Source: a virus
Direction: 5' to 3' (one strand)
IMG/VR virus record: IMGVR_UViG_3300027833_000091
Span: 1-43,069 of that record
Length of the DNA stretch: 43,069 nt
Of this stretch, positions 1 through 43,069 are shown piece after piece. The notes under the pieces were generated by a model. It was not told the origin of the DNA. It ran no database searches and saw nothing but the letters and a program-made list of their open reading frames with translations. Within the stretch, counting starts at the first letter, position 1. Every line of letters starts with the position of its first letter. The translations under genes and the position numbers were made by a program.

Positions 1-345
1 AGTAAAGGACAAATATTAGCTCAAGGGTATAATGGGTATCCTCGAGGAATGGATGATTCTGATTATACAGATAGAGAAGCAAAGTATACTAAGATTGTTC
101 ATGCTGAAATGAATGCAATATATAATGCTTCTTGGAATGGAGTATCTCTAGATGGTGCTGATATGTATGTGTATGGTTTACCAGTATGTCATGAATGCGC
201 TAAAGCAATTATTCAAGTTGGAATCAAAAGAGTAATAGTTCCATATAAAGGAAGTGCTCCAGATAAGTGGAAAGATTCTTTTGAATTGACTAAGAAATTT
301 TTTAAAGAAGCAGGCGTAATAGCTGAGCTAGTTAGATATGAATAA
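1..345 (+). CDS. cd: dCMP deaminase, 5'-truncated by window edge
   Basis: Zinc enzyme converting dCMP to dUMP, the substrate for thymidylate synthesis; a thyX gene lies 9 kb downstream. The frame is open from base 1, so the N-terminus is outside the window; 114 residues are visible. They show the family signature GYNGYPRG, the catalytic zinc motif HAE (fragment residues 34-36, followed by MNAI) and the second zinc motif PVCHEC (C63 and C66). The stop overlaps the start of the next gene by 8 bases, so the two are probably cotranscribed. The family assignment is firm; the exact start cannot be seen. Confidence 0.93.
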   Translation, partial: SKGQILAQGYNGYPRGMDDSDYTDREAKYTKIVHAEMNAIYNASWNGVSLDGADMYVYGLPVCHECAKAIIQVGIKRVIVPYKGSAPDKWKDSFELTKKFFKEAGVIAELVRYE

Positions 346-637
346 AGAAGAAGTAAAATTTAGTCCAGAAGAACTAAAGAACAGTAAAAGAATTTATAAA
401 TCAGCAACTCCAAAATATACATTAGATTGGTATATTAAATGGGTTGCATCTGGTTTTATCTTGACAGCAATGTCTATTCGTGGTATTGATGGTTACCTAA
501 TGGTTGACCTAATTATGTCATGTATTGGTATTTCATTATGGACTGTTGTTGCAGTTCTTTGGAAAGATAGAGCCTTGATTCTATTAAATGGGGTTGGATT
601 AATATTCCTGTTAAGGAACTTATTTCAATCGTTATAA
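338..637 (+). CDS. small putative membrane protein
   Basis: A 99-residue protein of unknown function. The first 30 residues are charged, followed by hydrophobic stretches at about residues 33-45, 53-73 and 78-98 that could form two or three membrane spans with short loops. It starts inside the end of the dCMP deaminase gene, a typical coupled arrangement. A 70-base gap with a possible weak hairpin separates it from the inositol-phosphate synthase gene. I do not recognise a characterised family. Confidence 0.7.
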   Translation: MNKEEVKFSPEELKNSKRIYKSATPKYTLDWYIKWVASGFILTAMSIRGIDGYLMVDLIMSCIGISLWTVVAVLWKDRALILLNGVGLIFLLRNLFQSL

Positions 638-709
638 CTATATTATAGTGAGCTACTCTAATCCAGTCAAAATACTCACTTAAATAAACTGATATAAAGG
701 AGAAAAAAT

Positions 710-2005
710 ATGTCAAAAATAAAAGTCGGCATCGTAGGTGTCGGATCATGTGCTAAATCCCTAGTGGAAGGCATTCAATACTACAACGAAAACCCAGAAG
801 ATAAGATTGGTCTTATGTACGAAGATATTGGTGGATATAAAGTCCATGATATTGAGTTTGTTCTAGGGTTTGATATTGATAAAAGAAAAGTCAATAAAAA
901 ACTGGCAGAAGCTTTACGAGCTAAGCCAAATTGCGCAATGGATCATGTAGATCAAATTTATACGAATGGTGAATCAAACGTTTCGTGTATTGCTGATGGA
1001 GCTAGTGTATACTCTGCTCCTGAACTAGATGGCATTGCTCCTCATATGCATGAGTATCCAGATGAAGTAACTTTCGTTAATGGTGCTCAACCAGCAGAAT
1101 CTTTTGATCGTACTGTAGAGTTACTTAAGTACCACAATGTAGATGTTTTAGTTAACTACCTACCAGTTGGTTCAGAAGAAGCTTCAAAGTATTGGGTTGA
1201 TGTTGCATTAGCAGCTGAAGTTCACTTTGTTAATTGTATTCCTACTTTAATTTCAACTGAAGATGCAGTACATACTGAACAAAGATTTATCGATAAAGGT
1301 TTATCAATTGTTGGATCTGATATGAGATCAGCTTGGGGAGCCTCAAGAATGTCTGAAGTACTTCAAGGTGCTATGCTAGATTCTGGACTTATGGTTACAC
1401 AACATATTCAAATGAATATGGCTGCTGGATCAACTCAAGGCCAAGAACATATTAGAACTGGTCGTACAGCTAATACTGATTTCTTAAACATGGCTAAAGA
1501 GTATCGTTTAAAAAATAAACATGTATCTAAAGAAAATGTTCTTAAAGGTCAAAACATTGTAAGAGACGAAAGTACTGCAGGTATGACACTTTATGCTGGA
1601 CCATCATTAACTGTTTTACAAAAACCAGGTGGTGATTATATCCCTTCAGATAATAAAATTGCAAACTTTGATATGGTTGCTTATGGATTTGCTGGAGCTC
1701 GTTACGAAATGTCAGCAAGACTTTCTGTACAAGATTCACCAAACTCTGGTGGAGTAGTTGTTTCAGCTATTCGTTTCTGTAAGGTAGCTTCTGAAATGGG
1801 TATTGTAGGTTTCCTAAGAGGTCCATCAGCTTGGACACAAAAGACACCACCAGTTCAGCTAAAAACTCAAGATGCTAAGTTCGAATGTGATGCTTTAGCA
1901 AGACGTGTGATTACTCCAATGACTGAACCTCAGTTAAAAGAGAATCGTCCTAAAGCAAAAGACCTTCCACACACTTTCCAATCAGGAGAAAACGACTATG
2001 TCTAA
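710..2005 (+). CDS. ino1: myo-inositol-1-phosphate synthase
   Basis: NAD-dependent isomerase turning glucose-6-phosphate into inositol-1(3)-phosphate. The 431-residue protein has an N-terminal nucleotide-binding stretch (VGIVGVGSCAKSLVEG, residues 6-21), a central NYLPVGSEEASKYW block near residue 149, a VGSDMRSAWGASR block near 201, and the family motif DSPNSGGVVVSAIRF at 342-356. Length and motif order fit the shorter bacterial/archaeal INO1 type. A strong ribosome site (AAAGGAG) sits 7 bases before the ATG. It opens a block of five overlapping genes (HAD phosphatase, DNA-modification-like proteins, C5-methyltransferase homologue). That context suggests the inositol serves a special purpose rather than ordinary lipid synthesis (inference). 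Such an enzyme in a phage is unusual. Confidence 0.92.
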   Translation: MSKIKVGIVGVGSCAKSLVEGIQYYNENPEDKIGLMYEDIGGYKVHDIEFVLGFDIDKRKVNKKLAEALRAKPNCAMDHVDQIYTNGESNVSCIADGASVYSAPELDGIAPHMHEYPDEVTFVNGAQPAESFDRTVELLKYHNVDVLVNYLPVGSEEASKYWVDVALAAEVHFVNCIPTLISTEDAVHTEQRFIDKGLSIVGSDMRSAWGASRMSEVLQGAMLDSGLMVTQHIQMNMAAGSTQGQEHIRTGRTANTDFLNMAKEYRLKNKHVSKENVLKGQNIVRDESTAGMTLYAGPSLTVLQKPGGDYIPSDNKIANFDMVAYGFAGARYEMSARLSVQDSPNSGGVVVSAIRFCKVASEMGIVGFLRGPSAWTQKTPPVQLKTQDAKFECDALARRVITPMTEPQLKENRPKAKDLPHTFQSGENDYV

Positions 2006-2387
2006 AGTATTAGTTAACACTTTTGATATTGATGGTGTGATATACTTCGGGGAAGAGCATTATGGCGTAAGACCCTGTGACATGGATATTATTGTCACAG
2101 GGCGGTCGTTCGAACAAAGAGAAGAAACAGAAAAAATGTTAGAATCTCGTGGCATATATAATAGAGTAATGTATAATCCATTGAAGAGATCAGATCCAGC
2201 ATATAGCCGTGAAGCTTCTGGTAAACATAAAGCTGAAACAATCCAAGAACTTGAAAATTTGCATGATTATAAAATTGGAATGCATTTTGAAGATGATCCA
2301 ATTCAAATAGCTGAAATTAAAAAGCTTCATCCTAATCTTAATATTATTCACTTAGTGAGAGAAAGCGAGGAACATGTCAAGTACTAA
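1998..2387 (+). CDS. HAD-superfamily phosphatase
   Basis: A compact 129-residue HAD protein with all four motifs: nucleophile/acid pair in FDIDG (D10, D12), motif II in VTGR (T34), motif III lysine in SGKHK (K76 or K78), and the metal-binding EDD (98-100). It has essentially no cap domain, so it could act on a bulky substrate or a polymer end. It overlaps the inositol-phosphate synthase gene by 8 bases and the next gene by 14. A plausible but unproven role is dephosphorylating inositol phosphate or a sugar-phosphate intermediate of the same pathway. Confidence 0.8.
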   Translation: MSKVLVNTFDIDGVIYFGEEHYGVRPCDMDIIVTGRSFEQREETEKMLESRGIYNRVMYNPLKRSDPAYSREASGKHKAETIQELENLHDYKIGMHFEDDPIQIAEIKKLHPNLNIIHLVRESEEHVKY

Positions 2388-3435
2388 TTTATGGAAACAC
2401 GTTGATCAAAAAGTAGCAGATGATATCTCTTATTTTTGGAAGCGTGTTATAGAAGGTTTTGATTTTAGAGCTGGATTGAATGACTCCTTTAATGGAGATG
2501 ATCCAGCTATTCAATGGAATACCGAATATTTTGGTCCTAATGTAACTATGGACGATCGTCTAAGATACATGGCAGAAAATATTTCTACGAATAAAGAAAT
2601 GTCTGACGAAAATAGAGTGCTTAATTTTGTAATCACTCACTTTTATGGAGGTAGAGACTGCCATAGAATCTTAAATGCTGAACTAGATCCTAGAAAAGCA
2701 TATACTGATTTTGAAAGAGTTTTAATTGATCCAGAATATCTGGAACAAATTAGATCTAATTTAGATAGAGCAAAAGGATTAGGATATTCTATTTGGTCTA
2801 GAACAGAGTTACATACCTCTCTTATGGGTGCATCTAACAAATTTGCTAGAGAAATTCATGGCCATCCAACTCATGCTGTTAACATGATTAGTTGGTTAGC
2901 TGATTGGTTAGTAGATGGAACTGTAGATAAAATCCTTCATTGTAGATCTTTAAAAGAATGCTGTGAAGTACTACTTTCAAAAGAAGGTATTGGTCCTTAC
3001 TATGGATATCATGGAGCAACTGACCAATCAACAAATCCTAAATTAAATTTTACTCATGATGAAGCATTTGTGTTACCTGGCCCAGGATGCCAATTTACAT
3101 TAAAAATGCTATTTCCAACATTGAGTAATAAAGAGTGTTCTCCAGGTAACCAAGTAGTATGGGTTAGAGAGAACCAAGAAAAATTATTCGGTAAAATATA
3201 CTTTAACGAATATTGGCACAACATAAACGTAGATGGTAAGAATGTGTATACATTCCCACAAAGCGAATTGACATGTTATAGCGCTGAAGTAGCTTTATGT
3301 CAATATGGAGTATATTGCGATATGAAAAAGAATACATCAAGAATTGAAAAAAGACAAATTTCTAATACTGATGTAACCTCAATCGTAGAAGCTTTACAAC
3401 ATCAGCCATCATCAATAGAAGATTTTTTAATATGA
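2374..3435 (+). CDS. DNA-hypermodification protein, 5-hmdU DNA kinase helical-domain-like
   Basis: This 353-residue protein resembles the helical domain of 5-hydroxymethyl-dU DNA kinases, a group also described as alpha-glutamyl/putrescinyl-thymine pyrophosphorylases in phages with hypermodified thymine. Supporting stretches are the aromatic N-terminus with YFWKRV, a GYSIWSRTELHTSL block near residue 140, and GIGPYYGYHGATD followed by FVLPGPGC near residues 210-240, which looks like a helix-hairpin-helix DNA-binding core. No P-loop is visible, so the kinase half is missing or supplied by another protein. It overlaps both neighbours and sits between a HAD phosphatase and an SGNH-like protein. 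The family call comes from memory of motif patterns and is moderate. Confidence 0.6.
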   Translation: MSSTNLWKHVDQKVADDISYFWKRVIEGFDFRAGLNDSFNGDDPAIQWNTEYFGPNVTMDDRLRYMAENISTNKEMSDENRVLNFVITHFYGGRDCHRILNAELDPRKAYTDFERVLIDPEYLEQIRSNLDRAKGLGYSIWSRTELHTSLMGASNKFAREIHGHPTHAVNMISWLADWLVDGTVDKILHCRSLKECCEVLLSKEGIGPYYGYHGATDQSTNPKLNFTHDEAFVLPGPGCQFTLKMLFPTLSNKECSPGNQVVWVRENQEKLFGKIYFNEYWHNINVDGKNVYTFPQSELTCYSAEVALCQYGVYCDMKKNTSRIEKRQISNTDVTSIVEALQHQPSSIEDFLI

Positions 3436-4433
3436 GAAATATAATAAATTGTCCGTTCATACCTATAGCTAAAAGACCTGGATCTCATCGTGGTGCTCAA
3501 GGTGTAATATATGGCGATATGATAAAGGAGAAATATGGAAACTGCGACATCAATTATGGTGGAGAAATTGAAGATCACAATGATTATGATGTTCTTTGGG
3601 TTTATCATGGGAGTGACTGGTCTGGTGGCATTAATATGTTTGGTGGGGTCTATGGCTTTCCATATGTTAAAAACACTGTTAACTTTTCTAAGTTCAAAGG
3701 TAAAGTTTATTCAATTGGAATGGACTTTCCACCGTATCACCAACAGCTTCAATCAAAACTTGAATCTGCTAAGAAAGAGGTACAACCCGAATGGAATGAT
3801 GTGGATATCGAAAATCTTGAACGCATGTTCAACGAAGCTGTCAGAGTCGATTACCCAAATAAAACAAAAAATCTAATAGCTGGCGATTCGCATTCAATAT
3901 GTATGTATCGTCCAGGTTGGACAGTAAATAGTGTTCCGTTTAAAACGTTAAATGGCGCACTTAATGAAGGCCTTGAATCTTTTATTCAAATAGAAACCGA
4001 AGGACCGGTAGAATTCTATTTTGGTAACATAGATATTAGGCATCATGTATGTAGGTTGGAAGGCGGTTGGGAGAAGAACGTAAAAGATCTTGCTGAACGA
4101 TATGTAACGGAGGTGAATAACTTATCTGTTCCAGGTCGAATTTACGAACTTCTCCCAATCGAGAATGAGTCTAGAAAAATACCAAAATCTGGTTTTTATA
4201 ATAAACAACCCTTCCATGGCACTTGGGAAGAGCGTAATAATGCTCGAAAGTTATTTAACGAAATTATTCATGATTCTGGTTTAGGAATTAAATGGACAAA
4301 TTATCTATTAAATAAAAAAGGAGAATTGGATTTTGATTATATGGAAAAACCACAATCAATCCATTTATCTAGAGAGTACTATCCATATTGGACTGGTATA
4401 GAAGAAACAAATACACTTGAGGAATTTTTTTAA
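3432..4433 (+). CDS. SGNH-like protein of unknown function
   Basis: A 333-residue protein without clear full-length relatives known to me. The segment LIAGDSHSICMYR (residues 148-160) resembles SGNH block I with S153 as possible nucleophile. GNIDIRHH (199-206) resembles block III, and a late histidine in PQSIHLS (about 311) could complete a catalytic set. SGNH proteins are esterases or acyltransferases, so acylation or deacylation of a DNA adduct or sugar is possible but speculative. It overlaps the preceding gene by 4 bases, and its stop lies just before the ATG of the methyltransferase homologue. The N-terminal 140 residues are unassigned. Confidence 0.5.
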   Translation: MRNIINCPFIPIAKRPGSHRGAQGVIYGDMIKEKYGNCDINYGGEIEDHNDYDVLWVYHGSDWSGGINMFGGVYGFPYVKNTVNFSKFKGKVYSIGMDFPPYHQQLQSKLESAKKEVQPEWNDVDIENLERMFNEAVRVDYPNKTKNLIAGDSHSICMYRPGWTVNSVPFKTLNGALNEGLESFIQIETEGPVEFYFGNIDIRHHVCRLEGGWEKNVKDLAERYVTEVNNLSVPGRIYELLPIENESRKIPKSGFYNKQPFHGTWEERNNARKLFNEIIHDSGLGIKWTNYLLNKKGELDFDYMEKPQSIHLSREYYPYWTGIEETNTLEEFF

Positions 4434-4434
4434 T

Positions 4435-5625
4435 ATGAATACATGGGCAAGCATAGTTCCATTGATTGGTGGAGAAACCATCGCAATGGAAAACGTTTTT
4501 AAAACAAAACCAAAATATTTTTTAACTTTTGATGGCTTTCAAGCTAATGAAGAGCATTTAAGAAATTATTATAATAATGAAATTCCATATTTGAATCTCT
4601 CACAAGGAGAGAAACATACTGAAAGTGTTGATGTAGTTAATACTGTATGTCCTTGTGCAGGTCTAAGTTCTCTTAGTCCACAAGCTGCAAGTAACAGTCC
4701 AATGAACGATTGGATGATTAAATCTGCTGAATATGTTTTAAGTGAAGTACAACCAAGAGTTTTCTGGGGAGAAAATGCTCCAAGACTAGCATCTAAAATG
4801 GGTGAACCAGTTGTACGAAGATTAAGAAAGATTGGTGAAGCCAATGGGTATACATTCAGTATATACAAAACTAAATCTCTATTGCACGGTTTAAGCCAAG
4901 TAAGAGATCGTACATTTTATTTCTTTTGGAAAGGTGATAGAGTACCTTTGATGGAATATGTAGATTTAAAACCATCAACAATTGCAGATGATATTAGAGC
5001 TGTTCATGAAGATGCTAATGATCCTATGAGTATGATTCTAACTAATGACAAAATACCATCTGAAGAACCATACTATAGATATATTTTAGAAGAACTAGAA
5101 GGCGGTATTACTCACGCTCAGTTTGCGTCAAAGATTACTAAATCAGTTGGTCTACAAGATTATATTGAAGAAAGAACAAATTATAAAGTCGTTGCTAAAT
5201 GGATGCGAGAAAAGGGGTATGATACTGTTGCAAAGAAATGTGATAGGCAATACCATAAACTCAAAGCAGGTGGCAATATTATGAGAAAAGGTGTAGAAAT
5301 ACCTAAAGATAAAATTGGTGCTTTTGTTGGTCATATGCCAACAAACCTAACTCATCCAGACGAAGACAGATTTTTAACCGTAAGAGAAGCTTTATCAATT
5401 ATGAAGCTTCCTACTGATTTTGAACTCTTAAATCCTAAGAGATCTCTTAATCATATATGTCAAAATGTTCCAGTTACTACTGCCGAACATCCAGCTCGAA
5501 TGGTTAAAAAATATCTAGCAGGTCAATTAGATCTAATAGATACAGATTTCTTGGTACAAGATAACAAGAAAAAAACCTATGAATATGAAAAAAGTCCTTT
5601 ACAATTGGACCAATTTATGTTATAA
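4435..5625 (+). CDS. C5-cytosine methyltransferase homologue, divergent
   Basis: A 396-residue relative of DNA C5-methyltransferases. In order it shows a degenerate AdoMet loop (SIVPLIGGE, residues 6-14), the catalytic PC pair in VCPCAGLSS (71-79), an EN motif (GENAPRL, 112-118), QVRDR (155-159), a motif IX-like RFLTVREAL near 312 and a motif X-like NVPVTTAEHPARM near 343. The catalytic Cys and Glu are kept, but the usual FAGxGG and PPCQ wording is not. It may methylate DNA or act on a modified pyrimidine. The ATG here follows GAGGA by 11 bases; an in-frame TTG 18 bases upstream is less likely. It is last in the overlapping cassette. Confidence 0.8.
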   Translation: MNTWASIVPLIGGETIAMENVFKTKPKYFLTFDGFQANEEHLRNYYNNEIPYLNLSQGEKHTESVDVVNTVCPCAGLSSLSPQAASNSPMNDWMIKSAEYVLSEVQPRVFWGENAPRLASKMGEPVVRRLRKIGEANGYTFSIYKTKSLLHGLSQVRDRTFYFFWKGDRVPLMEYVDLKPSTIADDIRAVHEDANDPMSMILTNDKIPSEEPYYRYILEELEGGITHAQFASKITKSVGLQDYIEERTNYKVVAKWMREKGYDTVAKKCDRQYHKLKAGGNIMRKGVEIPKDKIGAFVGHMPTNLTHPDEDRFLTVREALSIMKLPTDFELLNPKRSLNHICQNVPVTTAEHPARMVKKYLAGQLDLIDTDFLVQDNKKKTYEYEKSPLQLDQFML

Positions 5626-5626
5626 T
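5598..5626 (+). promoter_or_regulatory. early-type promoter
   Basis: TTTACA, 17 bp, TATAAT with TGT just before the -10 box. It is one of six near-identical promoters in the window and resembles the T4 early consensus. It lies in the last codons of the methyltransferase homologue, 25 bases before the peroxiredoxin start, and would restart transcription for peroxiredoxin, S21, UvsX and helicase. Confidence 0.75.
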
Positions 5627-5651
5627 AGATATATTAACAAACGGAGAATTT

Positions 5652-6161
5652 ATGTTAAATGTAAATCAAAAATTTCCAGGTTTTATGCTCAATGGTATAA
5701 ATTCTGAAAATCAAATAGTTCAAGTAAAATCAGGTGATCTGACTGGATCTTGGGCTGTAATTTATTTCTATCCAAAAGACTTCACCTTTATTTGTCCAAC
5801 TGAAATCAGTGAAATGGACAAATTGTGTGATGAAGCTATTGTGATGGGAGTTTCTGGTGATAATGAGTATTGCAAACTCAACTGGAAAATGTCTAATGAA
5901 CTTATTGGTTCAATTAAACACACACTTGCTGCAGATTGTGGATTAGTATTAGCTAGTTCATGTGAAGTAGTTAATATGGAACATTTCGTATCTGAAAGAG
6001 CTACGTTTATTATGAATCCTGAAGGTATTATTCAGCATGTATCAATGAATGCTATGGATACTGGAAGAGATGTTAATGAACTGTTAAGAACAATTCAGGC
6101 ACTCAAGGCAGGCGGTTTGACTGGCTGTGGTTGGGAACCGGGAGATCAGTTCGTTGCCTAG
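5652..6161 (+). CDS. peroxiredoxin (AhpC/TSA family)
   Basis: Thiol peroxidase reducing hydrogen or organic peroxides. The 169-residue thioredoxin-fold protein has the peroxidatic cysteine C48 in DFTFICPTE and a likely resolving cysteine C159 in GCGWEPG, as in typical 2-Cys AhpC-type enzymes. It starts after a GGAG ribosome site and directly follows an early-type promoter, so it is probably made early. It may protect the infected, respiring host from oxidative damage. Its end overlaps the S21 gene start. Family confident; physiological role inferred. Confidence 0.92.
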
Positions 6162-6417
6162 TATAGATTTAAGACCAAAGAAGAATAGGAATCCTAAAGA
6201 TAAGAGACCACCTAGGGAAATGCCTTTTGATGTAGCTTTAAGAAAATTTAAAAAAGCATGTGAAAGAGCTGGTATTATACAAGAGGTAAGACGTAGAGAA
6301 TTCTATGAAAAACCAACAGCTAAAAGAAAACGAAAAAAAGCAGAAGCGATTTCACGCACTCGAAAGCAAGAAAGATCAATGCAATTAGGACCAGATAGGT
6401 CTAGGAGAATAAGATAA
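6154..6417 (+). CDS. rpsU: ribosomal protein bS21
   Basis: Small-subunit ribosomal protein that sits near the 3' end of 16S rRNA and the Shine-Dalgarno helix. The 87-residue product contains the family core from [17 protein letters not shown] through [18 protein letters not shown], then a basic tail; the 20 or so residues before the core are an extra basic arm. I chose the TTG that overlaps the peroxiredoxin stop because GGAG lies 9 bases before it; a GTG 27 bases upstream is possible. A phage S21 could compete with the host protein and bias initiation toward phage mRNAs (inference). Confidence 0.9.
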
Positions 6418-7472
6418 TGTCTATAATGGATAAACTAAAAAAGAACTCAAAAATTAAAACTACTGATATATTGTCAGAAAGTATATTTTTTGGCGAACAG
6501 GATTTTGTTAAGACTAATGTCCCTATGATTAATGTTGCACTATCAGGTGATACTGAAGGTGGATTAACTAGTGGATTAACAGTTTTAGCTGGTCCAAGTA
6601 AACACTTTAAAACATCGTTTGCTTTACTTATGGCAAGTGCGTATTTAAAAGAACATAGTGATGCTGTATTACTATTTTATGATTCTGAATTTGGTTCACC
6701 GCAATCATACTTCGAATCATTTGATATTGATCCAAGTAGGGTATTACATACACCAATTACAGATGTTGAACAACTTAAATTTGATTTAGTAGGTCAACTA
6801 GAAAATATTGATCGTAATGATAAAGTATGTATTGTAATTGATTCTATTGGTAACCTTGCATCTAAGAAAGAATTAGAAGATGCTTTAAATGAAAAATCAG
6901 TAGCTGATATGTCAAGAGCTAAAGCATTAAAAGGATTGTTCCGAATGGTTACTCCTTATTTAACTATGAAGAATGTGCCTTTACTTGCTGTTAACCATAC
7001 ATACCAAGAGATTGGTTTGTTTCCTAAAGCAGTAGTTTCAGGTGGAACAGGTATCTATTATTCAGCTGATAATATTTGGATTATTGGAAGAAAACAAGAA
7101 AAAGTTGGTATGGAAATTAAAGGTTACCATTTTGTAATTAATGTTGAGAAATCAAGATTTGTTAGAGAAAAATCAAAAGTACCTATCTCAGTTACATGGG
7201 AAGGTGGTATCGAAACTTATTCTGGTTTACTAGATGTTGCTTTGGCTGGTAATTATGTTGCTAAGCCTTCTAATGGTTGGTACTGTAGAGTTGATAAAGA
7301 AACTGGAGAGTTACTTGATCCAAAAGTAAGAGCTAAGGACACTATTGAAAAAGAGTTCTGGGATCCTATTTTTGAAGGCACAGACTTTAAAAAGTTTATA
7401 AAAAGCCAATATCAAATTGGTCATAAACCAATGTTAGATGTTGACTATATGGACTTTGATAATGCCGAATAG
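6417..7472 (+). CDS. uvsX: UvsX-type RecA-like recombinase
   Basis: ATP-dependent strand-exchange protein for recombination-dependent replication and repair. The 351-residue protein matches T4 UvsX in layout: an unusual Walker A, AGPSKHFKTS (residues 58-67), the adjacent LLFYDSEFG, a Walker B-like VCIVIDSIGN, and LLAVNHTYQE. Its ATG overlaps the S21 stop (TAATG). The helicase gene follows after one small gene, in the same relative position as T4 uvsX and gene 41. Confidence 0.96.
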   Translation: MSIMDKLKKNSKIKTTDILSESIFFGEQDFVKTNVPMINVALSGDTEGGLTSGLTVLAGPSKHFKTSFALLMASAYLKEHSDAVLLFYDSEFGSPQSYFESFDIDPSRVLHTPITDVEQLKFDLVGQLENIDRNDKVCIVIDSIGNLASKKELEDALNEKSVADMSRAKALKGLFRMVTPYLTMKNVPLLAVNHTYQEIGLFPKAVVSGGTGIYYSADNIWIIGRKQEKVGMEIKGYHFVINVEKSRFVREKSKVPISVTWEGGIETYSGLLDVALAGNYVAKPSNGWYCRVDKETGELLDPKVRAKDTIEKEFWDPIFEGTDFKKFIKSQYQIGHKPMLDVDYMDFDNAE

Positions 7473-7806
7473 TGTTATAAGCCAAAATGATTATAAGTTC
7501 ATAGAATCCAATGAAGAAAATTGGTATGCTATTGAACTCTTGACAGGAAAATGGAAAGGAGTTAGGTATATATATGGTCAGGTCTCTGTAAAAGAATCAC
7601 CTGAACTTAATATGGCAACTCTTGCATTTACCTACAATGTTGTCGATTCGAAAGGATTTGAAGAAGACGACTTATTGAATGATATTAATTTTAAGAATTA
7701 TCTTGGTGGTGTGCTACAACATGCCATCGAAGATTCGCTAGATAATGGAGCCTATATTGGAAATAACAAATCAAATACCGACACAGATACTCAATCATCT
7801 GATTAA
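7462..7806 (+). CDS. small unknown protein between uvsX and helicase
   Basis: About 114 residues from the ATG inside the end of uvsX; an upstream in-frame ATG at 7438 would add eight residues. It is mixed alpha/beta in appearance with an acidic Asp/Thr-rich tail (SNTDTDTQSSD) and no motif I recognise. Its position corresponds to T4 gene 40, but no similarity can be claimed. It overlaps the helicase gene by about 60 bases. Confidence 0.6.
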   Translation: MPNSVISQNDYKFIESNEENWYAIELLTGKWKGVRYIYGQVSVKESPELNMATLAFTYNVVDSKGFEEDDLLNDINFKNYLGGVLQHAIEDSLDNGAYIGNNKSNTDTDTQSSD

Positions 7807-9148
7807 TGATGAAGCATACTGCCGTAGAGTAATACCGTTTTTAAAGAAAGAATACTTTGAGCAAGAACACAAGGTTGTGTTTGACCTTATTGTATCTTTT
7901 GTTAATGCGCATAACAAAATCCCATCAGGCAAAGTACTTGACCTCGAATTAAAAAAGGTAAGTGCTCCTGAAGATGTTCTAAATAGAACACAACAACTTA
8001 TTAATGAGTTAAAAGAAAGATCTGATATTGATATGGGTTATCTTATTAATGAATCAGAAAAATGGTGTAAAGATAGAGCAGTCTATAATGCTATCATGGA
8101 TTCTATTCAAATCATTGATGGAAAAGATTCAGAAAGAGGTGATGGAGCTATCCCTCAAATATTAAATGAAGCATTGGGTGTTTCATTTGATCCAAACATT
8201 GGTCACGATTATATTGATAATTCTGATGACCGTTTTGAATTCTATAATACAAAAGAAAGTAGGACTCCTTTTGATTTAGATTACTTCAATAAAATTACTA
8301 AGGGTGGCTTACCGAATAAGACCTTGAACATTGCTATGGCCGGCACAGGCGTAGGTAAGTCACTCTTTATGTGTCATTGCGCAGCAGCAAATCTTGAATT
8401 AGGAAAGAATGTTTTATACATTACCATGGAAATGGCTGAAGAAAGAATTGCTGAACGTATTGATGCTAACCTTATGGATCTACCAATCCAACAATTAGAA
8501 ACACTACCAAAGAATGTATTTGATTCTAAAATTGAAAAGATTGGTAAAGGGTCTATAGGTAAACTCATTGTTAAAGAATATCCTACTGGTGCAGCTCATA
8601 CTGGACATTTTAGGGCATTACTTAATGAATTAAAACTTAAAAAGAATTTCAAACCTGATATTATATATTTAGATTATTTGAATATTTGTTCCTCTTCTCG
8701 TATGAAAGCTATGGGTGGAAGTATAAATAGTTATTCCTACATTAAATCTATAGCTGAAGAGCTAAGAGGTTTAGCGGTGGAATTTAATCTTCCAATCGTG
8801 AGTGCAACGCAAACAACACGATCTGGTTTTAGTAATACTGATGTCGGATTGGAAGATACTTCGGAATCGTTTGGTTTACCAGCAACTGCTGATTTGATGT
8901 TTGCTTTAATTTCTACAGAGGAATTAGAAGAACTCGGACAGTTAATGGTTAAACAATTGAAGAATCGTTATAATGATCCTACTAAATACAAGAGATTTGT
9001 AATTGGTATCGATCGATCTAGAATGAAACTTTACGATGTAGAAGAGTCGGCTCAAACTGATATTATGTCAGATATGGCTCCCGACAAACCTATAGCAACG
9101 TGGGGCAATAGAGAAAATAAAGACACGTTCGCTGATTTTAAAACTTAG
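7745..9148 (+). CDS. 41: replicative DNA helicase, T4 gp41 type
   Basis: Hexameric DnaB-like 5'-3' helicase of the phage replisome. The protein is about 467 residues with Walker A AGTGVGKS (199-206), the motif VLYITMEMAEERIAERIDANL, LIVKEYPTGAAHTGHFRALL and IIYLDYLNIC. These follow T4 gp41 closely, including the N-terminal pattern ILNHLINDEAY. The exact start is uncertain because the first codons overlap the previous gene; a TTG at 7757 is an alternative. No separate primase gene is visible in the window. Confidence 0.95.
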   Translation: MEPILEITNQIPTQILNHLINDEAYCRRVIPFLKKEYFEQEHKVVFDLIVSFVNAHNKIPSGKVLDLELKKVSAPEDVLNRTQQLINELKERSDIDMGYLINESEKWCKDRAVYNAIMDSIQIIDGKDSERGDGAIPQILNEALGVSFDPNIGHDYIDNSDDRFEFYNTKESRTPFDLDYFNKITKGGLPNKTLNIAMAGTGVGKSLFMCHCAAANLELGKNVLYITMEMAEERIAERIDANLMDLPIQQLETLPKNVFDSKIEKIGKGSIGKLIVKEYPTGAAHTGHFRALLNELKLKKNFKPDIIYLDYLNICSSSRMKAMGGSINSYSYIKSIAEELRGLAVEFNLPIVSATQTTRSGFSNTDVGLEDTSESFGLPATADLMFALISTEELEELGQLMVKQLKNRYNDPTKYKRFVIGIDRSRMKLYDVEESAQTDIMSDMAPDKPIATWGNRENKDTFADFKT

Positions 9149-9157
9149 GAGAAAAAT

Positions 9158-9334
9158 ATGTTTTTAAAAGCAAAAGATTGGATTATGGGCAGAATTGGAG
9201 AAAGAACATCACTTGATGGTCTAGGTCTCATAGCAGTATGTGGTTCTGTTATTTTATTTGGTGGATTAGCTAAGCTTGCAGCTTGGGTTGGTCTTGCTTG
9301 GGGCATTTACACTTTAGTTAAATCTGAAAGTTAA
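9158..9334 (+). CDS. 58-residue putative membrane protein
   Basis: A small gene with an AGGAG ribosome site 6-10 bases before its ATG. The product has a charged N-terminus (MFLKAKDWIMGRIGERTS) and then a long hydrophobic stretch at about residues 21-54 that could form one or two membrane spans. It sits between the helicase and thyX, with short gaps on both sides. Function unknown. Confidence 0.7.
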   Translation: MFLKAKDWIMGRIGERTSLDGLGLIAVCGSVILFGGLAKLAAWVGLAWGIYTLVKSES

Positions 9335-9349
9335 GGAAAGTAATTTATT

Positions 9350-10000
9350 ATGATGGATGTGAAACTCATATCATATTCACAACCAGCTGTAGACTTCGAT
9401 ATTCCAAACGATGTTTTACAGCTGGTTGCCTATTGTGCTAGGGTATCTAACCCTGAAAATCAGCACAATGAAGAATCAGCCGAGAAGCTGGTTAAATATC
9501 TCATGAAGCATAAACATTGGTCTCCATTAGAAATGGTTTCCGTATGTTTAGAGATTAATTGTCCACGAGATATTGCACGTCAAATCTTACGACATAGATC
9601 ATTTTCGTTTCAAGAGTTTAGTCAAAGATACGCAGATCCAACTAACGATCTAAAGTTTACAACACGAGAAGCACGTTTACAAGATAAGAAGAATCGACAG
9701 AATTCTATAGAGCTAGATAGTGATGATCCTATTAATTATGTGTGGGAATCATACCAAGAAACAATTATAGAAAGGTGTAAAACTGCTTATAATTGGGCAA
9801 TTGAAGCTGGTATTGCTAAAGAGCAGGCTAGAGCGGTATTACCTGAAGGCCTAACTATGTCTAGAATGTATGTTAATGGGACTCTAAGAAGCTGGATTCA
9901 CTATATAGAGCTACGTTCTGAACATGGTACTCAATTAGAACATATCAAAATTGCCAAAGAATGTGGCAAAATCATTGATAAGATCTTTACTCCTATGTAA
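9350..10000 (+). CDS. thyX: flavin-dependent thymidylate synthase ThyX
   Basis: Makes dTMP from dUMP using methylene-tetrahydrofolate, FAD and NADPH. The 216-residue protein has the diagnostic ThyX motif RHRSFSFQEFSQRY (residues 81-94) and conserved C-terminal RSWIHYIELRSEHGTQLE. Two adjacent ATGs are possible starts after AAGGAAAG. ThyX leaves tetrahydrofolate rather than dihydrofolate, so no dihydrofolate reductase is needed; a phage SHMT gene (28254) would recharge the cofactor. The deaminase at the window start would supply dUMP. Confidence 0.96.
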   Translation: MMDVKLISYSQPAVDFDIPNDVLQLVAYCARVSNPENQHNEESAEKLVKYLMKHKHWSPLEMVSVCLEINCPRDIARQILRHRSFSFQEFSQRYADPTNDLKFTTREARLQDKKNRQNSIELDSDDPINYVWESYQETIIERCKTAYNWAIEAGIAKEQARAVLPEGLTMSRMYVNGTLRSWIHYIELRSEHGTQLEHIKIAKECGKIIDKIFTPM

Positions 10001-10027
10001 AAAAAGTGAAAATAAATGAAAAAAACT

Positions 10028-10057
10028 GTTTACATTTGCCGAAAACTGTGTTATAAT
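10028..10057 (+). promoter_or_regulatory. early-type promoter
   Basis: GTTTACA, 17 bp, then TATAAT preceded by ACTGTGT. It belongs to the repeated early promoter family of this genome. It stands in the 92-base gap after thyX and 35 bases before the next ATG. Confidence 0.85.
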
Positions 10058-10092
10058 ATCTATATTAAATAATTAAATAAGGAGTTAATTTA

Positions 10093-10458
10093 ATGGAAAA
10101 ACAAATACAAACACTAAAAGAAGCAATCGTAGCAGATTATGCTAGATTTACTGCAAAGTTTCATGATGCCGAAGAAGGTGTTGCGAAGTTTGCAGAGAAT
10201 GTAACATTTCACGAAGGCTCTAAATACATTAGAGTTGAGACTGAAAGATCGGTTTGGGGATTCATCAATAAAGGAAATAAAAAGTTTCAAGTTGGTGATC
10301 TTCTTAAAGCAGCAGGAAGAAATGCTCCAGCTACTAACAAGGCTAGAGGAAACATCTTCGAAACTTACAGTGTAGCTTGGACTGGACCTCATTACTTAGC
10401 AGATCACTCAGGTGGTCTTGCTAGAGGTAATTCAAGACCTACAAACGGAGGTGCGTAA
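10093..10458 (+). CDS. early protein of unknown function
   Basis: A 121-residue protein directly behind an early-type promoter, with GGAG before the ATG. A helical N-terminus (about 30 residues) leads into a compact region with SKYIRVETERSVWGFIN and FQVGDLLKAAG, ending in a Gly/Asn-rich tail. It looks like a small soluble fold. I do not recognise the family. Its stop overlaps the next ATG (TAATG). Confidence 0.75.
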   Translation: MEKQIQTLKEAIVADYARFTAKFHDAEEGVAKFAENVTFHEGSKYIRVETERSVWGFINKGNKKFQVGDLLKAAGRNAPATNKARGNIFETYSVAWTGPHYLADHSGGLARGNSRPTNGGA

Positions 10459-10664
10459 TGAAGAAATTTATCGTAACACCTTTTGCAAAACCAGAAGAAA
10501 TACTTGCTAAACAATCAGTCAGAGATGGCGAACAAAGATATACTGAATCTCAAATTAGAGATATGGTAGGAGCACCATCTATTGAAGAATCAGATGAGTG
10601 TTTATGTGGCAAAAATATTAATGAATGTGATGAGGCTTATGTTCACATCACTAGTGGCTGTTGA
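10458..10664 (+). CDS. small unknown protein
   Basis: A 68-residue protein coupled to the preceding early gene by a TAATG overlap. It has an N-terminal MKKFIVTPFAKPEE segment and a cysteine-containing C-terminus (ECLCGKNINEC ending SGC). The four cysteines could bind a metal, but the spacing matches no motif I know. Function unknown. Confidence 0.65.
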   Translation: MKKFIVTPFAKPEEILAKQSVRDGEQRYTESQIRDMVGAPSIEESDECLCGKNINECDEAYVHITSGC

Positions 10665-10699
10665 TTATGCATCAACAAAATTTATTTAAGGAGACTGGA

Positions 10700-11134
10700 A
10701 TGGAAAAAATAATTACACATCCACCAGCTATTTTGGTAGACATGGATGGAACTTTGTGTCATCGAGATGGATTTACTGATAGAGATCCACACGACTGGTC
10801 TAGAGCCAGCGAAGATGGATTAGATCTTGTCGTATCTGATATTGTACAAAGGTTTTCGGCAGATCATACTATTATTATCTTTACTGCAAGACCAGCATCT
10901 TCAGAACTTATCTGCAGAAATTGGTTGAAGAGACATAAAGTACCATTTGATCATATTTTTACACGTAAAGATAACGACTTTAGAGAAGACTCTATTGTTA
11001 AATGGGAAATGTTTCAAGATCATGTTGAAGATCATTGGAGTGTTCAATTTGTTATGGATGACAGACAAAGAGTTGTCGACATGTGGAGATCTAAAGGATT
11101 GAAATGTTTGCAGGTAGCACCAGGTGATTTTTAA
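10700..11134 (+). CDS. polynucleotide 3'-phosphatase, stand-alone PNK C-terminal domain
   Basis: A HAD phosphatase resembling the C-terminal 3'-phosphatase domain of T4 polynucleotide kinase, without the N-terminal kinase. Motifs: VDMDGTLC near the N-terminus, IIFTARP, RKDNDFREDSIVK and the ending VMDDRQRVVDMWRSKGLKC..QVAPGDF, which tracks T4 Pnk closely. I chose the ATG 7 bases after AAGGAG; an upstream in-frame ATG would add 11-13 residues. It would remove 3'-phosphates from nucleic acid ends for repair. Further kinase and ligase-like proteins occur at 13134 and 15074. Confidence 0.85.
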   Translation: MEKIITHPPAILVDMDGTLCHRDGFTDRDPHDWSRASEDGLDLVVSDIVQRFSADHTIIIFTARPASSELICRNWLKRHKVPFDHIFTRKDNDFREDSIVKWEMFQDHVEDHWSVQFVMDDRQRVVDMWRSKGLKCLQVAPGDF

Positions 11135-11270
11135 AGTTATAGCAAAGAAGAATGGCCATATCGTAGCAGAATATCTCTATGAACTAGAGGAAACTGCTGC
11201 GGTATTTGCTCAACGTATGAAAGAGGATGGTTACCAAATTATAGTGGAGAAAATAGCAAGTCATGATTGA
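11124..11270 (+). CDS. short unknown protein (GTG start)
   Basis: A 48-residue frame starting at a GTG inside the end of the phosphatase gene and ending across the next ATG. The product is amphipathic (MIFKVIAKKNGHIVAEYLY...). Support comes from tight packing between two genes and codon use like its neighbours. No homology is recognised and the start is uncertain. Confidence 0.5.
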   Translation: MIFKVIAKKNGHIVAEYLYELEETAAVFAQRMKEDGYQIIVEKIASHD

Positions 11271-11469
11271 ATTATATACTTTTATAATTATGTTGGTTGC
11301 AATTGGTTGTGCATGGTCATCCTATAAAATTGGTCGCAGAGAAGGAGCAGAAGCTGCTTTAGAAATCTTATACAATCAAAAAATTATCTGTTATGATGAC
11401 AAAGGTAACATTAAACCAAACCCATTTTTTGATCATGATCCATGGGTTAATGTAAAAGAAGACCTTTGA
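11263..11469 (+). CDS. single-pass small membrane protein
   Basis: A 68-residue protein with an N-terminal hydrophobic span (about residues 3-20, FIIMLVAIGCAW) followed by a polar tail containing YKIGRREGAEAAL. Likely an inner-membrane anchor protein; function unknown. It is the last gene before a late promoter. Confidence 0.7.
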   Translation: MIELYTFIIMLVAIGCAWSSYKIGRREGAEAALEILYNQKIICYDDKGNIKPNPFFDHDPWVNVKEDL

Positions 11470-11474
11470 AAATG

Positions 11475-11482
11475 TATAAATA
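11475..11482 (+). promoter_or_regulatory. T4-type late promoter box
   Basis: TATAAATA followed by GATATACC, 22 bases before the next ATG. It matches the T4 late promoter core and begins the long late region of leader-tagged proteins. Confidence 0.8.
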
Positions 11483-11503
11483 GATATACCAACAGGGATA
11501 TTT

Positions 11504-12877
11504 ATGTTAGCATTTAAAAATTTTAATTTAGGCTCTATTAAAGAAGCCGTAAAACTAACTCCAGGTGAATTAAAGAAACCTAATTCAATTACAGGCGAAG
11601 ATCGTCTAGATATTTTAGTTAGACTTATAAGAGATAATAAACCTTTAGAATTGGCTAAGGGTGGTACTTTTTTAGTTACTGATATTGACGATGCAATATC
11701 GCAAATTGAAATATTTAAAAAATTAGGTAAACCATTTAATTTGCATGGTGATGGTAAAACTATTAGTTCTTCAGATCTTGGAAAAAGTTCTGTATTTGGT
11801 GGTGGCGGAGGTTCCGGTGGTGGAACACTTAATACTAAAATTACTGAATCGCACCAATGTGTCTTATGCCAAGCAATGCTAGATCATGGTATACAATCTG
11901 AAGAATTCTTTCAAAATCCCGATATACTTAAAGCTGCTTATAAGCAAGTTGATGTTGATGCAACATTAGATGAAGTATTATCTGTGGAAGATGGATGGTT
12001 TCATTCTTCATACGAGTCATCAGTACTTTTAATTAAGCAGGGATATATCAATAAGTCCCACAAATTACACAGAAACAGTAAAGAGATGAATACTATATAT
12101 GCTTTAAAAAATGTAGCATATAAAAATTCAGATCAAAAACCAGTCAAAGATGATAAATGGAACCCAGGCGATATCTGGGCCATTGATAAATCAATTAGTG
12201 TTAGTAAAGCACTCAATCCTGAAAATATTTCAAGTTATAATAAAGCACTATTACAAAACTTTGTTGATAGAAAAGTAGTTGCTATATCTCTTAAACTTGT
12301 TAAGAAGACAGCAAAAGCTAAAGAATATAATATCAAACTACCACCTGATACTGACGATCATAAAATTAAATCTATTATATTTCAAGGTGAAACTCGTGGA
12401 ACATTTTGGGATAACAAGGGTGGAACTATCATATTTGATACTGGTAAAATCGCATTTAGATCTGGAGCAGCAGGAGCTGCGATTAAAGGAGAAATTGTTC
12501 TCAAAACTGCTAGAGGTGGTGGAGTTGGGTATGGTATAATGGCTGAAGCTATAAAACAAGTTTTTAGAAAAAAGGTACCTGACAATAAGGTTATAAATAA
12601 AATAGCTAAGAATATTGTTAAAGGCAAATCTAGAGACATAGCTATATTTTATAATTTTTATAATCACTTTTATAAAAATGATAGTGTTGAAACCTTTGAA
12701 AAGGAAATAGCAAAAAAAGATGTATATTGGATAGCATCAAAATTAGCATGTTTATATGTTTTATATTATGCAGATATAAATTCTGGCCCTAAAGCTAATA
12801 GATGGATTACGAAAATTGTTAACTACGCTGGATCAAAATCAGAAGATTCTAGCGCATATGTAAAGGTATATCAATAA
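11504..12877 (+). CDS. late protein of unknown function, possible virion protein
   Basis: A 457-residue protein directly behind a late promoter. Its first residues (MLAFKNFNLGSIKEAV) resemble the leader shared by many proteins downstream. A Gly-rich linker (residues about 99-107) separates an N-terminal 95-residue domain from a larger C-terminal region with QCVLCQAMLDHG and NPGDIWAID. The rest is Lys-rich with no catalytic motif I recognise. Late expression and the leader suggest a head-associated protein (inference). Confidence 0.7.
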   Translation: MLAFKNFNLGSIKEAVKLTPGELKKPNSITGEDRLDILVRLIRDNKPLELAKGGTFLVTDIDDAISQIEIFKKLGKPFNLHGDGKTISSSDLGKSSVFGGGGGSGGGTLNTKITESHQCVLCQAMLDHGIQSEEFFQNPDILKAAYKQVDVDATLDEVLSVEDGWFHSSYESSVLLIKQGYINKSHKLHRNSKEMNTIYALKNVAYKNSDQKPVKDDKWNPGDIWAIDKSISVSKALNPENISSYNKALLQNFVDRKVVAISLKLVKKTAKAKEYNIKLPPDTDDHKIKSIIFQGETRGTFWDNKGGTIIFDTGKIAFRSGAAGAAIKGEIVLKTARGGGVGYGIMAEAIKQVFRKKVPDNKVINKIAKNIVKGKSRDIAIFYNFYNHFYKNDSVETFEKEIAKKDVYWIASKLACLYVLYYADINSGPKANRWITKIVNYAGSKSEDSSAYVKVYQ

Positions 12878-13134
12878 TGGAATATAAAACATTAGAATCA
12901 AAAATAAAAGAGTCTGCATTACAAGTAGATGAAGCACCATTAATAATGAATGATAGAGATATTTTTGAGTCTATTACTGATAAACTAAAAATCGAATTCG
13001 ATAAGCAATTAAAGAAAAATCCTGAAAAGGCTTTAGCATTAATGAAAAGTCTTGGAAGTCTTGTTGGATATGGAGTTACTAAAAGTAAGCAAGGTAAAGG
13101 TAAAACTTTCCGATATGAGCTTAAGAAAAAATAA
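12877..13134 (+). CDS. small late protein
   Basis: An 85-residue, Lys/Glu-rich, probably helical protein. It overlaps its neighbours by single bases (TAATGG on both sides). The C-terminal half contains LMKSLGSLVGYGVTKSK. No family recognised; it is probably cotranslated with the kinase downstream. Confidence 0.65.
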   Translation: MEYKTLESKIKESALQVDEAPLIMNDRDIFESITDKLKIEFDKQLKKNPEKALALMKSLGSLVGYGVTKSKQGKGKTFRYELKKK

Positions 13135-13799
13135 TGGAATCGTTTAAAACTTTTATTGCAGAAGGTGTTAATGACCCTTCTATATTTAAAGCTGTATTTT
13201 TAGCTGGTGGACCAGGTTCTGGTAAATCTTTTGTAGTTGGTAAAACTGCTCTTAAAGCCTTAGGGTTTAGGTTAATCAATTCAGATGAAGCTTTTGAAAA
13301 AGGATTAAAAAAAGCTGGATTAACAACAGATCCAGAAGATATAGCTTCAGCACAGGGCCAAGCAGTAAGAGCTTCAGCAAAAGCTTTAACTGGTAAAATT
13401 ATGAATATAGCTTTAGAAGGAAGAAATGGTATTGTAGTAGACGGCACTGGAAAAGACTACGCAAAGATTAAAAAACAAGTAGATATGTTAAGAGAAATAG
13501 GTTATGCTGTACATATGATATTTGTTAATACGGATTTAGAAACTGCTCAGAAAAGAAATAATATGAGAAGTAGATCTTTACCAGACGATATGGTAAAGAA
13601 AATGTGGGATGGAGTTCAAAAAAACATTGGTAAATTCCAATCGCTATTTCGAAATAGAATGACAATTGTAGATAATTCTGAAGGTTCTAATATAGAGAAA
13701 GCAACAACTGATGCTTACAAAAAAATACAAACTTGGGCTCAAAAGGCTCCTGAAAATTCCATTGCAGTTAGATGGATAAAGGGACAAAAAAATGGATAA
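13134..13799 (+). CDS. P-loop kinase, zeta-toxin/PNK-like, with leader tag
   Basis: A 221-residue P-loop phosphotransferase. After the leader MESFKTFIAEG comes Walker A GGPGSGKS (residues 25-32), LINSDEAFEK, IVVDGTGKDYAKI and an LID-like RNNMRSRSLPDD region. This architecture is shared by zeta-toxin-type and polynucleotide-kinase-type enzymes, which phosphorylate nucleotides, sugars or nucleic acid 5' ends; the substrate is unknown. The IAE|G sequence in the leader fits the T4 prohead protease site (I/L-x-E), so it may be packaged in the capsid and delivered with DNA (inference). Confidence 0.8.
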   Translation: MESFKTFIAEGVNDPSIFKAVFLAGGPGSGKSFVVGKTALKALGFRLINSDEAFEKGLKKAGLTTDPEDIASAQGQAVRASAKALTGKIMNIALEGRNGIVVDGTGKDYAKIKKQVDMLREIGYAVHMIFVNTDLETAQKRNNMRSRSLPDDMVKKMWDGVQKNIGKFQSLFRNRMTIVDNSEGSNIEKATTDAYKKIQTWAQKAPENSIAVRWIKGQKNG

Positions 13800-14235
13800 T
13801 AAAACTAGAAATAATATTGTAGCTTCATTTAATAAAAAATGGAAATACAGAAAAGACAAAGAACAATATGGTATGGCAGATGCTTGGAAGATTATATATT
13901 CCGAAGATGCTGAAGGTAAATATGTAGGTGATTGTGAAGACTACGCTCTTTCAATTCTTTACAGACTTTGTGGCGAAAGCCATTTAAAAATGTGGTGGAT
14001 GTTAATCACTCATCAAGCTGGTATTTGTTGTGTTGGTCCAAGTAAATGGAAAATATCACACGCCGTACTAAGATACAAAGGAGAATGGGTAGATAACTGG
14101 ACTAAGAAGTTTGGTCCTAAATCTGCTATAGAAAAGAATCATACCTTTCATATATTTTATGGGTATGGATGGGCATACTTTACTGCTTTAAAGATGATTA
14201 TATCTAAAGTAGTAAGAACGATTAAAGGAAAATAA
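13792..14235 (+). CDS. transglutaminase-like cysteine peptidase homologue
   Basis: A 147-residue protein with the Cys-His-Asp triad order of the bacterial transglutaminase-like cysteine peptidase family: C48 in VGDCEDYALS, H90 in KISHAVLRY and D101 in GEWVDNW. Members cleave or crosslink proteins; some cut surface adhesins. It overlaps the kinase gene by 8 bases and is late-expressed. It lacks the FKxF leader of its neighbours. The substrate could be a virion or host envelope protein; this is open. Confidence 0.72.
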   Translation: MDNKTRNNIVASFNKKWKYRKDKEQYGMADAWKIIYSEDAEGKYVGDCEDYALSILYRLCGESHLKMWWMLITHQAGICCVGPSKWKISHAVLRYKGEWVDNWTKKFGPKSAIEKNHTFHIFYGYGWAYFTALKMIISKVVRTIKGK

Positions 14236-14237
14236 AA

Positions 14238-14468
14238 ATGAAACAATTTACAGAATTAAGAAAAGAAGAAGTTGAAGAAGCTAAAGCACCAAAAATGAAA
14301 GGTCTTTCATTATATGGATCTGAAGTATCAGGCTTAAGAGCTAAAGATGGTAAATTATATAGTGCAAAACCAGTAGTAAGTGGTGGTAAACTAGCATATA
14401 AAGTAATGGATGAATTTGGTTCATTTGATACTCTTCCATTGAAAAAATTTGCAGCTAAGTTTGGTTAA
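14238..14468 (+). CDS. small leader-tagged late protein
   Basis: A 76-residue protein with leader-like start MKQFTELRKEEVEEA, then a compact basic domain (GLSLYGSEVSGLRAKDGKLYSA... DTLPLKKFAAKFG). No known family. Probably one of the putative internal head proteins in this region. Confidence 0.68.
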   Translation: MKQFTELRKEEVEEAKAPKMKGLSLYGSEVSGLRAKDGKLYSAKPVVSGGKLAYKVMDEFGSFDTLPLKKFAAKFG

Positions 14469-14471
14469 GAA

Positions 14472-14837
14472 ATGAAATCATTTAAAACATTTAAAGAATC
14501 ATTTGGGATATATGAAGGTACTAATGTTCCTCTAGAGCAACCTATGCTTGAAGAGAAAGAACCTGAATTAAATAAGCCTAAACGATCAGGTGGACCTACT
14601 AAGTATGTAGTGTACGTTAGAGATCCATCAACAGGAAATGTTAAGAAGATTAATTTTGGAGATAAAAAAGGCGGGCTTTCATCAAAAATTAACGATAAAG
14701 AAGCAGCTAAAAGTTTCGCAGCTAGACATAATTGCGAAACAAAAACCGATAAATTATCGGCTGGATACTGGTCATGTAGATTGCCTAAGTATGCTAAAGA
14801 TTTAGGATTATCAGGTGGTGGAAATTATTTCTGGTAA
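14472..14837 (+). CDS. conserved phage protein with leader tag
   Basis: A 121-residue protein beginning MKSFKTFKESF, followed by a Pro/Glu-rich linker and a compact domain with KYVVYVRDPSTGNVKKI, FAARHNCETK and AGYWSCRLPKYAK. I recall this domain as conserved but uncharacterised in marine T4-type phages. Two cysteines (NCE and SCR) could pair or bind metal. The leader suggests head localisation. Confidence 0.75.
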   Translation: MKSFKTFKESFGIYEGTNVPLEQPMLEEKEPELNKPKRSGGPTKYVVYVRDPSTGNVKKINFGDKKGGLSSKINDKEAAKSFAARHNCETKTDKLSAGYWSCRLPKYAKDLGLSGGGNYFW

Positions 14838-15087
14838 GCCATATACTGATCGAGAAAACATTAGGCTATTTAATGTTGGAGACGATCAGCAAGAATATGT
14901 ATGGCATCGTGACAAACAAAATAGAGAAATAGAAGTGTTAGAAGGACAAGCATGGCAGTTACAATATAACGGATGTTTGCCAATACTTCTCGAGGAAAAT
15001 AATACTTATTACATACCAAAGATGATGTACCATAGACTCATTAAAGGATATAATAACTTAAAGGTAAAAATAAATGTTAAGCTTTAA
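14815..15087 (+). CDS. cupin-like small protein
   Basis: About 90 residues, starting at one of two adjacent GTG codons within the end of the previous gene. The sequence YVWHRDKQNREIEVLEG, then WQLQYNGCLPILL, YYIPKMMYHRLIKG and LKVKI, has the beta-strand rhythm and spaced His/Glu of a small cupin barrel. A substrate cannot be proposed. Confidence 0.6.
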   Translation: MVEIISGKPYTDRENIRLFNVGDDQQEYVWHRDKQNREIEVLEGQAWQLQYNGCLPILLEENNTYYIPKMMYHRLIKGYNNLKVKINVKL

Positions 15088-16318
15088 AAGAAAACTCATA
15101 ACAGAGGCCGCAGCTAAGAATACTCATATGAAGCATATTGAGGACTTGGTATTAGACGGTGGAGTTAAGGGGGCCCGCCAGGCTATCCTCGCATTACGAG
15201 CACTTAGGGATATGCTTTCCGGTAACGCAAAGGTACCAGTAGACGTTACGGTCAAGTGGGACGGGGCCCCCGCCATATTTGCAGGATTAGATCCAAGCGA
15301 TGGTAAATTTTTCGTTGCTAAAAAGGGTATCTTCAATGCTAATCCAAAAGTATACAAATCTCATGAAGATATTAAAGCTGACACTTCTGGTGATTTATCT
15401 TCAAAGTTAATAAAAGCGTTTGATAACTTAAAAGATCTAGGTATAACAGGAGTTATACAAGGTGATTTTATGTTCGACAAATCAGATGTTAAAACGGAGA
15501 CAATCAATGGAATTAAACATATTACTTTCCACCCTAATACTATTGTTTATGCTGTACCTGTCGGTACGCCACTAGCTAAAGAAATAACTAAAGCTGATAT
15601 TGGTATTGTATGGCATACTGGATATGATGGTGCTACATTTGAAACAATGAGAGCAGAGTTTGGTAAAGAAATTGTTCCTAAACTTAAAAAGACTTCTAAG
15701 GTATGGCAAGTAGATGCAACATTACCAGATTTATCTGGAACAGCCACTATGACAGCTAAAGAAACTGAAGCAGTCACTAAAGGATTATCCGAAGCCGGTA
15801 AAATATTTAAAAAAATTGCAGCTTCAACTCTTAAAGAAATTGAATCTGATGAAGAATTAAACTTATTAATCAATACATATAATAATACCAAGGTCAGAAA
15901 AAATGAGCGTATAACAAATACAACAGCTCATGTAAAAGGTATGATTGATTGGGTCAATGAAAGATATAATAAACAAGCTGATAAGAGATCTTCAGTTAAA
16001 GGAAAAGCTACAATTGAAGCTAAAAGAGAAAGAGTTCTTACATTTTTTAGCTCATCTAATCAAAAAAAATTGAAATTAGTGTTCGATTTGCAGAATTTTA
16101 TTGTAGATAGCAAATTAATTATTATAAATAAACTAAACAGTCTCAACAAAATTGGGACGTTTGTAAAGACTAAATCCGGATTTAAAGTAACCAACCCCGA
16201 AGGTTTTGTTGCTATAGATCGTATGGAAGGTGGAGCAGTTAAACTTGTTGACAGATTAGAATTTTCTGCCAATAACTTTAGCAAAGATATAATAAAAGGT
16301 TGGGAAAATCCTAACTGA
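15074..16318 (+). CDS. ligase-superfamily-like nucleotidyltransferase with leader tag
   Basis: A 414-residue late protein starting MLSFKRKLITEAAAK (LITE|A fits the prohead protease site). It carries motifs ordered as in covalent nucleotidyltransferases (ATP/NAD ligases, capping enzymes): KWDG (K61-G64) as motif I, a QGDFMF block (129-134), EGFVAIDR (376-383) resembling motif IV and VKLVDR (389-394) resembling motif V. A long insert separates the middle and last motifs. I recall relatives in marine T4-type phages annotated only as unknown. The first 30-70 codons lie in a GC-rich island. Ligase-type function is an inference. Confidence 0.65.
   Translation: MLSFKRKLITEAAAKNTHMKHIEDLVLDGGVKGARQAILALRALRDMLSGNAKVPVDVTVKWDGAPAIFAGLDPSDGKFFVAKKGIFNANPKVYKSHEDIKADTSGDLSSKLIKAFDNLKDLGITGVIQGDFMFDKSDVKTETINGIKHITFHPNTIVYAVPVGTPLAKEITKADIGIVWHTGYDGATFETMRAEFGKEIVPKLKKTSKVWQVDATLPDLSGTATMTAKETEAVTKGLSEAGKIFKKIAASTLKEIESDEELNLLINTYNNTKVRKNERITNTTAHVKGMIDWVNERYNKQADKRSSVKGKATIEAKRERVLTFFSSSNQKKLKLVFDLQNFIVDSKLIIINKLNSLNKIGTFVKTKSGFKVTNPEGFVAIDRMEGGAVKLVDRLEFSANNFSKDIIKGWENPN
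15161..15290 (+). other. GC-rich island inside a coding region
   Basis: By hand count 73 of these 130 bases are G or C, in a genome that is roughly one-third GC. It contains two near-palindromic runs, AAGGGGGCCCGCC and ACGGGGCCCCCGCC, and codons avoided by neighbouring genes. The reading frame continues through it and includes the KWDG motif. The cause is unknown. Confidence 0.8.
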
Positions 16319-16338
16319 TTAATGGGATACCGAGGATA

Positions 16339-16710
16339 ATGATAACATTTAAAGAATTTGCACAGCATGCAGAAGCGATGACAATGTCGCAACGTATGAA
16401 AATGAAAGCCGCCTTTAAAAAGAATAAAGGCAAAATTGCTCTTGGTAAAAAGAAAGCTGCTAAGAAGCTTGCCTCTCCCGAAAAATTAAAAGCTCGAGCT
16501 AAAAAACAAGCTCGAGATATTATTATCAAAAAAATCCTCAAAGGTAAATCTAAAGCTGATTTAGGTTTCGCCGCTCGTACCGATCTAGAAAAGAAAGTTG
16601 ATAAGAAAAAAGGTGCTATAAATAAAATAGCTAAGAAGATATTACCTGCAGTTAAAAAAGCGGATAAACTTAAATTGAAAAAGAACAAAGAAAAGGCAAA
16701 AGAAAAATAA
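16339..16710 (+). CDS. Lys-rich basic protein, putative internal head/DNA-binding protein
   Basis: A 123-residue, extremely Lys/Ala-rich protein with leader MITFKEFAQHAEAM (HAE|A may be a processing site). It then runs as a helical basic polypeptide (SQRMKMKAAFKKNKGKI..., KKILKGKSKADLGF). The composition is histone-like and fits non-specific DNA binding in the capsid, like T4 internal proteins. Placement among other tagged late genes supports this; direct function is unknown. Confidence 0.75.
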   Translation: MITFKEFAQHAEAMTMSQRMKMKAAFKKNKGKIALGKKKAAKKLASPEKLKARAKKQARDIIIKKILKGKSKADLGFAARTDLEKKVDKKKGAINKIAKKILPAVKKADKLKLKKNKEKAKEK

Positions 16711-16713
16711 ATT

Positions 16714-17898
16714 ATGAAAGTAAATTCGTTTAAATTATATCTTAAAGAAGATAGCGGTGATATAGTATTTGCCTTTGGTAGATTTAATCCACCAACTATT
16801 GGCCATGAGAAGTTAATGGATGCTATTAAAAAATTAGCACGTGGTAGTCAATATAGAATATATCCTACACAAAGTCAGGATCCAAAAAAGAATCCATTAG
16901 ACTTTAAATTAAAAGTAAAATTTTTAAGAAAGATGTTTCCTAAACACGCCAGAAATATCATGGCAGATAAAGGCATAAGAACACCTTTCGATGTAATAGT
17001 TAAATTGTATGACCAAGGATTTACACGAGTAACCATGGTTGCAGGTTCAGATAGAGTATTAGAATTTGAAAAACTCTTAAACAAATACAATGGTGTTAAA
17101 GGTAGACATGGGTTCTATCAATTTGAAAATGGTATTATTGTTAAAAGCGCTGGCGAAAGAGATCCAGATGCAGAAGGCGCTGAAGGAATGTCAGCTTCTA
17201 AATTAAGAGCTGCAGCAAATGATAATGATTTAAAAACATTTGCGAAAGGTATGCCTAAAGCGTTTAAAGGAGTAGAAGATCTATTTAATGCTGTAAGAGC
17301 TGGAATGGGTTTATCTGAATCAAAAAACTTTAGAAAACATGTTCAATTAGAAAAGGTTTCTGATAGAAGAGAAGAATATATTGAAGGAAACCTATTTAAA
17401 GCTGGCGACGAAGTTGTTATAAAAGAAACTGATGAAGTTGGCGTAATTAAAGTCCTAGGTACTAACTATGTTATTGTACAACTAGGCGAAAATAAGAAAA
17501 GAGTATGGCTCGATGGAGTAGAAAAATTAGATGAAGTTGATGAAGCATATGATAAAATGTCTGCTAAACAAAAAGCAGCTCATGATAAACCAAGGCCCGA
17601 TGCTCCTGAAAGTAAACATACTAAGAATTTTAAAAAGAAATTTGGCGAAATGAAAAGCTTTAAACAGTCTATAGAAGAAGCTGATGCAAAAGCAGCTTTA
17701 AAAAAGAAGGCAGATAAATCTGGAATGCCTTATGCTATATTAAAGAAAGTGTTTGATAGAGGATATGCAGCTTGGAAAACAAGTCATAGACCAGGAACTA
17801 ATCCAACACAATGGGGATTGGCTAGAGTTAATTCATTCGCAACAAAATCAAAAGGAACATGGGGTGGAGCTGATAAAGATCTAGCCGCTAAAGTATAA
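16714..17898 (+). CDS. HIGH-type nucleotidyltransferase with two extra domains
   Basis: A 394-residue three-part protein. Residues 17-200 are a cytidylyl/adenylyltransferase-like domain with FGRFNPPTIGH (21-31) and GMSASKLR (158-165), matching the (T/H)xGH and SxSxxR-type motifs of enzymes such as NMN adenylyltransferase. Residues 225-275 look like a small beta-barrel (GDEVVIKETDEVGVIKV). After a second internal leader-like stretch (MKSFKQSIEEAD, 313-324) comes a conserved unknown domain with YAAWKTSHRPGTNPTQWGLAR. It starts with MKVNSFKLYLKED. Substrate unknown; a NAD- or nucleotide-activating role is possible. Confidence 0.75.
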   Translation: MKVNSFKLYLKEDSGDIVFAFGRFNPPTIGHEKLMDAIKKLARGSQYRIYPTQSQDPKKNPLDFKLKVKFLRKMFPKHARNIMADKGIRTPFDVIVKLYDQGFTRVTMVAGSDRVLEFEKLLNKYNGVKGRHGFYQFENGIIVKSAGERDPDAEGAEGMSASKLRAAANDNDLKTFAKGMPKAFKGVEDLFNAVRAGMGLSESKNFRKHVQLEKVSDRREEYIEGNLFKAGDEVVIKETDEVGVIKVLGTNYVIVQLGENKKRVWLDGVEKLDEVDEAYDKMSAKQKAAHDKPRPDAPESKHTKNFKKKFGEMKSFKQSIEEADAKAALKKKADKSGMPYAILKKVFDRGYAAWKTSHRPGTNPTQWGLARVNSFATKSKGTWGGADKDLAAKV

Positions 17899-17907
17899 GA
17901 GGATAAT

Positions 17908-18687
17908 ATGCAAGAAAAATATAATCAAAAGTTTCCACCAGAACTTATTGCTAAAGCAGTAAAGCTAGCTTTATTGATGGGTGGTAATATGACTGGCGCA
18001 GTTAATAAAATCGAAAAGATGAAAAAAGGTTTATCTAAAGATCAGAATGTGGCTAATGCACTCAGATTAGCAAATGAATCAGATACTACACAATCATTTA
18101 AAAAAATTGTTGCAGAATCTTGGGGTAAGAATTATGAATCGCTATGTGCTGCAATGAAATTAAATCCAATTCAATCGGAAATTCTAAAAGATTATTTAGA
18201 TCGTGGTCAAATCAAATCTCAATATGTAGGTAAAGCAGCTGGTGATGTAAAAGCTAGTAGAATATACGCATCTAAAAAACCATATGTTGGTAGTACTACT
18301 AATCGTAAAGAAGCTTTATATAATGCTATGAAGCTTAATCTTAAACAACAAAAAATCCTAGACAAATATATTTCTTCTGGCAATGTTATTGGTAAATACC
18401 AAGGGTCAATGGCTGGTACTACTAAAGAAACTCAAAAATACGCTGGAATGAAAAATTTTAAAGAGCATACTGTATCAGAAGGTAAAAAAATTCAAGACAT
18501 AGTTCGTAAACATAAAAGAGAACTTCAAAAAGCACAAAAAACTGGTAATTTAGAACTATCTAAGAAAGCAGAAGCTGAACTTAGTAATTGGGCAAGTTCC
18601 AATGGTGAAATTCGTGGAGACAATGAAGATGAATTTATTGACTGGTTAGATAATAACCTTGATAATTTAATTAAAGGAAAAATGTAG
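17908..18687 (+). CDS. late protein with an internal duplication
   Basis: A 259-residue basic protein. Residues 82-121 and 140-179 are imperfect copies (AMKLN...IL..Y...G...YVG/YQG...G) of a 40-residue helical unit. Leader-like stretches occur internally (SFKKIVAESWG at 63-73 and MKNFKEHTVSEG at 181-192), possibly marking protease sites between domains. The C-terminus is acidic (GDNEDEFIDWLDNNLDNL). No known family; likely a head-associated protein. Confidence 0.7.
   Translation: MQEKYNQKFPPELIAKAVKLALLMGGNMTGAVNKIEKMKKGLSKDQNVANALRLANESDTTQSFKKIVAESWGKNYESLCAAMKLNPIQSEILKDYLDRGQIKSQYVGKAAGDVKASRIYASKKPYVGSTTNRKEALYNAMKLNLKQQKILDKYISSGNVIGKYQGSMAGTTKETQKYAGMKNFKEHTVSEGKKIQDIVRKHKRELQKAQKTGNLELSKKAEAELSNWASSNGEIRGDNEDEFIDWLDNNLDNLIKGKM
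18151..18270 (+). repeat. protein-level repeat unit 1
   Basis: Encodes residues 82-121 of the surrounding gene. It is similar to the unit at 18325-18444 in amino-acid pattern but not identical in DNA, consistent with an old tandem duplication. Confidence 0.6.
18325..18444 (+). repeat. protein-level repeat unit 2
   Basis: Encodes residues 140-179, the second copy of the 40-residue unit. It shares AMKLN, IL.KY and the G..(V/I)..(Y)..G spacing with unit 1. Confidence 0.6.
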
Positions 18688-18688
18688 T

Positions 18689-18973
18689 ATGGCTAGTGGA
18701 ACTCAATCTGATAGATTAGATAGAATAGAAAACAAGTTAGACAAATTATCAGAAGCTATTATATCATTAGCACGTGCTGAAGAGAAAATCCAAAGTATGG
18801 AAAAATTCTTACATCAGCAAATGGATATGATGGTAGAAGGACAAAAAAGATTAGAGGCAGTAGAGAAATCAGCACGCGATAATGCTACTACCATTAATAT
18901 TATAAACAAATTATTCTGGATCGGAATGGCCGCACTCGCTGCCTCGATAACTGGAATGTTAGTAATGCAATAA
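18689..18973 (+). CDS. coiled-coil protein with C-terminal membrane anchor (XhlA-like)
   Basis: A 94-residue protein with a long N-terminal coiled coil (RLDRIENKLDKLSEAI through residue about 65) and a single C-terminal hydrophobic span (LFWIGMAALAASITGMLVM). This layout matches XhlA/haemolysin-type phage membrane proteins, which assist lysis or tether other proteins. A lysis role is plausible, but the gene lies in the putative head-protein cluster. Confidence 0.65.
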   Translation: MASGTQSDRLDRIENKLDKLSEAIISLARAEEKIQSMEKFLHQQMDMMVEGQKRLEAVEKSARDNATTINIINKLFWIGMAALAASITGMLVMQ

Positions 18974-18984
18974 AGGAGGAAACC

Positions 18985-20058
18985 ATGAAATTGCAAGATA
19001 AAGAAACTCTAAACGTTGCTGACGCTGTTAAAAACGTTCTAGAAGGAAAAGTAAAAGAAGAAGCTAAGTATCCACACGATATGTTCCATCCAGAAACTGG
19101 TGAAAAGGAAGTAGCTAAAAACGAAGATGAGCATAAAGCTCTATCTAAAAAGGGTTATACCCATGAAAAGCCTGATGTAGATGAGGTTGCAGAACCTGAA
19201 GCTAAAGGCGAAAAGGAATTTAAATCTAAGCATACAGTTAAGAAAACTGGCACTGATGACAATGCTAAAGTTACTAAAGAACAAGCCGCTTTTGCATTTG
19301 ATACACAGAAAGCTGCAAGAGATTTTGGTAATAAAGTAGATGGCATGCCAATGAATATCGTAAAGGTTGGGTCTGGAAAATACTATGTGGTAGAGTTAAG
19401 ACAGGATGTAGATAAAAAAGCTAGAGAGAAGGCAGCTCAGATTGCAGTAAAAATAGGTTTAAGTGAATCATATCTTGACGAAGATTCCAAAGAAGAAGTA
19501 ACTATTACTATCGACGAAGCTAAGCTTAAAGCTGGTAAAGGTAAAGCAACTGTTGATGTCGACTTTATTGGTGACAAAGATGATGCTAAAGCAGCTGAGA
19601 AAAAATTCAAGATTAAAATCAAAATGGGCAGAGGAACTGCTGACGTAACTGGTGAAAAGAAAAATATCATTGCATGGCTATCAAGCGATATGTATGGTAT
19701 GGATTCAGATGATATTGAAGATATCTTTCCAGAGTTAACAGAAGCTACATCAAAGAAAGAGGGTAATGCCTTTGGAAAAGCTGTAATGGCTGCAAAAGAT
19801 AAAGGCGAAAAAACTTTTGTATTTGCTGGTAAAAAGTATGATGTGACTACTAAAGAAGAAATCGAAGACGAAGACGACGACGATGAAGAAAAAGTTGACG
19901 AAGAATTGTCAGCAAAACAAAAAAAATATCAAGCATTTTTTGCTAAAGCTCTTAAGAAGTTTGGTGTTAAATCACCTGCTGAACTTGAAGGCGATAAGAA
20001 AAAAGAATTCTACGATTATGTAGATGCTAATTACGAAGCAGATAACGAGTCAGACTAA
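18985..20058 (+). CDS. acidic/Lys-rich late protein, putative internal head or core protein
   Basis: A 357-residue, highly charged protein preceded by an excellent ribosome site (AAAGGAGG). It is organised as an extended Lys/Glu-rich N-terminus, an alpha/beta segment (FDTQKAARDFGNKVDGM, then a beta stretch), and an acidic Asp/Glu run (EDEDDDDEEK) before a helical C-terminus. Sequences such as GLSES and ELTEA fit I/L-x-E prohead protease sites. The composition resembles scaffold/core or internal proteins. No specific family can be named. Confidence 0.65.
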   Translation: MKLQDKETLNVADAVKNVLEGKVKEEAKYPHDMFHPETGEKEVAKNEDEHKALSKKGYTHEKPDVDEVAEPEAKGEKEFKSKHTVKKTGTDDNAKVTKEQAAFAFDTQKAARDFGNKVDGMPMNIVKVGSGKYYVVELRQDVDKKAREKAAQIAVKIGLSESYLDEDSKEEVTITIDEAKLKAGKGKATVDVDFIGDKDDAKAAEKKFKIKIKMGRGTADVTGEKKNIIAWLSSDMYGMDSDDIEDIFPELTEATSKKEGNAFGKAVMAAKDKGEKTFVFAGKKYDVTTKEEIEDEDDDDEEKVDEELSAKQKKYQAFFAKALKKFGVKSPAELEGDKKKEFYDYVDANYEADNESD

Positions 20059-20420
20059 TGAAAAATTTTAAACAAATTAGAAAAGAAATATCTGAAGACG
20101 TCAGGGATATGAAAAACTATGACGATAGAAATCGCAAAGGCTTCGAAGCTAGAGCATTTATTGAAATTAAAAAGGGTAATACCTCTAACAAATTTGATGA
20201 TGATTTCGGATTTACTAAAGCTGAAATGGTTCAAATGGATAAGATTATCACTAAAATCAAAGGTATGCATGTATCTAGTTTTGATGGTGGTTCTTCTGCT
20301 CCAGCCTCTCTAGAATTTTATGGTGAAAAATCATCTCTAGATAAGTTTGCTAAAGATAGAAATGTTCAAAAGATTGCTAAGAAATACAAAAGTAAAGTGG
20401 AAGTTTATTTAAACAAATAA
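20058..20420 (+). CDS. small leader-tagged late protein
   Basis: A 120-residue protein starting MKNFKQIRKEISED, overlapping the previous stop (TAATG). The C-terminal half (FTKAEMVQMDKIITKIKGM..., LEFYGEKSSLDKFAKD) looks like a small alpha/beta domain. Unknown function; probably part of the putative internal head set. Confidence 0.68.
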   Translation: MKNFKQIRKEISEDVRDMKNYDDRNRKGFEARAFIEIKKGNTSNKFDDDFGFTKAEMVQMDKIITKIKGMHVSSFDGGSSAPASLEFYGEKSSLDKFAKDRNVQKIAKKYKSKVEVYLNK

Positions 20421-20439
20421 TTGCTTTATATATAATATT

Positions 20440-20811
20440 ATGGATGAAAAATTTGAAACATTAACTAGAAAAAACTTTGAACTCTTTGCCGCTAAACACT
20501 ATGATAACCCAGAGTGTATGGATATTGAAGAGTTCAAAGATGATTTAAGTCGATTTAAATATATTAAACGACTTCTTCGCAGATATGCAGATCATGGAGA
20601 TTTGCAAGAAAGACTTATATTAAATCACCTTATAGTAATATATAATGTGTTTGGTATAGAAGCAGCAAATAAAATGATATGGTTTAAAATCGAAAATGAG
20701 CATTATCATTATATAAAACCATTCTTAGTGTTTTTGCACTACTTACCTATGTATGAAAAGGTTGAGATAGGAATGGATAATAACATAGTAGCGGCATTAA
20801 GGAACCTATGA
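20440..20811 (+). CDS. conserved T4-type phage protein of unknown function
   Basis: A 123-residue helical protein containing NFELFAAKHYDNPECMDIEEF, RFKYIKRLLRRY and ERLILNHLIVIYNVFG. I recall this pattern as highly conserved among T4-type phages, always uncharacterised. An AT-rich TATATATAAT stretch precedes the start and could be a degenerate late promoter. It overlaps the next gene by 4 bases. Confidence 0.75.
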   Translation: MDEKFETLTRKNFELFAAKHYDNPECMDIEEFKDDLSRFKYIKRLLRRYADHGDLQERLILNHLIVIYNVFGIEAANKMIWFKIENEHYHYIKPFLVFLHYLPMYEKVEIGMDNNIVAALRNL

Positions 20812-21419
20812 TAGAAGAAAAAGACATCAATGAAGGCGTTCTCTCTAGAGTAGGAGATATAGCCTATGCCTTGCGGTTTTTAAAACTACTAGTAACTCCT
20901 TGGGAAAAGATGAACGCATTTAAATATGGACTCATCGATAAAAAAGGCAAGAAGATTAGAAAGCCTGAACTCCCAGCAGAAAAATCAGTATACACAATAT
21001 TTCACCGATTAGTCTTTAATATTAAACGATTATTAAATGTTGCTGGAAGTGGAGTAGCTGGTAAACTAGCCACTTATGCTTCAGCACTATTCTTAATTAA
21101 AGATCATACTGGTATGACTGAAGATCAAATTAAAGATGTCCTTAATAAAATGGACGAAACAGATTGGGATCAGTTGCCAGTGAATGAATCCAAATGGTTT
21201 CAAAATGAAGAAGATCAGCTAAATCCAGGCAAATATACTCTACTAAGAGACATTGCATCTCCAAATACTGGTGAGTATATTGGATTCGCTAAATCAAAAG
21301 TGGTTGTAGAAGAAGCAACTGATCCATGTGATACGTTCTTAGGTTGTTCTGTTTATAAAGTTAAACATGAACTTACCAATCAAGAATTATTTATCACAAA
21401 CCACGACATTGTAAAGTAA
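20808..21419 (+). CDS. conserved phage protein of unknown function
   Basis: A 203-residue protein coupled (ATGA overlap) to the preceding conserved gene. Features: ALRFLKLLVTPWEKMNAFKYGLID near the N-terminus, FHRLVFNIKRLLNVAGSG in the middle, and a C-terminal beta domain with CDTFLGCSVYKV. The pair with the upstream gene is familiar from other T4-type phages, but the function is not known. Confidence 0.72.
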   Translation: MIEEKDINEGVLSRVGDIAYALRFLKLLVTPWEKMNAFKYGLIDKKGKKIRKPELPAEKSVYTIFHRLVFNIKRLLNVAGSGVAGKLATYASALFLIKDHTGMTEDQIKDVLNKMDETDWDQLPVNESKWFQNEEDQLNPGKYTLLRDIASPNTGEYIGFAKSKVVVEEATDPCDTFLGCSVYKVKHELTNQELFITNHDIVK

Positions 21420-21437
21420 TATAGTATATATATTAAT

Positions 21438-21593
21438 ATGAATCTAAAAACATTTAAAATGTGGGAAATGGCAGCTAACTCAGTTGGAGGAGGCGGAGTT
21501 TCTATGCCTGCTGATGTCCAACATGACAGAAAGAAAAAGAAAGCTAAAATAATGAAAAGAAGTGAGGGAGTTAAAAAGGAAAATGTTAAGTAA
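21438..21593 (+). CDS. 51-residue leader-tagged protein
   Basis: A short gene whose product begins MNLKTFKMWEMAANSVGGGGVSMPADV and ends in a Lys-rich tail. The start resembles the FKxF leader of the upstream late proteins. It overlaps the spanin-like gene by 11 bases. Recognisable as a type of small T4-like phage protein; function unknown. Confidence 0.65.
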   Translation: MNLKTFKMWEMAANSVGGGGVSMPADVQHDRKKKKAKIMKRSEGVKKENVK

Positions 21594-21978
21594 AGTATTA
21601 ATTGGTATATTAATATCAATGGGAATAACTGGTTTTATATATTATAATTTTTCAGTTATTCCAATGAAGAATAAACTAGAAGAACAATCTAAAGTTATTC
21701 TTGCTCAAGACCTAAGAGACCAAGAACAAAAAGCAACCATTGAAGCAATTCAAGGTAATCTTCAAAAGACTACTCAAGCATTGGGTGGTCTTCAAATAAA
21801 GAATCAACAATACGAAACTGAGATGGCTGAATATTTAGATATATTTAGACGTCACAATCTTGCTAAGCTAGCATCCGCTAAACCTGGTATGATAGAAGTT
21901 AGAGCTAATAATAAAACTAAGGAGGTGTTCGATGCGATTGAAGCAGATAGTCAGCGTATTAGCTCTCTTAACGATTAG
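21583..21978 (+). CDS. putative i-spanin (Rz-like)
   Basis: A 131-residue protein with an N-terminal signal-anchor (LIGILISMGITGFIYYNF), a long coiled coil (about residues 30-85) and a conserved C-terminal segment with DIFRRHNLAKLASAKPGMIE. The layout fits inner-membrane spanins, which with an outer-membrane lipoprotein fuse the two membranes at lysis. I chose the ATG after AAAAAGGA; an in-frame GTG 21 bases upstream is less likely. The downstream overlapping gene is a lipoprotein. Confidence 0.75.
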   Translation: MLSKVLIGILISMGITGFIYYNFSVIPMKNKLEEQSKVILAQDLRDQEQKATIEAIQGNLQKTTQALGGLQIKNQQYETEMAEYLDIFRRHNLAKLASAKPGMIEVRANNKTKEVFDAIEADSQRISSLND

Positions 21979-22435
21979 TGGTTGTAGTCTATTACAGCAG
22001 GCGCCAAGAGAAGTTGAAATTGTAACAAAACCAATTAAAATTGATATTGTTCAACCGGTATTACCAAGATCAATCGATTTAAAAGAACCCAAGTGGTATG
22101 TAGTATCTGATGCTAAGATAATTGAAAATTGTCTTAAGAATGCAGAGACTAAAAAACCTGATTGTAAATTAGGCAGAGAAGATCTATACCCAGAAGGACA
22201 TACATATCTAGATAAATTTATCGATGATATTAAAAAGAAGCATGGTGGAGATATTGTATTCTACGCTATGACAGTTGCAGATTATGAGTTGATGTCTTAT
22301 AATACACAAGAAATTAAAAGATATATTAATCAACTCGGTGAGGTGATAGTTTACTATAGGAACGTGACAATAAATGATGAACAAGCTGGAGCAGTTGAAA
22401 TTAAAGTGGAGAAACAAGATGTCGACAAGAATTAA
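21932..22435 (+). CDS. lipoprotein, possible o-spanin partner
   Basis: A 167-residue protein with a short signal peptide and lipobox (LLTISGC, lipidated C near residue 18). It is followed by VEIVTKPIKIDIVQPVLPR and a globular domain with EPKWYVVSDA, DIVFYAMTVADYELM and VIVYYRNVTI. It starts out of frame inside the i-spanin-like gene, the usual spanin-pair arrangement, but is larger than typical Rz1 proteins. An additional periplasmic role is possible. Confidence 0.7.
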   Translation: MRLKQIVSVLALLTISGCSLLQQAPREVEIVTKPIKIDIVQPVLPRSIDLKEPKWYVVSDAKIIENCLKNAETKKPDCKLGREDLYPEGHTYLDKFIDDIKKKHGGDIVFYAMTVADYELMSYNTQEIKRYINQLGEVIVYYRNVTINDEQAGAVEIKVEKQDVDKN

Positions 22436-23174
22436 AGATCAAGAAAATAAATGGGGAAGAGCAGTAATAGCTGCTAAGTTATCCGCCATTGCTTATAAAT
22501 CAGAAAAAGCTGCAGTTGCAGATTGCAAAAAACTTGGATTTCCATGGGCAAAATTAATTTCAAAAGATGGAGCAGAAGTATTAGTAGCTAAAGATCGCAA
22601 CGATCTATGGTTTGCTTTTAGAGGTACTGAACCTTCAAAACTTAATGATGTCATGGCTGACCTTAATGTTATTAAAGGCGCAGCGATGGCTGGTGGTAAA
22701 GTCCATAGTGGATTCCAAAAGGAAGTAAACGATTTATGGATGGATGTATTAGCAGAAATAGAACACAACAACCAACTAAAGGTTAAAAAAGATGTATATT
22801 TTACTGGGCATAGTTTGGGTGCTGCTATGGCTACTATTAGTGCCACACGTTATAAGCCTGAAGAACTCTTTACCTTTGGATCTCCAAGAGTCGGTGGTGC
22901 AAAATTCATCAAAAACATCACATGTAAACACTACAGATTCATGAATAATAACGATATTGTATGTAGAATTCCTCCCGCATGGTTAGGATTTAGACACCAT
23001 GGTGAAATGATTTATTTTAATTCTGAAGGTATCCATCAAGCTAAGCCAACATGGAAAGACCTATTTAAAGGTATTCTAAATTCTTGGAAGAGATGGAAAT
23101 TCTTTGACGGTATTGTAGATCATGGCATGCCAAACTACGTACGAGCTCTCAATAAGCTTAAAAAGGCTAAGTAA
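22419..23174 (+). CDS. class 3 lipase
   Basis: An alpha/beta-hydrolase of the lipase class 3 family, 251 residues. Catalytic residues: S132 in TGHSLGAAMA, D179 in NNNDIVCRIPP and H235 in VDHGMPNY; the oxyanion region FRGTEP is at 68-72. No signal peptide is evident, so it acts in the cytoplasm or reaches the membrane during lysis. I chose the ATG 7 bases after GTGGAG; an earlier in-frame ATG would add 15 residues. Next to the spanin-like pair it may degrade host membrane lipids (inference). Confidence 0.9.
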   Translation: MSTRIKDQENKWGRAVIAAKLSAIAYKSEKAAVADCKKLGFPWAKLISKDGAEVLVAKDRNDLWFAFRGTEPSKLNDVMADLNVIKGAAMAGGKVHSGFQKEVNDLWMDVLAEIEHNNQLKVKKDVYFTGHSLGAAMATISATRYKPEELFTFGSPRVGGAKFIKNITCKHYRFMNNNDIVCRIPPAWLGFRHHGEMIYFNSEGIHQAKPTWKDLFKGILNSWKRWKFFDGIVDHGMPNYVRALNKLKKAK

Positions 23175-23473
23175 TGTATTTCTTATTAATATTATCACTT
23201 AAGTCTATTTTAAGCTCAATTATTGGTTCATCTTTCTATAATTGGTTCCAAGGTACTACAATGGGTATATGGTTCCAAAAGCAAGTAGATAGATTTATGC
23301 AGCATTTTGCTATAAAATATCATCTAGAGTTGGCCAAAACAGACTCTAAATTCAGAAAACAGTATCCTCTTCAAGCTGATAGATTAGATGCTTTAGAAGA
23401 AGACCTTACTACATTATGGGAAATACACATAAAGGAAATTAATAAGCATTTAAGTAAAAATACTAAAAAATAA
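23174..23473 (+). CDS. small protein with N-terminal membrane segment
   Basis: A 99-residue protein coupled to the lipase gene (TAATG). A hydrophobic N-terminus (MYFLLILSLKSILSSIIG) is followed by an aromatic stretch and a helical, charged tail with LQADRLDALEEDLTTLW. It may be the last gene of the lysis/lipase transcription unit. Function unknown. Confidence 0.65.
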   Translation: MYFLLILSLKSILSSIIGSSFYNWFQGTTMGIWFQKQVDRFMQHFAIKYHLELAKTDSKFRKQYPLQADRLDALEEDLTTLWEIHIKEINKHLSKNTKK

Positions 23474-23475
23474 CC

Positions 23476-23504
23476 TTTACTTTTGACACGAACTGTGTTA
23501 TAAT
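23476..23504 (+). promoter_or_regulatory. early-type promoter for the RNR module
   Basis: TTTACT, 17 bp, TATAAT preceded by AACTGTGT. It is one of six copies of this promoter type. The -10 box ends 15 bases before the first possible nrdA ATG, leaving a leader of about 9 bases if that ATG is used. Confidence 0.85.
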
Positions 23505-23519
23505 ATACATTAATAGATT

Positions 23520-25811
23520 ATGAACGGAATAAATACATCAATGATACACGTCACCAAAAGAGATGGAACAGTACAAACATTTGACTTGGACAAGATCCAC
23601 AAAGTATTGGAGTGGGCTACTCAAGACATAACAAACGTATCTCAATCAGAGATAGAATTAAGATCAAATATTCAATTATATGATAAAATCCCAGCTTATG
23701 ATATTCATGAGTTGTTGATTAAAAGCGCCTCAGAACTTATTTCAGAACACACACCCAACTATCAATTTGTAGCAGCTAGGCTTATTTCATATAAGCTACG
23801 TAAAGAAGTATATGGTCAATATGATCCATTGCCTTTAATTGACGTTGTTAAAAAGAATATTGATTTAGGTGTATATGATCCAGAAATTTTATCATATTAT
23901 AATGATGAAGAATTAAATGAATTAAATAGTTACATTAAGCATGCAAGGGATAATACCTTCACATATGCCGGCATGGAACAATTTAGAGGTAAGTACTTAG
24001 TACAAGACCGAAGAACTAAACAATGTTACGAGACTCCACAAATATTATATATGATGGTCTCAGCAACATTGTTTGCAAAAGAAACCACAAATAGATTATC
24101 ATGGGTAAAACATTATTATGACGCAATTAGTCAATTTTATATCTCGTTGCCGACGCCTATTATGGCTGGAGTACGAACGCCTACTCGCCAATTTTCGTCT
24201 TGTGTACTTATTGAATCCGGAGATAGTCTGGACTCTATCAATGCTACTAGTACTAGTATTGTTAAGTACATAAGCAAAAAGGCAGGAATAGGTATTGGAG
24301 CTGGTTCGATCAGAGCAGCTGGAGCAAGAGTTGGAGATGGTTCAGTAGTTCATACTGGACTTATTCCATTCCTTAAATATTTTCAATCTGCAGTAAAATC
24401 ATGTTCTCAAGGTGGAGTTCGTGGTGGAGCAGCAACAGTTTATTTACCTGTATGGCATTATGAATTTGAAGATTTAGTAGTCCTTAAAAATAACAAAGGT
24501 ACTGAAGAAAATAGAGTTCGTCATATGGATTATGCATTTCAGTTTAATAAACTAATGTATGAACGTTTAATTAGTGGAGGGGATATTACCTTCTTTGATC
24601 CACATGATGTGCCTGGACTATATGATGCTTTCTTTTCAGACCAAGAAAAGTTTAAAGAACTATACGAAAAGTATGAAAGAGCATATAGTATTAGAAAGAA
24701 ATCAAAGCCAGCATTAGAAGTTTTCCAATCAATTCTTACAGAAAGAAAAGATACTGGAAGGATCTATATCATGAATGTCGATCACGCTAACGAACATGGA
24801 GCATTTGATGTAAAGAAAGCTCCAATTCGTATGAGTAATCTATGTTGTGAAATTGATTTACCAACAAAGCCATTAGAGTCATACGATGATGAGAATGGTG
24901 AAATTTCTTTGTGTACTCTATCAGCCATTAATTGGGGATTGATAGATAGTCCTAAAGACTTTGAAAAATATTGTACTTTATCAGTAAGAGCATTAGATAA
25001 CTTATTAGATTACCAAGAATATCCAATTAAAGCAGCTGAAAAAGCTACTATGAATCGTAGACCATTGGGTATAGGTATTATCAACCTAGCGTATTTCCTT
25101 GCTAAAAGAGGATTAAAGTATAACGAACAAGCTCATGAAATTATAGATGAGTACGCAGAAGCATGGTCTTATTACTTAATTAAAGCTTCTATGGAATTAT
25201 CTGAAGAAAAAGGTGCATGTTGGCTGTCAGATGAGACAAAATATGCATCTGGAAAACTGCCAAATGATACATATAAAGGTGCAGTAGATAATTTAGTGAA
25301 GCGTAAATCTACACTACCGTGGGACACGCTGCGAAGCGCTCTAGTAGAACATGGTATAAGAAATTCTACGTTAATGGCATTAATGCCTGCAGAAACATCT
25401 GCACAAATTAGTAATAGTACAAATGGTATTGAACCTCCTAGAGCTTTAGTATCATACAAACAATCTAAGGACGGAGTCATGGCACAAGTAGTGCCTGGCT
25501 ATCATCACCTTAAAAATAAGTATGACTTATTGTGGGATCAAAAATCTCCAGAAGGTTATCTTAAAATTTGTGCTATTCTTCAGAAATATATAGATCAGGG
25601 GATTAGTGTTAATACCTCTTATAATCCAGAGCACTTTGAAGATAATAAAGTACCTATGTCTCTAATGATTAAAGACTTAGTGATGTCATATCAATTTGGA
25701 TTAAAGCAACTATACTATTTCAATACACACGACCAGTCAGATGATATGAAGGAAGAACCTTTAGCACTGTCTGATATCGATGACGAAGATTGCGAGAGTT
25801 GTAAAATTTGA
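23520..25811 (+). CDS. nrdA: ribonucleotide reductase class Ia, large subunit
   Basis: Reduces NDPs to dNDPs with NrdB. The 763-residue protein has an N-terminal ATP-cone (VTKRDGTVQTFDLDKI), the substrate-site cysteine in FSSCVLIE, the catalytic region NLCCEIDLPT, the partner cysteine in ISLCTLSAINWG, the loop MPAETSAQISNSTNGIEPP and a C-terminal redox pair (CESC, 4th to last position region). An ATG 21 bases downstream (MIHVTKRDG) is an alternative start with a longer leader. The active-site and C-terminal cysteines are all present, so it should be functional. Confidence 0.97.
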   Translation: MNGINTSMIHVTKRDGTVQTFDLDKIHKVLEWATQDITNVSQSEIELRSNIQLYDKIPAYDIHELLIKSASELISEHTPNYQFVAARLISYKLRKEVYGQYDPLPLIDVVKKNIDLGVYDPEILSYYNDEELNELNSYIKHARDNTFTYAGMEQFRGKYLVQDRRTKQCYETPQILYMMVSATLFAKETTNRLSWVKHYYDAISQFYISLPTPIMAGVRTPTRQFSSCVLIESGDSLDSINATSTSIVKYISKKAGIGIGAGSIRAAGARVGDGSVVHTGLIPFLKYFQSAVKSCSQGGVRGGAATVYLPVWHYEFEDLVVLKNNKGTEENRVRHMDYAFQFNKLMYERLISGGDITFFDPHDVPGLYDAFFSDQEKFKELYEKYERAYSIRKKSKPALEVFQSILTERKDTGRIYIMNVDHANEHGAFDVKKAPIRMSNLCCEIDLPTKPLESYDDENGEISLCTLSAINWGLIDSPKDFEKYCTLSVRALDNLLDYQEYPIKAAEKATMNRRPLGIGIINLAYFLAKRGLKYNEQAHEIIDEYAEAWSYYLIKASMELSEEKGACWLSDETKYASGKLPNDTYKGAVDNLVKRKSTLPWDTLRSALVEHGIRNSTLMALMPAETSAQISNSTNGIEPPRALVSYKQSKDGVMAQVVPGYHHLKNKYDLLWDQKSPEGYLKICAILQKYIDQGISVNTSYNPEHFEDNKVPMSLMIKDLVMSYQFGLKQLYYFNTHDQSDDMKEEPLALSDIDDEDCESCKI

Positions 25812-25990
25812 CAAAAAAGAAAGAAAGAATACCACTAAAGGGTGGTTCAGAATGGGATGCTTTAACAACTGCTAGAAAGTATTATTGCTATTTAGCTAGA
25901 GCTGGTGTTGCAAAGAGCATTAAAAAGAAATATAATAAACGATTTAGACAAAAAGGAAAACTAAATAATGGCAGTATTGAAGAAGAATAA
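25808..25990 (+). CDS. small basic protein between nrdA and nrdB
   Basis: A 60-residue basic protein starting at a TTG that overlaps the nrdA stop (TTGA). It contains RIPLKGGSEWDALTTARKYY and a Lys/Arg-rich tail. I recall a similar small gene between nrdA and nrdB in marine T4-type phages, which supports it being real. Function unknown. Confidence 0.7.
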   Translation: MTKKKERIPLKGGSEWDALTTARKYYCYLARAGVAKSIKKKYNKRFRQKGKLNNGSIEEE

Positions 25991-27041
25991 AAAATCGCAC
26001 ATGGATAAAATGATGTTTTTAGATGAACCAGTTGATATTCAAAGATATGATGAATTGAAGTACCCAGCATTAGATAAAATAACAGACAAACAACTTGGAT
26101 TCTTTTGGAGGCCCGAAGAGGTAGATATTTCAAAAGATAAGAAGGATTTTGATTCTCTTACTGAGCACGAACAACATATCTTTACGTCTAATTTAAAAAG
26201 ACAAATCCTATTGGATAGCGTACAAGGACGTGCTCCTAATATAGCATTCCTACCAATCGCTTCATTACCCGAAGTAGAAAATTGGATTGAAACATGGTCA
26301 TTTTCAGAGACCATTCATAGTAGATCCTACACGCATATTATCCGAAATATATATCCAAATCCTTCCATTGTATTTGATAATCTATTAGATATTAAACAGA
26401 TTATTGAATGTGGAAATGACATCGCTAAATATTATGATGACTTGATTACTTGTAACCATGGTCCTACCAATAAGAAAGATCATAAAAAAGCACTATGGAT
26501 GTGTATGAATAGTGCTAACGCATTAGAGGGGATAAGATTCTATGTATCATTTGCATGTAGTTGGGCATTTGCTGAGCTTAAGAAAATGGAGGGTAACGCT
26601 AAGATCATTAAGTTTATTGCTCGAGACGAAAACGTTCACTTAGCTAGTACTACTACCATGTTAAAAAATATGGTAAAAGAAGATAAAGAGATGGAAAAAA
26701 TATCCATCGAACTAAAAGACGAAGTAACAGCATTATTCATTAAGGTCATTGAACAAGAAAAGGAATGGGCAAGTTATTTATTTAAAGATGGTTCAATGAT
26801 TGGATTAAATGAAAAGTTACTAGGTGATTATATTGAATGGATTGGTGCTAAGAGAATGAGATCTCTTGGATTAGAATGTCCATACAGTGTATCAAAATTA
26901 AATCCACTTCCATGGACTGAAAAGTGGATTGGTGGTGGTAATGTTCAAGTAGCTCCACAAGAAACTGAGATTAGTTCTTATGTTGTTGGTGGTGTTAAAC
27001 AGGACGCAGATCAAACCATGTTATCAGGATTAGCATTATAA
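25968..27041 (+). CDS. nrdB: ribonucleotide reductase class Ia, small subunit
   Basis: Provides the tyrosyl radical for NrdA. The 357-residue protein aligns almost one-to-one with E. coli NrdB metal and radical residues: D83 (LLDSVQGRAPN), E114 and H117 (SETIHSR), radical Tyr Y121 (SRSYTHII), then the second metal half with EGIRFYVSF and ARDENVHL. It overlaps the small gene upstream by 23 bases. All key residues are intact. Confidence 0.97.
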   Translation: MAVLKKNKKSHMDKMMFLDEPVDIQRYDELKYPALDKITDKQLGFFWRPEEVDISKDKKDFDSLTEHEQHIFTSNLKRQILLDSVQGRAPNIAFLPIASLPEVENWIETWSFSETIHSRSYTHIIRNIYPNPSIVFDNLLDIKQIIECGNDIAKYYDDLITCNHGPTNKKDHKKALWMCMNSANALEGIRFYVSFACSWAFAELKKMEGNAKIIKFIARDENVHLASTTTMLKNMVKEDKEMEKISIELKDEVTALFIKVIEQEKEWASYLFKDGSMIGLNEKLLGDYIEWIGAKRMRSLGLECPYSVSKLNPLPWTEKWIGGGNVQVAPQETEISSYVVGGVKQDADQTMLSGLAL

Positions 27042-27229
27042 TGGATCCAATATCAGCATCATATTCTATACCAGCTTATTTGTATCCTGCTAAAGAGCCA
27101 AATATGGAATATCAACAACAAGTTATTAGAATTACTAATGATACACAATATGAAACTATATATACTTATGATAAAAACGGTAATTTAATTTCAAGTGTAA
27201 TTAGAGATCATGTTATATCTTTAGTATAG
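27041..27229 (+). CDS. small unknown protein
   Basis: A 62-residue protein coupled to nrdB (TAATGG) and to the next gene (TAGTG). It is beta-rich with QQQVIRITNDTQYETIYTYDKNGNLIS. No motif recognised. Confidence 0.6.
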   Translation: MDPISASYSIPAYLYPAKEPNMEYQQQVIRITNDTQYETIYTYDKNGNLISSVIRDHVISLV

Positions 27230-27414
27230 TGAAAAAGAAAATTCTACAAGTAGTAAATTTATCACCAAGTGAATCTTGGATAGAAAAATTAACAGAAATA
27301 CACCCAATGAGGCAAGTATTCTGGGCAAGTATTATACAAGTATGTGTATTCGGGTTTATGTTACTAGCCTTTTGGGTAATTAATGGAGTAATAATTGAAT
27401 ATAGAAATTTATAG
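27229..27414 (+). CDS. small single-pass membrane protein (GTG start)
   Basis: A 61-residue protein with a charged N-terminus and a hydrophobic span at about residues 29-55 (FWASIIQVCVFGFMLLAFWV). It starts at a GTG overlapping the previous TAG stop. Its 3' end contains the ribosome site and start of the glutaredoxin gene. Function unknown. Confidence 0.6.
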   Translation: MKKKILQVVNLSPSESWIEKLTEIHPMRQVFWASIIQVCVFGFMLLAFWVINGVIIEYRNL

Positions 27415-27637
27415 TAAAGAACAATGTCCATATTGTGATATGGCAGTAAGAATAGCTCAATCATTCGTTCAAGAATCTGAGCACAAATACGAAAAATTTA
27501 TGTTGGGAGTAGATTTCGATAGAGATAAAATGTTAGAAATGTTTCCAACAGCCAGAACATTTCCTCAAATAAAAATTGATGGTAAATCAATTGGTGGTTA
27601 TACCGAATTTGAAAGGATAATTCGTGAACATGTCTGA
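27395..27637 (+). CDS. glutaredoxin
   Basis: An 80-residue dithiol glutaredoxin with active site C-P-Y-C (residues 11-14), the cis-proline region TFPQIKIDG and GGYTEFERII. It is the likely electron donor for the NrdAB enzyme encoded just upstream. It starts at TTG, 6 bases after GGAG, within the preceding small membrane protein gene. Confidence 0.93.
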   Translation: MNIEIYSKEQCPYCDMAVRIAQSFVQESEHKYEKFMLGVDFDRDKMLEMFPTARTFPQIKIDGKSIGGYTEFERIIREHV

Positions 27638-27818
27638 TGAATTGAATTGGAAACATTATGATTGCCCTCATTGCTATGCCTCATTTAAATTAAATTGGGA
27701 ATATTCAGATCAAGAACCAGATAGTATATTTTGTCCAAATTGTGGAGAAAAACCAGAGCTTGAATCTTTAGATTTTGATACCGTTGATTTCGACGATGAA
27801 GATCTTTGGGATGAATAA
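27630..27818 (+). CDS. zinc-ribbon small protein
   Basis: About 62 residues with two CxxC pairs (YDCPHCYASF and FCPNCGEK) forming a zinc ribbon, then a strongly acidic tail (DFDTVDFDDEDLWDE). A GTG two codons upstream has better ribosome-site spacing and could be the true start. It overlaps the glutaredoxin gene end. It may bind protein or nucleic acid; function unknown. Confidence 0.72.
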   Translation: MSDELNWKHYDCPHCYASFKLNWEYSDQEPDSIFCPNCGEKPELESLDFDTVDFDDEDLWDE

Positions 27819-27826
27819 ATAGATAT

Positions 27827-28261
27827 ATGACTTGGTTATATGAAGGCAAACCATATACATTACCAGATGATTTTACTACAGATGATTATTACGGTTTTGT
27901 ATATCTAATTACAAATAGAGCAACTGCTAAAAAATATATTGGCAAGAAATTCTTTTGGTCTAAAAAAACCCTACCTAAAACTAAAACTCGTAAAAGAAGA
28001 AAGATCACTTACGTTGAATCAGATTGGAAATCATATTATGGATCTAATCGAGTTTTAAATGAAGAAAGAGAAAAGGCTGGTGATGATATATATCATAGAC
28101 AAATTCTCCATTTATGTAAGACTAAAGGCGAATGCGCATATATGGAAGCAAAAGAGCAGTTTGAACGTGAAGTTCTTTTAACTGATGAATACTATAATGG
28201 AATCATTAGTTGTAAAATTGGTGGACAAAGCATAAAAGGTTTAAAGAAAGATAATGGATAA
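27827..28261 (+). CDS. GIY-YIG-type nuclease-like protein
   Basis: A 144-residue protein with a GIY-YIG-like core: YGFVYLITN and KKYIGKK near residues 22-41. Later come a Lys/Arg-rich stretch, a conserved E in YMEAKEQ and N in EYYNGI, which could be the catalytic glutamate and asparagine. It may be a free-standing homing or DNA-processing endonuclease as in T4 seg genes, or a domesticated conserved phage protein. A degenerate late-promoter-like GAATAAATA lies just upstream. Activity not certain. Confidence 0.68.
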
Positions 28262-29393
28262 AAGAATACAACACATTTTAAACAACGAACAAATCCGACA
28301 AGATAGTACTATTGAGTTGATAGCAAGTGAAAATTTTGCTAGCAAAGCTGTAATGGAATTATCTGGAAGCATTTTCACAAATAAATATGCTGAAGGCTAT
28401 CCTGGAAGAAGATATTATAATGGATGTCAAGAAGCAGATAATATTGAACAACTTGCTATCGATACTGTGTGTAAGTTATTTAGTTCTAAATTTGCTAATG
28501 TACAACCACACTCTGGAGCTAATGCTAATCTTGCAGTAATGAAAGCCTTCTTAAATGTTGGTGATACTATTCTTGGTATGGATTTAGCAAGCGGTGGTCA
28601 TTTAACTCATGGAGCTCCAGTTACGATTTCAGGTAAATGGTTTAATGCTCACACCTATGGTGTTGATGAAAATGGTTTAATTGATTACGATGAAGTCGAA
28701 AGATTGGCACAAGAACATAAACCTAAAATGTTAATCGCAGGTGCCTCTGCATATCCAAGACAAATTGATTGGGAAAGAATGAAATATATTGCTATGTCAG
28801 TTGAAGCTTACTTAATGGTTGATATGGCTCACTATTCAGGTTTGATTGCTGGTGGTGTATATGATAGTCCTGTACCTTATGCTGATGTAGTGACTTCAAC
28901 AACTCATAAAACACTTCGTGGACCAAGAGGTGGTATTATACTATGGAACAATCCGGATTATACAAGAAAGCTCAATGGAGCAATCTTTCCCGGTTCACAG
29001 GGTGGTCCATTAATGCATATCATTGCCGCTAAAGCTCAATGCTTTATTGAAGCCGACACAAATGAATTTATAGAATATTCAAGTAACGTTGTAAATAATG
29101 CTAAAGCTATGTGTAAAGTCTTTGAAGATCGTGGATTTTCGGTTCTTACCGGTGGTACTGATAGTCATATTATTTTAATGGATTTAAGTAATAGTAAATA
29201 TAGCGGTAGAGAAGCAGCAGATTTATTAGAAGATAATGGTATTACCGTCAATAAAAATGGTGTACCAAATGACCCACGTAGTTTTATGGAAACAAGTGGT
29301 ATTCGTATTGGAACTGCAGCAGAAACTACTAAAGGGCATGGTACTCAATTTTTTACAGATCTCGCAAATAAAATATGTAATATATTGAAATAA
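28254..29393 (+). CDS. glyA: serine hydroxymethyltransferase
   Basis: PLP enzyme transferring the serine hydroxymethyl group to tetrahydrofolate. The 379-residue protein is somewhat shorter than bacterial GlyA (about 415-420), mainly at the C-terminus. Motifs: [49 protein letters not shown] and the PLP lysine K219 in [14 protein letters not shown]. Together with ThyX it makes a cofactor cycle for thymidylate synthesis. Related PLP enzymes occur in thymine hypermodification pathways, but this one looks like a standard SHMT. Confidence 0.95.
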
Positions 29394-29396
29394 TTG

Positions 29397-29425
29397 TTTA
29401 CTTTTCATTAAAACTGTGTTATAAT
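29397..29425 (+). promoter_or_regulatory. early-type promoter
   Basis: TTTACT, 17 bp, TATAAT preceded by AACTGTGT, starting 4 bases after the glyA stop. It drives the small gene and RNase H downstream. Same family as the five other promoters listed. Confidence 0.85.
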
Positions 29426-29453
29426 ATACTATTATATAAGGAAAATAATACCG

Positions 29454-29789
29454 ATGGCAAAAATTATCGATACATTTGTAGAACTTAGACAAGCACAGCT
29501 TATCTCTGAAAACTATGAAGAAGATGAAATAGCTCAGGACTTATTTGAACAATCCATTGACCTCGGAAGATATGCTTTGGATTTAATTGAAACTGGTCTA
29601 GAAGAATATGGAGTCGATTTCGACTATCATACTAATCCGGATCTGAAAGGAGATATGTTTGTAATTCTTAATTTAATAGTTTCATCACTATTAAGAGATC
29701 AAGGATTAAAGCATGTTCTTCATGAAGATTTAGATATGTTAAAAGACCGAATTTTAGAACTGGAAAAATACCAAGATGATATTAATTGA
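29454..29789 (+). CDS. small conserved protein upstream of RNase H
   Basis: A 111-residue acidic, helical protein behind an early promoter, with AAGGAAAA before the ATG. It contains DLFEQSIDLGRYALDLIETGLEEYGVDFDYHT and ends in a helical LKDRILELEKYQDD. It overlaps the RNase H gene by 14 bases. No known function; possibly a replication accessory given its partner. Confidence 0.72.
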   Translation: MAKIIDTFVELRQAQLISENYEEDEIAQDLFEQSIDLGRYALDLIETGLEEYGVDFDYHTNPDLKGDMFVILNLIVSSLLRDQGLKHVLHEDLDMLKDRILELEKYQDDIN

Positions 29790-30618
29790 TTATAGTCAGA
29801 TCGCACTAAGCAACATCATAGTGCAAAAATTAAATGATGAAAATATGATTCGTCATATGATACTAAACAGTATTCGAATGTACAATAAAAAGTATCGAAA
29901 TGAATATGGGCAAATGGTGATATGCGCTGATGGAATGAATACTTGGAGAAAGAATTTTTACCCAGCATATAAAGCTAGTCGTAAGAAAGGACGTGATAGT
30001 TCTGGACTGGATTGGACTGAGATTTTTAGAGTACTAAATTTAGTACGTGATGAGATTAAAGAGAATCTACCATATAAGGTACTGCATCTAGAAGGATGTG
30101 AAGCTGATGATATCATTGGTGCACTTACATATGAAACACAAGAGTTTGGTAAATTTGAACCAGTAATGATTATATCTTCTGATAAAGACTTTATTCAATT
30201 ACAAAAGTTTTCAAATGTAAAGCAATATTCACCTATTCAAAAGAAAGCTGTAACTGAAAAACACCCAAGAAAATACCTATTTGAACACATTTGTCGTGGT
30301 GATAAAGGTGATGGTATACCAAACATTTTATCTGCAGATAATTGCTTTGTTGATGAAATCAGACAAACACCATTAAGACAAAATCTTATCGATACTTGGA
30401 TTGATGATGCTGAGATTATGCCTGACGAAATAAAAAGAAACTTTCAAAGAAATACTAAACTAATTGATCTTAATGAGATTCCAGAAGATATATATAATAA
30501 TATAGTTAATACTTATGATGGCCAAAAGCCAGCTATGAAAATGAAAGTTTTAAACTATCTCATTAAAAAAAGATGTAACAATCTGATTGAAGTCGTGGAG
30601 GAATTTTACAATGGCTAA
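29776..30618 (+). CDS. rnh: T4-type RNase H (5'-3' exonuclease/flap nuclease)
   Basis: FEN-family nuclease removing RNA primers from lagging-strand fragments. The 280-residue protein shows the acidic metal sites in order: D5 (LIDYS), D52 (CADG), the EADD cluster (109-112), SSDKDF (D136, D138) and GDKGDGIPN (D176, D179). The arch region YPAYKASRKKGRD is also typical. Length is close to T4 RNase H (305). Confidence 0.93.
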   Translation: MILIDYSQIALSNIIVQKLNDENMIRHMILNSIRMYNKKYRNEYGQMVICADGMNTWRKNFYPAYKASRKKGRDSSGLDWTEIFRVLNLVRDEIKENLPYKVLHLEGCEADDIIGALTYETQEFGKFEPVMIISSDKDFIQLQKFSNVKQYSPIQKKAVTEKHPRKYLFEHICRGDKGDGIPNILSADNCFVDEIRQTPLRQNLIDTWIDDAEIMPDEIKRNFQRNTKLIDLNEIPEDIYNNIVNTYDGQKPAMKMKVLNYLIKKRCNNLIEVVEEFYNG

Positions 30619-31117
30619 ACAAATGTTATCTGAAGTACTGGAAGGTGCTGGAGATCAAAAAACAAAACAAGATAAAATTGATTATCTTAGAAAAAATGGT
30701 AGTATCCCATTGCAAACTATATTAAAGGGCGCGTATGATGATGCTGTTATCTGGAATTTACCTGAGGGGAAACCTCCCTTCCAAGCAGATGGTGCTCCGA
30801 AAGGATTTGAAATGGTAAGTCTTCATAAACAATGTAAAAAATTTAAACATTTTGTTAAAGGTGGAGTAGGCGATAATCAGCCTGCAGCTCGCCGAGAAAG
30901 AATGTTTATTGGGATTTTAGAATCTCTGCATTCTAGTGAAGCGGAGCTGGTTCTTAATATGAAGGAGAAAACACTTATGGGTAAATATAATGGCATAACC
31001 TCAGCATTAGTTGCTGAAGCCTTTCCCGATCTCCTTGTGAAGCCAATGGCTAATCCAAGGGCCAGAGTTCCGAAAGTGAAAAAAACCGGAACCGAGGAAA
31101 GTGCTAACGTAAGCTAA
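30611..31117 (+). CDS. conserved phage protein of unknown function
   Basis: A 168-residue protein from the ATG after GGAGGA; a TTG 24 bases upstream is less likely. It begins AKQMLSEVLEGAGDQKTKQDKI and contains IPLQTILKGAYDDAVIWNLPEGKPPF, then RRERMFIGILESLHSSEAELVLNMK, ending in a basic tail. I recall relatives in cyanophages and other marine T4-type phages without function. It overlaps the RNase H gene by 8 bases, so it may belong to replication. A 16S-tail complement begins at its stop codon. Confidence 0.78.
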   Translation: MAKQMLSEVLEGAGDQKTKQDKIDYLRKNGSIPLQTILKGAYDDAVIWNLPEGKPPFQADGAPKGFEMVSLHKQCKKFKHFVKGGVGDNQPAARRERMFIGILESLHSSEAELVLNMKEKTLMGKYNGITSALVAEAFPDLLVKPMANPRARVPKVKKTGTEESANVS

Positions 31118-31128
31118 GGAGGTGATCC
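31116..31128 (+). promoter_or_regulatory. perfect 13-nt complement of the 16S rRNA 3' tail, no gene attached
   Basis: AAGGAGGTGATCC is the exact complement of the 16S 3'-terminal GGATCACCTCCTT, far longer than any ordinary ribosome site in this window. No ATG follows in a usable position before the terminator. A second strong site, AGGAGGAG (31166-31173), also lacks a start codon. Confidence 0.7.
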
Positions 31129-31187
31129 TATCTAACTTTGTGATATTTTCTTAAAGCAAATTCATAGGAGGAGAACGACCAAAACTT

Positions 31188-31222
31188 AAAAAGGCTAGGT
31201 TCCGGAGCTTAGCCTTTTTTTT
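31188..31222 (+). terminator. rho-independent terminator
   Basis: Stem AAAAAGGCTA / TAGCCTTTTT (31188-31197 with 31210-31219), extendable by G-T and G-C pairs toward a six-base TCCGGA loop, followed by more T residues. It closes the RNase H transcription unit and any short RNA made from the preceding 70 bases. Confidence 0.88.
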
Positions 31223-31232
31223 AGTTTAAAAA

Positions 31233-31260
31233 ATACCATATTCAGGTATCTAGAGTACCT
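31233..31260. promoter_or_regulatory. dyad with overlapping inverted repeats
   Basis: ATACC, 7 bp, AGGTA(T), 7 bp, TACCT. The central AGGTA can pair with either flank, giving alternative hairpins or three half-sites for a DNA-binding protein. It sits 22 bases upstream of the -35 box of the next promoter, so it may be an operator. No regulator is identified. Confidence 0.4.
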
Positions 31261-31281
31261 AAATAATATTTAAATTAAACC

Positions 31282-31310
31282 TTTACATTTAATGAAAACT
31301 GTGTTATAAT
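31282..31310 (+). promoter_or_regulatory. early-type promoter, leaderless output
   Basis: TTTACA, 17 bp, TATAAT preceded by AACTGTGT. The -10 box ends only 7 bases before the ATG of the next gene, so the transcript should begin at or next to the start codon. Confidence 0.85.
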
Positions 31311-31317
31311 ATACATT

Positions 31318-31866
31318 ATGAATATATTTATTTTAGACAATGATCCCGTGATCGCAGCTCAAATGCAATGCGACAAACACGTCGTAAAAATGATTGTAGA
31401 ATCTGCTCAAATGCTATCAACTGTACATCGTATGCTAGATGGTACTATGGAACGCAGACCATCTAAATCTGGTTCAATGATTCAATACTTCTATTTGGAG
31501 GATGAAAGAGAGGATATACTATATAAAGCCTGTCATTTTAATCATCCATCTACAATATGGACAAGAGAATCTATACATAATTATCAATGGCATTACAAAC
31601 ATTTTATAGCTTTATGTGATGAATATACATATCGGTATGGTAAAATACATGCTACTGATACAAAGTTAAGAGAAGCATTAAAACATTTACCTAATAATAT
31701 TCCTGTATGTAAAATGACTCCATTTAAATTAGCAATGGCTTCATTTCCAGAATGTATTACTGAAGACCCAGTAGAGTCTTATAGAAATTTCTACGAAACA
31801 AAACAAAGTAGGTTCAAAATGGATTGGACCAAGAGACAAGTACCGGAGTGGTTTACATATGCCTAG
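31318..31866 (+). CDS. conserved phage protein, possibly nucleic-acid related
   Basis: A 182-residue protein with MNIFILDNDPVIAAQMQ, CDKHVVKMIVESAQMLSTVHRML, HFNHPSTIWTR, CDEYTYRYGKIHAT and SYRNFYETKQSRF. This pattern is familiar from many phages, but the family is uncharacterised; a distant resemblance of the KHVVKM helix to T4 pyrimidine-dimer glycosylase is suggestive only. It is expressed from an early promoter with essentially no 5' leader. Confidence 0.75.
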   Translation: MNIFILDNDPVIAAQMQCDKHVVKMIVESAQMLSTVHRMLDGTMERRPSKSGSMIQYFYLEDEREDILYKACHFNHPSTIWTRESIHNYQWHYKHFIALCDEYTYRYGKIHATDTKLREALKHLPNNIPVCKMTPFKLAMASFPECITEDPVESYRNFYETKQSRFKMDWTKRQVPEWFTYA

Positions 31867-32107
31867 ATACGATTTTAAAAATTTAAAGACTGGAGAAGTC
31901 GCTGAACATACTATGAGTTGGAAAGAACTCGATAAGTTTAAAGAAGACAATCCAGATCTACAACAAGTAATTGGAACTGTTAACCATAATTATAATTCTG
32001 GTGGTAGTGCTACATTAAATAAAGCAGGCGACGGTTGGAAAGAAGTTCAACAAAGAATTCAAAGTGGAATGCCACCACGATTAAGAGGAAACATTAAAAC
32101 AAAATGA
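31859..32107 (+). CDS. small conserved phage protein (FmdB-like without zinc cysteines)
   Basis: An 82-residue protein beginning MPRYDFKNLKTGEVAEHTMSW, the N-terminal pattern of FmdB-type zinc-ribbon proteins, but with no cysteines, so no zinc site. The C-terminus (DGWKEVQQRIQSGMPPRLRG) matches similar phage proteins I recall. It overlaps both neighbours by a few bases. Function unknown. Confidence 0.72.
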   Translation: MPRYDFKNLKTGEVAEHTMSWKELDKFKEDNPDLQQVIGTVNHNYNSGGSATLNKAGDGWKEVQQRIQSGMPPRLRGNIKTK

Positions 32108-32367
32108 AATTATTAAAAAATTACGTGCTTGTAGCAGAAACAGTAAAAGAAGAAAAGACAGCCGGTGGTATTATACTATCTGGAGATGTTCAATTGGATA
32201 AATCATCTAAGCCAGGATTAGTTATTGCAACTGGACCTGAATGTGATACCATGAATTTTAAAGCTGGTGATAGAGTATACCTTCAATGGAGTGAATCTAT
32301 GCCTATTAACCATGAAGGTCAAGGTGCAGTTATTATCAAAGACACTTATATTAAGGCTGTAATTTAA
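32104..32367 (+). CDS. GroES/gp31-like co-chaperonin
   Basis: An 87-residue Cpn10-fold protein with MKLLKNYVLVAE, EEKTAGGIILSGD (residues about 18-30, the mobile-loop region that contacts GroEL) and GDRVYLQW, PGLVIATG. T4 gp31 replaces GroES for capsid protein folding; this shorter version is closer in size to GroES. It probably adapts the host chaperonin to phage proteins. Confidence 0.85.
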   Translation: MKLLKNYVLVAETVKEEKTAGGIILSGDVQLDKSSKPGLVIATGPECDTMNFKAGDRVYLQWSESMPINHEGQGAVIIKDTYIKAVI

Positions 32368-33041
32368 TGGAATTTAAACATGAACCAATTGATCTCGGAT
32401 ATAATGATCTGGTCGCACAAACTCGTAAATCTGGTAGAACATATACTGACCCCGCCGGTAATTCTTATCCTTCTATTACTACTGTCCTTTCAATATTAAG
32501 CGAAGAAGCTATACAACGATGGAGAGCTAGAGTTGGTGAAGAAGAAGCTAATCGGATAAGTAAACAAGCCAGTACTCGTGGAACTACTGTTCATAATATT
32601 TTTGAAAAGTATGTTAATAACGATCCAGATTATTTAAAAGGAGTAATGCCACACAATATACAAACATTTAAGGACGCACAAAAAACACTTGATGAATCGA
32701 TTACAAAAGTATATTGTCAGGAAGCTCCACTATATTCTAAGCATTTAGGAGTTGCTGGAAGAGTAGATTGTGTTGGACAATGGAATGGAGTTGATAGTAT
32801 TATTGACTATAAAACTTCAAAAAAGCTTAAAAAGAAAGAATGGATATCTGGTTATTTCATGCAATGCGCAGCTTATGCCATTATGTGGGAAGAAAGAACT
32901 GGTATGCCAATGAAACAATTAGTGGTATTTGTGGCCGGAGATGAAGGTACTCAAGTCTTTATTGAAGATAGAGATAACTGGACTAAAGAGCTTATAAATA
33001 CCATTAATGAATATAAAAGACGTAAACTATTTGGGAGATAA
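32367..33041 (+). CDS. PD-(D/E)XK exonuclease, RecB-like
   Basis: A 224-residue nuclease of the RecB/Cas4-like group, without iron-sulfur cysteines. Motifs: RGTTVHNIFEKY (71-82, H76 and E80), QEAPLYS (E119), GVAGRVDCVGQW (D134), and IIDYKTSKK (D147, K149), followed by QCAAYAIMWEE. It is likely involved in DNA end processing or host DNA turnover. It overlaps the co-chaperonin stop by one base. Confidence 0.85.
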   Translation: MEFKHEPIDLGYNDLVAQTRKSGRTYTDPAGNSYPSITTVLSILSEEAIQRWRARVGEEEANRISKQASTRGTTVHNIFEKYVNNDPDYLKGVMPHNIQTFKDAQKTLDESITKVYCQEAPLYSKHLGVAGRVDCVGQWNGVDSIIDYKTSKKLKKKEWISGYFMQCAAYAIMWEERTGMPMKQLVVFVAGDEGTQVFIEDRDNWTKELINTINEYKRRKLFGR

Positions 33042-33043
33042 AA

Positions 33044-33244
33044 TTGAACTACATATTTAAAGCGCTGATCGCAAAGCTTGAAGGCGAAATCGAAGTAGCC
33101 AAAGCTAATGCAATGATTTATCAACGTAATGCTGCTGGTATTGGAGAGCATCCGGATATCGTAGAAGCTGTTGAGACTCAGGTAAGCAAAATTGCTGAAG
33201 CTCAAGATAAAATAGAAACTATTAAGAAGTTTTTTCCATCATAA
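33044..33244 (+). CDS. small coiled-coil protein (TTG start)
   Basis: A 66-residue, Ala/Glu-rich helical protein with TTG start preceded by GGGAG. It contains AKLEGEIEVAKANAMIYQRNAAGIGEHPDIVEAVE, a pattern of two helices with a turn. Found next to the exonuclease; function unknown. Confidence 0.65.
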   Translation: MNYIFKALIAKLEGEIEVAKANAMIYQRNAAGIGEHPDIVEAVETQVSKIAEAQDKIETIKKFFPS

Positions 33245-33269
33245 AAGTGAAAAAAACTTAAAATAAACC

Positions 33270-33298
33270 TTTACAAACTCCTAAAACTGTGTTATAAT
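33270..33298 (+). promoter_or_regulatory. early-type promoter
   Basis: TTTACA, 17 bp, TATAAT preceded by AACTGTGT, 24 bases before the next ATG. Sixth member of the repeated promoter family. Confidence 0.85.
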
Positions 33299-33321
33299 AT
33301 ACATATAAATTGGAGTTAATT

Positions 33322-33912
33322 ATGAAAGAAATGAAAGAAAACATTATACTAGTCGATTGTGATGGTGTTTTATGTGACTGGGGCTATGCCTTTACACATT
33401 GGATGGAGCACAATAAGAACGTTCCAGTAGTAGACGATAGCGAATATAACGTTGGTCTTAGGTTTGGAATAACAAAAAAAGAAGGTAGTAAATTTGTAGC
33501 AGAATTTAATGATTCTGCAGCAATTGCATTTTTACCTCCTTTAAGAGATGCTGTATATTATATCAAAAGATTAAACATGTTACATGGATATAGGTTCCAT
33601 TGTATTACTTCTTTAAGTGATAACAAATATGCGCAAAGATTAAGAACTCAAAACTTAGAATTGCTCTTTGGTAAAGAAATATTTGATGAGTTTATATACT
33701 TACCATGTGGTGCCGACAAAGATGAAATATTGGAAAAATACAGAGGCAGCGAATGTTGGTGGGTCGAAGATAAGCCCGAAAATGCAATTGCTGGAGAAAA
33801 GGTTGGATTAAATTCTATCCTAGTAGCACATGACCATAATAGTGATATTGTAGATATTCCTAGGTTTTGGAAGTGGAAAGAAATATATAAGCATATAACA
33901 GGAGAAGTATAA
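33322..33912 (+). CDS. HAD-family 5'(3')-deoxyribonucleotidase-like phosphatase
   Basis: A 196-residue HAD phosphatase: nucleophile motif LVDCDGVLCDW (D12, D14), FHCITSLSD as motif II, and CWWVEDKPENA as motif IV. The cap region and WG-containing start resemble 5'(3')-nucleotidases that remove phosphate from deoxynucleoside monophosphates. It is expressed from its own early promoter. The ATG follows TTGGAG; an in-frame TTG 12 bases upstream is not needed. It may trim nucleotide pools or unwanted dNMPs. Confidence 0.8.
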   Translation: MKEMKENIILVDCDGVLCDWGYAFTHWMEHNKNVPVVDDSEYNVGLRFGITKKEGSKFVAEFNDSAAIAFLPPLRDAVYYIKRLNMLHGYRFHCITSLSDNKYAQRLRTQNLELLFGKEIFDEFIYLPCGADKDEILEKYRGSECWWVEDKPENAIAGEKVGLNSILVAHDHNSDIVDIPRFWKWKEIYKHITGEV

Positions 33913-34121
33913 TGCCACCAATTAAATTTAAGCCGTCGCAAACAGTAAGAGATAGAGCAACTGGTAAAAATGTTACGAGTAATTTCTTTATGAAAAGCAC
34001 TAAAAAAGAAGAGTTGTTTGATTATATTAATAGTTCTAATGGACAACCAAAAATCAAACAGAAATGTAAGAATGAATTAGTTCGAAGAGGAATTAAAATT
34101 GAGTACGTATCGACCACTTGA
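33912..34121 (+). CDS. small conserved basic phage protein
   Basis: A 69-residue basic protein beginning MPPIKFKPSQTVRDRATGKNV and containing KKEELFDYINSSNGQPK and a final KNELVRRG helix. I recall close relatives in other marine T4-type phages without function. It overlaps its neighbours at both ends. Confidence 0.72.
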   Translation: MPPIKFKPSQTVRDRATGKNVTSNFFMKSTKKEELFDYINSSNGQPKIKQKCKNELVRRGIKIEYVSTT

Positions 34122-34434
34122 TCATAGAGTTACGGTAAAACAAAGTTCAATTGATGGGTTAGGTCTCTTTGCAATAACAGATCTTGAACCTTCAGATAGA
34201 TTAGGAAGATCTCATGTTGAATGGGAAGGCCATTTAATTCGAACACCTATGGGTGGATTTATAAACCATTCAGAAACTCCCAATGCCTTTATTCTTAAAC
34301 ACGTAAATTTTAGAGAATTAATCGTTATTAGACCTATTAAGTCTGGAGAAGAAATTACAGTTTATTATACTGAGTATAAAGTTGATAACACTCCAGATAG
34401 TTTAGTAGGAATACTTTATAGTAATAAATCATGA
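34099..34434 (+). CDS. SET-domain protein, putative lysine methyltransferase
   Basis: A 111-residue minimal SET domain with GLGLFA (20-25), the AdoMet/active-site region GGFINHSETPNA (52-63) and GEEITVYY (83-90). There are no pre- or post-SET zinc motifs. Candidate targets are host or phage proteins such as ribosomal proteins or chaperones. It starts at a TTG after GAGG, inside the end of the preceding gene. Family assignment good; substrate unknown. Confidence 0.85.
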   Translation: MSTYRPLDHRVTVKQSSIDGLGLFAITDLEPSDRLGRSHVEWEGHLIRTPMGGFINHSETPNAFILKHVNFRELIVIRPIKSGEEITVYYTEYKVDNTPDSLVGILYSNKS

Positions 34435-34598
34435 AACGGTTTTGGACTATATGGAAATATTCCTTAGGTTCATTTAATGACGAAGACACGAAACCTGTGG
34501 AAGATCAAATAACAATCATTAGAACTCTTATTTTAGGTGCTAATTTAATGTGTGCAATATTGATTATGACAAATATTATCTTAGGATGGATACAATGA
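34431..34598 (+). CDS. 55-residue membrane-anchored protein
   Basis: A short gene overlapping the SET gene stop (ATGA). The N-terminus MKRFWTIWKYSLGSFNDEDTKP is polar; a hydrophobic span follows (about residues 32-52). Highly similar small proteins are familiar from cyanophages. Function unknown. Confidence 0.75.
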   Translation: MKRFWTIWKYSLGSFNDEDTKPVEDQITIIRTLILGANLMCAILIMTNIILGWIQ

Positions 34599-34816
34599 GT
34601 AAACAATGGCATGGCGGAAAAGGTGATAAACCACGTGGCATCGACCAAAAAGCATATTCAGATGGTTGGGAAGCTATTTTTGGAAAGAAAAAGCCAGAAA
34701 TCAAAGCTCGTAAAGTTCAGCCTGAACACTCAGTGACTCAAGTCCATACAAATAAAAAAAAGAAATTACCTAAAGAAGAGAAGTATAATAGTATAAATAG
34801 ATTAATAGAGGAATAA
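34595..34816 (+). CDS. small basic phage protein
   Basis: A 73-residue protein starting at the ATG that overlaps the preceding stop (ATGA). It contains QWHGGKGDKPRGIDQKAYSDGW near the N-terminus and a Lys-rich stretch (NKKKKLPKEEKYN). Its KGDKPRG-type start is a recognisable phage small-protein pattern. The late promoter for the next unit lies in its last codons. Confidence 0.7.
   Translation: MSKQWHGGKGDKPRGIDQKAYSDGWEAIFGKKKPEIKARKVQPEHSVTQVHTNKKKKLPKEEKYNSINRLIEE
34792..34799 (+). promoter_or_regulatory. T4-type late promoter box
   Basis: TATAAATA followed by GATTAATAG, 20 bases before the ATG of the next gene. It opens the structural gene run that follows. Confidence 0.8.
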
Positions 34817-34818
34817 AT

Positions 34819-35085
34819 ATGGCAGATGATCTATTAAAATTTGATTTTGGTTTTACAGCTGTTGACGAGAGCGAGCTAGAAGCCGTACAACAAATCACAA
34901 CTAAAGCTTCTTCAACAGAAGCGGAAGTTAAAGTATTGGAAGATAAGCTTAATAATTTATATAACGCTATATTGCCATTGTTATCTAATTTAAAACAAAA
35001 TCCAGAAAAGGAATATATTCTTTGGCCCAAGAGGCTAGAAAAAATAGAAGCCTTTGAAGACCATATATCGGAGATTATAAGATAA
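34819..35085 (+). CDS. small conserved late protein
   Basis: An 88-residue protein starting MADDLLKFDFGFTAVDESELEAVQ, a pattern I recall from marine T4-type phages near structural genes, followed by a coiled coil (EAEVKVLEDKLNNLYNAIL). Late promoter control suggests a virion or assembly role. No function known. Confidence 0.72.
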   Translation: MADDLLKFDFGFTAVDESELEAVQQITTKASSTEAEVKVLEDKLNNLYNAILPLLSNLKQNPEKEYILWPKRLEKIEAFEDHISEIIR

Positions 35086-36311
35086 TGCCAATGTCGCATG
35101 TTACAACTAATGTTAGAGCAGCTGCACTGAGAGCTGAGTTTCAGAATGAAAGTGGAGAGGTTGCTATGAGTAGTTTTATTAGAGAAACTACTCGAGGTGC
35201 AAATAACACCATACTGGCCTCCGGAGTTACTAGTCCTACTAGAAACGCAAGCAGTACTAGCACTGCAAAAATGAATACTGGAAAGTTACCATACGAAACT
35301 GCAGGAGTTGTATTCAATTCTTTAATAACATCTTATAGTTCTAGTAGTGCTCCAACTAAAACTGTGCCAAAGACAAGTTTATCTAATGTTTCTTACGGTG
35401 ACCTACGAGGAACAGCAAATGTACCATTCGCTGGAACTTCTAACTTTAATACAAATAGTCATATTGCTGGTGATGACAGTAATACAAGTAATAGTAAATA
35501 TCATCAAGGTGTAGGTGCATTTAAACCAGGACAAGCAGTTCAGACTTATCAGAGCGGTATGGGATCTAGTGATACAAATAGTAACCTACCAAAATATGCA
35601 ATGGTTGGTGGTACTCAAAAATCACCTAACCAAAACAATTACATAGACTTGGTAACGCATGCAGCACCTGGAGATATTATGTTTTCTATAGCTGTAACAA
35701 GTAGTGGTCAACAACCATACACATCATCAACAATGGATCCTGCTTGGAGTACTACTAGTCGAAATACTTCAGCTACTACGCTGCATACATTCCAACAAGA
35801 GCTCTTCGATGGCCATGATAGATGGACAGTAGTACATGTTAAAATATGTAAGGGTGGTGAAAGATATTGCTATCATAGACTAAACTATAGTAGTGGTAAT
35901 TATACGATGATGGCTGGATTATTAAGATCACCAAGTTCTTCAACAGCGATTGATGGCCGAATAGCTTCTTCAGCTACATTTGCATCAAACGATTATGAAC
36001 ACAAAACATTTGCAATGGGAACTCTTTTTGGAAGCGGTGAAATAATGATATTTGCTGATCTGACACCATACGCAGCAAGTATCTTTAATAACACTTCAGG
36101 TACTGATAATAGTACATCAAGATATCATGGATCTACCGGTAGTGGTACCACAAAATATGCATTTGCTTTAGGTCAATATCAAGAAGTTGCCACAGCCGGC
36201 CTTAAAGGCGGTTGGACCGTGGGAGCGACCAGATCTCTTACAATTAGAGGCTCTGGAGGTCATACTGGATCTGGTGAAAACTCAATGGTCATATTAAGGC
36301 TTTTAGTATAA
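35085..36311 (+). CDS. Ser/Thr/Asn-rich putative virion fibre or adhesin protein
   Basis: A 408-residue, low-charge protein rich in Ser, Thr, Asn and Gly, with beta-structure-like segments (DIMFSIAVTSSG, WTVVHVKICKGGERYCYH) and a C-terminal SLTIRGSGGHTGSGENSMVILRLLV. The composition is like secreted phage fibres or decoration proteins. It lacks a signal peptide. It is coexpressed with the next two genes, the second of which is a lysozyme. Receptor binding is a guess. Confidence 0.6.
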   Translation: MPMSHVTTNVRAAALRAEFQNESGEVAMSSFIRETTRGANNTILASGVTSPTRNASSTSTAKMNTGKLPYETAGVVFNSLITSYSSSSAPTKTVPKTSLSNVSYGDLRGTANVPFAGTSNFNTNSHIAGDDSNTSNSKYHQGVGAFKPGQAVQTYQSGMGSSDTNSNLPKYAMVGGTQKSPNQNNYIDLVTHAAPGDIMFSIAVTSSGQQPYTSSTMDPAWSTTSRNTSATTLHTFQQELFDGHDRWTVVHVKICKGGERYCYHRLNYSSGNYTMMAGLLRSPSSSTAIDGRIASSATFASNDYEHKTFAMGTLFGSGEIMIFADLTPYAASIFNNTSGTDNSTSRYHGSTGSGTTKYAFALGQYQEVATAGLKGGWTVGATRSLTIRGSGGHTGSGENSMVILRLLV

Positions 36312-37027
36312 TGGCTACACATCAAAATATAACTCACGAATATTATCATAATTCACAACCATCTTTAGAAATATGGGAAACTCTTTGGGAAGAGAATCAA
36401 TGGCCAATGTGGTACCATAAGTCGTATTCTGAATTTAACAATCAAGAAATTAAAGATCAAATAGAATCAGAAGCAGAAAAAAATGGAAATACTCCAGCAT
36501 ATCAAGCACTACTTTTTATAAAAAATCTGTATGAAGATTACATTCTTACAGGTGCAGGATTTTTTCATGTAGCTAAAAGCGATAGTAAACCAATTATGAT
36601 TCAGGTGTTTATAAGAGTACCGATGTATAATAAAGAAATAGACACCATTGCAGAAATTGTACCTAATTATCAAAAAGATACATGTTCTTTATTAATGAGT
36701 ATGAATATGACAGATCCAGATGGATCATCTGAATGGGCTCGTGATGGATGGGATATAGAAGGATTCGCCGATGAAGTTGCTAAAGTTCCAACACTTGAAA
36801 CAATATCTCAGATAGCGGGAGTTTGCGATGATGGTGGATGTAAAAGATGGTATGGTATTCCAACTGGAAAAATACAAAAAGCTTGGGTCACAAGAGACAA
36901 CAGAGCCGGCTGGGTAATGGAAGGTGGATATACTCCAGAAAAACTAGCCGATAATTCAACACCCTTATATTACTTTGGTCCTTTCGGCTGGCCTGAAGAC
37001 GCAGGGACAATAGGAGAACCAGAATAA
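36311..37027 (+). CDS. unknown late protein, possible fibre partner
   Basis: A 238-residue acidic, tryptophan-rich protein (SLEIWETLWEENQWPMWYH, DGSSEWARDGWDIEGF, RAGWVMEGGY). Start and stop overlap the neighbours by single bases. Probably a virion-associated or fibre-assembly protein given the position between a fibre-like protein and the lysozyme. No family recognised. Confidence 0.65.
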   Translation: MATHQNITHEYYHNSQPSLEIWETLWEENQWPMWYHKSYSEFNNQEIKDQIESEAEKNGNTPAYQALLFIKNLYEDYILTGAGFFHVAKSDSKPIMIQVFIRVPMYNKEIDTIAEIVPNYQKDTCSLLMSMNMTDPDGSSEWARDGWDIEGFADEVAKVPTLETISQIAGVCDDGGCKRWYGIPTGKIQKAWVTRDNRAGWVMEGGYTPEKLADNSTPLYYFGPFGWPEDAGTIGEPE

Positions 37028-37491
37028 TGTTTTGGAATAAAGAAACTGATATTGATGTAGATCAATTAATAGAACAATTAACAATAGACGAAGGAAAAGT
37101 ACTTGAAATTTATCATGACCATCTTGGTCTTCCTACTGTTGGTATTGGGCATCTCATCCTTGATTCTGATGAAGAAAGTGGACAAGCTTTGGGAACAGAA
37201 ATCACAGAAGAAAGATGCGTAGAACTATTTGAATCTGATTTAGAATCAGTGGTAGCTGATTGTAAAATATTACACGAGGGATGGGATGGTTACCCCCAAG
37301 AAGTTAAACAAGTTATTGCAAATATGATGTTTAACATGGGTAGAACTAGACTATCAAAATTTAAAAACCATAATATCGCTTTAAAAAGTGGTGATTGGAA
37401 AACTGCTGCTATTGAAGGTAGAGATTCAAGATGGTATAAACAAGTTACTAATAGAGCAGAAAGACTTATGTCTAGACTTGAAAAAGTATAA
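37027..37491 (+). CDS. T4-type lysozyme (endolysin)
   Basis: A 154-residue muramidase of the T4 lysozyme family. Catalytic residues E22, D31 and T37 keep the exact T4 spacing (E11, D20, T26) in IDEGKVLEIYHDHLGLPTVGIGH. The C-terminal SRWYKQVTNRAERLMSRL also matches T4 lysozyme. No signal peptide is seen, so release would need a holin. The late promoter for the next gene overlaps its last codons. Confidence 0.95.
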   Translation: MFWNKETDIDVDQLIEQLTIDEGKVLEIYHDHLGLPTVGIGHLILDSDEESGQALGTEITEERCVELFESDLESVVADCKILHEGWDGYPQEVKQVIANMMFNMGRTRLSKFKNHNIALKSGDWKTAAIEGRDSRWYKQVTNRAERLMSRLEKV

Positions 37492-37494
37492 ATA
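37487..37494 (+). promoter_or_regulatory. T4-type late promoter box
   Basis: TATAAATA across the lysozyme stop codon region, 21 bases before the next ATG, with GAGGA as ribosome site in between. Confidence 0.8.
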
Positions 37495-37515
37495 GTAATT
37501 TAAGAGGAAAATAAA

Positions 37516-37767
37516 ATGAGCGTAATTAAAATTTTAGCACCATCAGTTACTTTGGCTACTGCAGATACTGTAGATTCTGCTAAATTAGTAAGAGTATTGA
37601 ATAATAAGACTTCAGTACAAATACTTACTCACACTACTGGAGCTGGAGCAGTCATAGGAAATATGACATTAGCTGCTGGAGAAGTAGTTCTTATAGCTAA
37701 AGATTCGACTGATAAGCTTCTTGGTGTTGCAACAACATTAGCAACTAAAGTAGCTTTCAAAAACTAG
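37516..37767 (+). CDS. small beta-rich late protein
   Basis: An 83-residue Thr/Ala/Val-rich protein (VTLATADTVDSAKLVRVLNNKTS..., GNMTLAAGEVVLIAKDSTDKL) that looks like a small all-beta virion or decoration protein. It has its own late promoter and no signal peptide. Virion location is inferred from composition and timing. Confidence 0.65.
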   Translation: MSVIKILAPSVTLATADTVDSAKLVRVLNNKTSVQILTHTTGAGAVIGNMTLAAGEVVLIAKDSTDKLLGVATTLATKVAFKN

Positions 37768-37769
37768 TC

Positions 37770-38213
37770 ATGGCTTATTCTGCTAAAGTAGTAGAAAGAT
37801 TTAATGACGTATTAAATAATCCACATAAACATGGTGTCGGTAGGTTTGATCCTAACGACCCTAATGTTGCTACTGGAATGACAGGTGCTCCAGCATGTGG
37901 AGATGTCATGAAACTGGATTTAAAACTTGATCCAGAAACTGAACAAATATTAGATGTAAAATTTAAAACATATGGATGCGGTTCAGCTATTGCTTCATCT
38001 ACATTATTTGTTGAGATGCTAAAAGGTAAAACTATCAGTGAAGCCAAACTTATTAAAGATAGAGATATAGCTAAAGCTTTAGAATTACCCGCTATAAAAC
38101 TACACTGTTCAGTATTAGCAGAAGATTCCATTAAGAAAGCAATTCAGCATTGGGAAGAAAAAACTTCTCATAGAACTCATAATGGTGGCCCAGATGTTAG
38201 AACTGACCAATAG
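37770..38213 (+). CDS. iscU: IscU-type iron-sulfur scaffold
   Basis: Assembles [2Fe-2S] clusters for transfer to apo-proteins. The 147-residue protein keeps all ligands: C43 with D45 (GAPACGDVMKL), C70 (KTYGCGSAIASS) and H112-C113 (LPAIKLHCSVLAEDS). The usual chaperone-binding LPPVK motif is replaced by LPAIK, close to the canonical site. An IscA-type gene follows with overlap. Phage scaffolds of this kind are uncommon and could support host respiration or Fe-S enzymes during infection. Confidence 0.92.
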   Translation: MAYSAKVVERFNDVLNNPHKHGVGRFDPNDPNVATGMTGAPACGDVMKLDLKLDPETEQILDVKFKTYGCGSAIASSTLFVEMLKGKTISEAKLIKDRDIAKALELPAIKLHCSVLAEDSIKKAIQHWEEKTSHRTHNGGPDVRTDQ

Positions 38214-38514
38214 TGCAATTAAGCATATACTAAAAGAAACCCACGAAATGTTAGATCCAGCTATAAGAGTTGGAATAAAAAGTGGTGGATGCGGTGGATA
38301 TGAGTATATCATAGAACATGCCGATTCAATCAAAGAAGACGATAATATATTAGACTTTGACAAGTTTGTAATCGTCATCGATCCTGATTCAGTGCCTTAT
38401 ATCCAAGGCAGTTCACTGGATTATCAAAAAGAAGGTTTAAACCAATCATTTAAATTCGCTAATCCAAATGTCTCAATGGCATGTGGATGTGGGATATCTG
38501 TTCATTTCGAATAA
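38194..38514 (+). CDS. iscA: A-type iron-sulfur carrier (IscA/HesB family)
   Basis: A 106-residue carrier with the three canonical cysteines: C33 (SGGCGGYEY), and C97 and C99 (MACGCGISVHF). It overlaps the iscU gene by 20 bases; an ATG 12 bases upstream is an alternative start. Together with IscU it forms a short assembly-and-delivery pair, although no cysteine desulfurase is visible in the window. Confidence 0.92.
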   Translation: MLELTNSAIKHILKETHEMLDPAIRVGIKSGGCGGYEYIIEHADSIKEDDNILDFDKFVIVIDPDSVPYIQGSSLDYQKEGLNQSFKFANPNVSMACGCGISVHFE

Positions 38515-38522
38515 TCCAGCCT

Positions 38523-38530
38523 TATAAATA
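38523..38530 (+). promoter_or_regulatory. T4-type late promoter box before the curli region
   Basis: TATAAATA in the 21-base gap after iscA. It ends 5 bases before the next ATG, so the message is nearly leaderless. It is the nearest promoter upstream of the curli-type genes, which then form one unbroken overlapping run. Confidence 0.8.
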
Positions 38531-38535
38531 AAGGT

Positions 38536-38832
38536 ATGACCGAGATATTCACTTTAATTGCTGACGTCGGCGCACCAATTGGTGGTGCTCTGGTGATGGG
38601 CTTTTTTATATTTCTAGTACTGAAACAAATACTAGAAGGAATAGTAGATCAAATTGGAACACTAACTATGTTCTGCGAAAGCTTGGAAAATAGAGCTAGA
38701 ACAATGAGTAACGAAATGATAAAAATAGATATGTTAGTCTCATCAGCTTTAGAATTAAGACCTGATATTGAAAGAGTAGCAAGAGCTGAAAACTTTATTG
38801 AGGATGGAAAACTCGACGTCAGGAGAGACTAA
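38536..38832 (+). CDS. small membrane protein, holin-like
   Basis: A 98-residue protein with one N-terminal hydrophobic span (GGALVMGFFIFLVLKQIL) and a long helical, charged C-terminal part ending RPDIERVARAENFIEDGKLD. The next gene encodes a protein of the same plan, and the two could be diverged duplicates. They may be holin-type (BhlA/UviB-like) proteins or accessory membrane factors of the curli region. Confidence 0.65.
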   Translation: MTEIFTLIADVGAPIGGALVMGFFIFLVLKQILEGIVDQIGTLTMFCESLENRARTMSNEMIKIDMLVSSALELRPDIERVARAENFIEDGKLDVRRD

Positions 38833-39089
38833 TGGATATAGCTCAAGCAATATCCGATTACGGATTTCCAATGGTAATGGCTGTTGGTATGGGTTATTTC
38901 ATATACTATATATGGTGGTTTATTGGAGAAAAGGTTGATCCGGCATTAGGAAAAATGCATGTCGCACTTATAAGAGTTATCGATCAGACAAGGATGTTAG
39001 ATCAAGACTTAATACGCCTTCAACAAAAAGTTGATGTAGTATTAGAATATCGTGAAAACGAAAAAAAGAGGAAACCAAATGAAAATTAA
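38832..39089 (+). CDS. small membrane protein, paired with previous gene
   Basis: An 85-residue protein with ISDYGFPMVMAVGMGYFIYYIWWF as a membrane segment and a helical tail (LDQDLIRLQQKVDVVLEYRENEKK). The ...GFPM...GYFIYY... layout recalls BhlA/UviB-type holins. It overlaps the previous stop by one base and the csgF start by 11. Function unproven. Confidence 0.65.
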   Translation: MDIAQAISDYGFPMVMAVGMGYFIYYIWWFIGEKVDPALGKMHVALIRVIDQTRMLDQDLIRLQQKVDVVLEYRENEKKRKPNEN

Positions 39090-39606
39090 TGGAACACAAT
39101 TAGGAGTATTACTTATTGTACTATTTTTTTCAGCTCAAATTGTATTAGCAGATGAGTTAGTCCATAAATTTAAAAGTCCATCTTTTAGTGGTATAGGAAC
39201 TTCATCTCATTATTTGACTATTGAAAACCAAGAATTTTCTCGTAAAAAAGCTATAGCAGATGATATTGAAGCTGCATTATTACAAGCAGAAAGAGATGCT
39301 GAAAATACTACATTAGCTAAGTTTATGAGAAACTTAGAAAGCAGAATTTATGCTCAATTAAGCAAACAATTAGTAGAGAGTTTATTTTCTACTTGCGATA
39401 TTACAGATCCAGCATGTCAAACATCTAGTTTTGGTAGTTTTGTGTTGGAGGGTAATACCATTACTTATCAAAGAACAACTTGTGATTCATCCATATGGGC
39501 ATGTACTCAAAATGAAGAGGTTATAGTTATGACAATTGTCGCTGAAGATGGATCAGAGACAACGATTGTAATACCTATTGGAGCTGGAAGTGCTGGAACA
39601 GGCTAA
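39079..39606 (+). CDS. csgF: CsgF-like curli assembly protein
   Basis: A 175-residue secreted protein. Signal peptide MKINGTQLGVLLIVLFFSAQ to about residue 25 is followed by ADELVHKFKSPSFSG, the FxxPxFxG type of N-terminus that inserts into the CsgG pore in CsgF. After a helical stretch come GSFVLEGNTITYQ and VIVMTIVAEDGSETTIVIPIG, matching CsgF's C-terminal beta region. It is longer than E. coli CsgF (138) and has four cysteines in the insert. The ATG follows GAGGAAA. It precedes csgG with an overlap. Confidence 0.82.
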   Translation: MKINGTQLGVLLIVLFFSAQIVLADELVHKFKSPSFSGIGTSSHYLTIENQEFSRKKAIADDIEAALLQAERDAENTTLAKFMRNLESRIYAQLSKQLVESLFSTCDITDPACQTSSFGSFVLEGNTITYQRTTCDSSIWACTQNEEVIVMTIVAEDGSETTIVIPIGAGSAGTG

Positions 39607-40501
39607 AGTATTAAGTTTAGTTATAATCTCGATTGTATTGTCAAGTTGTGCGGGAATGCCGAGTATGACAGATAGTTGTAGCGATAGCTTAATGGAGTAT
39701 ATTGGTGAGTGTATAGAAAAGCCAATAGTAGTACATCTTCCAACGCATAAAGAACTACTTGAATTACCAGCACCAGAAAAACAACCTGTAGTGGCTGTAT
39801 ATGGATTTCCAGATTTAACAGGACAAAGAAAACAAAAAGGTGACTCAGCAATGTTTAGTACTGCAGTTACTCAAGGGGCATCAACAATGTTAATTGATGC
39901 TTTAAAAACTGCTGGTCAAGGAAGTTGGTTTAGAGTAGTAGAAAGAGTGGGATTAGACCACTTAACAAGAGAACGACAAATCGTTCGAACAACTAGAGAA
40001 CAGTATGGCGAAAAAGATGAAACAGGTTTAGCACCTCTTCTTTTCGCTGGAATAATTCTTGAAGGAGGTGTCATTGGATTTGATACTAATATCAAGACTG
40101 GAGGTGCTGGAGCAAGATATCTTGGAGTAGGAACATCGCGAGCTTATAGAAGAGATATTGTTACAGTACATTTAAGAGCCGTTAGCACATTGACGGGTGA
40201 AGTTTTATTGAATGTGCAAACATCGAAAACTATTTTGGCTGTCGCTAATGGGTACGATGTTTTTAAATTCGTTGATATGAGTACCCAACTTGTAGAAATA
40301 GAAGATGGGATAACTGAAAATGAATCAGTAACACGATCGCTAAGATCCACAATCGAAGCGGCTGTGTTAGAACTAATATACCAAGGCCATGACAGAGGTT
40401 TTTGGAACATTAAGGCAGGCCATCGCCACCCCCATGGAACTCATGGAAAAAACGATAAGCATGTCTTAGAAGAGGAAAATAAAAATGAAAATGTTAAATA
40501 G
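39590..40501 (+). CDS. csgG: CsgG curli secretion channel
   Basis: Outer-membrane nonameric pore that exports curlin subunits. The 303-residue lipoprotein has a short signal peptide with lipobox IVLSSC, then the whole CsgG pattern: ELPAPEKQPVVAVYGFPDLTGQ, FSTAVTQGASTMLIDAL, RVVERVGLDHLTRERQIVR, IILEGGVIGFDTNIKTGGAGARYLG, YRRDIVTVHLRAVSTLTGEVL, TSKTILA and DRGFWNIK. The loop after GQ is one residue longer than in E. coli and does not keep the constriction Tyr and Asn. A His-rich tail follows. I chose the GTG 7 bases after GGAG; a TTG 12 bases upstream is possible. Confidence 0.95.
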   Translation: MLEQAKVLSLVIISIVLSSCAGMPSMTDSCSDSLMEYIGECIEKPIVVHLPTHKELLELPAPEKQPVVAVYGFPDLTGQRKQKGDSAMFSTAVTQGASTMLIDALKTAGQGSWFRVVERVGLDHLTRERQIVRTTREQYGEKDETGLAPLLFAGIILEGGVIGFDTNIKTGGAGARYLGVGTSRAYRRDIVTVHLRAVSTLTGEVLLNVQTSKTILAVANGYDVFKFVDMSTQLVEIEDGITENESVTRSLRSTIEAAVLELIYQGHDRGFWNIKAGHRHPHGTHGKNDKHVLEEENKNENVK

Positions 40502-41213
40502 ATATATCGCATTTGCTATTTTATTATGCCCTGTGGTTGCTTTTGCTAGCACTAATGACAACAAGGTACTATTGGATCAGTCTGGTGATACATTAGTTTT
40601 AACTATTGACCAAATCGGTTATGGTAATAAACTATGTGGATCTATAACTGGTGGTGATTGTGCTACTGATTGGATATTAACTGGTAATAGCGTAACTATG
40701 GACATTGACATGATCGGTAACTTAAACCAAATCTTTGGTCCAACTCTTTTCGACTCCACTGATGTAGATTTAGCTATAACAGGCAACTCGAATATATGGG
40801 ATTGGAACGTAGGATATGGTGGAAGTGCTGATAGTTCAACCGTCGACGTAGCAATAAGTGGAAGTTCAAATACATTTGATATAGATTGGGGTTATAATGC
40901 TTCATCTGAAAGATTGAATATGGACTTAGACATTACTGGTGGGTCAAACGTTTGGGATATCAATATCGATGCAGATGATGTTACATGGGATATCGATGTT
41001 ATTGGATCATCTAATAACTTCGCAACAACTCAATCCGATGGTGCTTATCAATCAGTCACTTTAGAGTGGATTGGTAGTAATGGAGATATTGATATTCTTC
41101 AAACATCAGGAACCTGTCCAACAGGTATAACAAGTTGTTACGGGATTATAAATGCAGATTTCGATACAGAAAACGCTACAGTTGATATTAAGCAAAAAGA
41201 TACTGGCGACTAG
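40485..41213 (+). CDS. secreted curlin-repeat-like protein A
   Basis: A 242-residue exported protein: signal peptide MLNRYIAFAILLCPVVAFAS (about 22 residues), then repeated short beta units with the pattern (I/V)-(T/S/I)-G-x-S-N-x-(W/F)-D, for example AITGNSNIWDWN, AISGSSNTFDID, DITGGSNVWDIN and DVIGSSNNFATT. This resembles curlin repeats but with Asp/Trp replacing the Gln positions. It lies between csgG and a FecR-domain gene. It probably polymerises into, or decorates, curli-like fibres on the cell surface. Confidence 0.78.
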   Translation: MKMLNRYIAFAILLCPVVAFASTNDNKVLLDQSGDTLVLTIDQIGYGNKLCGSITGGDCATDWILTGNSVTMDIDMIGNLNQIFGPTLFDSTDVDLAITGNSNIWDWNVGYGGSADSSTVDVAISGSSNTFDIDWGYNASSERLNMDLDITGGSNVWDINIDADDVTWDIDVIGSSNNFATTQSDGAYQSVTLEWIGSNGDIDILQTSGTCPTGITSCYGIINADFDTENATVDIKQKDTGD

Positions 41214-42318
41214 CCTTTTATTAGTTAGTCAGATATCTTTTGCTAATAATATAGGCGGGATAGAAGAACACAAGGGCAGTGGTGGTATTACTCGCTTAGG
41301 AGAGAATATTACCACTGAGCTTGGCTTAGGTATACAACAGCTAGATCATGTTGAAACGGCACAAGGCCGGATGTTACTAAAATTTCTAGATGATTCTGTA
41401 GTTCGCTTAACTGAACATACTGAAGTTACTCTTACTAAGTATTATTACGATCCCAATAAAAAAGCTAGCGCAAGTATGACAATGAATTTCGTGTCAGGTA
41501 CAGCACGGTTTTCAACAGGAAGATTAGGTTTAGTACCAAAAGAAAATATAAAAATACAAACTCCAACAGCTACAATAGGTGTAAGGGGTACAGATTTTAC
41601 AACTTCGGTTGATGAATTAGGAAGAAGTTTAGTAATACTTTTACCAGAAACAGAATGCACAATTGATGGTGATTGTTCTCCAAGTGGAGAAATAACAGTT
41701 ACTAATGAAGGTGGAGTAGTTACTTTAACTGAAGCTTATCAAGCAACGATGGTTTCAAATATAAGTACTATAGCAACACAACCAGTAATATTGGATAATA
41801 TTAATTTAAATATGATTGATAATATGTTTATTGTTAATCCACCAAGAGAAATAACTGAACAACAAAATGAAGAGCAGAATGGAAGTAGTAGTGCTAACGT
41901 TAGTATTCTCGACTTCACTGATCTTGATACAGATTACTTAAAGGAAGATTTTCTTGCTGAAGATGATTTAGAATTTAATGAATTAGATATGGATCTATTA
42001 GACGTTGAGTTCTTACAAGATGTTTTAGTAGCTTTGGAAGAAGTAAGTATATTTAATAGAAGATCTGGTAGTGCTGGAGATGCAGGAGATATAGTTGGAA
42101 CAAGTGCTCCAGGTTTTGATAAAGACACTCAATATAATACTATAATAGATCAAGGAGCAGGTCAAATTTGGTTCTATAGAGAAGTAAATGGAATAGTATC
42201 AATAAGGATACCTATAGGAACCAATTTAACATTGGATACAGAAAATGAAGGTAGAAAAAATAACATTATCGTTGGCGATGGCCAGTCTGTTATTATCACC
42301 ATTCGCCAAGGCGGATAA
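41152..42318 (+). CDS. exported FecR-domain protein in the curli operon
   Basis: A 388-residue exported protein with a signal-like N-terminus (LATSLLLVSQISFANN, ending near residue 33), a FecR-type beta domain with MLLKFLDDSVVRLTEHTEV, FVSGTARFSTG and the hallmark TPTATIGVRGTDF, then a long acidic linker and a C-terminal beta segment (NLTLDTENEGRKNNIIVG...IITIRQGG) that resembles a curlin repeat. A TTG at 41182 is an alternative start. The overlaps with both curlin-like genes mean these genes evolved as one unit. Confidence 0.8.
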   Translation: MQISIQKTLQLILSKKILATSLLLVSQISFANNIGGIEEHKGSGGITRLGENITTELGLGIQQLDHVETAQGRMLLKFLDDSVVRLTEHTEVTLTKYYYDPNKKASASMTMNFVSGTARFSTGRLGLVPKENIKIQTPTATIGVRGTDFTTSVDELGRSLVILLPETECTIDGDCSPSGEITVTNEGGVVTLTEAYQATMVSNISTIATQPVILDNINLNMIDNMFIVNPPREITEQQNEEQNGSSSANVSILDFTDLDTDYLKEDFLAEDDLEFNELDMDLLDVEFLQDVLVALEEVSIFNRRSGSAGDAGDIVGTSAPGFDKDTQYNTIIDQGAGQIWFYREVNGIVSIRIPIGTNLTLDTENEGRKNNIIVGDGQSVIITIRQGG

Positions 42319-42967
42319 CAAGATAATACTTGAAAACGTTTTTGATGGCGATAATTTAACACTAAAAATAGAGCAAGTTGGTGCTAATAACACTATTAAT
42401 TGCTATCAAATAAATTCATGTGATGTTGATGGAAATAATGTATCATTACATTTTGAACAAACAAATGAATCATCAAATGAAAATAAAATACAAATATGGC
42501 ATTTAGACGGAAACAGTAATCAAATAAGATGGGGCCAAGGTGTTTCATTAAATAGCGCAACTGATACTGGATTTTTATATGACAGTTCAGACTCAGGTGG
42601 TCATTATGCTCGTATGGATATACATGGAGATAGTAATTCTATTGTAGGATTCCAACAGAATGGAGGGGGTAGTAATTCTGGTCATACGTTTACTACTTTA
42701 ATATGGAGTGACAATAATGAAATATGGGCTAGGCAGCAGGGAGATGGCGCTAAGTCATTACACATTCAAACATATAACGATGGTAATGAAATAGAAGTAA
42801 GACAAAAGGGAAATGGTGCTAATCATTCAGCCAATATTGTTTTATCTGGAACATATCCTACAGATTTATATTTGTTTCAAAGAAGTGGAGTAACTCAATC
42901 ATATTCTCTTACTCAAAATTGTCAGACAGTTGGCGGTTGTGGTATCAGCGTAACTCAGGGTGACTAA
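42245..42967 (+). CDS. secreted curlin-repeat-like protein B
   Basis: A 240-residue exported protein: signal peptide MKVEKITLSLAMASLLLSPF then ADNK. Repeats include DGNSNQIRWGQG, HGDSNSIVGFQQNG, WSDNNEIWARQQGDG and YNDGNEIEVRQKGNG, close to the canonical curlin pattern N-x-(A/I)-x-x-x-Q-x-G. It is closer to CsgA/CsgB than protein A is. The gene overlaps the FecR-domain gene by 74 bases and the next gene by one. Confidence 0.85.
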   Translation: MKVEKITLSLAMASLLLSPFAKADNKIILENVFDGDNLTLKIEQVGANNTINCYQINSCDVDGNNVSLHFEQTNESSNENKIQIWHLDGNSNQIRWGQGVSLNSATDTGFLYDSSDSGGHYARMDIHGDSNSIVGFQQNGGGSNSGHTFTTLIWSDNNEIWARQQGDGAKSLHIQTYNDGNEIEVRQKGNGANHSANIVLSGTYPTDLYLFQRSGVTQSYSLTQNCQTVGGCGISVTQGD

Positions 42968-43069
42968 TGAATAGAATGGAATGCCCAGAAGAATATTACG
43001 AGTGTCTTACAGAAGAAGAGTACGATAATATATTAGAACTCTTCGAAGAAAATGATATATCATTTCCAG
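42967..43069 (+). CDS. start of an acidic unknown protein, truncated by window edge
   Basis: Begins at an ATG overlapping the previous stop (TAATG) and stays open to the end of the window: 34 residues, MNRMECPEEYYECLTEEEYDN..., strongly acidic with two cysteines. Translational coupling to the curli operon suggests it may belong to it. Nothing more can be said from the fragment. Confidence 0.55.
   Translation, partial: MNRMECPEEYYECLTEEEYDNILELFEENDISFP

Follow-up and report, generated by a model that had tools for sequence, protein, structure and literature searches.

In T4-type phages, 5-hydroxymethylcytosine (hmC) depends on the dCMP hydroxymethylase gp42 and is hypermodified by alpha- and beta-glucosyltransferases, with arabinosylation in RB69. 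Hypermodification of thymidine, known from the phages M6, ViI, phiW-14 and PaMx11, proceeds through a 5-hmdU DNA kinase, a P-loop enzyme that makes the leaving group, followed by an aGPT-PPlase/PUGT or an amino acid:DNA transferase. In the TET/JBP phage systems, 5mC or T is oxidised and then glycosylated. The 5-carbamoyloxymethylcytosine system (MetaGPA) combines hmC from a thymidylate-synthase homologue with a co-located carbamoyltransferase and adjoining deaminase genes (PMC8670742). The viral DNA analysed here (IMG/VR record IMGVR_UViG_3300027833_000091, 43,069 nucleotides, hereafter the window) comes from a marine, T4-like phage with a compact set of genes whose probable task is to produce inositol and attach it to a modified cytosine in the phage's DNA.

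Five open reading frames, all on the + strand, were confirmed: a phage-type myo-inositol-phosphate synthase (MIPS, 710–2005), a small HAD-family phosphatase (HAD, 1998–2387), an HMUDK_hel/PUGT-like helical protein (HEL, 2374–3435), an SGNH-fold protein (SGNH, 3432–4433) and a divergent DNA C5-methyltransferase homologue (MTL, 4435–5625). Neighbouring genes overlap by 8, 14 and 4 bases and the last junction is a gap of one base; MTL has an alternative TTG start at 4417, its ATG at 4435 following immediately after the SGNH stop. The tight, overlapping packing described in a previous inspection of the letters alone (the sequence-only reading) was confirmed, and the order MIPS-HAD-HEL-SGNH-MTL was found again in most of the viral contigs compared. 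When co-occurrence was determined in the 62 non-redundant type A loci (HEL or SGNH present) whose sequence continues for 4.5 kb or more downstream of MIPS, HEL was found in 62, HAD in 61, SGNH in 61 and MTL in 53, the HEL and SGNH counts being partly by construction and the HAD and C5-methyltransferase counts not. A DNA-modification cassette is very probable, as that reading had proposed, with MIPS and HAD as a plausible small-molecule supply. Ahead of MIPS, on the same strand, are a dCMP deaminase gene with its 5' end cut by the contig end (49–345; PF00383, 1.3e-12; phrog_174, 4.1e-21) and a gene for a small predicted membrane protein, DUF6552 (338–637; PF20189, 3.2e-15), whose position between deaminase and MIPS is conserved in many relatives. 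The deaminase may supply or balance the pyrimidine pool, and in relatives it comes after a dCMP hydroxymethylase gene.

This gp42-type gene lies 0.5–2.2 kb upstream of MIPS in relatives, with a full-length dCMP deaminase homologue directly after it (7119–7649 in contig L015). It was found in 46 of the 60 type A loci with at least 2.8 kb there and was absent from the other 14; it is not in the window, whose contig begins inside the neighbouring deaminase gene. The best PDB match of the upstream protein was 1b49 (3.3e-66), whereas the best thymidylate synthase reached 4.3e-12. The position associated with dUMP/dCMP specificity (...GYxND) is occupied by Asp in 101 of 103 ORFs of relatives, the two Asn exceptions being separate thymidylate synthases of Aeromonas phages, and by Asn in the alignment of PDB 6l18 and 6a9a; we take Asp, as against the thymidylate-synthase Asn, to mark dCMP rather than dUMP specificity. 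Since a gp42 with this Asp and a deaminase stand upstream in relatives, the acceptor is most likely 5-hydroxymethylcytosine, and confidence in hmC as the modified base is high. The C5 hydroxymethyl group would most likely be made before replication, by a gp42-type enzyme encoded beyond the contig end, and not by the C5-methyltransferase homologue to which the sequence-only reading had looked. The gp42-type enzyme with the dCMP-specific Asp, the dCMP deaminase beside the relatives' cassette and a likely polyhydroxy six-carbon addition are features of T4-type systems, from which the cassette differs in having no glucosyltransferase family, in its donor, which would be inositol from MIPS and HAD, and in its transferase, which would be HMUDK_hel/PUGT-like with an SGNH partner. 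With the 5-carbamoyloxymethylcytosine system it would share hmC from a thymidylate-synthase homologue, a co-located transferase and an adjoining deaminase gene, but an inositol pathway stands in place of the carbamoyltransferase.

Non-redundant viral MIPS loci with 3 kb or more on both flanks number 62, and every one of them stands beside a DNA-modification module, of HEL/SGNH type in 43 (module A), TET/ADDT/kinase type in 14 (module B) and QueC-type 7-deazaguanine in 5 (module Q), and no phage MIPS among them was far from modification genes. The three modules are scattered over the MIPS tree, the label changing 12 times among its 34 rows, and well-supported branches force at least 7 changes for A, 5 for B and 4 for Q; the link between MIPS and modification therefore arose repeatedly. 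HAD accompanies MIPS in all three module types and adjoins it in 142 of 156 loci, and gene orders differ (SGNH-MIPS-HAD-HEL, SGNH-HAD-MIPS-FkbM-HEL, TET-ADDT-MIPS-HAD and MIPS-HAD-QueC). The last order, known from five loci that span four MIPS lineages and include Stenotrophomonas Menderavirus, is a likeness to the 7-deazaguanine systems, none of whose genes (QueC, QueD, QueE, DpdA) is in the window. Module B, in which MIPS-HAD comes after TET and ADDT and to which Cr30 adds a TAGT/alpha-glucosyltransferase-like gene, resembles the TET/JBP systems, whereas the window and the searched module A records are without TET; 18 of 20 records searched had none, the two matches being module B. Among the first 156 loci, neither HEL nor gp42 ever occurs with TET or ADDT. 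Loci from the ADDT scan carry MIPS in 19 of 19 cases, ADDT itself having distant relatives among the proteins encoded by Salmonella phages such as Det7. Genes for FkbM methyltransferases and GT4 glycosyltransferases, both acting on hydroxyls, occur in modules A and B. Phages of the marine clade mostly keep the order gp42-dCD-MIPS-...-UvsX-DnaB.

The inositol part of the sequence-only reading gained strong support from MIPS-HAD standing beside two further, unrelated DNA-modification modules, while the presence of inositol itself on DNA, which we infer, is given somewhat better than even chances. The inositol might instead serve another purpose (compatible solute, lipid, surface sugar or draining of host glucose 6-phosphate), with HEL, SGNH and MTL modifying DNA with another donor. 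SGNH, the hydroxymethylase and MTL do operate in other phages without MIPS, so that SGNH and MTL, against the sequence-only reading, are not inositol-specific. However, a solute or lipid role predicts none of the re-association with three modification modules, and MIPS-HAD sits between hydroxymethylase and transferase in one overlapping gene set, so that another purpose is considered unlikely.

MIPS matched PF01658 (Inos-1-P_synth) at 2.4e-8, with 34.6 bits against a cut-off of 27, phrog_33138 at 4.2e-111 and the NCBIfam equivalog mycothiol_INO1 at 6.9e-57, yet under the cut-off of the latter family; it also matched the structure of M. tuberculosis INO1 (1gr0, 1.7e-48). All 129 viral MIPS sequences in the alignment keep D204, D257, K316, D342 and K378, and all 129 keep the residues matching D197, K284, D310 and K346 of 1gr0, presumably the catalytic residues of inositol-phosphate synthase. 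The first gene was thus correctly named at the outset, and its reaction would, judging from family and active-site residues, convert glucose 6-phosphate to inositol 3-phosphate. One relative, 6k96 (2.6e-24), synthesises a five-membered cyclitol phosphate, so that the inositol ring is a predicted product. The second gene, read earlier as a HAD phosphatase, has all four motifs, DxD, T/S, K and DD (D10, D12, T34-G35-R36, K78, D99 and D100), which at least 97% of the 113 sequences compared retain; it is a probable inositol-phosphate phosphatase with inositol 3-phosphate as the predicted substrate.

In PHROG, HAD matches phrog_415, polynucleotide kinase (7.3e-10), and it is thus nearest to the phosphatase part of a nucleic-acid enzyme and not to a known inositol monophosphatase. 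This, together with the five-membered cyclitols made by 6k96, would suit an adduct that is built on a different cyclitol or still carries its phosphate; in the latter case inositol phosphate would be moved to hmC as a phosphodiester or phosphomonoester, and HAD would act elsewhere, for example by dephosphorylating the base. Set against this are the pairing of HAD with MIPS in all three modules, which fits a shared pathway step, and the sodium:sugar symporter of phage 44RR, which suggests a free, unphosphorylated polyol; such an adduct is judged quite unlikely, and free inositol is preferred.

HEL was identified by PF18723, HMUDK_hel (1.3e-16; 61.3 bits against a curated cut-off of 25), so the guess made for the third gene did not lead to an unrelated family. 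In both Foldseek and VIA-align, the top PDB match of its AlphaFold2 model (pLDDT 89) was 8z2n, the 5-PmdU glycinyltransferase of phage PaMx11, followed by OGG1-type glycosylases; support is moderate, with a VIA Z of 11.3 (rmsd 3.8 over 226 aligned residues), below 13 for a helical protein, and a Foldseek E of 0.052 (probability 0.98), above 0.001. HEL is the likely transferase fixing the donor on DNA, a role suggested by this modelled fold and by genomic context. Profile comparisons of the HEL, ADDT, F397 and F328 families gave no significant similarity; an E-x-x-x-C-x-[FY]-like stretch common to HEL, ADDT and F397/F328 was seen by eye and serves as a lead only. PDB sequence searches with SGNH, HEL, MTL, phrog_10773 and the kinase were also without significant match. 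The HMUDK_hel domain and PUGT fold of HEL, and the ADDT and P-loop kinase of module B, recall thymidine hypermodification, from which the cassette differs in its likely base, hmC and not hmU, in its nucleophile, which would be a cyclitol and not an amino acid, and in the kinase. Over 14 records, profile A6 for the P-loop 5-hmdU DNA kinase matched only Cr30 and G009, both of module B, and had no match in the searched module A records, which comprise the complete ones of 44RR and avDM14; a PF18751 search of 13 records gave no match and is uninformative, since the Cr30 kinase was missed too. The lack of a P-loop kinase in the module A records searched speaks against the preferred reading given below, in which hmC would be activated in some other way.

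No Pfam family reached its cut-off for the fourth gene, but the AlphaFold2 model of the protein (pLDDT 86) matched the carbohydrate esterase 7toh (VIA Z 13.5 over 169 residues) and 2hsj (Foldseek 6e-5), which places it in the SGNH fold already guessed and not in an unrelated family. S153, D201, H205, E305 and H311 are conserved in 84 of 84 sequences, so that the nucleophile Ser (S153) and the His (H311) of the superfamily are both present, and N199 in 83 of 84. The block V DxxH is absent, with K, Q, R or H at the Asp position in 82 of 84; an invariant Glu six residues ahead might replace this Asp, and hydrolase activity should not be assumed with block V missing. SGNH is fused to HEL in the Aeromonas phages 44RR and avDM14 (fusion at 8001–10388 of L147). 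The 44RR fusion adjoins a vSGLT-type sugar/polyol symporter, closest to a glucose/galactose transporter and not to an inositol transporter, and in the phage 25 group SGNH adjoins UDP-galactopyranose mutase, MIPS being absent from 44RR and phage 25 in the stretches examined. Where SGNH stands without MIPS, its companion is thus a sugar symporter or a galactofuranose mutase, or else a PLP enzyme; the 29 L288-type SGNH loci with at least 4.5 kb upstream are all without MIPS, 25 having gp42 and 26 the PLP enzyme. In the reverse test, close SGNH relatives with at least 4 kb upstream carry MIPS in 28 of 28 cases.

Weak, sub-threshold matches of SGNH to T4 beta-glucosyltransferase in Pfam and PHROG (0.028 and 0.081) and the mutase of the phage 25 group are what would be expected if an ordinary sugar were attached, SGNH or HEL being a cryptic glycosyltransferase and MIPS a passenger. 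Apart from these matches the cassette has no member of the alpha- or beta-glucosyltransferase families. The assignment of the fourth gene as T4 beta-glucosyltransferase was dropped once the SGNH fold emerged, and that enzyme is not among the fold matches listed, which alone excludes nothing. With the predicted fold and invariant residues those of SGNH proteins, HEL helical and PUGT-like, and the MIPS active site kept in every aligned sequence, contrary to a passenger, attachment of an ordinary sugar is improbable. Plain co-inheritance, by which MIPS was captured once in a T4-like nucleotide-metabolism hot spot and then retained, accords with the largely fixed marine-clade order but is already disfavoured as highly improbable, since MIPS goes with modules of three types and in differing gene orders, and the label changes at least 12 times across its tree.

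MTL, the fifth gene, is above the PF00145 cut-off (1.1e-13), in line with its earlier naming, and is divergent: VPLIGG stands in place of the standard motif I, FxGxGG, and NCBIfam dcm gave 31 bits against a family cut-off of 100.65. C74, E113, Q155, R157 and R159 are invariant in 53 of 53 sequences; we take C74 as the Cys of the PC motif, E113 as the Glu of ENV, and R157 and R159 as the Arg residues of QxRxR. MTL is also found in phages without MIPS, and PF00145 had no match in the complete records of 44RR, avDM14 and phage 25. MTL as the founding enzyme of the modification was rejected, relatives obtaining hmC from gp42 and the Aeromonas SGNH-HEL phages being without PF00145; it appears to be an accessory retaining the cytosine-attacking residues.

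The preferred reading, held with moderate confidence, is a post-replicative hypermodification cassette decorating hmC DNA with inositol. Going by gene content in relatives, a gp42-type hydroxymethylase of the window phage would make hm-dCMP, which would be polymerised into DNA. MIPS would convert host glucose 6-phosphate to inositol 3-phosphate, from which HAD would free myo-inositol. HEL, acting by base flipping, as its fold and genomic context suggest, would link inositol, by one of its hydroxyls, to hmC at the 5-methylene carbon, and the product would be 5-(inositolyl-oxymethyl)cytosine. SGNH, in complex with HEL, may activate the hydroxymethyl group or acylate or deacylate the attached polyol, a role suggested by the natural fusion and by its association with the hydroxymethylase in systems that have other donors, and MTL would be an accessory. 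The inositol pair would be a portable donor module, plugged by other phages into TET/ADDT/kinase or 7-deazaguanine modules. Tentatively, and with slightly less than even chances, inositol may be a general decoration of phage DNA, MIPS-HAD feeding at least three unrelated chemistries and the inositol sometimes then being O-methylated or glycosylated; the acceptors would be, just as tentatively, hmC, served by HEL/SGNH, a base oxidised by TET (in Cr30 probably thymine), served by kinase and ADDT, and 7-deazaguanine. The mass shift of an inositol adduct, +162.053, is that of a hexose; the inositol-type mass proposed earlier as a readout would therefore not by itself reveal inositol, and inositol bases may already be on record as hexosylated DNA. 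The calculated mass of hm-dC bearing inositol is 419.154 ([M+H]+ 420.161) and that of its O-methyl form 433.170, while an inositol phosphate adduct would give a shift of +242.019.

A literature search returned nothing on inositol in phage DNA, subscription papers and preprints being largely outside its coverage, so that absence is not proven. In the passages of Petrov et al. (2010; PMC2993671) concerned with the Aeromonas phages 44RR, 31 and 25, gene 42 is present and there is no glucosyltransferase, and whether such phages bear other hmC modifications is given as then not known. Candidate answers are now, for 44RR and 31, the fusion of SGNH and HEL together with a sugar symporter and, for 25, SGNH beside UDP-galactopyranose mutase. 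Phages already in culture, a dozen or more, are directly testable, such as Aeromonas 44RR (44RR2.8t), 31 and 25, Caulobacter Cr30 and Stenotrophomonas IME-SM1, Moby and Mendera, and new enzyme families would become available for DNA-engineering and restriction research. If the preferred reading is true, a cyclitol would join glucose, arabinose, amino acids, polyamines and carbamoyl as DNA decorations, attached as the ether of a free polyol and not by a UDP-sugar glycosidic bond; glycosidases and known defences may fail on it, and the phage would be expected to be shielded against restriction and against other defences that target DNA.

The five genes at 710–5625 (+ strand) of this 43,069-base IMG/VR fragment of a T4-like phage overlap or abut, and are followed by UvsX and a DnaB-type helicase. 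They encode a myo-inositol-phosphate synthase (MIPS, 710–2005; PF01658, with M. tuberculosis INO1 as nearest solved relative, 1.7e-48), a small HAD phosphatase (1998–2387), an HMUDK_hel protein (HEL, 2374–3435), a protein without any Pfam family in the Pfam search (SGNH, 3432–4433) and a divergent C5-methyltransferase homologue (MTL, 4435–5625). Immediately 3' lies an AhpC/TSA peroxiredoxin (5652–6161; 4.2e-21), found outside the window just in its close relatives, and between it and UvsX a conserved small basic ORF (6127–6417) resembles ribosomal protein bS21 by eye. The window also holds both ribonucleotide reductase subunits (23520–25811 and 25968–27041; PF02867, PF00268) and a DUF6267 protein (15074–16318; 2.3e-100), whose family is also present in the TET-type locus L077 (13783–15006).

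Scans with five queries and other searches yielded 264 viral loci, 240 of them with MIPS and 156 remaining after de-duplication by identical central 500 bases of MIPS; near-identical strains therefore count separately, against which the tree serves as a guard. All the evidence is comparative, and the counts come from metagenomic contigs and short peptide patterns, so that distant forms are under-sampled. Within 6 kb of the 156 MIPS genes, HAD was found in at least 142, HEL in at least 104, SGNH in at least 94, the T4 gp42-type dCMP hydroxymethylase and dCMP deaminase in at least 70 each, MTL in at least 68, ADDT in at least 34, a 180-aa P-loop kinase in at least 30 and TET/JBP in at least 28, these being lower bounds because many contigs are short. 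Of these loci, 105 were type A (HEL or SGNH) and 34 type B (TET or ADDT), which left 17 of other kinds. In none of the 156 did HEL or gp42 occur together with TET or ADDT; a later scan turned up a single kind of exception, in which ADDT and an HMUDK_hel protein (L281:7182–8066; 1.7e-27) lie beside MIPS-HAD (L281 and L283). The hybrid locus (L281:1662–9870) comprises a P-loop protein, a thymidylate-synthase homologue, an alpha-glucosyltransferase-like gene (phrog_842), ADDT, HMUDK_hel, MIPS and HAD, an arrangement repeated in L279, L280, L282 and L283. Every one of the 62 non-redundant MIPS loci flanked by 3 kb or more on both sides had a DNA-modification neighbour (43 A, 14 B, for which the kinase also qualified, and 5 QueC-like); the two MIPS loci without a recognisable neighbour were both cut off on one side.

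In relatives of the window, gp42 precedes the deaminase (1b49, 3.3e-66; the best thymidylate synthase reached 4.3e-12) and is itself preceded by a PF07659 protein ('nucleotide modification associated domain 1'). The dCMP-specificity position was Asp in 101 of the 103 ORFs found, which were not de-duplicated; the exceptions were the separate thymidylate synthases that two Aeromonas phages encode. Of 60 type A loci with at least 2.8 kb upstream, 46 contained gp42. The window probably lacks it only because the contig begins within the deaminase. A phage-encoded serine hydroxymethyltransferase (28254–29393; PF00464, 1.4e-146) could be the methylene-tetrahydrofolate source for the hydroxymethylase.

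Type B loci follow the order TET-ADDT-MIPS-HAD-kinase, with TET in 24 of 25 having 2.8 kb upstream and the kinase in 13 of 14 having 4.5 kb downstream. The cultured Caulobacter phage Cr30 belongs to this type: its annotated SNF2 DNA repair protein (L146:4706–6034) is a TET/JBP dioxygenase (PF12851, 8.4e-21), near ADDT, a TAGT-like gene, MIPS, HAD and a P-loop kinase, and Cr30 is predicted to carry hypermodified DNA. The target base may be thymine, since the complete genome has no PF00145 gene and its sole thymidylate-synthase homologue has Asn. Type Q loci (MIPS-HAD-QueC) were found in Menderavirus and three metagenomic loci, L173 having in addition a QueD-type PTPS gene; the inositol pair adjoins 7-deazaguanine genes in four MIPS lineages (L071, L145, L166, L173 and L194). 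The Ps15 MIPS gene (84,315–85,517) falls within a queuosine cluster that its authors place at 83,414–88,940, although they mention MIPS just among the genes resembling bacterial ones (PMC9025141).

This pattern cannot be put down to simple co-inheritance, because the tree of 34 MIPS representatives of 85% identity clusters (20 A, 10 B and 4 Q, one unlabelled representative omitted) requires 12 label changes; counting just its well-supported branches, at least 7 changes for A, 5 for B and 4 for Q are unavoidable. Cr30 (B), on a long branch, is sister to L165 (A).

In the reverse direction, close SGNH relatives gave 73 loci, 49 of them non-redundant; all 28 non-redundant ones that had 4 kb upstream carried MIPS, as did all 19 loci from the ADDT scan. 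More distant SGNH genes are partnered by gp42, a threonine-dehydratase-like PLP enzyme and two unfamiliar families; MIPS was absent from all 29 such loci with 4.5 kb upstream (gp42 in 25, PLP enzyme in 26), nine input loci having been pre-chosen by the analyst. This distinct MIPS-free set (gp42, families F397 and F328, PLP enzyme, SGNH; L287:4743–9095, L288:5945–9032 and L295:1081–4880) probably represents another, amino-acid-based modification of 5-hydroxymethylcytosine (hmC). In the Aeromonas phage 25 group, SGNH occurs with UDP-galactopyranose mutase (PF03275, 5e-54; the match recurs in about 21 Aeromonas-type records among those listed); in phage 25 the mutase, an uncharacterised 358-aa protein and SGNH are consecutive (L148:3776–7047), possibly for galactofuranose modification of hmC. 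In phages 44RR and avDM14 a vSGLT-type symporter adjoins a natural SGNH-HEL fusion; in 44RR2.8t (L147:6408–10388; fusion ORF233c), which has gene 42 and no known glucosyltransferase, the two are candidates for the genes behind its hmC modification. MTL likewise occurs without MIPS in L287 and L289. From these MIPS-free occurrences, SGNH and MTL appear to be parts of hmC modification generally, and MIPS-HAD an exchangeable donor part.

AlphaFold2 models were built on 33 (SGNH) and 35 (HEL) viral homologues, with pLDDT values of 86 and 89, respectively. The SGNH model resembles carbohydrate esterases and PAF-acetylhydrolases (7toh, Z 13.5, rmsd 2.9, 169 residues), so that the predicted fold bears out the sequence-only reading of the fourth gene as SGNH-like. 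All 84 aligned sequences, including Aeromonas and MIPS-free forms, share the nucleophile S153 and H311; the Asp usually found three positions ahead of this His is not conserved among them. Both programs ranked the phage PaMx11 5-phosphomethyl-dU glycinyltransferase (8z2n, Z 11.3; Wen et al. 2024) as the top match to HEL, with OGG1-type glycosylases behind it; judging by the PDB title, the glycinyltransferase family joins a small nucleophile to the 5-methylene carbon of a base.

In the proposed mechanism, HEL would flip out hmC and join a hydroxyl of free myo-inositol to the 5-methylene. In the known route, 5-hydroxymethyl-uracil is activated via phosphorylation (PMC6449724). The P-loop kinase is kept in module B, and none was found in the module A records searched, the complete 44RR genome included; for this reason, and because SGNH is fused to HEL in 44RR, SGNH would be the first candidate activator, e.g., by forming an ester with the hydroxymethyl group. 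In phage 25, on the other hand, SGNH lies beside a nucleotide-sugar gene without HEL, which speaks for a role in decoration or editing instead, and the two roles are held to be about equally probable. C5-methyltransferases attack and hold cytosine through Cys, Glu and Arg, and are known to expel the hydroxyl of hmC through a C6 adduct in vitro. As these residues are retained in 53 of 53 MTL sequences, MTL could help to drive off the hydroxyl in the same manner; against this, 9 of 62 type A loci lack it, as does 44RR. Modules A and B both contain FkbM methyltransferases and GT4 enzymes, which would fit a polyol bearing further hydroxyls for decoration.

MetaGPA had reported genes for thymidylate synthase and deaminase in the neighbourhood of modification genes; inositol is not reported in its main text (PMC8670742), nor mentioned in the available text of the pelagimyophage paper (PMC7029224). 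The literature search found no paper tying inositol to phage DNA, which does not prove absence. DNA hypermodification is already known as a kind; what would be new, if the proposal is true, is the inositol donor, a kinase-free HMUDK_hel/PUGT-type transferase acting on hmC, and the SGNH partner.

Follow-up and report, generated by a model that had tools for sequence, protein, structure and literature searches.

The DNA analyzed here (the window: 43,069 nt, positions 1 to 43,069 of virus record IMGVR_UViG_3300027833_000091 in IMG/VR, from a marine T4-type phage) carries a phage-borne operon of the curli (type VIII) secretion kind, in which CsgF, CsgG, two curlin-type proteins (Cur1 and Cur2) and a FecR-domain protein are encoded in a single overlapping run. 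Operons of this type were published between 2020 and 2022 (PMC7029224, PMC9004378, PMC9599517) and, judged by its sequence, the window locus is a further, divergent example. We interpret it, with a probability of roughly 0.45, as a late-expressed secretion operon in which a fibre would be tethered by the FecR-domain protein and read out through cAMP, the fibres serving to hold cells, debris or virions near. New to this work are a late promoter element at position -13 of the first gene, two small membrane proteins without a kinase domain in its leading positions, and a rereading of the FecR-domain protein as a putative anchor or nucleator. If the gene content does specify a fibre, as it would seem to, phages of highly abundant marine bacteria bear an eight-gene envelope-fibre system, though their marine hosts are without it (PMC9599517). 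The anchor-nucleator, if true, is the concrete and testable part of the scheme, and two published labels that both steer hypotheses, histidine kinase and iron regulator, are called into question.

The original prediction had delimited the operon as 39079-42967. Its five genes lie where it placed them, and the CsgF, CsgG and FecR assignments all score above curated Pfam cut-offs (Table 1); the interval nevertheless omits two paralogous proteins of about 90 residues with one predicted transmembrane (TM) helix each, S1 and S2 (38536-39089), with which the operon begins ahead of csgF, as well as the start of a gene at 42967 and a CHASE2-adenylate cyclase (AC) that would lie off the record. The order CsgF-CsgG-CsgA/B-FecR-CsgA/B of the published pelagiphage T8SS module is present in the window, and the survey of relatives for the same order, proposed beforehand, recovered S1-S2-CsgF-CsgG-Cur1-FecR-Cur2-AC in full at 49 of 84 loci, nearly all others being truncated versions of it. 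Since 49 loci have the complete eight-gene order, the operon is no assembly artefact; bacterial DNA joined in assembly, named at the outset as a possible refutation, is ruled out by the dozens of independent contigs with the operon. A helicase, an RNR and an exonuclease bear out the T4-type genome that had been predicted, and tRNA and Rfam searches gave no matches within the window. A profile scan of genome contigs returned mostly phage-type operons inside MAGs, so that it contained few true bacterial relatives.

Table 1. Positions of the operon's features in the window and the basis for each assignment
Feature	Position	Strand	Basis
T4-type late promoter element TATAAATA	38523..38530	+	13 nt before S1 ATG
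S1, 98 aa, one predicted TM helix and coiled coil	38536..38832	+	phrog_18771 6.5e-25
S2, 85 aa, S1 paralog	38832..39089	+	phrog_18771 3.3e-24
CsgF, signal-bearing, CsgG-binding N-terminus largely kept	39079..39606	+	PF10614 5.7e-9, alignment
CsgG, outer-membrane pore lipoprotein	39578..40501	+	PF03783 8.7e-52; lipobox LSSC
Cur1, signal-bearing curlin-type beta-solenoid	40485..41213	+	AlphaFold2, BLASTP
FecR-domain protein with signal peptide	41152..42318	+	PF04773 2.2e-11, model
Cur2, second signal-bearing curlin-type protein, C-terminal Cys pair	42245..42967	+	BLASTP, Curlin_rpt in relatives
Start of small membrane-protein gene, cut by record end	42967..43069	+	resembles intervening ORFs of loci L012, L024, L060 and L070

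CsgF and CsgG were reported from pelagimyophages in PMC7029224, in accord with the original mention of curli-type genes in pelagic phages, and PMC9599517 described HK-CsgF-CsgG-CsgA/B-FecR-CsgA/B-AC from pelagiphages of both myo- and podo-type. The suggestion that two curlins plus FecR might be less described does not hold, the full set being in the latter paper. The GenBank entry of Methylophilales phage Melnitz (MZ577097) shows the same order and names its products as curlin-repeat and FecR proteins, and the accompanying text says that csgA/csgB are lacking (PMC9004378). Because the whole module is in print and two isolates, Pelagibacter phage HTVC008M (NC_020484; PMC9599517, PMC7029224) and Melnitz, match the gene order of the window, the operon type is a known one. 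HTVC008M carries two small genes, CsgF, CsgG, curlin, FecR, curlin and cyclase; it differs from the window in the PA14 domain of its Cur2 and in a CsgG to which that of the window is only 46% identical, the figure for Melnitz being 42%. Surface amyloid, lysis pore, exclusion and aggregation are likewise already published hypotheses, and a literature search with little coverage of subscription journals found no later papers on phage curli. Compared with bacterial curli (E. coli, Alphaproteobacteria), with which it has CsgF, CsgG and curlins in common, the phage operon adds S1/S2, FecR and the CHASE2 cyclase and is without CsgE in the records searched; none of S1/S2, FecR or AC occurred near three alphaproteobacterial curli loci examined.

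CsgG, for which TTG 39578 and GTG 39590 are candidate starts, has a lipobox cysteine (Cys24) that is invariant among relatives, and a profile of phage CsgG matched solved CsgG structures in the PDB at 4e-67; the CsgF and FecR profiles gave nothing useful against PDB sequences. The N-terminus of phage CsgF retains the segment F-x-[SN]-P-S-F-S-G, which in bacteria occupies the CsgG channel (PMC12311626), while the CsgG-contact positions F24, G32 and N37 of bacterial CsgF described in the same paper appear changed in a by-eye alignment. Phage CsgF and CsgG have been thought perhaps no longer to pair (PMC9004378), a loss that we do not favour because the channel segment is retained. A C-terminal 'IPIG' motif common to CsgF and FecR, an impression gained by eye, was dropped when profile comparison gave it a probability of 1.4%.

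Curlin repeats, originally described as visible by eye, stand on relatives and structure and not on the window proteins' own Pfam scores. Neither Cur1 nor Cur2 of the window passes the Pfam Curlin_rpt cut-off; the domain is matched by 6 of 51 Cur1 relatives and by 19 of 41 Cur2 relatives, and both window proteins align with relatives that pass. By BLASTP, Cur1 matches a Melnitz curlin (6e-8) and Cur2 a curlin-repeat protein of HTVC008M (3e-9). The solenoid that had been expected was confidently modelled for Cur1 by AlphaFold2 (pLDDT 85.2, pTM 0.78), near CsgA (8c50; Z 16.4, rmsd 8.9 over 192), a fold that is not specific taken alone, since SufB/SufD and other beta-helices score like CsgA against the model. 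In shuffle tests GxN turns were significant in Cur1 (P 0.0055) and not in Cur2 (0.28), and alternating strands showed the reverse pattern (significant in Cur2, not in Cur1); because the results split by motif, such counts were not used as proof. The alignments and the Cur1 model point to curlin-repeat subunits in the window operon.

S1 and S2, used as queries, have CsgF downstream at 77 of 80 loci; of the other three, two are short contigs and one is rearranged. Each has a coiled coil and a TM helix that was predicted by eye; against the PDB they matched only coiled coils and similar structures, and S2 showed sub-threshold similarity only, to YvrJ and holin. In PMC9599517 the gene before CsgF is labelled a histidine kinase (HK), which by gene position would correspond to S1/S2. 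We question this label because the proteins are of about 90 residues and Pfam revealed no kinase domain in any of 28 S1/S2 proteins; it appears unsupported for the window or its relatives. S1 and S2 are given no role in the anchor and fibre scheme set out below.

A T4-type late promoter had been predicted in front of csgF; TATAAATA is indeed present and conserved in position, but it precedes S1. Of 57 unique upstream regions (relatives and window), 38 have the element starting exactly at -13 from the S1 ATG, where 0.009 per 60 nt would be expected by chance; the count disregards kinship of the loci, though their flanking sequence varies widely. Several other regions have near variants, CATAAATA for example, at the same position, and in one further locus the element sits at -32. 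Since the count over the whole window is at chance level (9, with 8.97 expected), only the fixed position across relatives carries weight; three other gene-proximal copies in the window lie 27-29 nt before an ATG. In the geometry of T4 late promoters, an element at -13 would have transcription begin on the AUG or right beside it. The conserved position suggests that the operon is expressed late.

A late promoter before S1 would also suit a role in the timing of lysis, the function favoured for Melnitz (PMC9004378), whereby CsgG, possibly with S1/S2 as inner-membrane proteins resembling holins, would depolarize the envelope and the curlins would be secondary. The operon promoter is preceded, at a distance of about 1 kb, by a T4-type lysozyme gene (37027-37491), and in one clade a SleB-like wall hydrolase (by eye) is encoded between Cur2 and the cyclase; the resemblance of S1/S2 to holin family phrog_4898 (E 0.024-0.19, with S2 at 0.024) is below any useful threshold. 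CsgG, however, is an outer-membrane lipoprotein and no pinholin, and two conserved curlins, CsgF and a curlin-tailed FecR in every complete operon would be left unexplained, so we regard a lysis function as unlikely. We also see little likelihood that fibres or a pore coat shield the infected cell from superinfection, as raised in PMC9599517: CsgG and CsgF do imply surface display, but the late promoter suggests expression after the entry of competitors.

The FecR-domain protein (candidate starts ATG 41152 and TTG 41182) has, in the model, a signal helix followed by the FecR beta domain (residues ~35-201), then a helix, an acidic linker (~225-315) and a C-terminal domain (~321-388). The linker is of low model confidence or unstructured, with 24 acidic and 4 basic residues among 91; the C-terminal domain is confidently modelled with six short strands, the final one curlin-like, and residues 321-388, a barely probed region, were covered by no clear fold match. 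The motif [IVL]x[IVL]xQ, with 1-3 residues after it, closes every one of 101 unique complete sequences in the manner of curlin ends, a figure that denotes conservation and not 101 independent events because the sequences are related and the motif was noticed in them before testing. Among 558 other ORFs the strict form was found in none and a looser form in three.

In PMC9599517 this protein, together with the histidine kinase, was taken to regulate curli expression in response to iron or citrate. A PF04773 score above cut-off and a best solved-structure match to the anti-sigma regulator PupR (Z 15.5) are in keeping with that role, which we nevertheless consider very unlikely: in the model nothing separates the FecR domain from a signal-peptide-like helix in front of it, with none of the N-terminal cytoplasmic part and TM segment of the anti-sigma layout, the operon has no sigma gene, the C-terminus is curlin-like, and the 28 S1/S2 proteins have no kinase domain. 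Half of the FecR domain matched the 'cell surface anchoring domain' 5ix9, which we take to be the anchoring domain of the M. primoryensis giant adhesin (rmsd 2.1 over 73 of 76 residues, with Z 7.4 falling under the Z 8 guide). Because PupR matches better than 5ix9, the fold is undecided between anchor and regulator.

Among the alphaproteobacterial matches listed for the FecR profile (289 genomes), similarity does not extend past about position 270 of the 380 in the profile, a part corresponding to the FecR domain. Thirty-five of the 50 best matches are in open frames of >500 aa; in ten matches that were examined the FecR domain is mainly the N-terminal module of a long frame, some with RTX motifs. 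No match among those listed reached the curlin-like tail, so the curlin-tailed form is without bacterial precedent in the genomes searched. Retention modules of the LapA/MpIBP type, which hold adhesins in their outer-membrane pore (PMC13090378), have, like phage FecR, the order beta domain, helix and unstructured segment, in addition to the half-domain likeness to 5ix9. Unlike those adhesins, phage FecR has a signal peptide and no RTX repeats, lacks a LapG-type site in 103 of 105 proteins, and would use CsgG as its pore instead of TolC. Layout and tail suggest that the protein is a fibre anchor or nucleator and not an iron regulator. A fuller version, in which an adhesin-like periplasmic retention domain, a pore-threading linker and a curlin-like end would replace CsgB and CsgE as anchor and nucleator and be read by the CHASE2 cyclase, a virus having fused adhesin retention with curli secretion, is possible, if rather doubtful.

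In the late secretion scheme that we prefer, Cur1, Cur2 and FecR would reach the host periplasm via their signal peptides late in infection; CsgG would form a pore through the outer membrane, CsgF being seated on its external side, and both curlins would traverse that pore to build an amyloid-like fibre. The folded FecR domain would remain periplasmic while the acidic linker of ~90 residues runs through the pore, and the C-terminal domain with its likeness to curlin would start or cap the fibre, tethering it without CsgE. The likeliest benefit would be that fibres on the dying cell keep neighbouring host cells, debris or virions near; Melnitz cultures were without clumping (PMC9004378). CsgE was found in none of seven phage records, some of them fragmentary, in a search in which E. 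coli gave a signal as positive control. The protein is accessory and not universal, and according to PMC9599517 alphaproteobacterial modules are likewise without it. Import of nutrients or cofactors through an open CsgG pore, with the other genes incidental (PMC7029224, PMC9599517), would fit the failure to find a CsgE gate but not the constant co-conservation of curlins and FecR with CsgG, and seems to us most improbable.

The final gene of the operon in relatives encodes a protein with CHASE2 and class III cyclase domains, which in the preferred scheme would signal, as cAMP, the condition of the FecR domain in the periplasm; the window ends at 43069, ahead of its expected position. Several relatives have a small membrane-protein gene between Cur2 and this cyclase. 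In BiofilmReg-type operons (PMC5192318) an exported FecR-domain protein likewise adjoins a CHASE2 sensor; the partners there are LysM-FecR and a histidine kinase, those of the phage operon a cyclase and a FecR with a curlin-like tail. A FecR gene lies within about 6 kb of 10 of 20 bacterial CHASE2-cyclase loci, where ~1% would be expected from the FecR density of the alphaproteobacterial scan, which agrees with the association of FecR and CHASE2 described in that paper.

The number of cysteines beyond residue 25 is even in nearly all sequences of the exported proteins of the curli operon, taken from the window and its relatives: 106 of 110 for CsgF, 198 of 207 for the curlins and 106 of 108 for the FecR-domain protein, a parity that suggests disulfide pairing in all three. 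Features located here are listed below. The second curlin-type protein (Cur2) of Pelagibacter phage HTVC008M carries, alongside its curlin repeats, a PA14 domain (2.7e-6), and may be a glycan-binding fibre tip.

Positions of features in the window and in related loci
Sequence	Feature	Positions
Window	NifU-like and IscA-like Fe-S genes	37770-38514
Window	Late-promoter octamer start to S1 ATG	38523-38538
Window	Operon segment used for cysteine counts	39079-42967
HTVC008M (L081)	Cur2 with PA14 domain	8564-9886
L310	Rearranged locus	3995-8286

Upstream of S1, the first of two small one-TM paralogs (S1, S2) that head the operon, the ATG follows the start of the T4-type late-promoter octamer by 13 nt, likewise in most relatives, whereas other window genes closely preceded by a copy of this octamer lie 27-29 nt from it; this spacing suggests that the S1 message is leaderless or almost so. 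The Fe-S genes of the window also lie upstream of S1; in clades other than that of the window, a NifU-like gene occurs inside the operon, ahead of the adenylate cyclase gene.

Further genes, judged by eye, interrupt the operon in relatives: a radical SAM-like ORF of ~280 aa between S2 and CsgF in one clade (L035, L073), with equal S2-CsgF spacing in related loci, and a SleB-like cell-wall hydrolase between Cur2 and the cyclase in L018, L034, L039, L042 and L050. In L310, S1-S2 lack an adjoining CsgF and are followed by a methyltransferase-like ORF, and the cyclase lies on the opposite strand.

Two large viral contigs, 217 kb and 340 kb long (L289, L291), also contain the operon. Where phage-type curli operons turn up in MAGs (L164-L177), whose labels include Sphingobacteriales, Flavobacteriaceae and Pelagibacter, the contigs are probably misbinned phage DNA. 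A CsgG-encoding record of 1,499 bases named Salmonella phage S.Kent 1-2-1 (OR851715.1) may be bacterial DNA.
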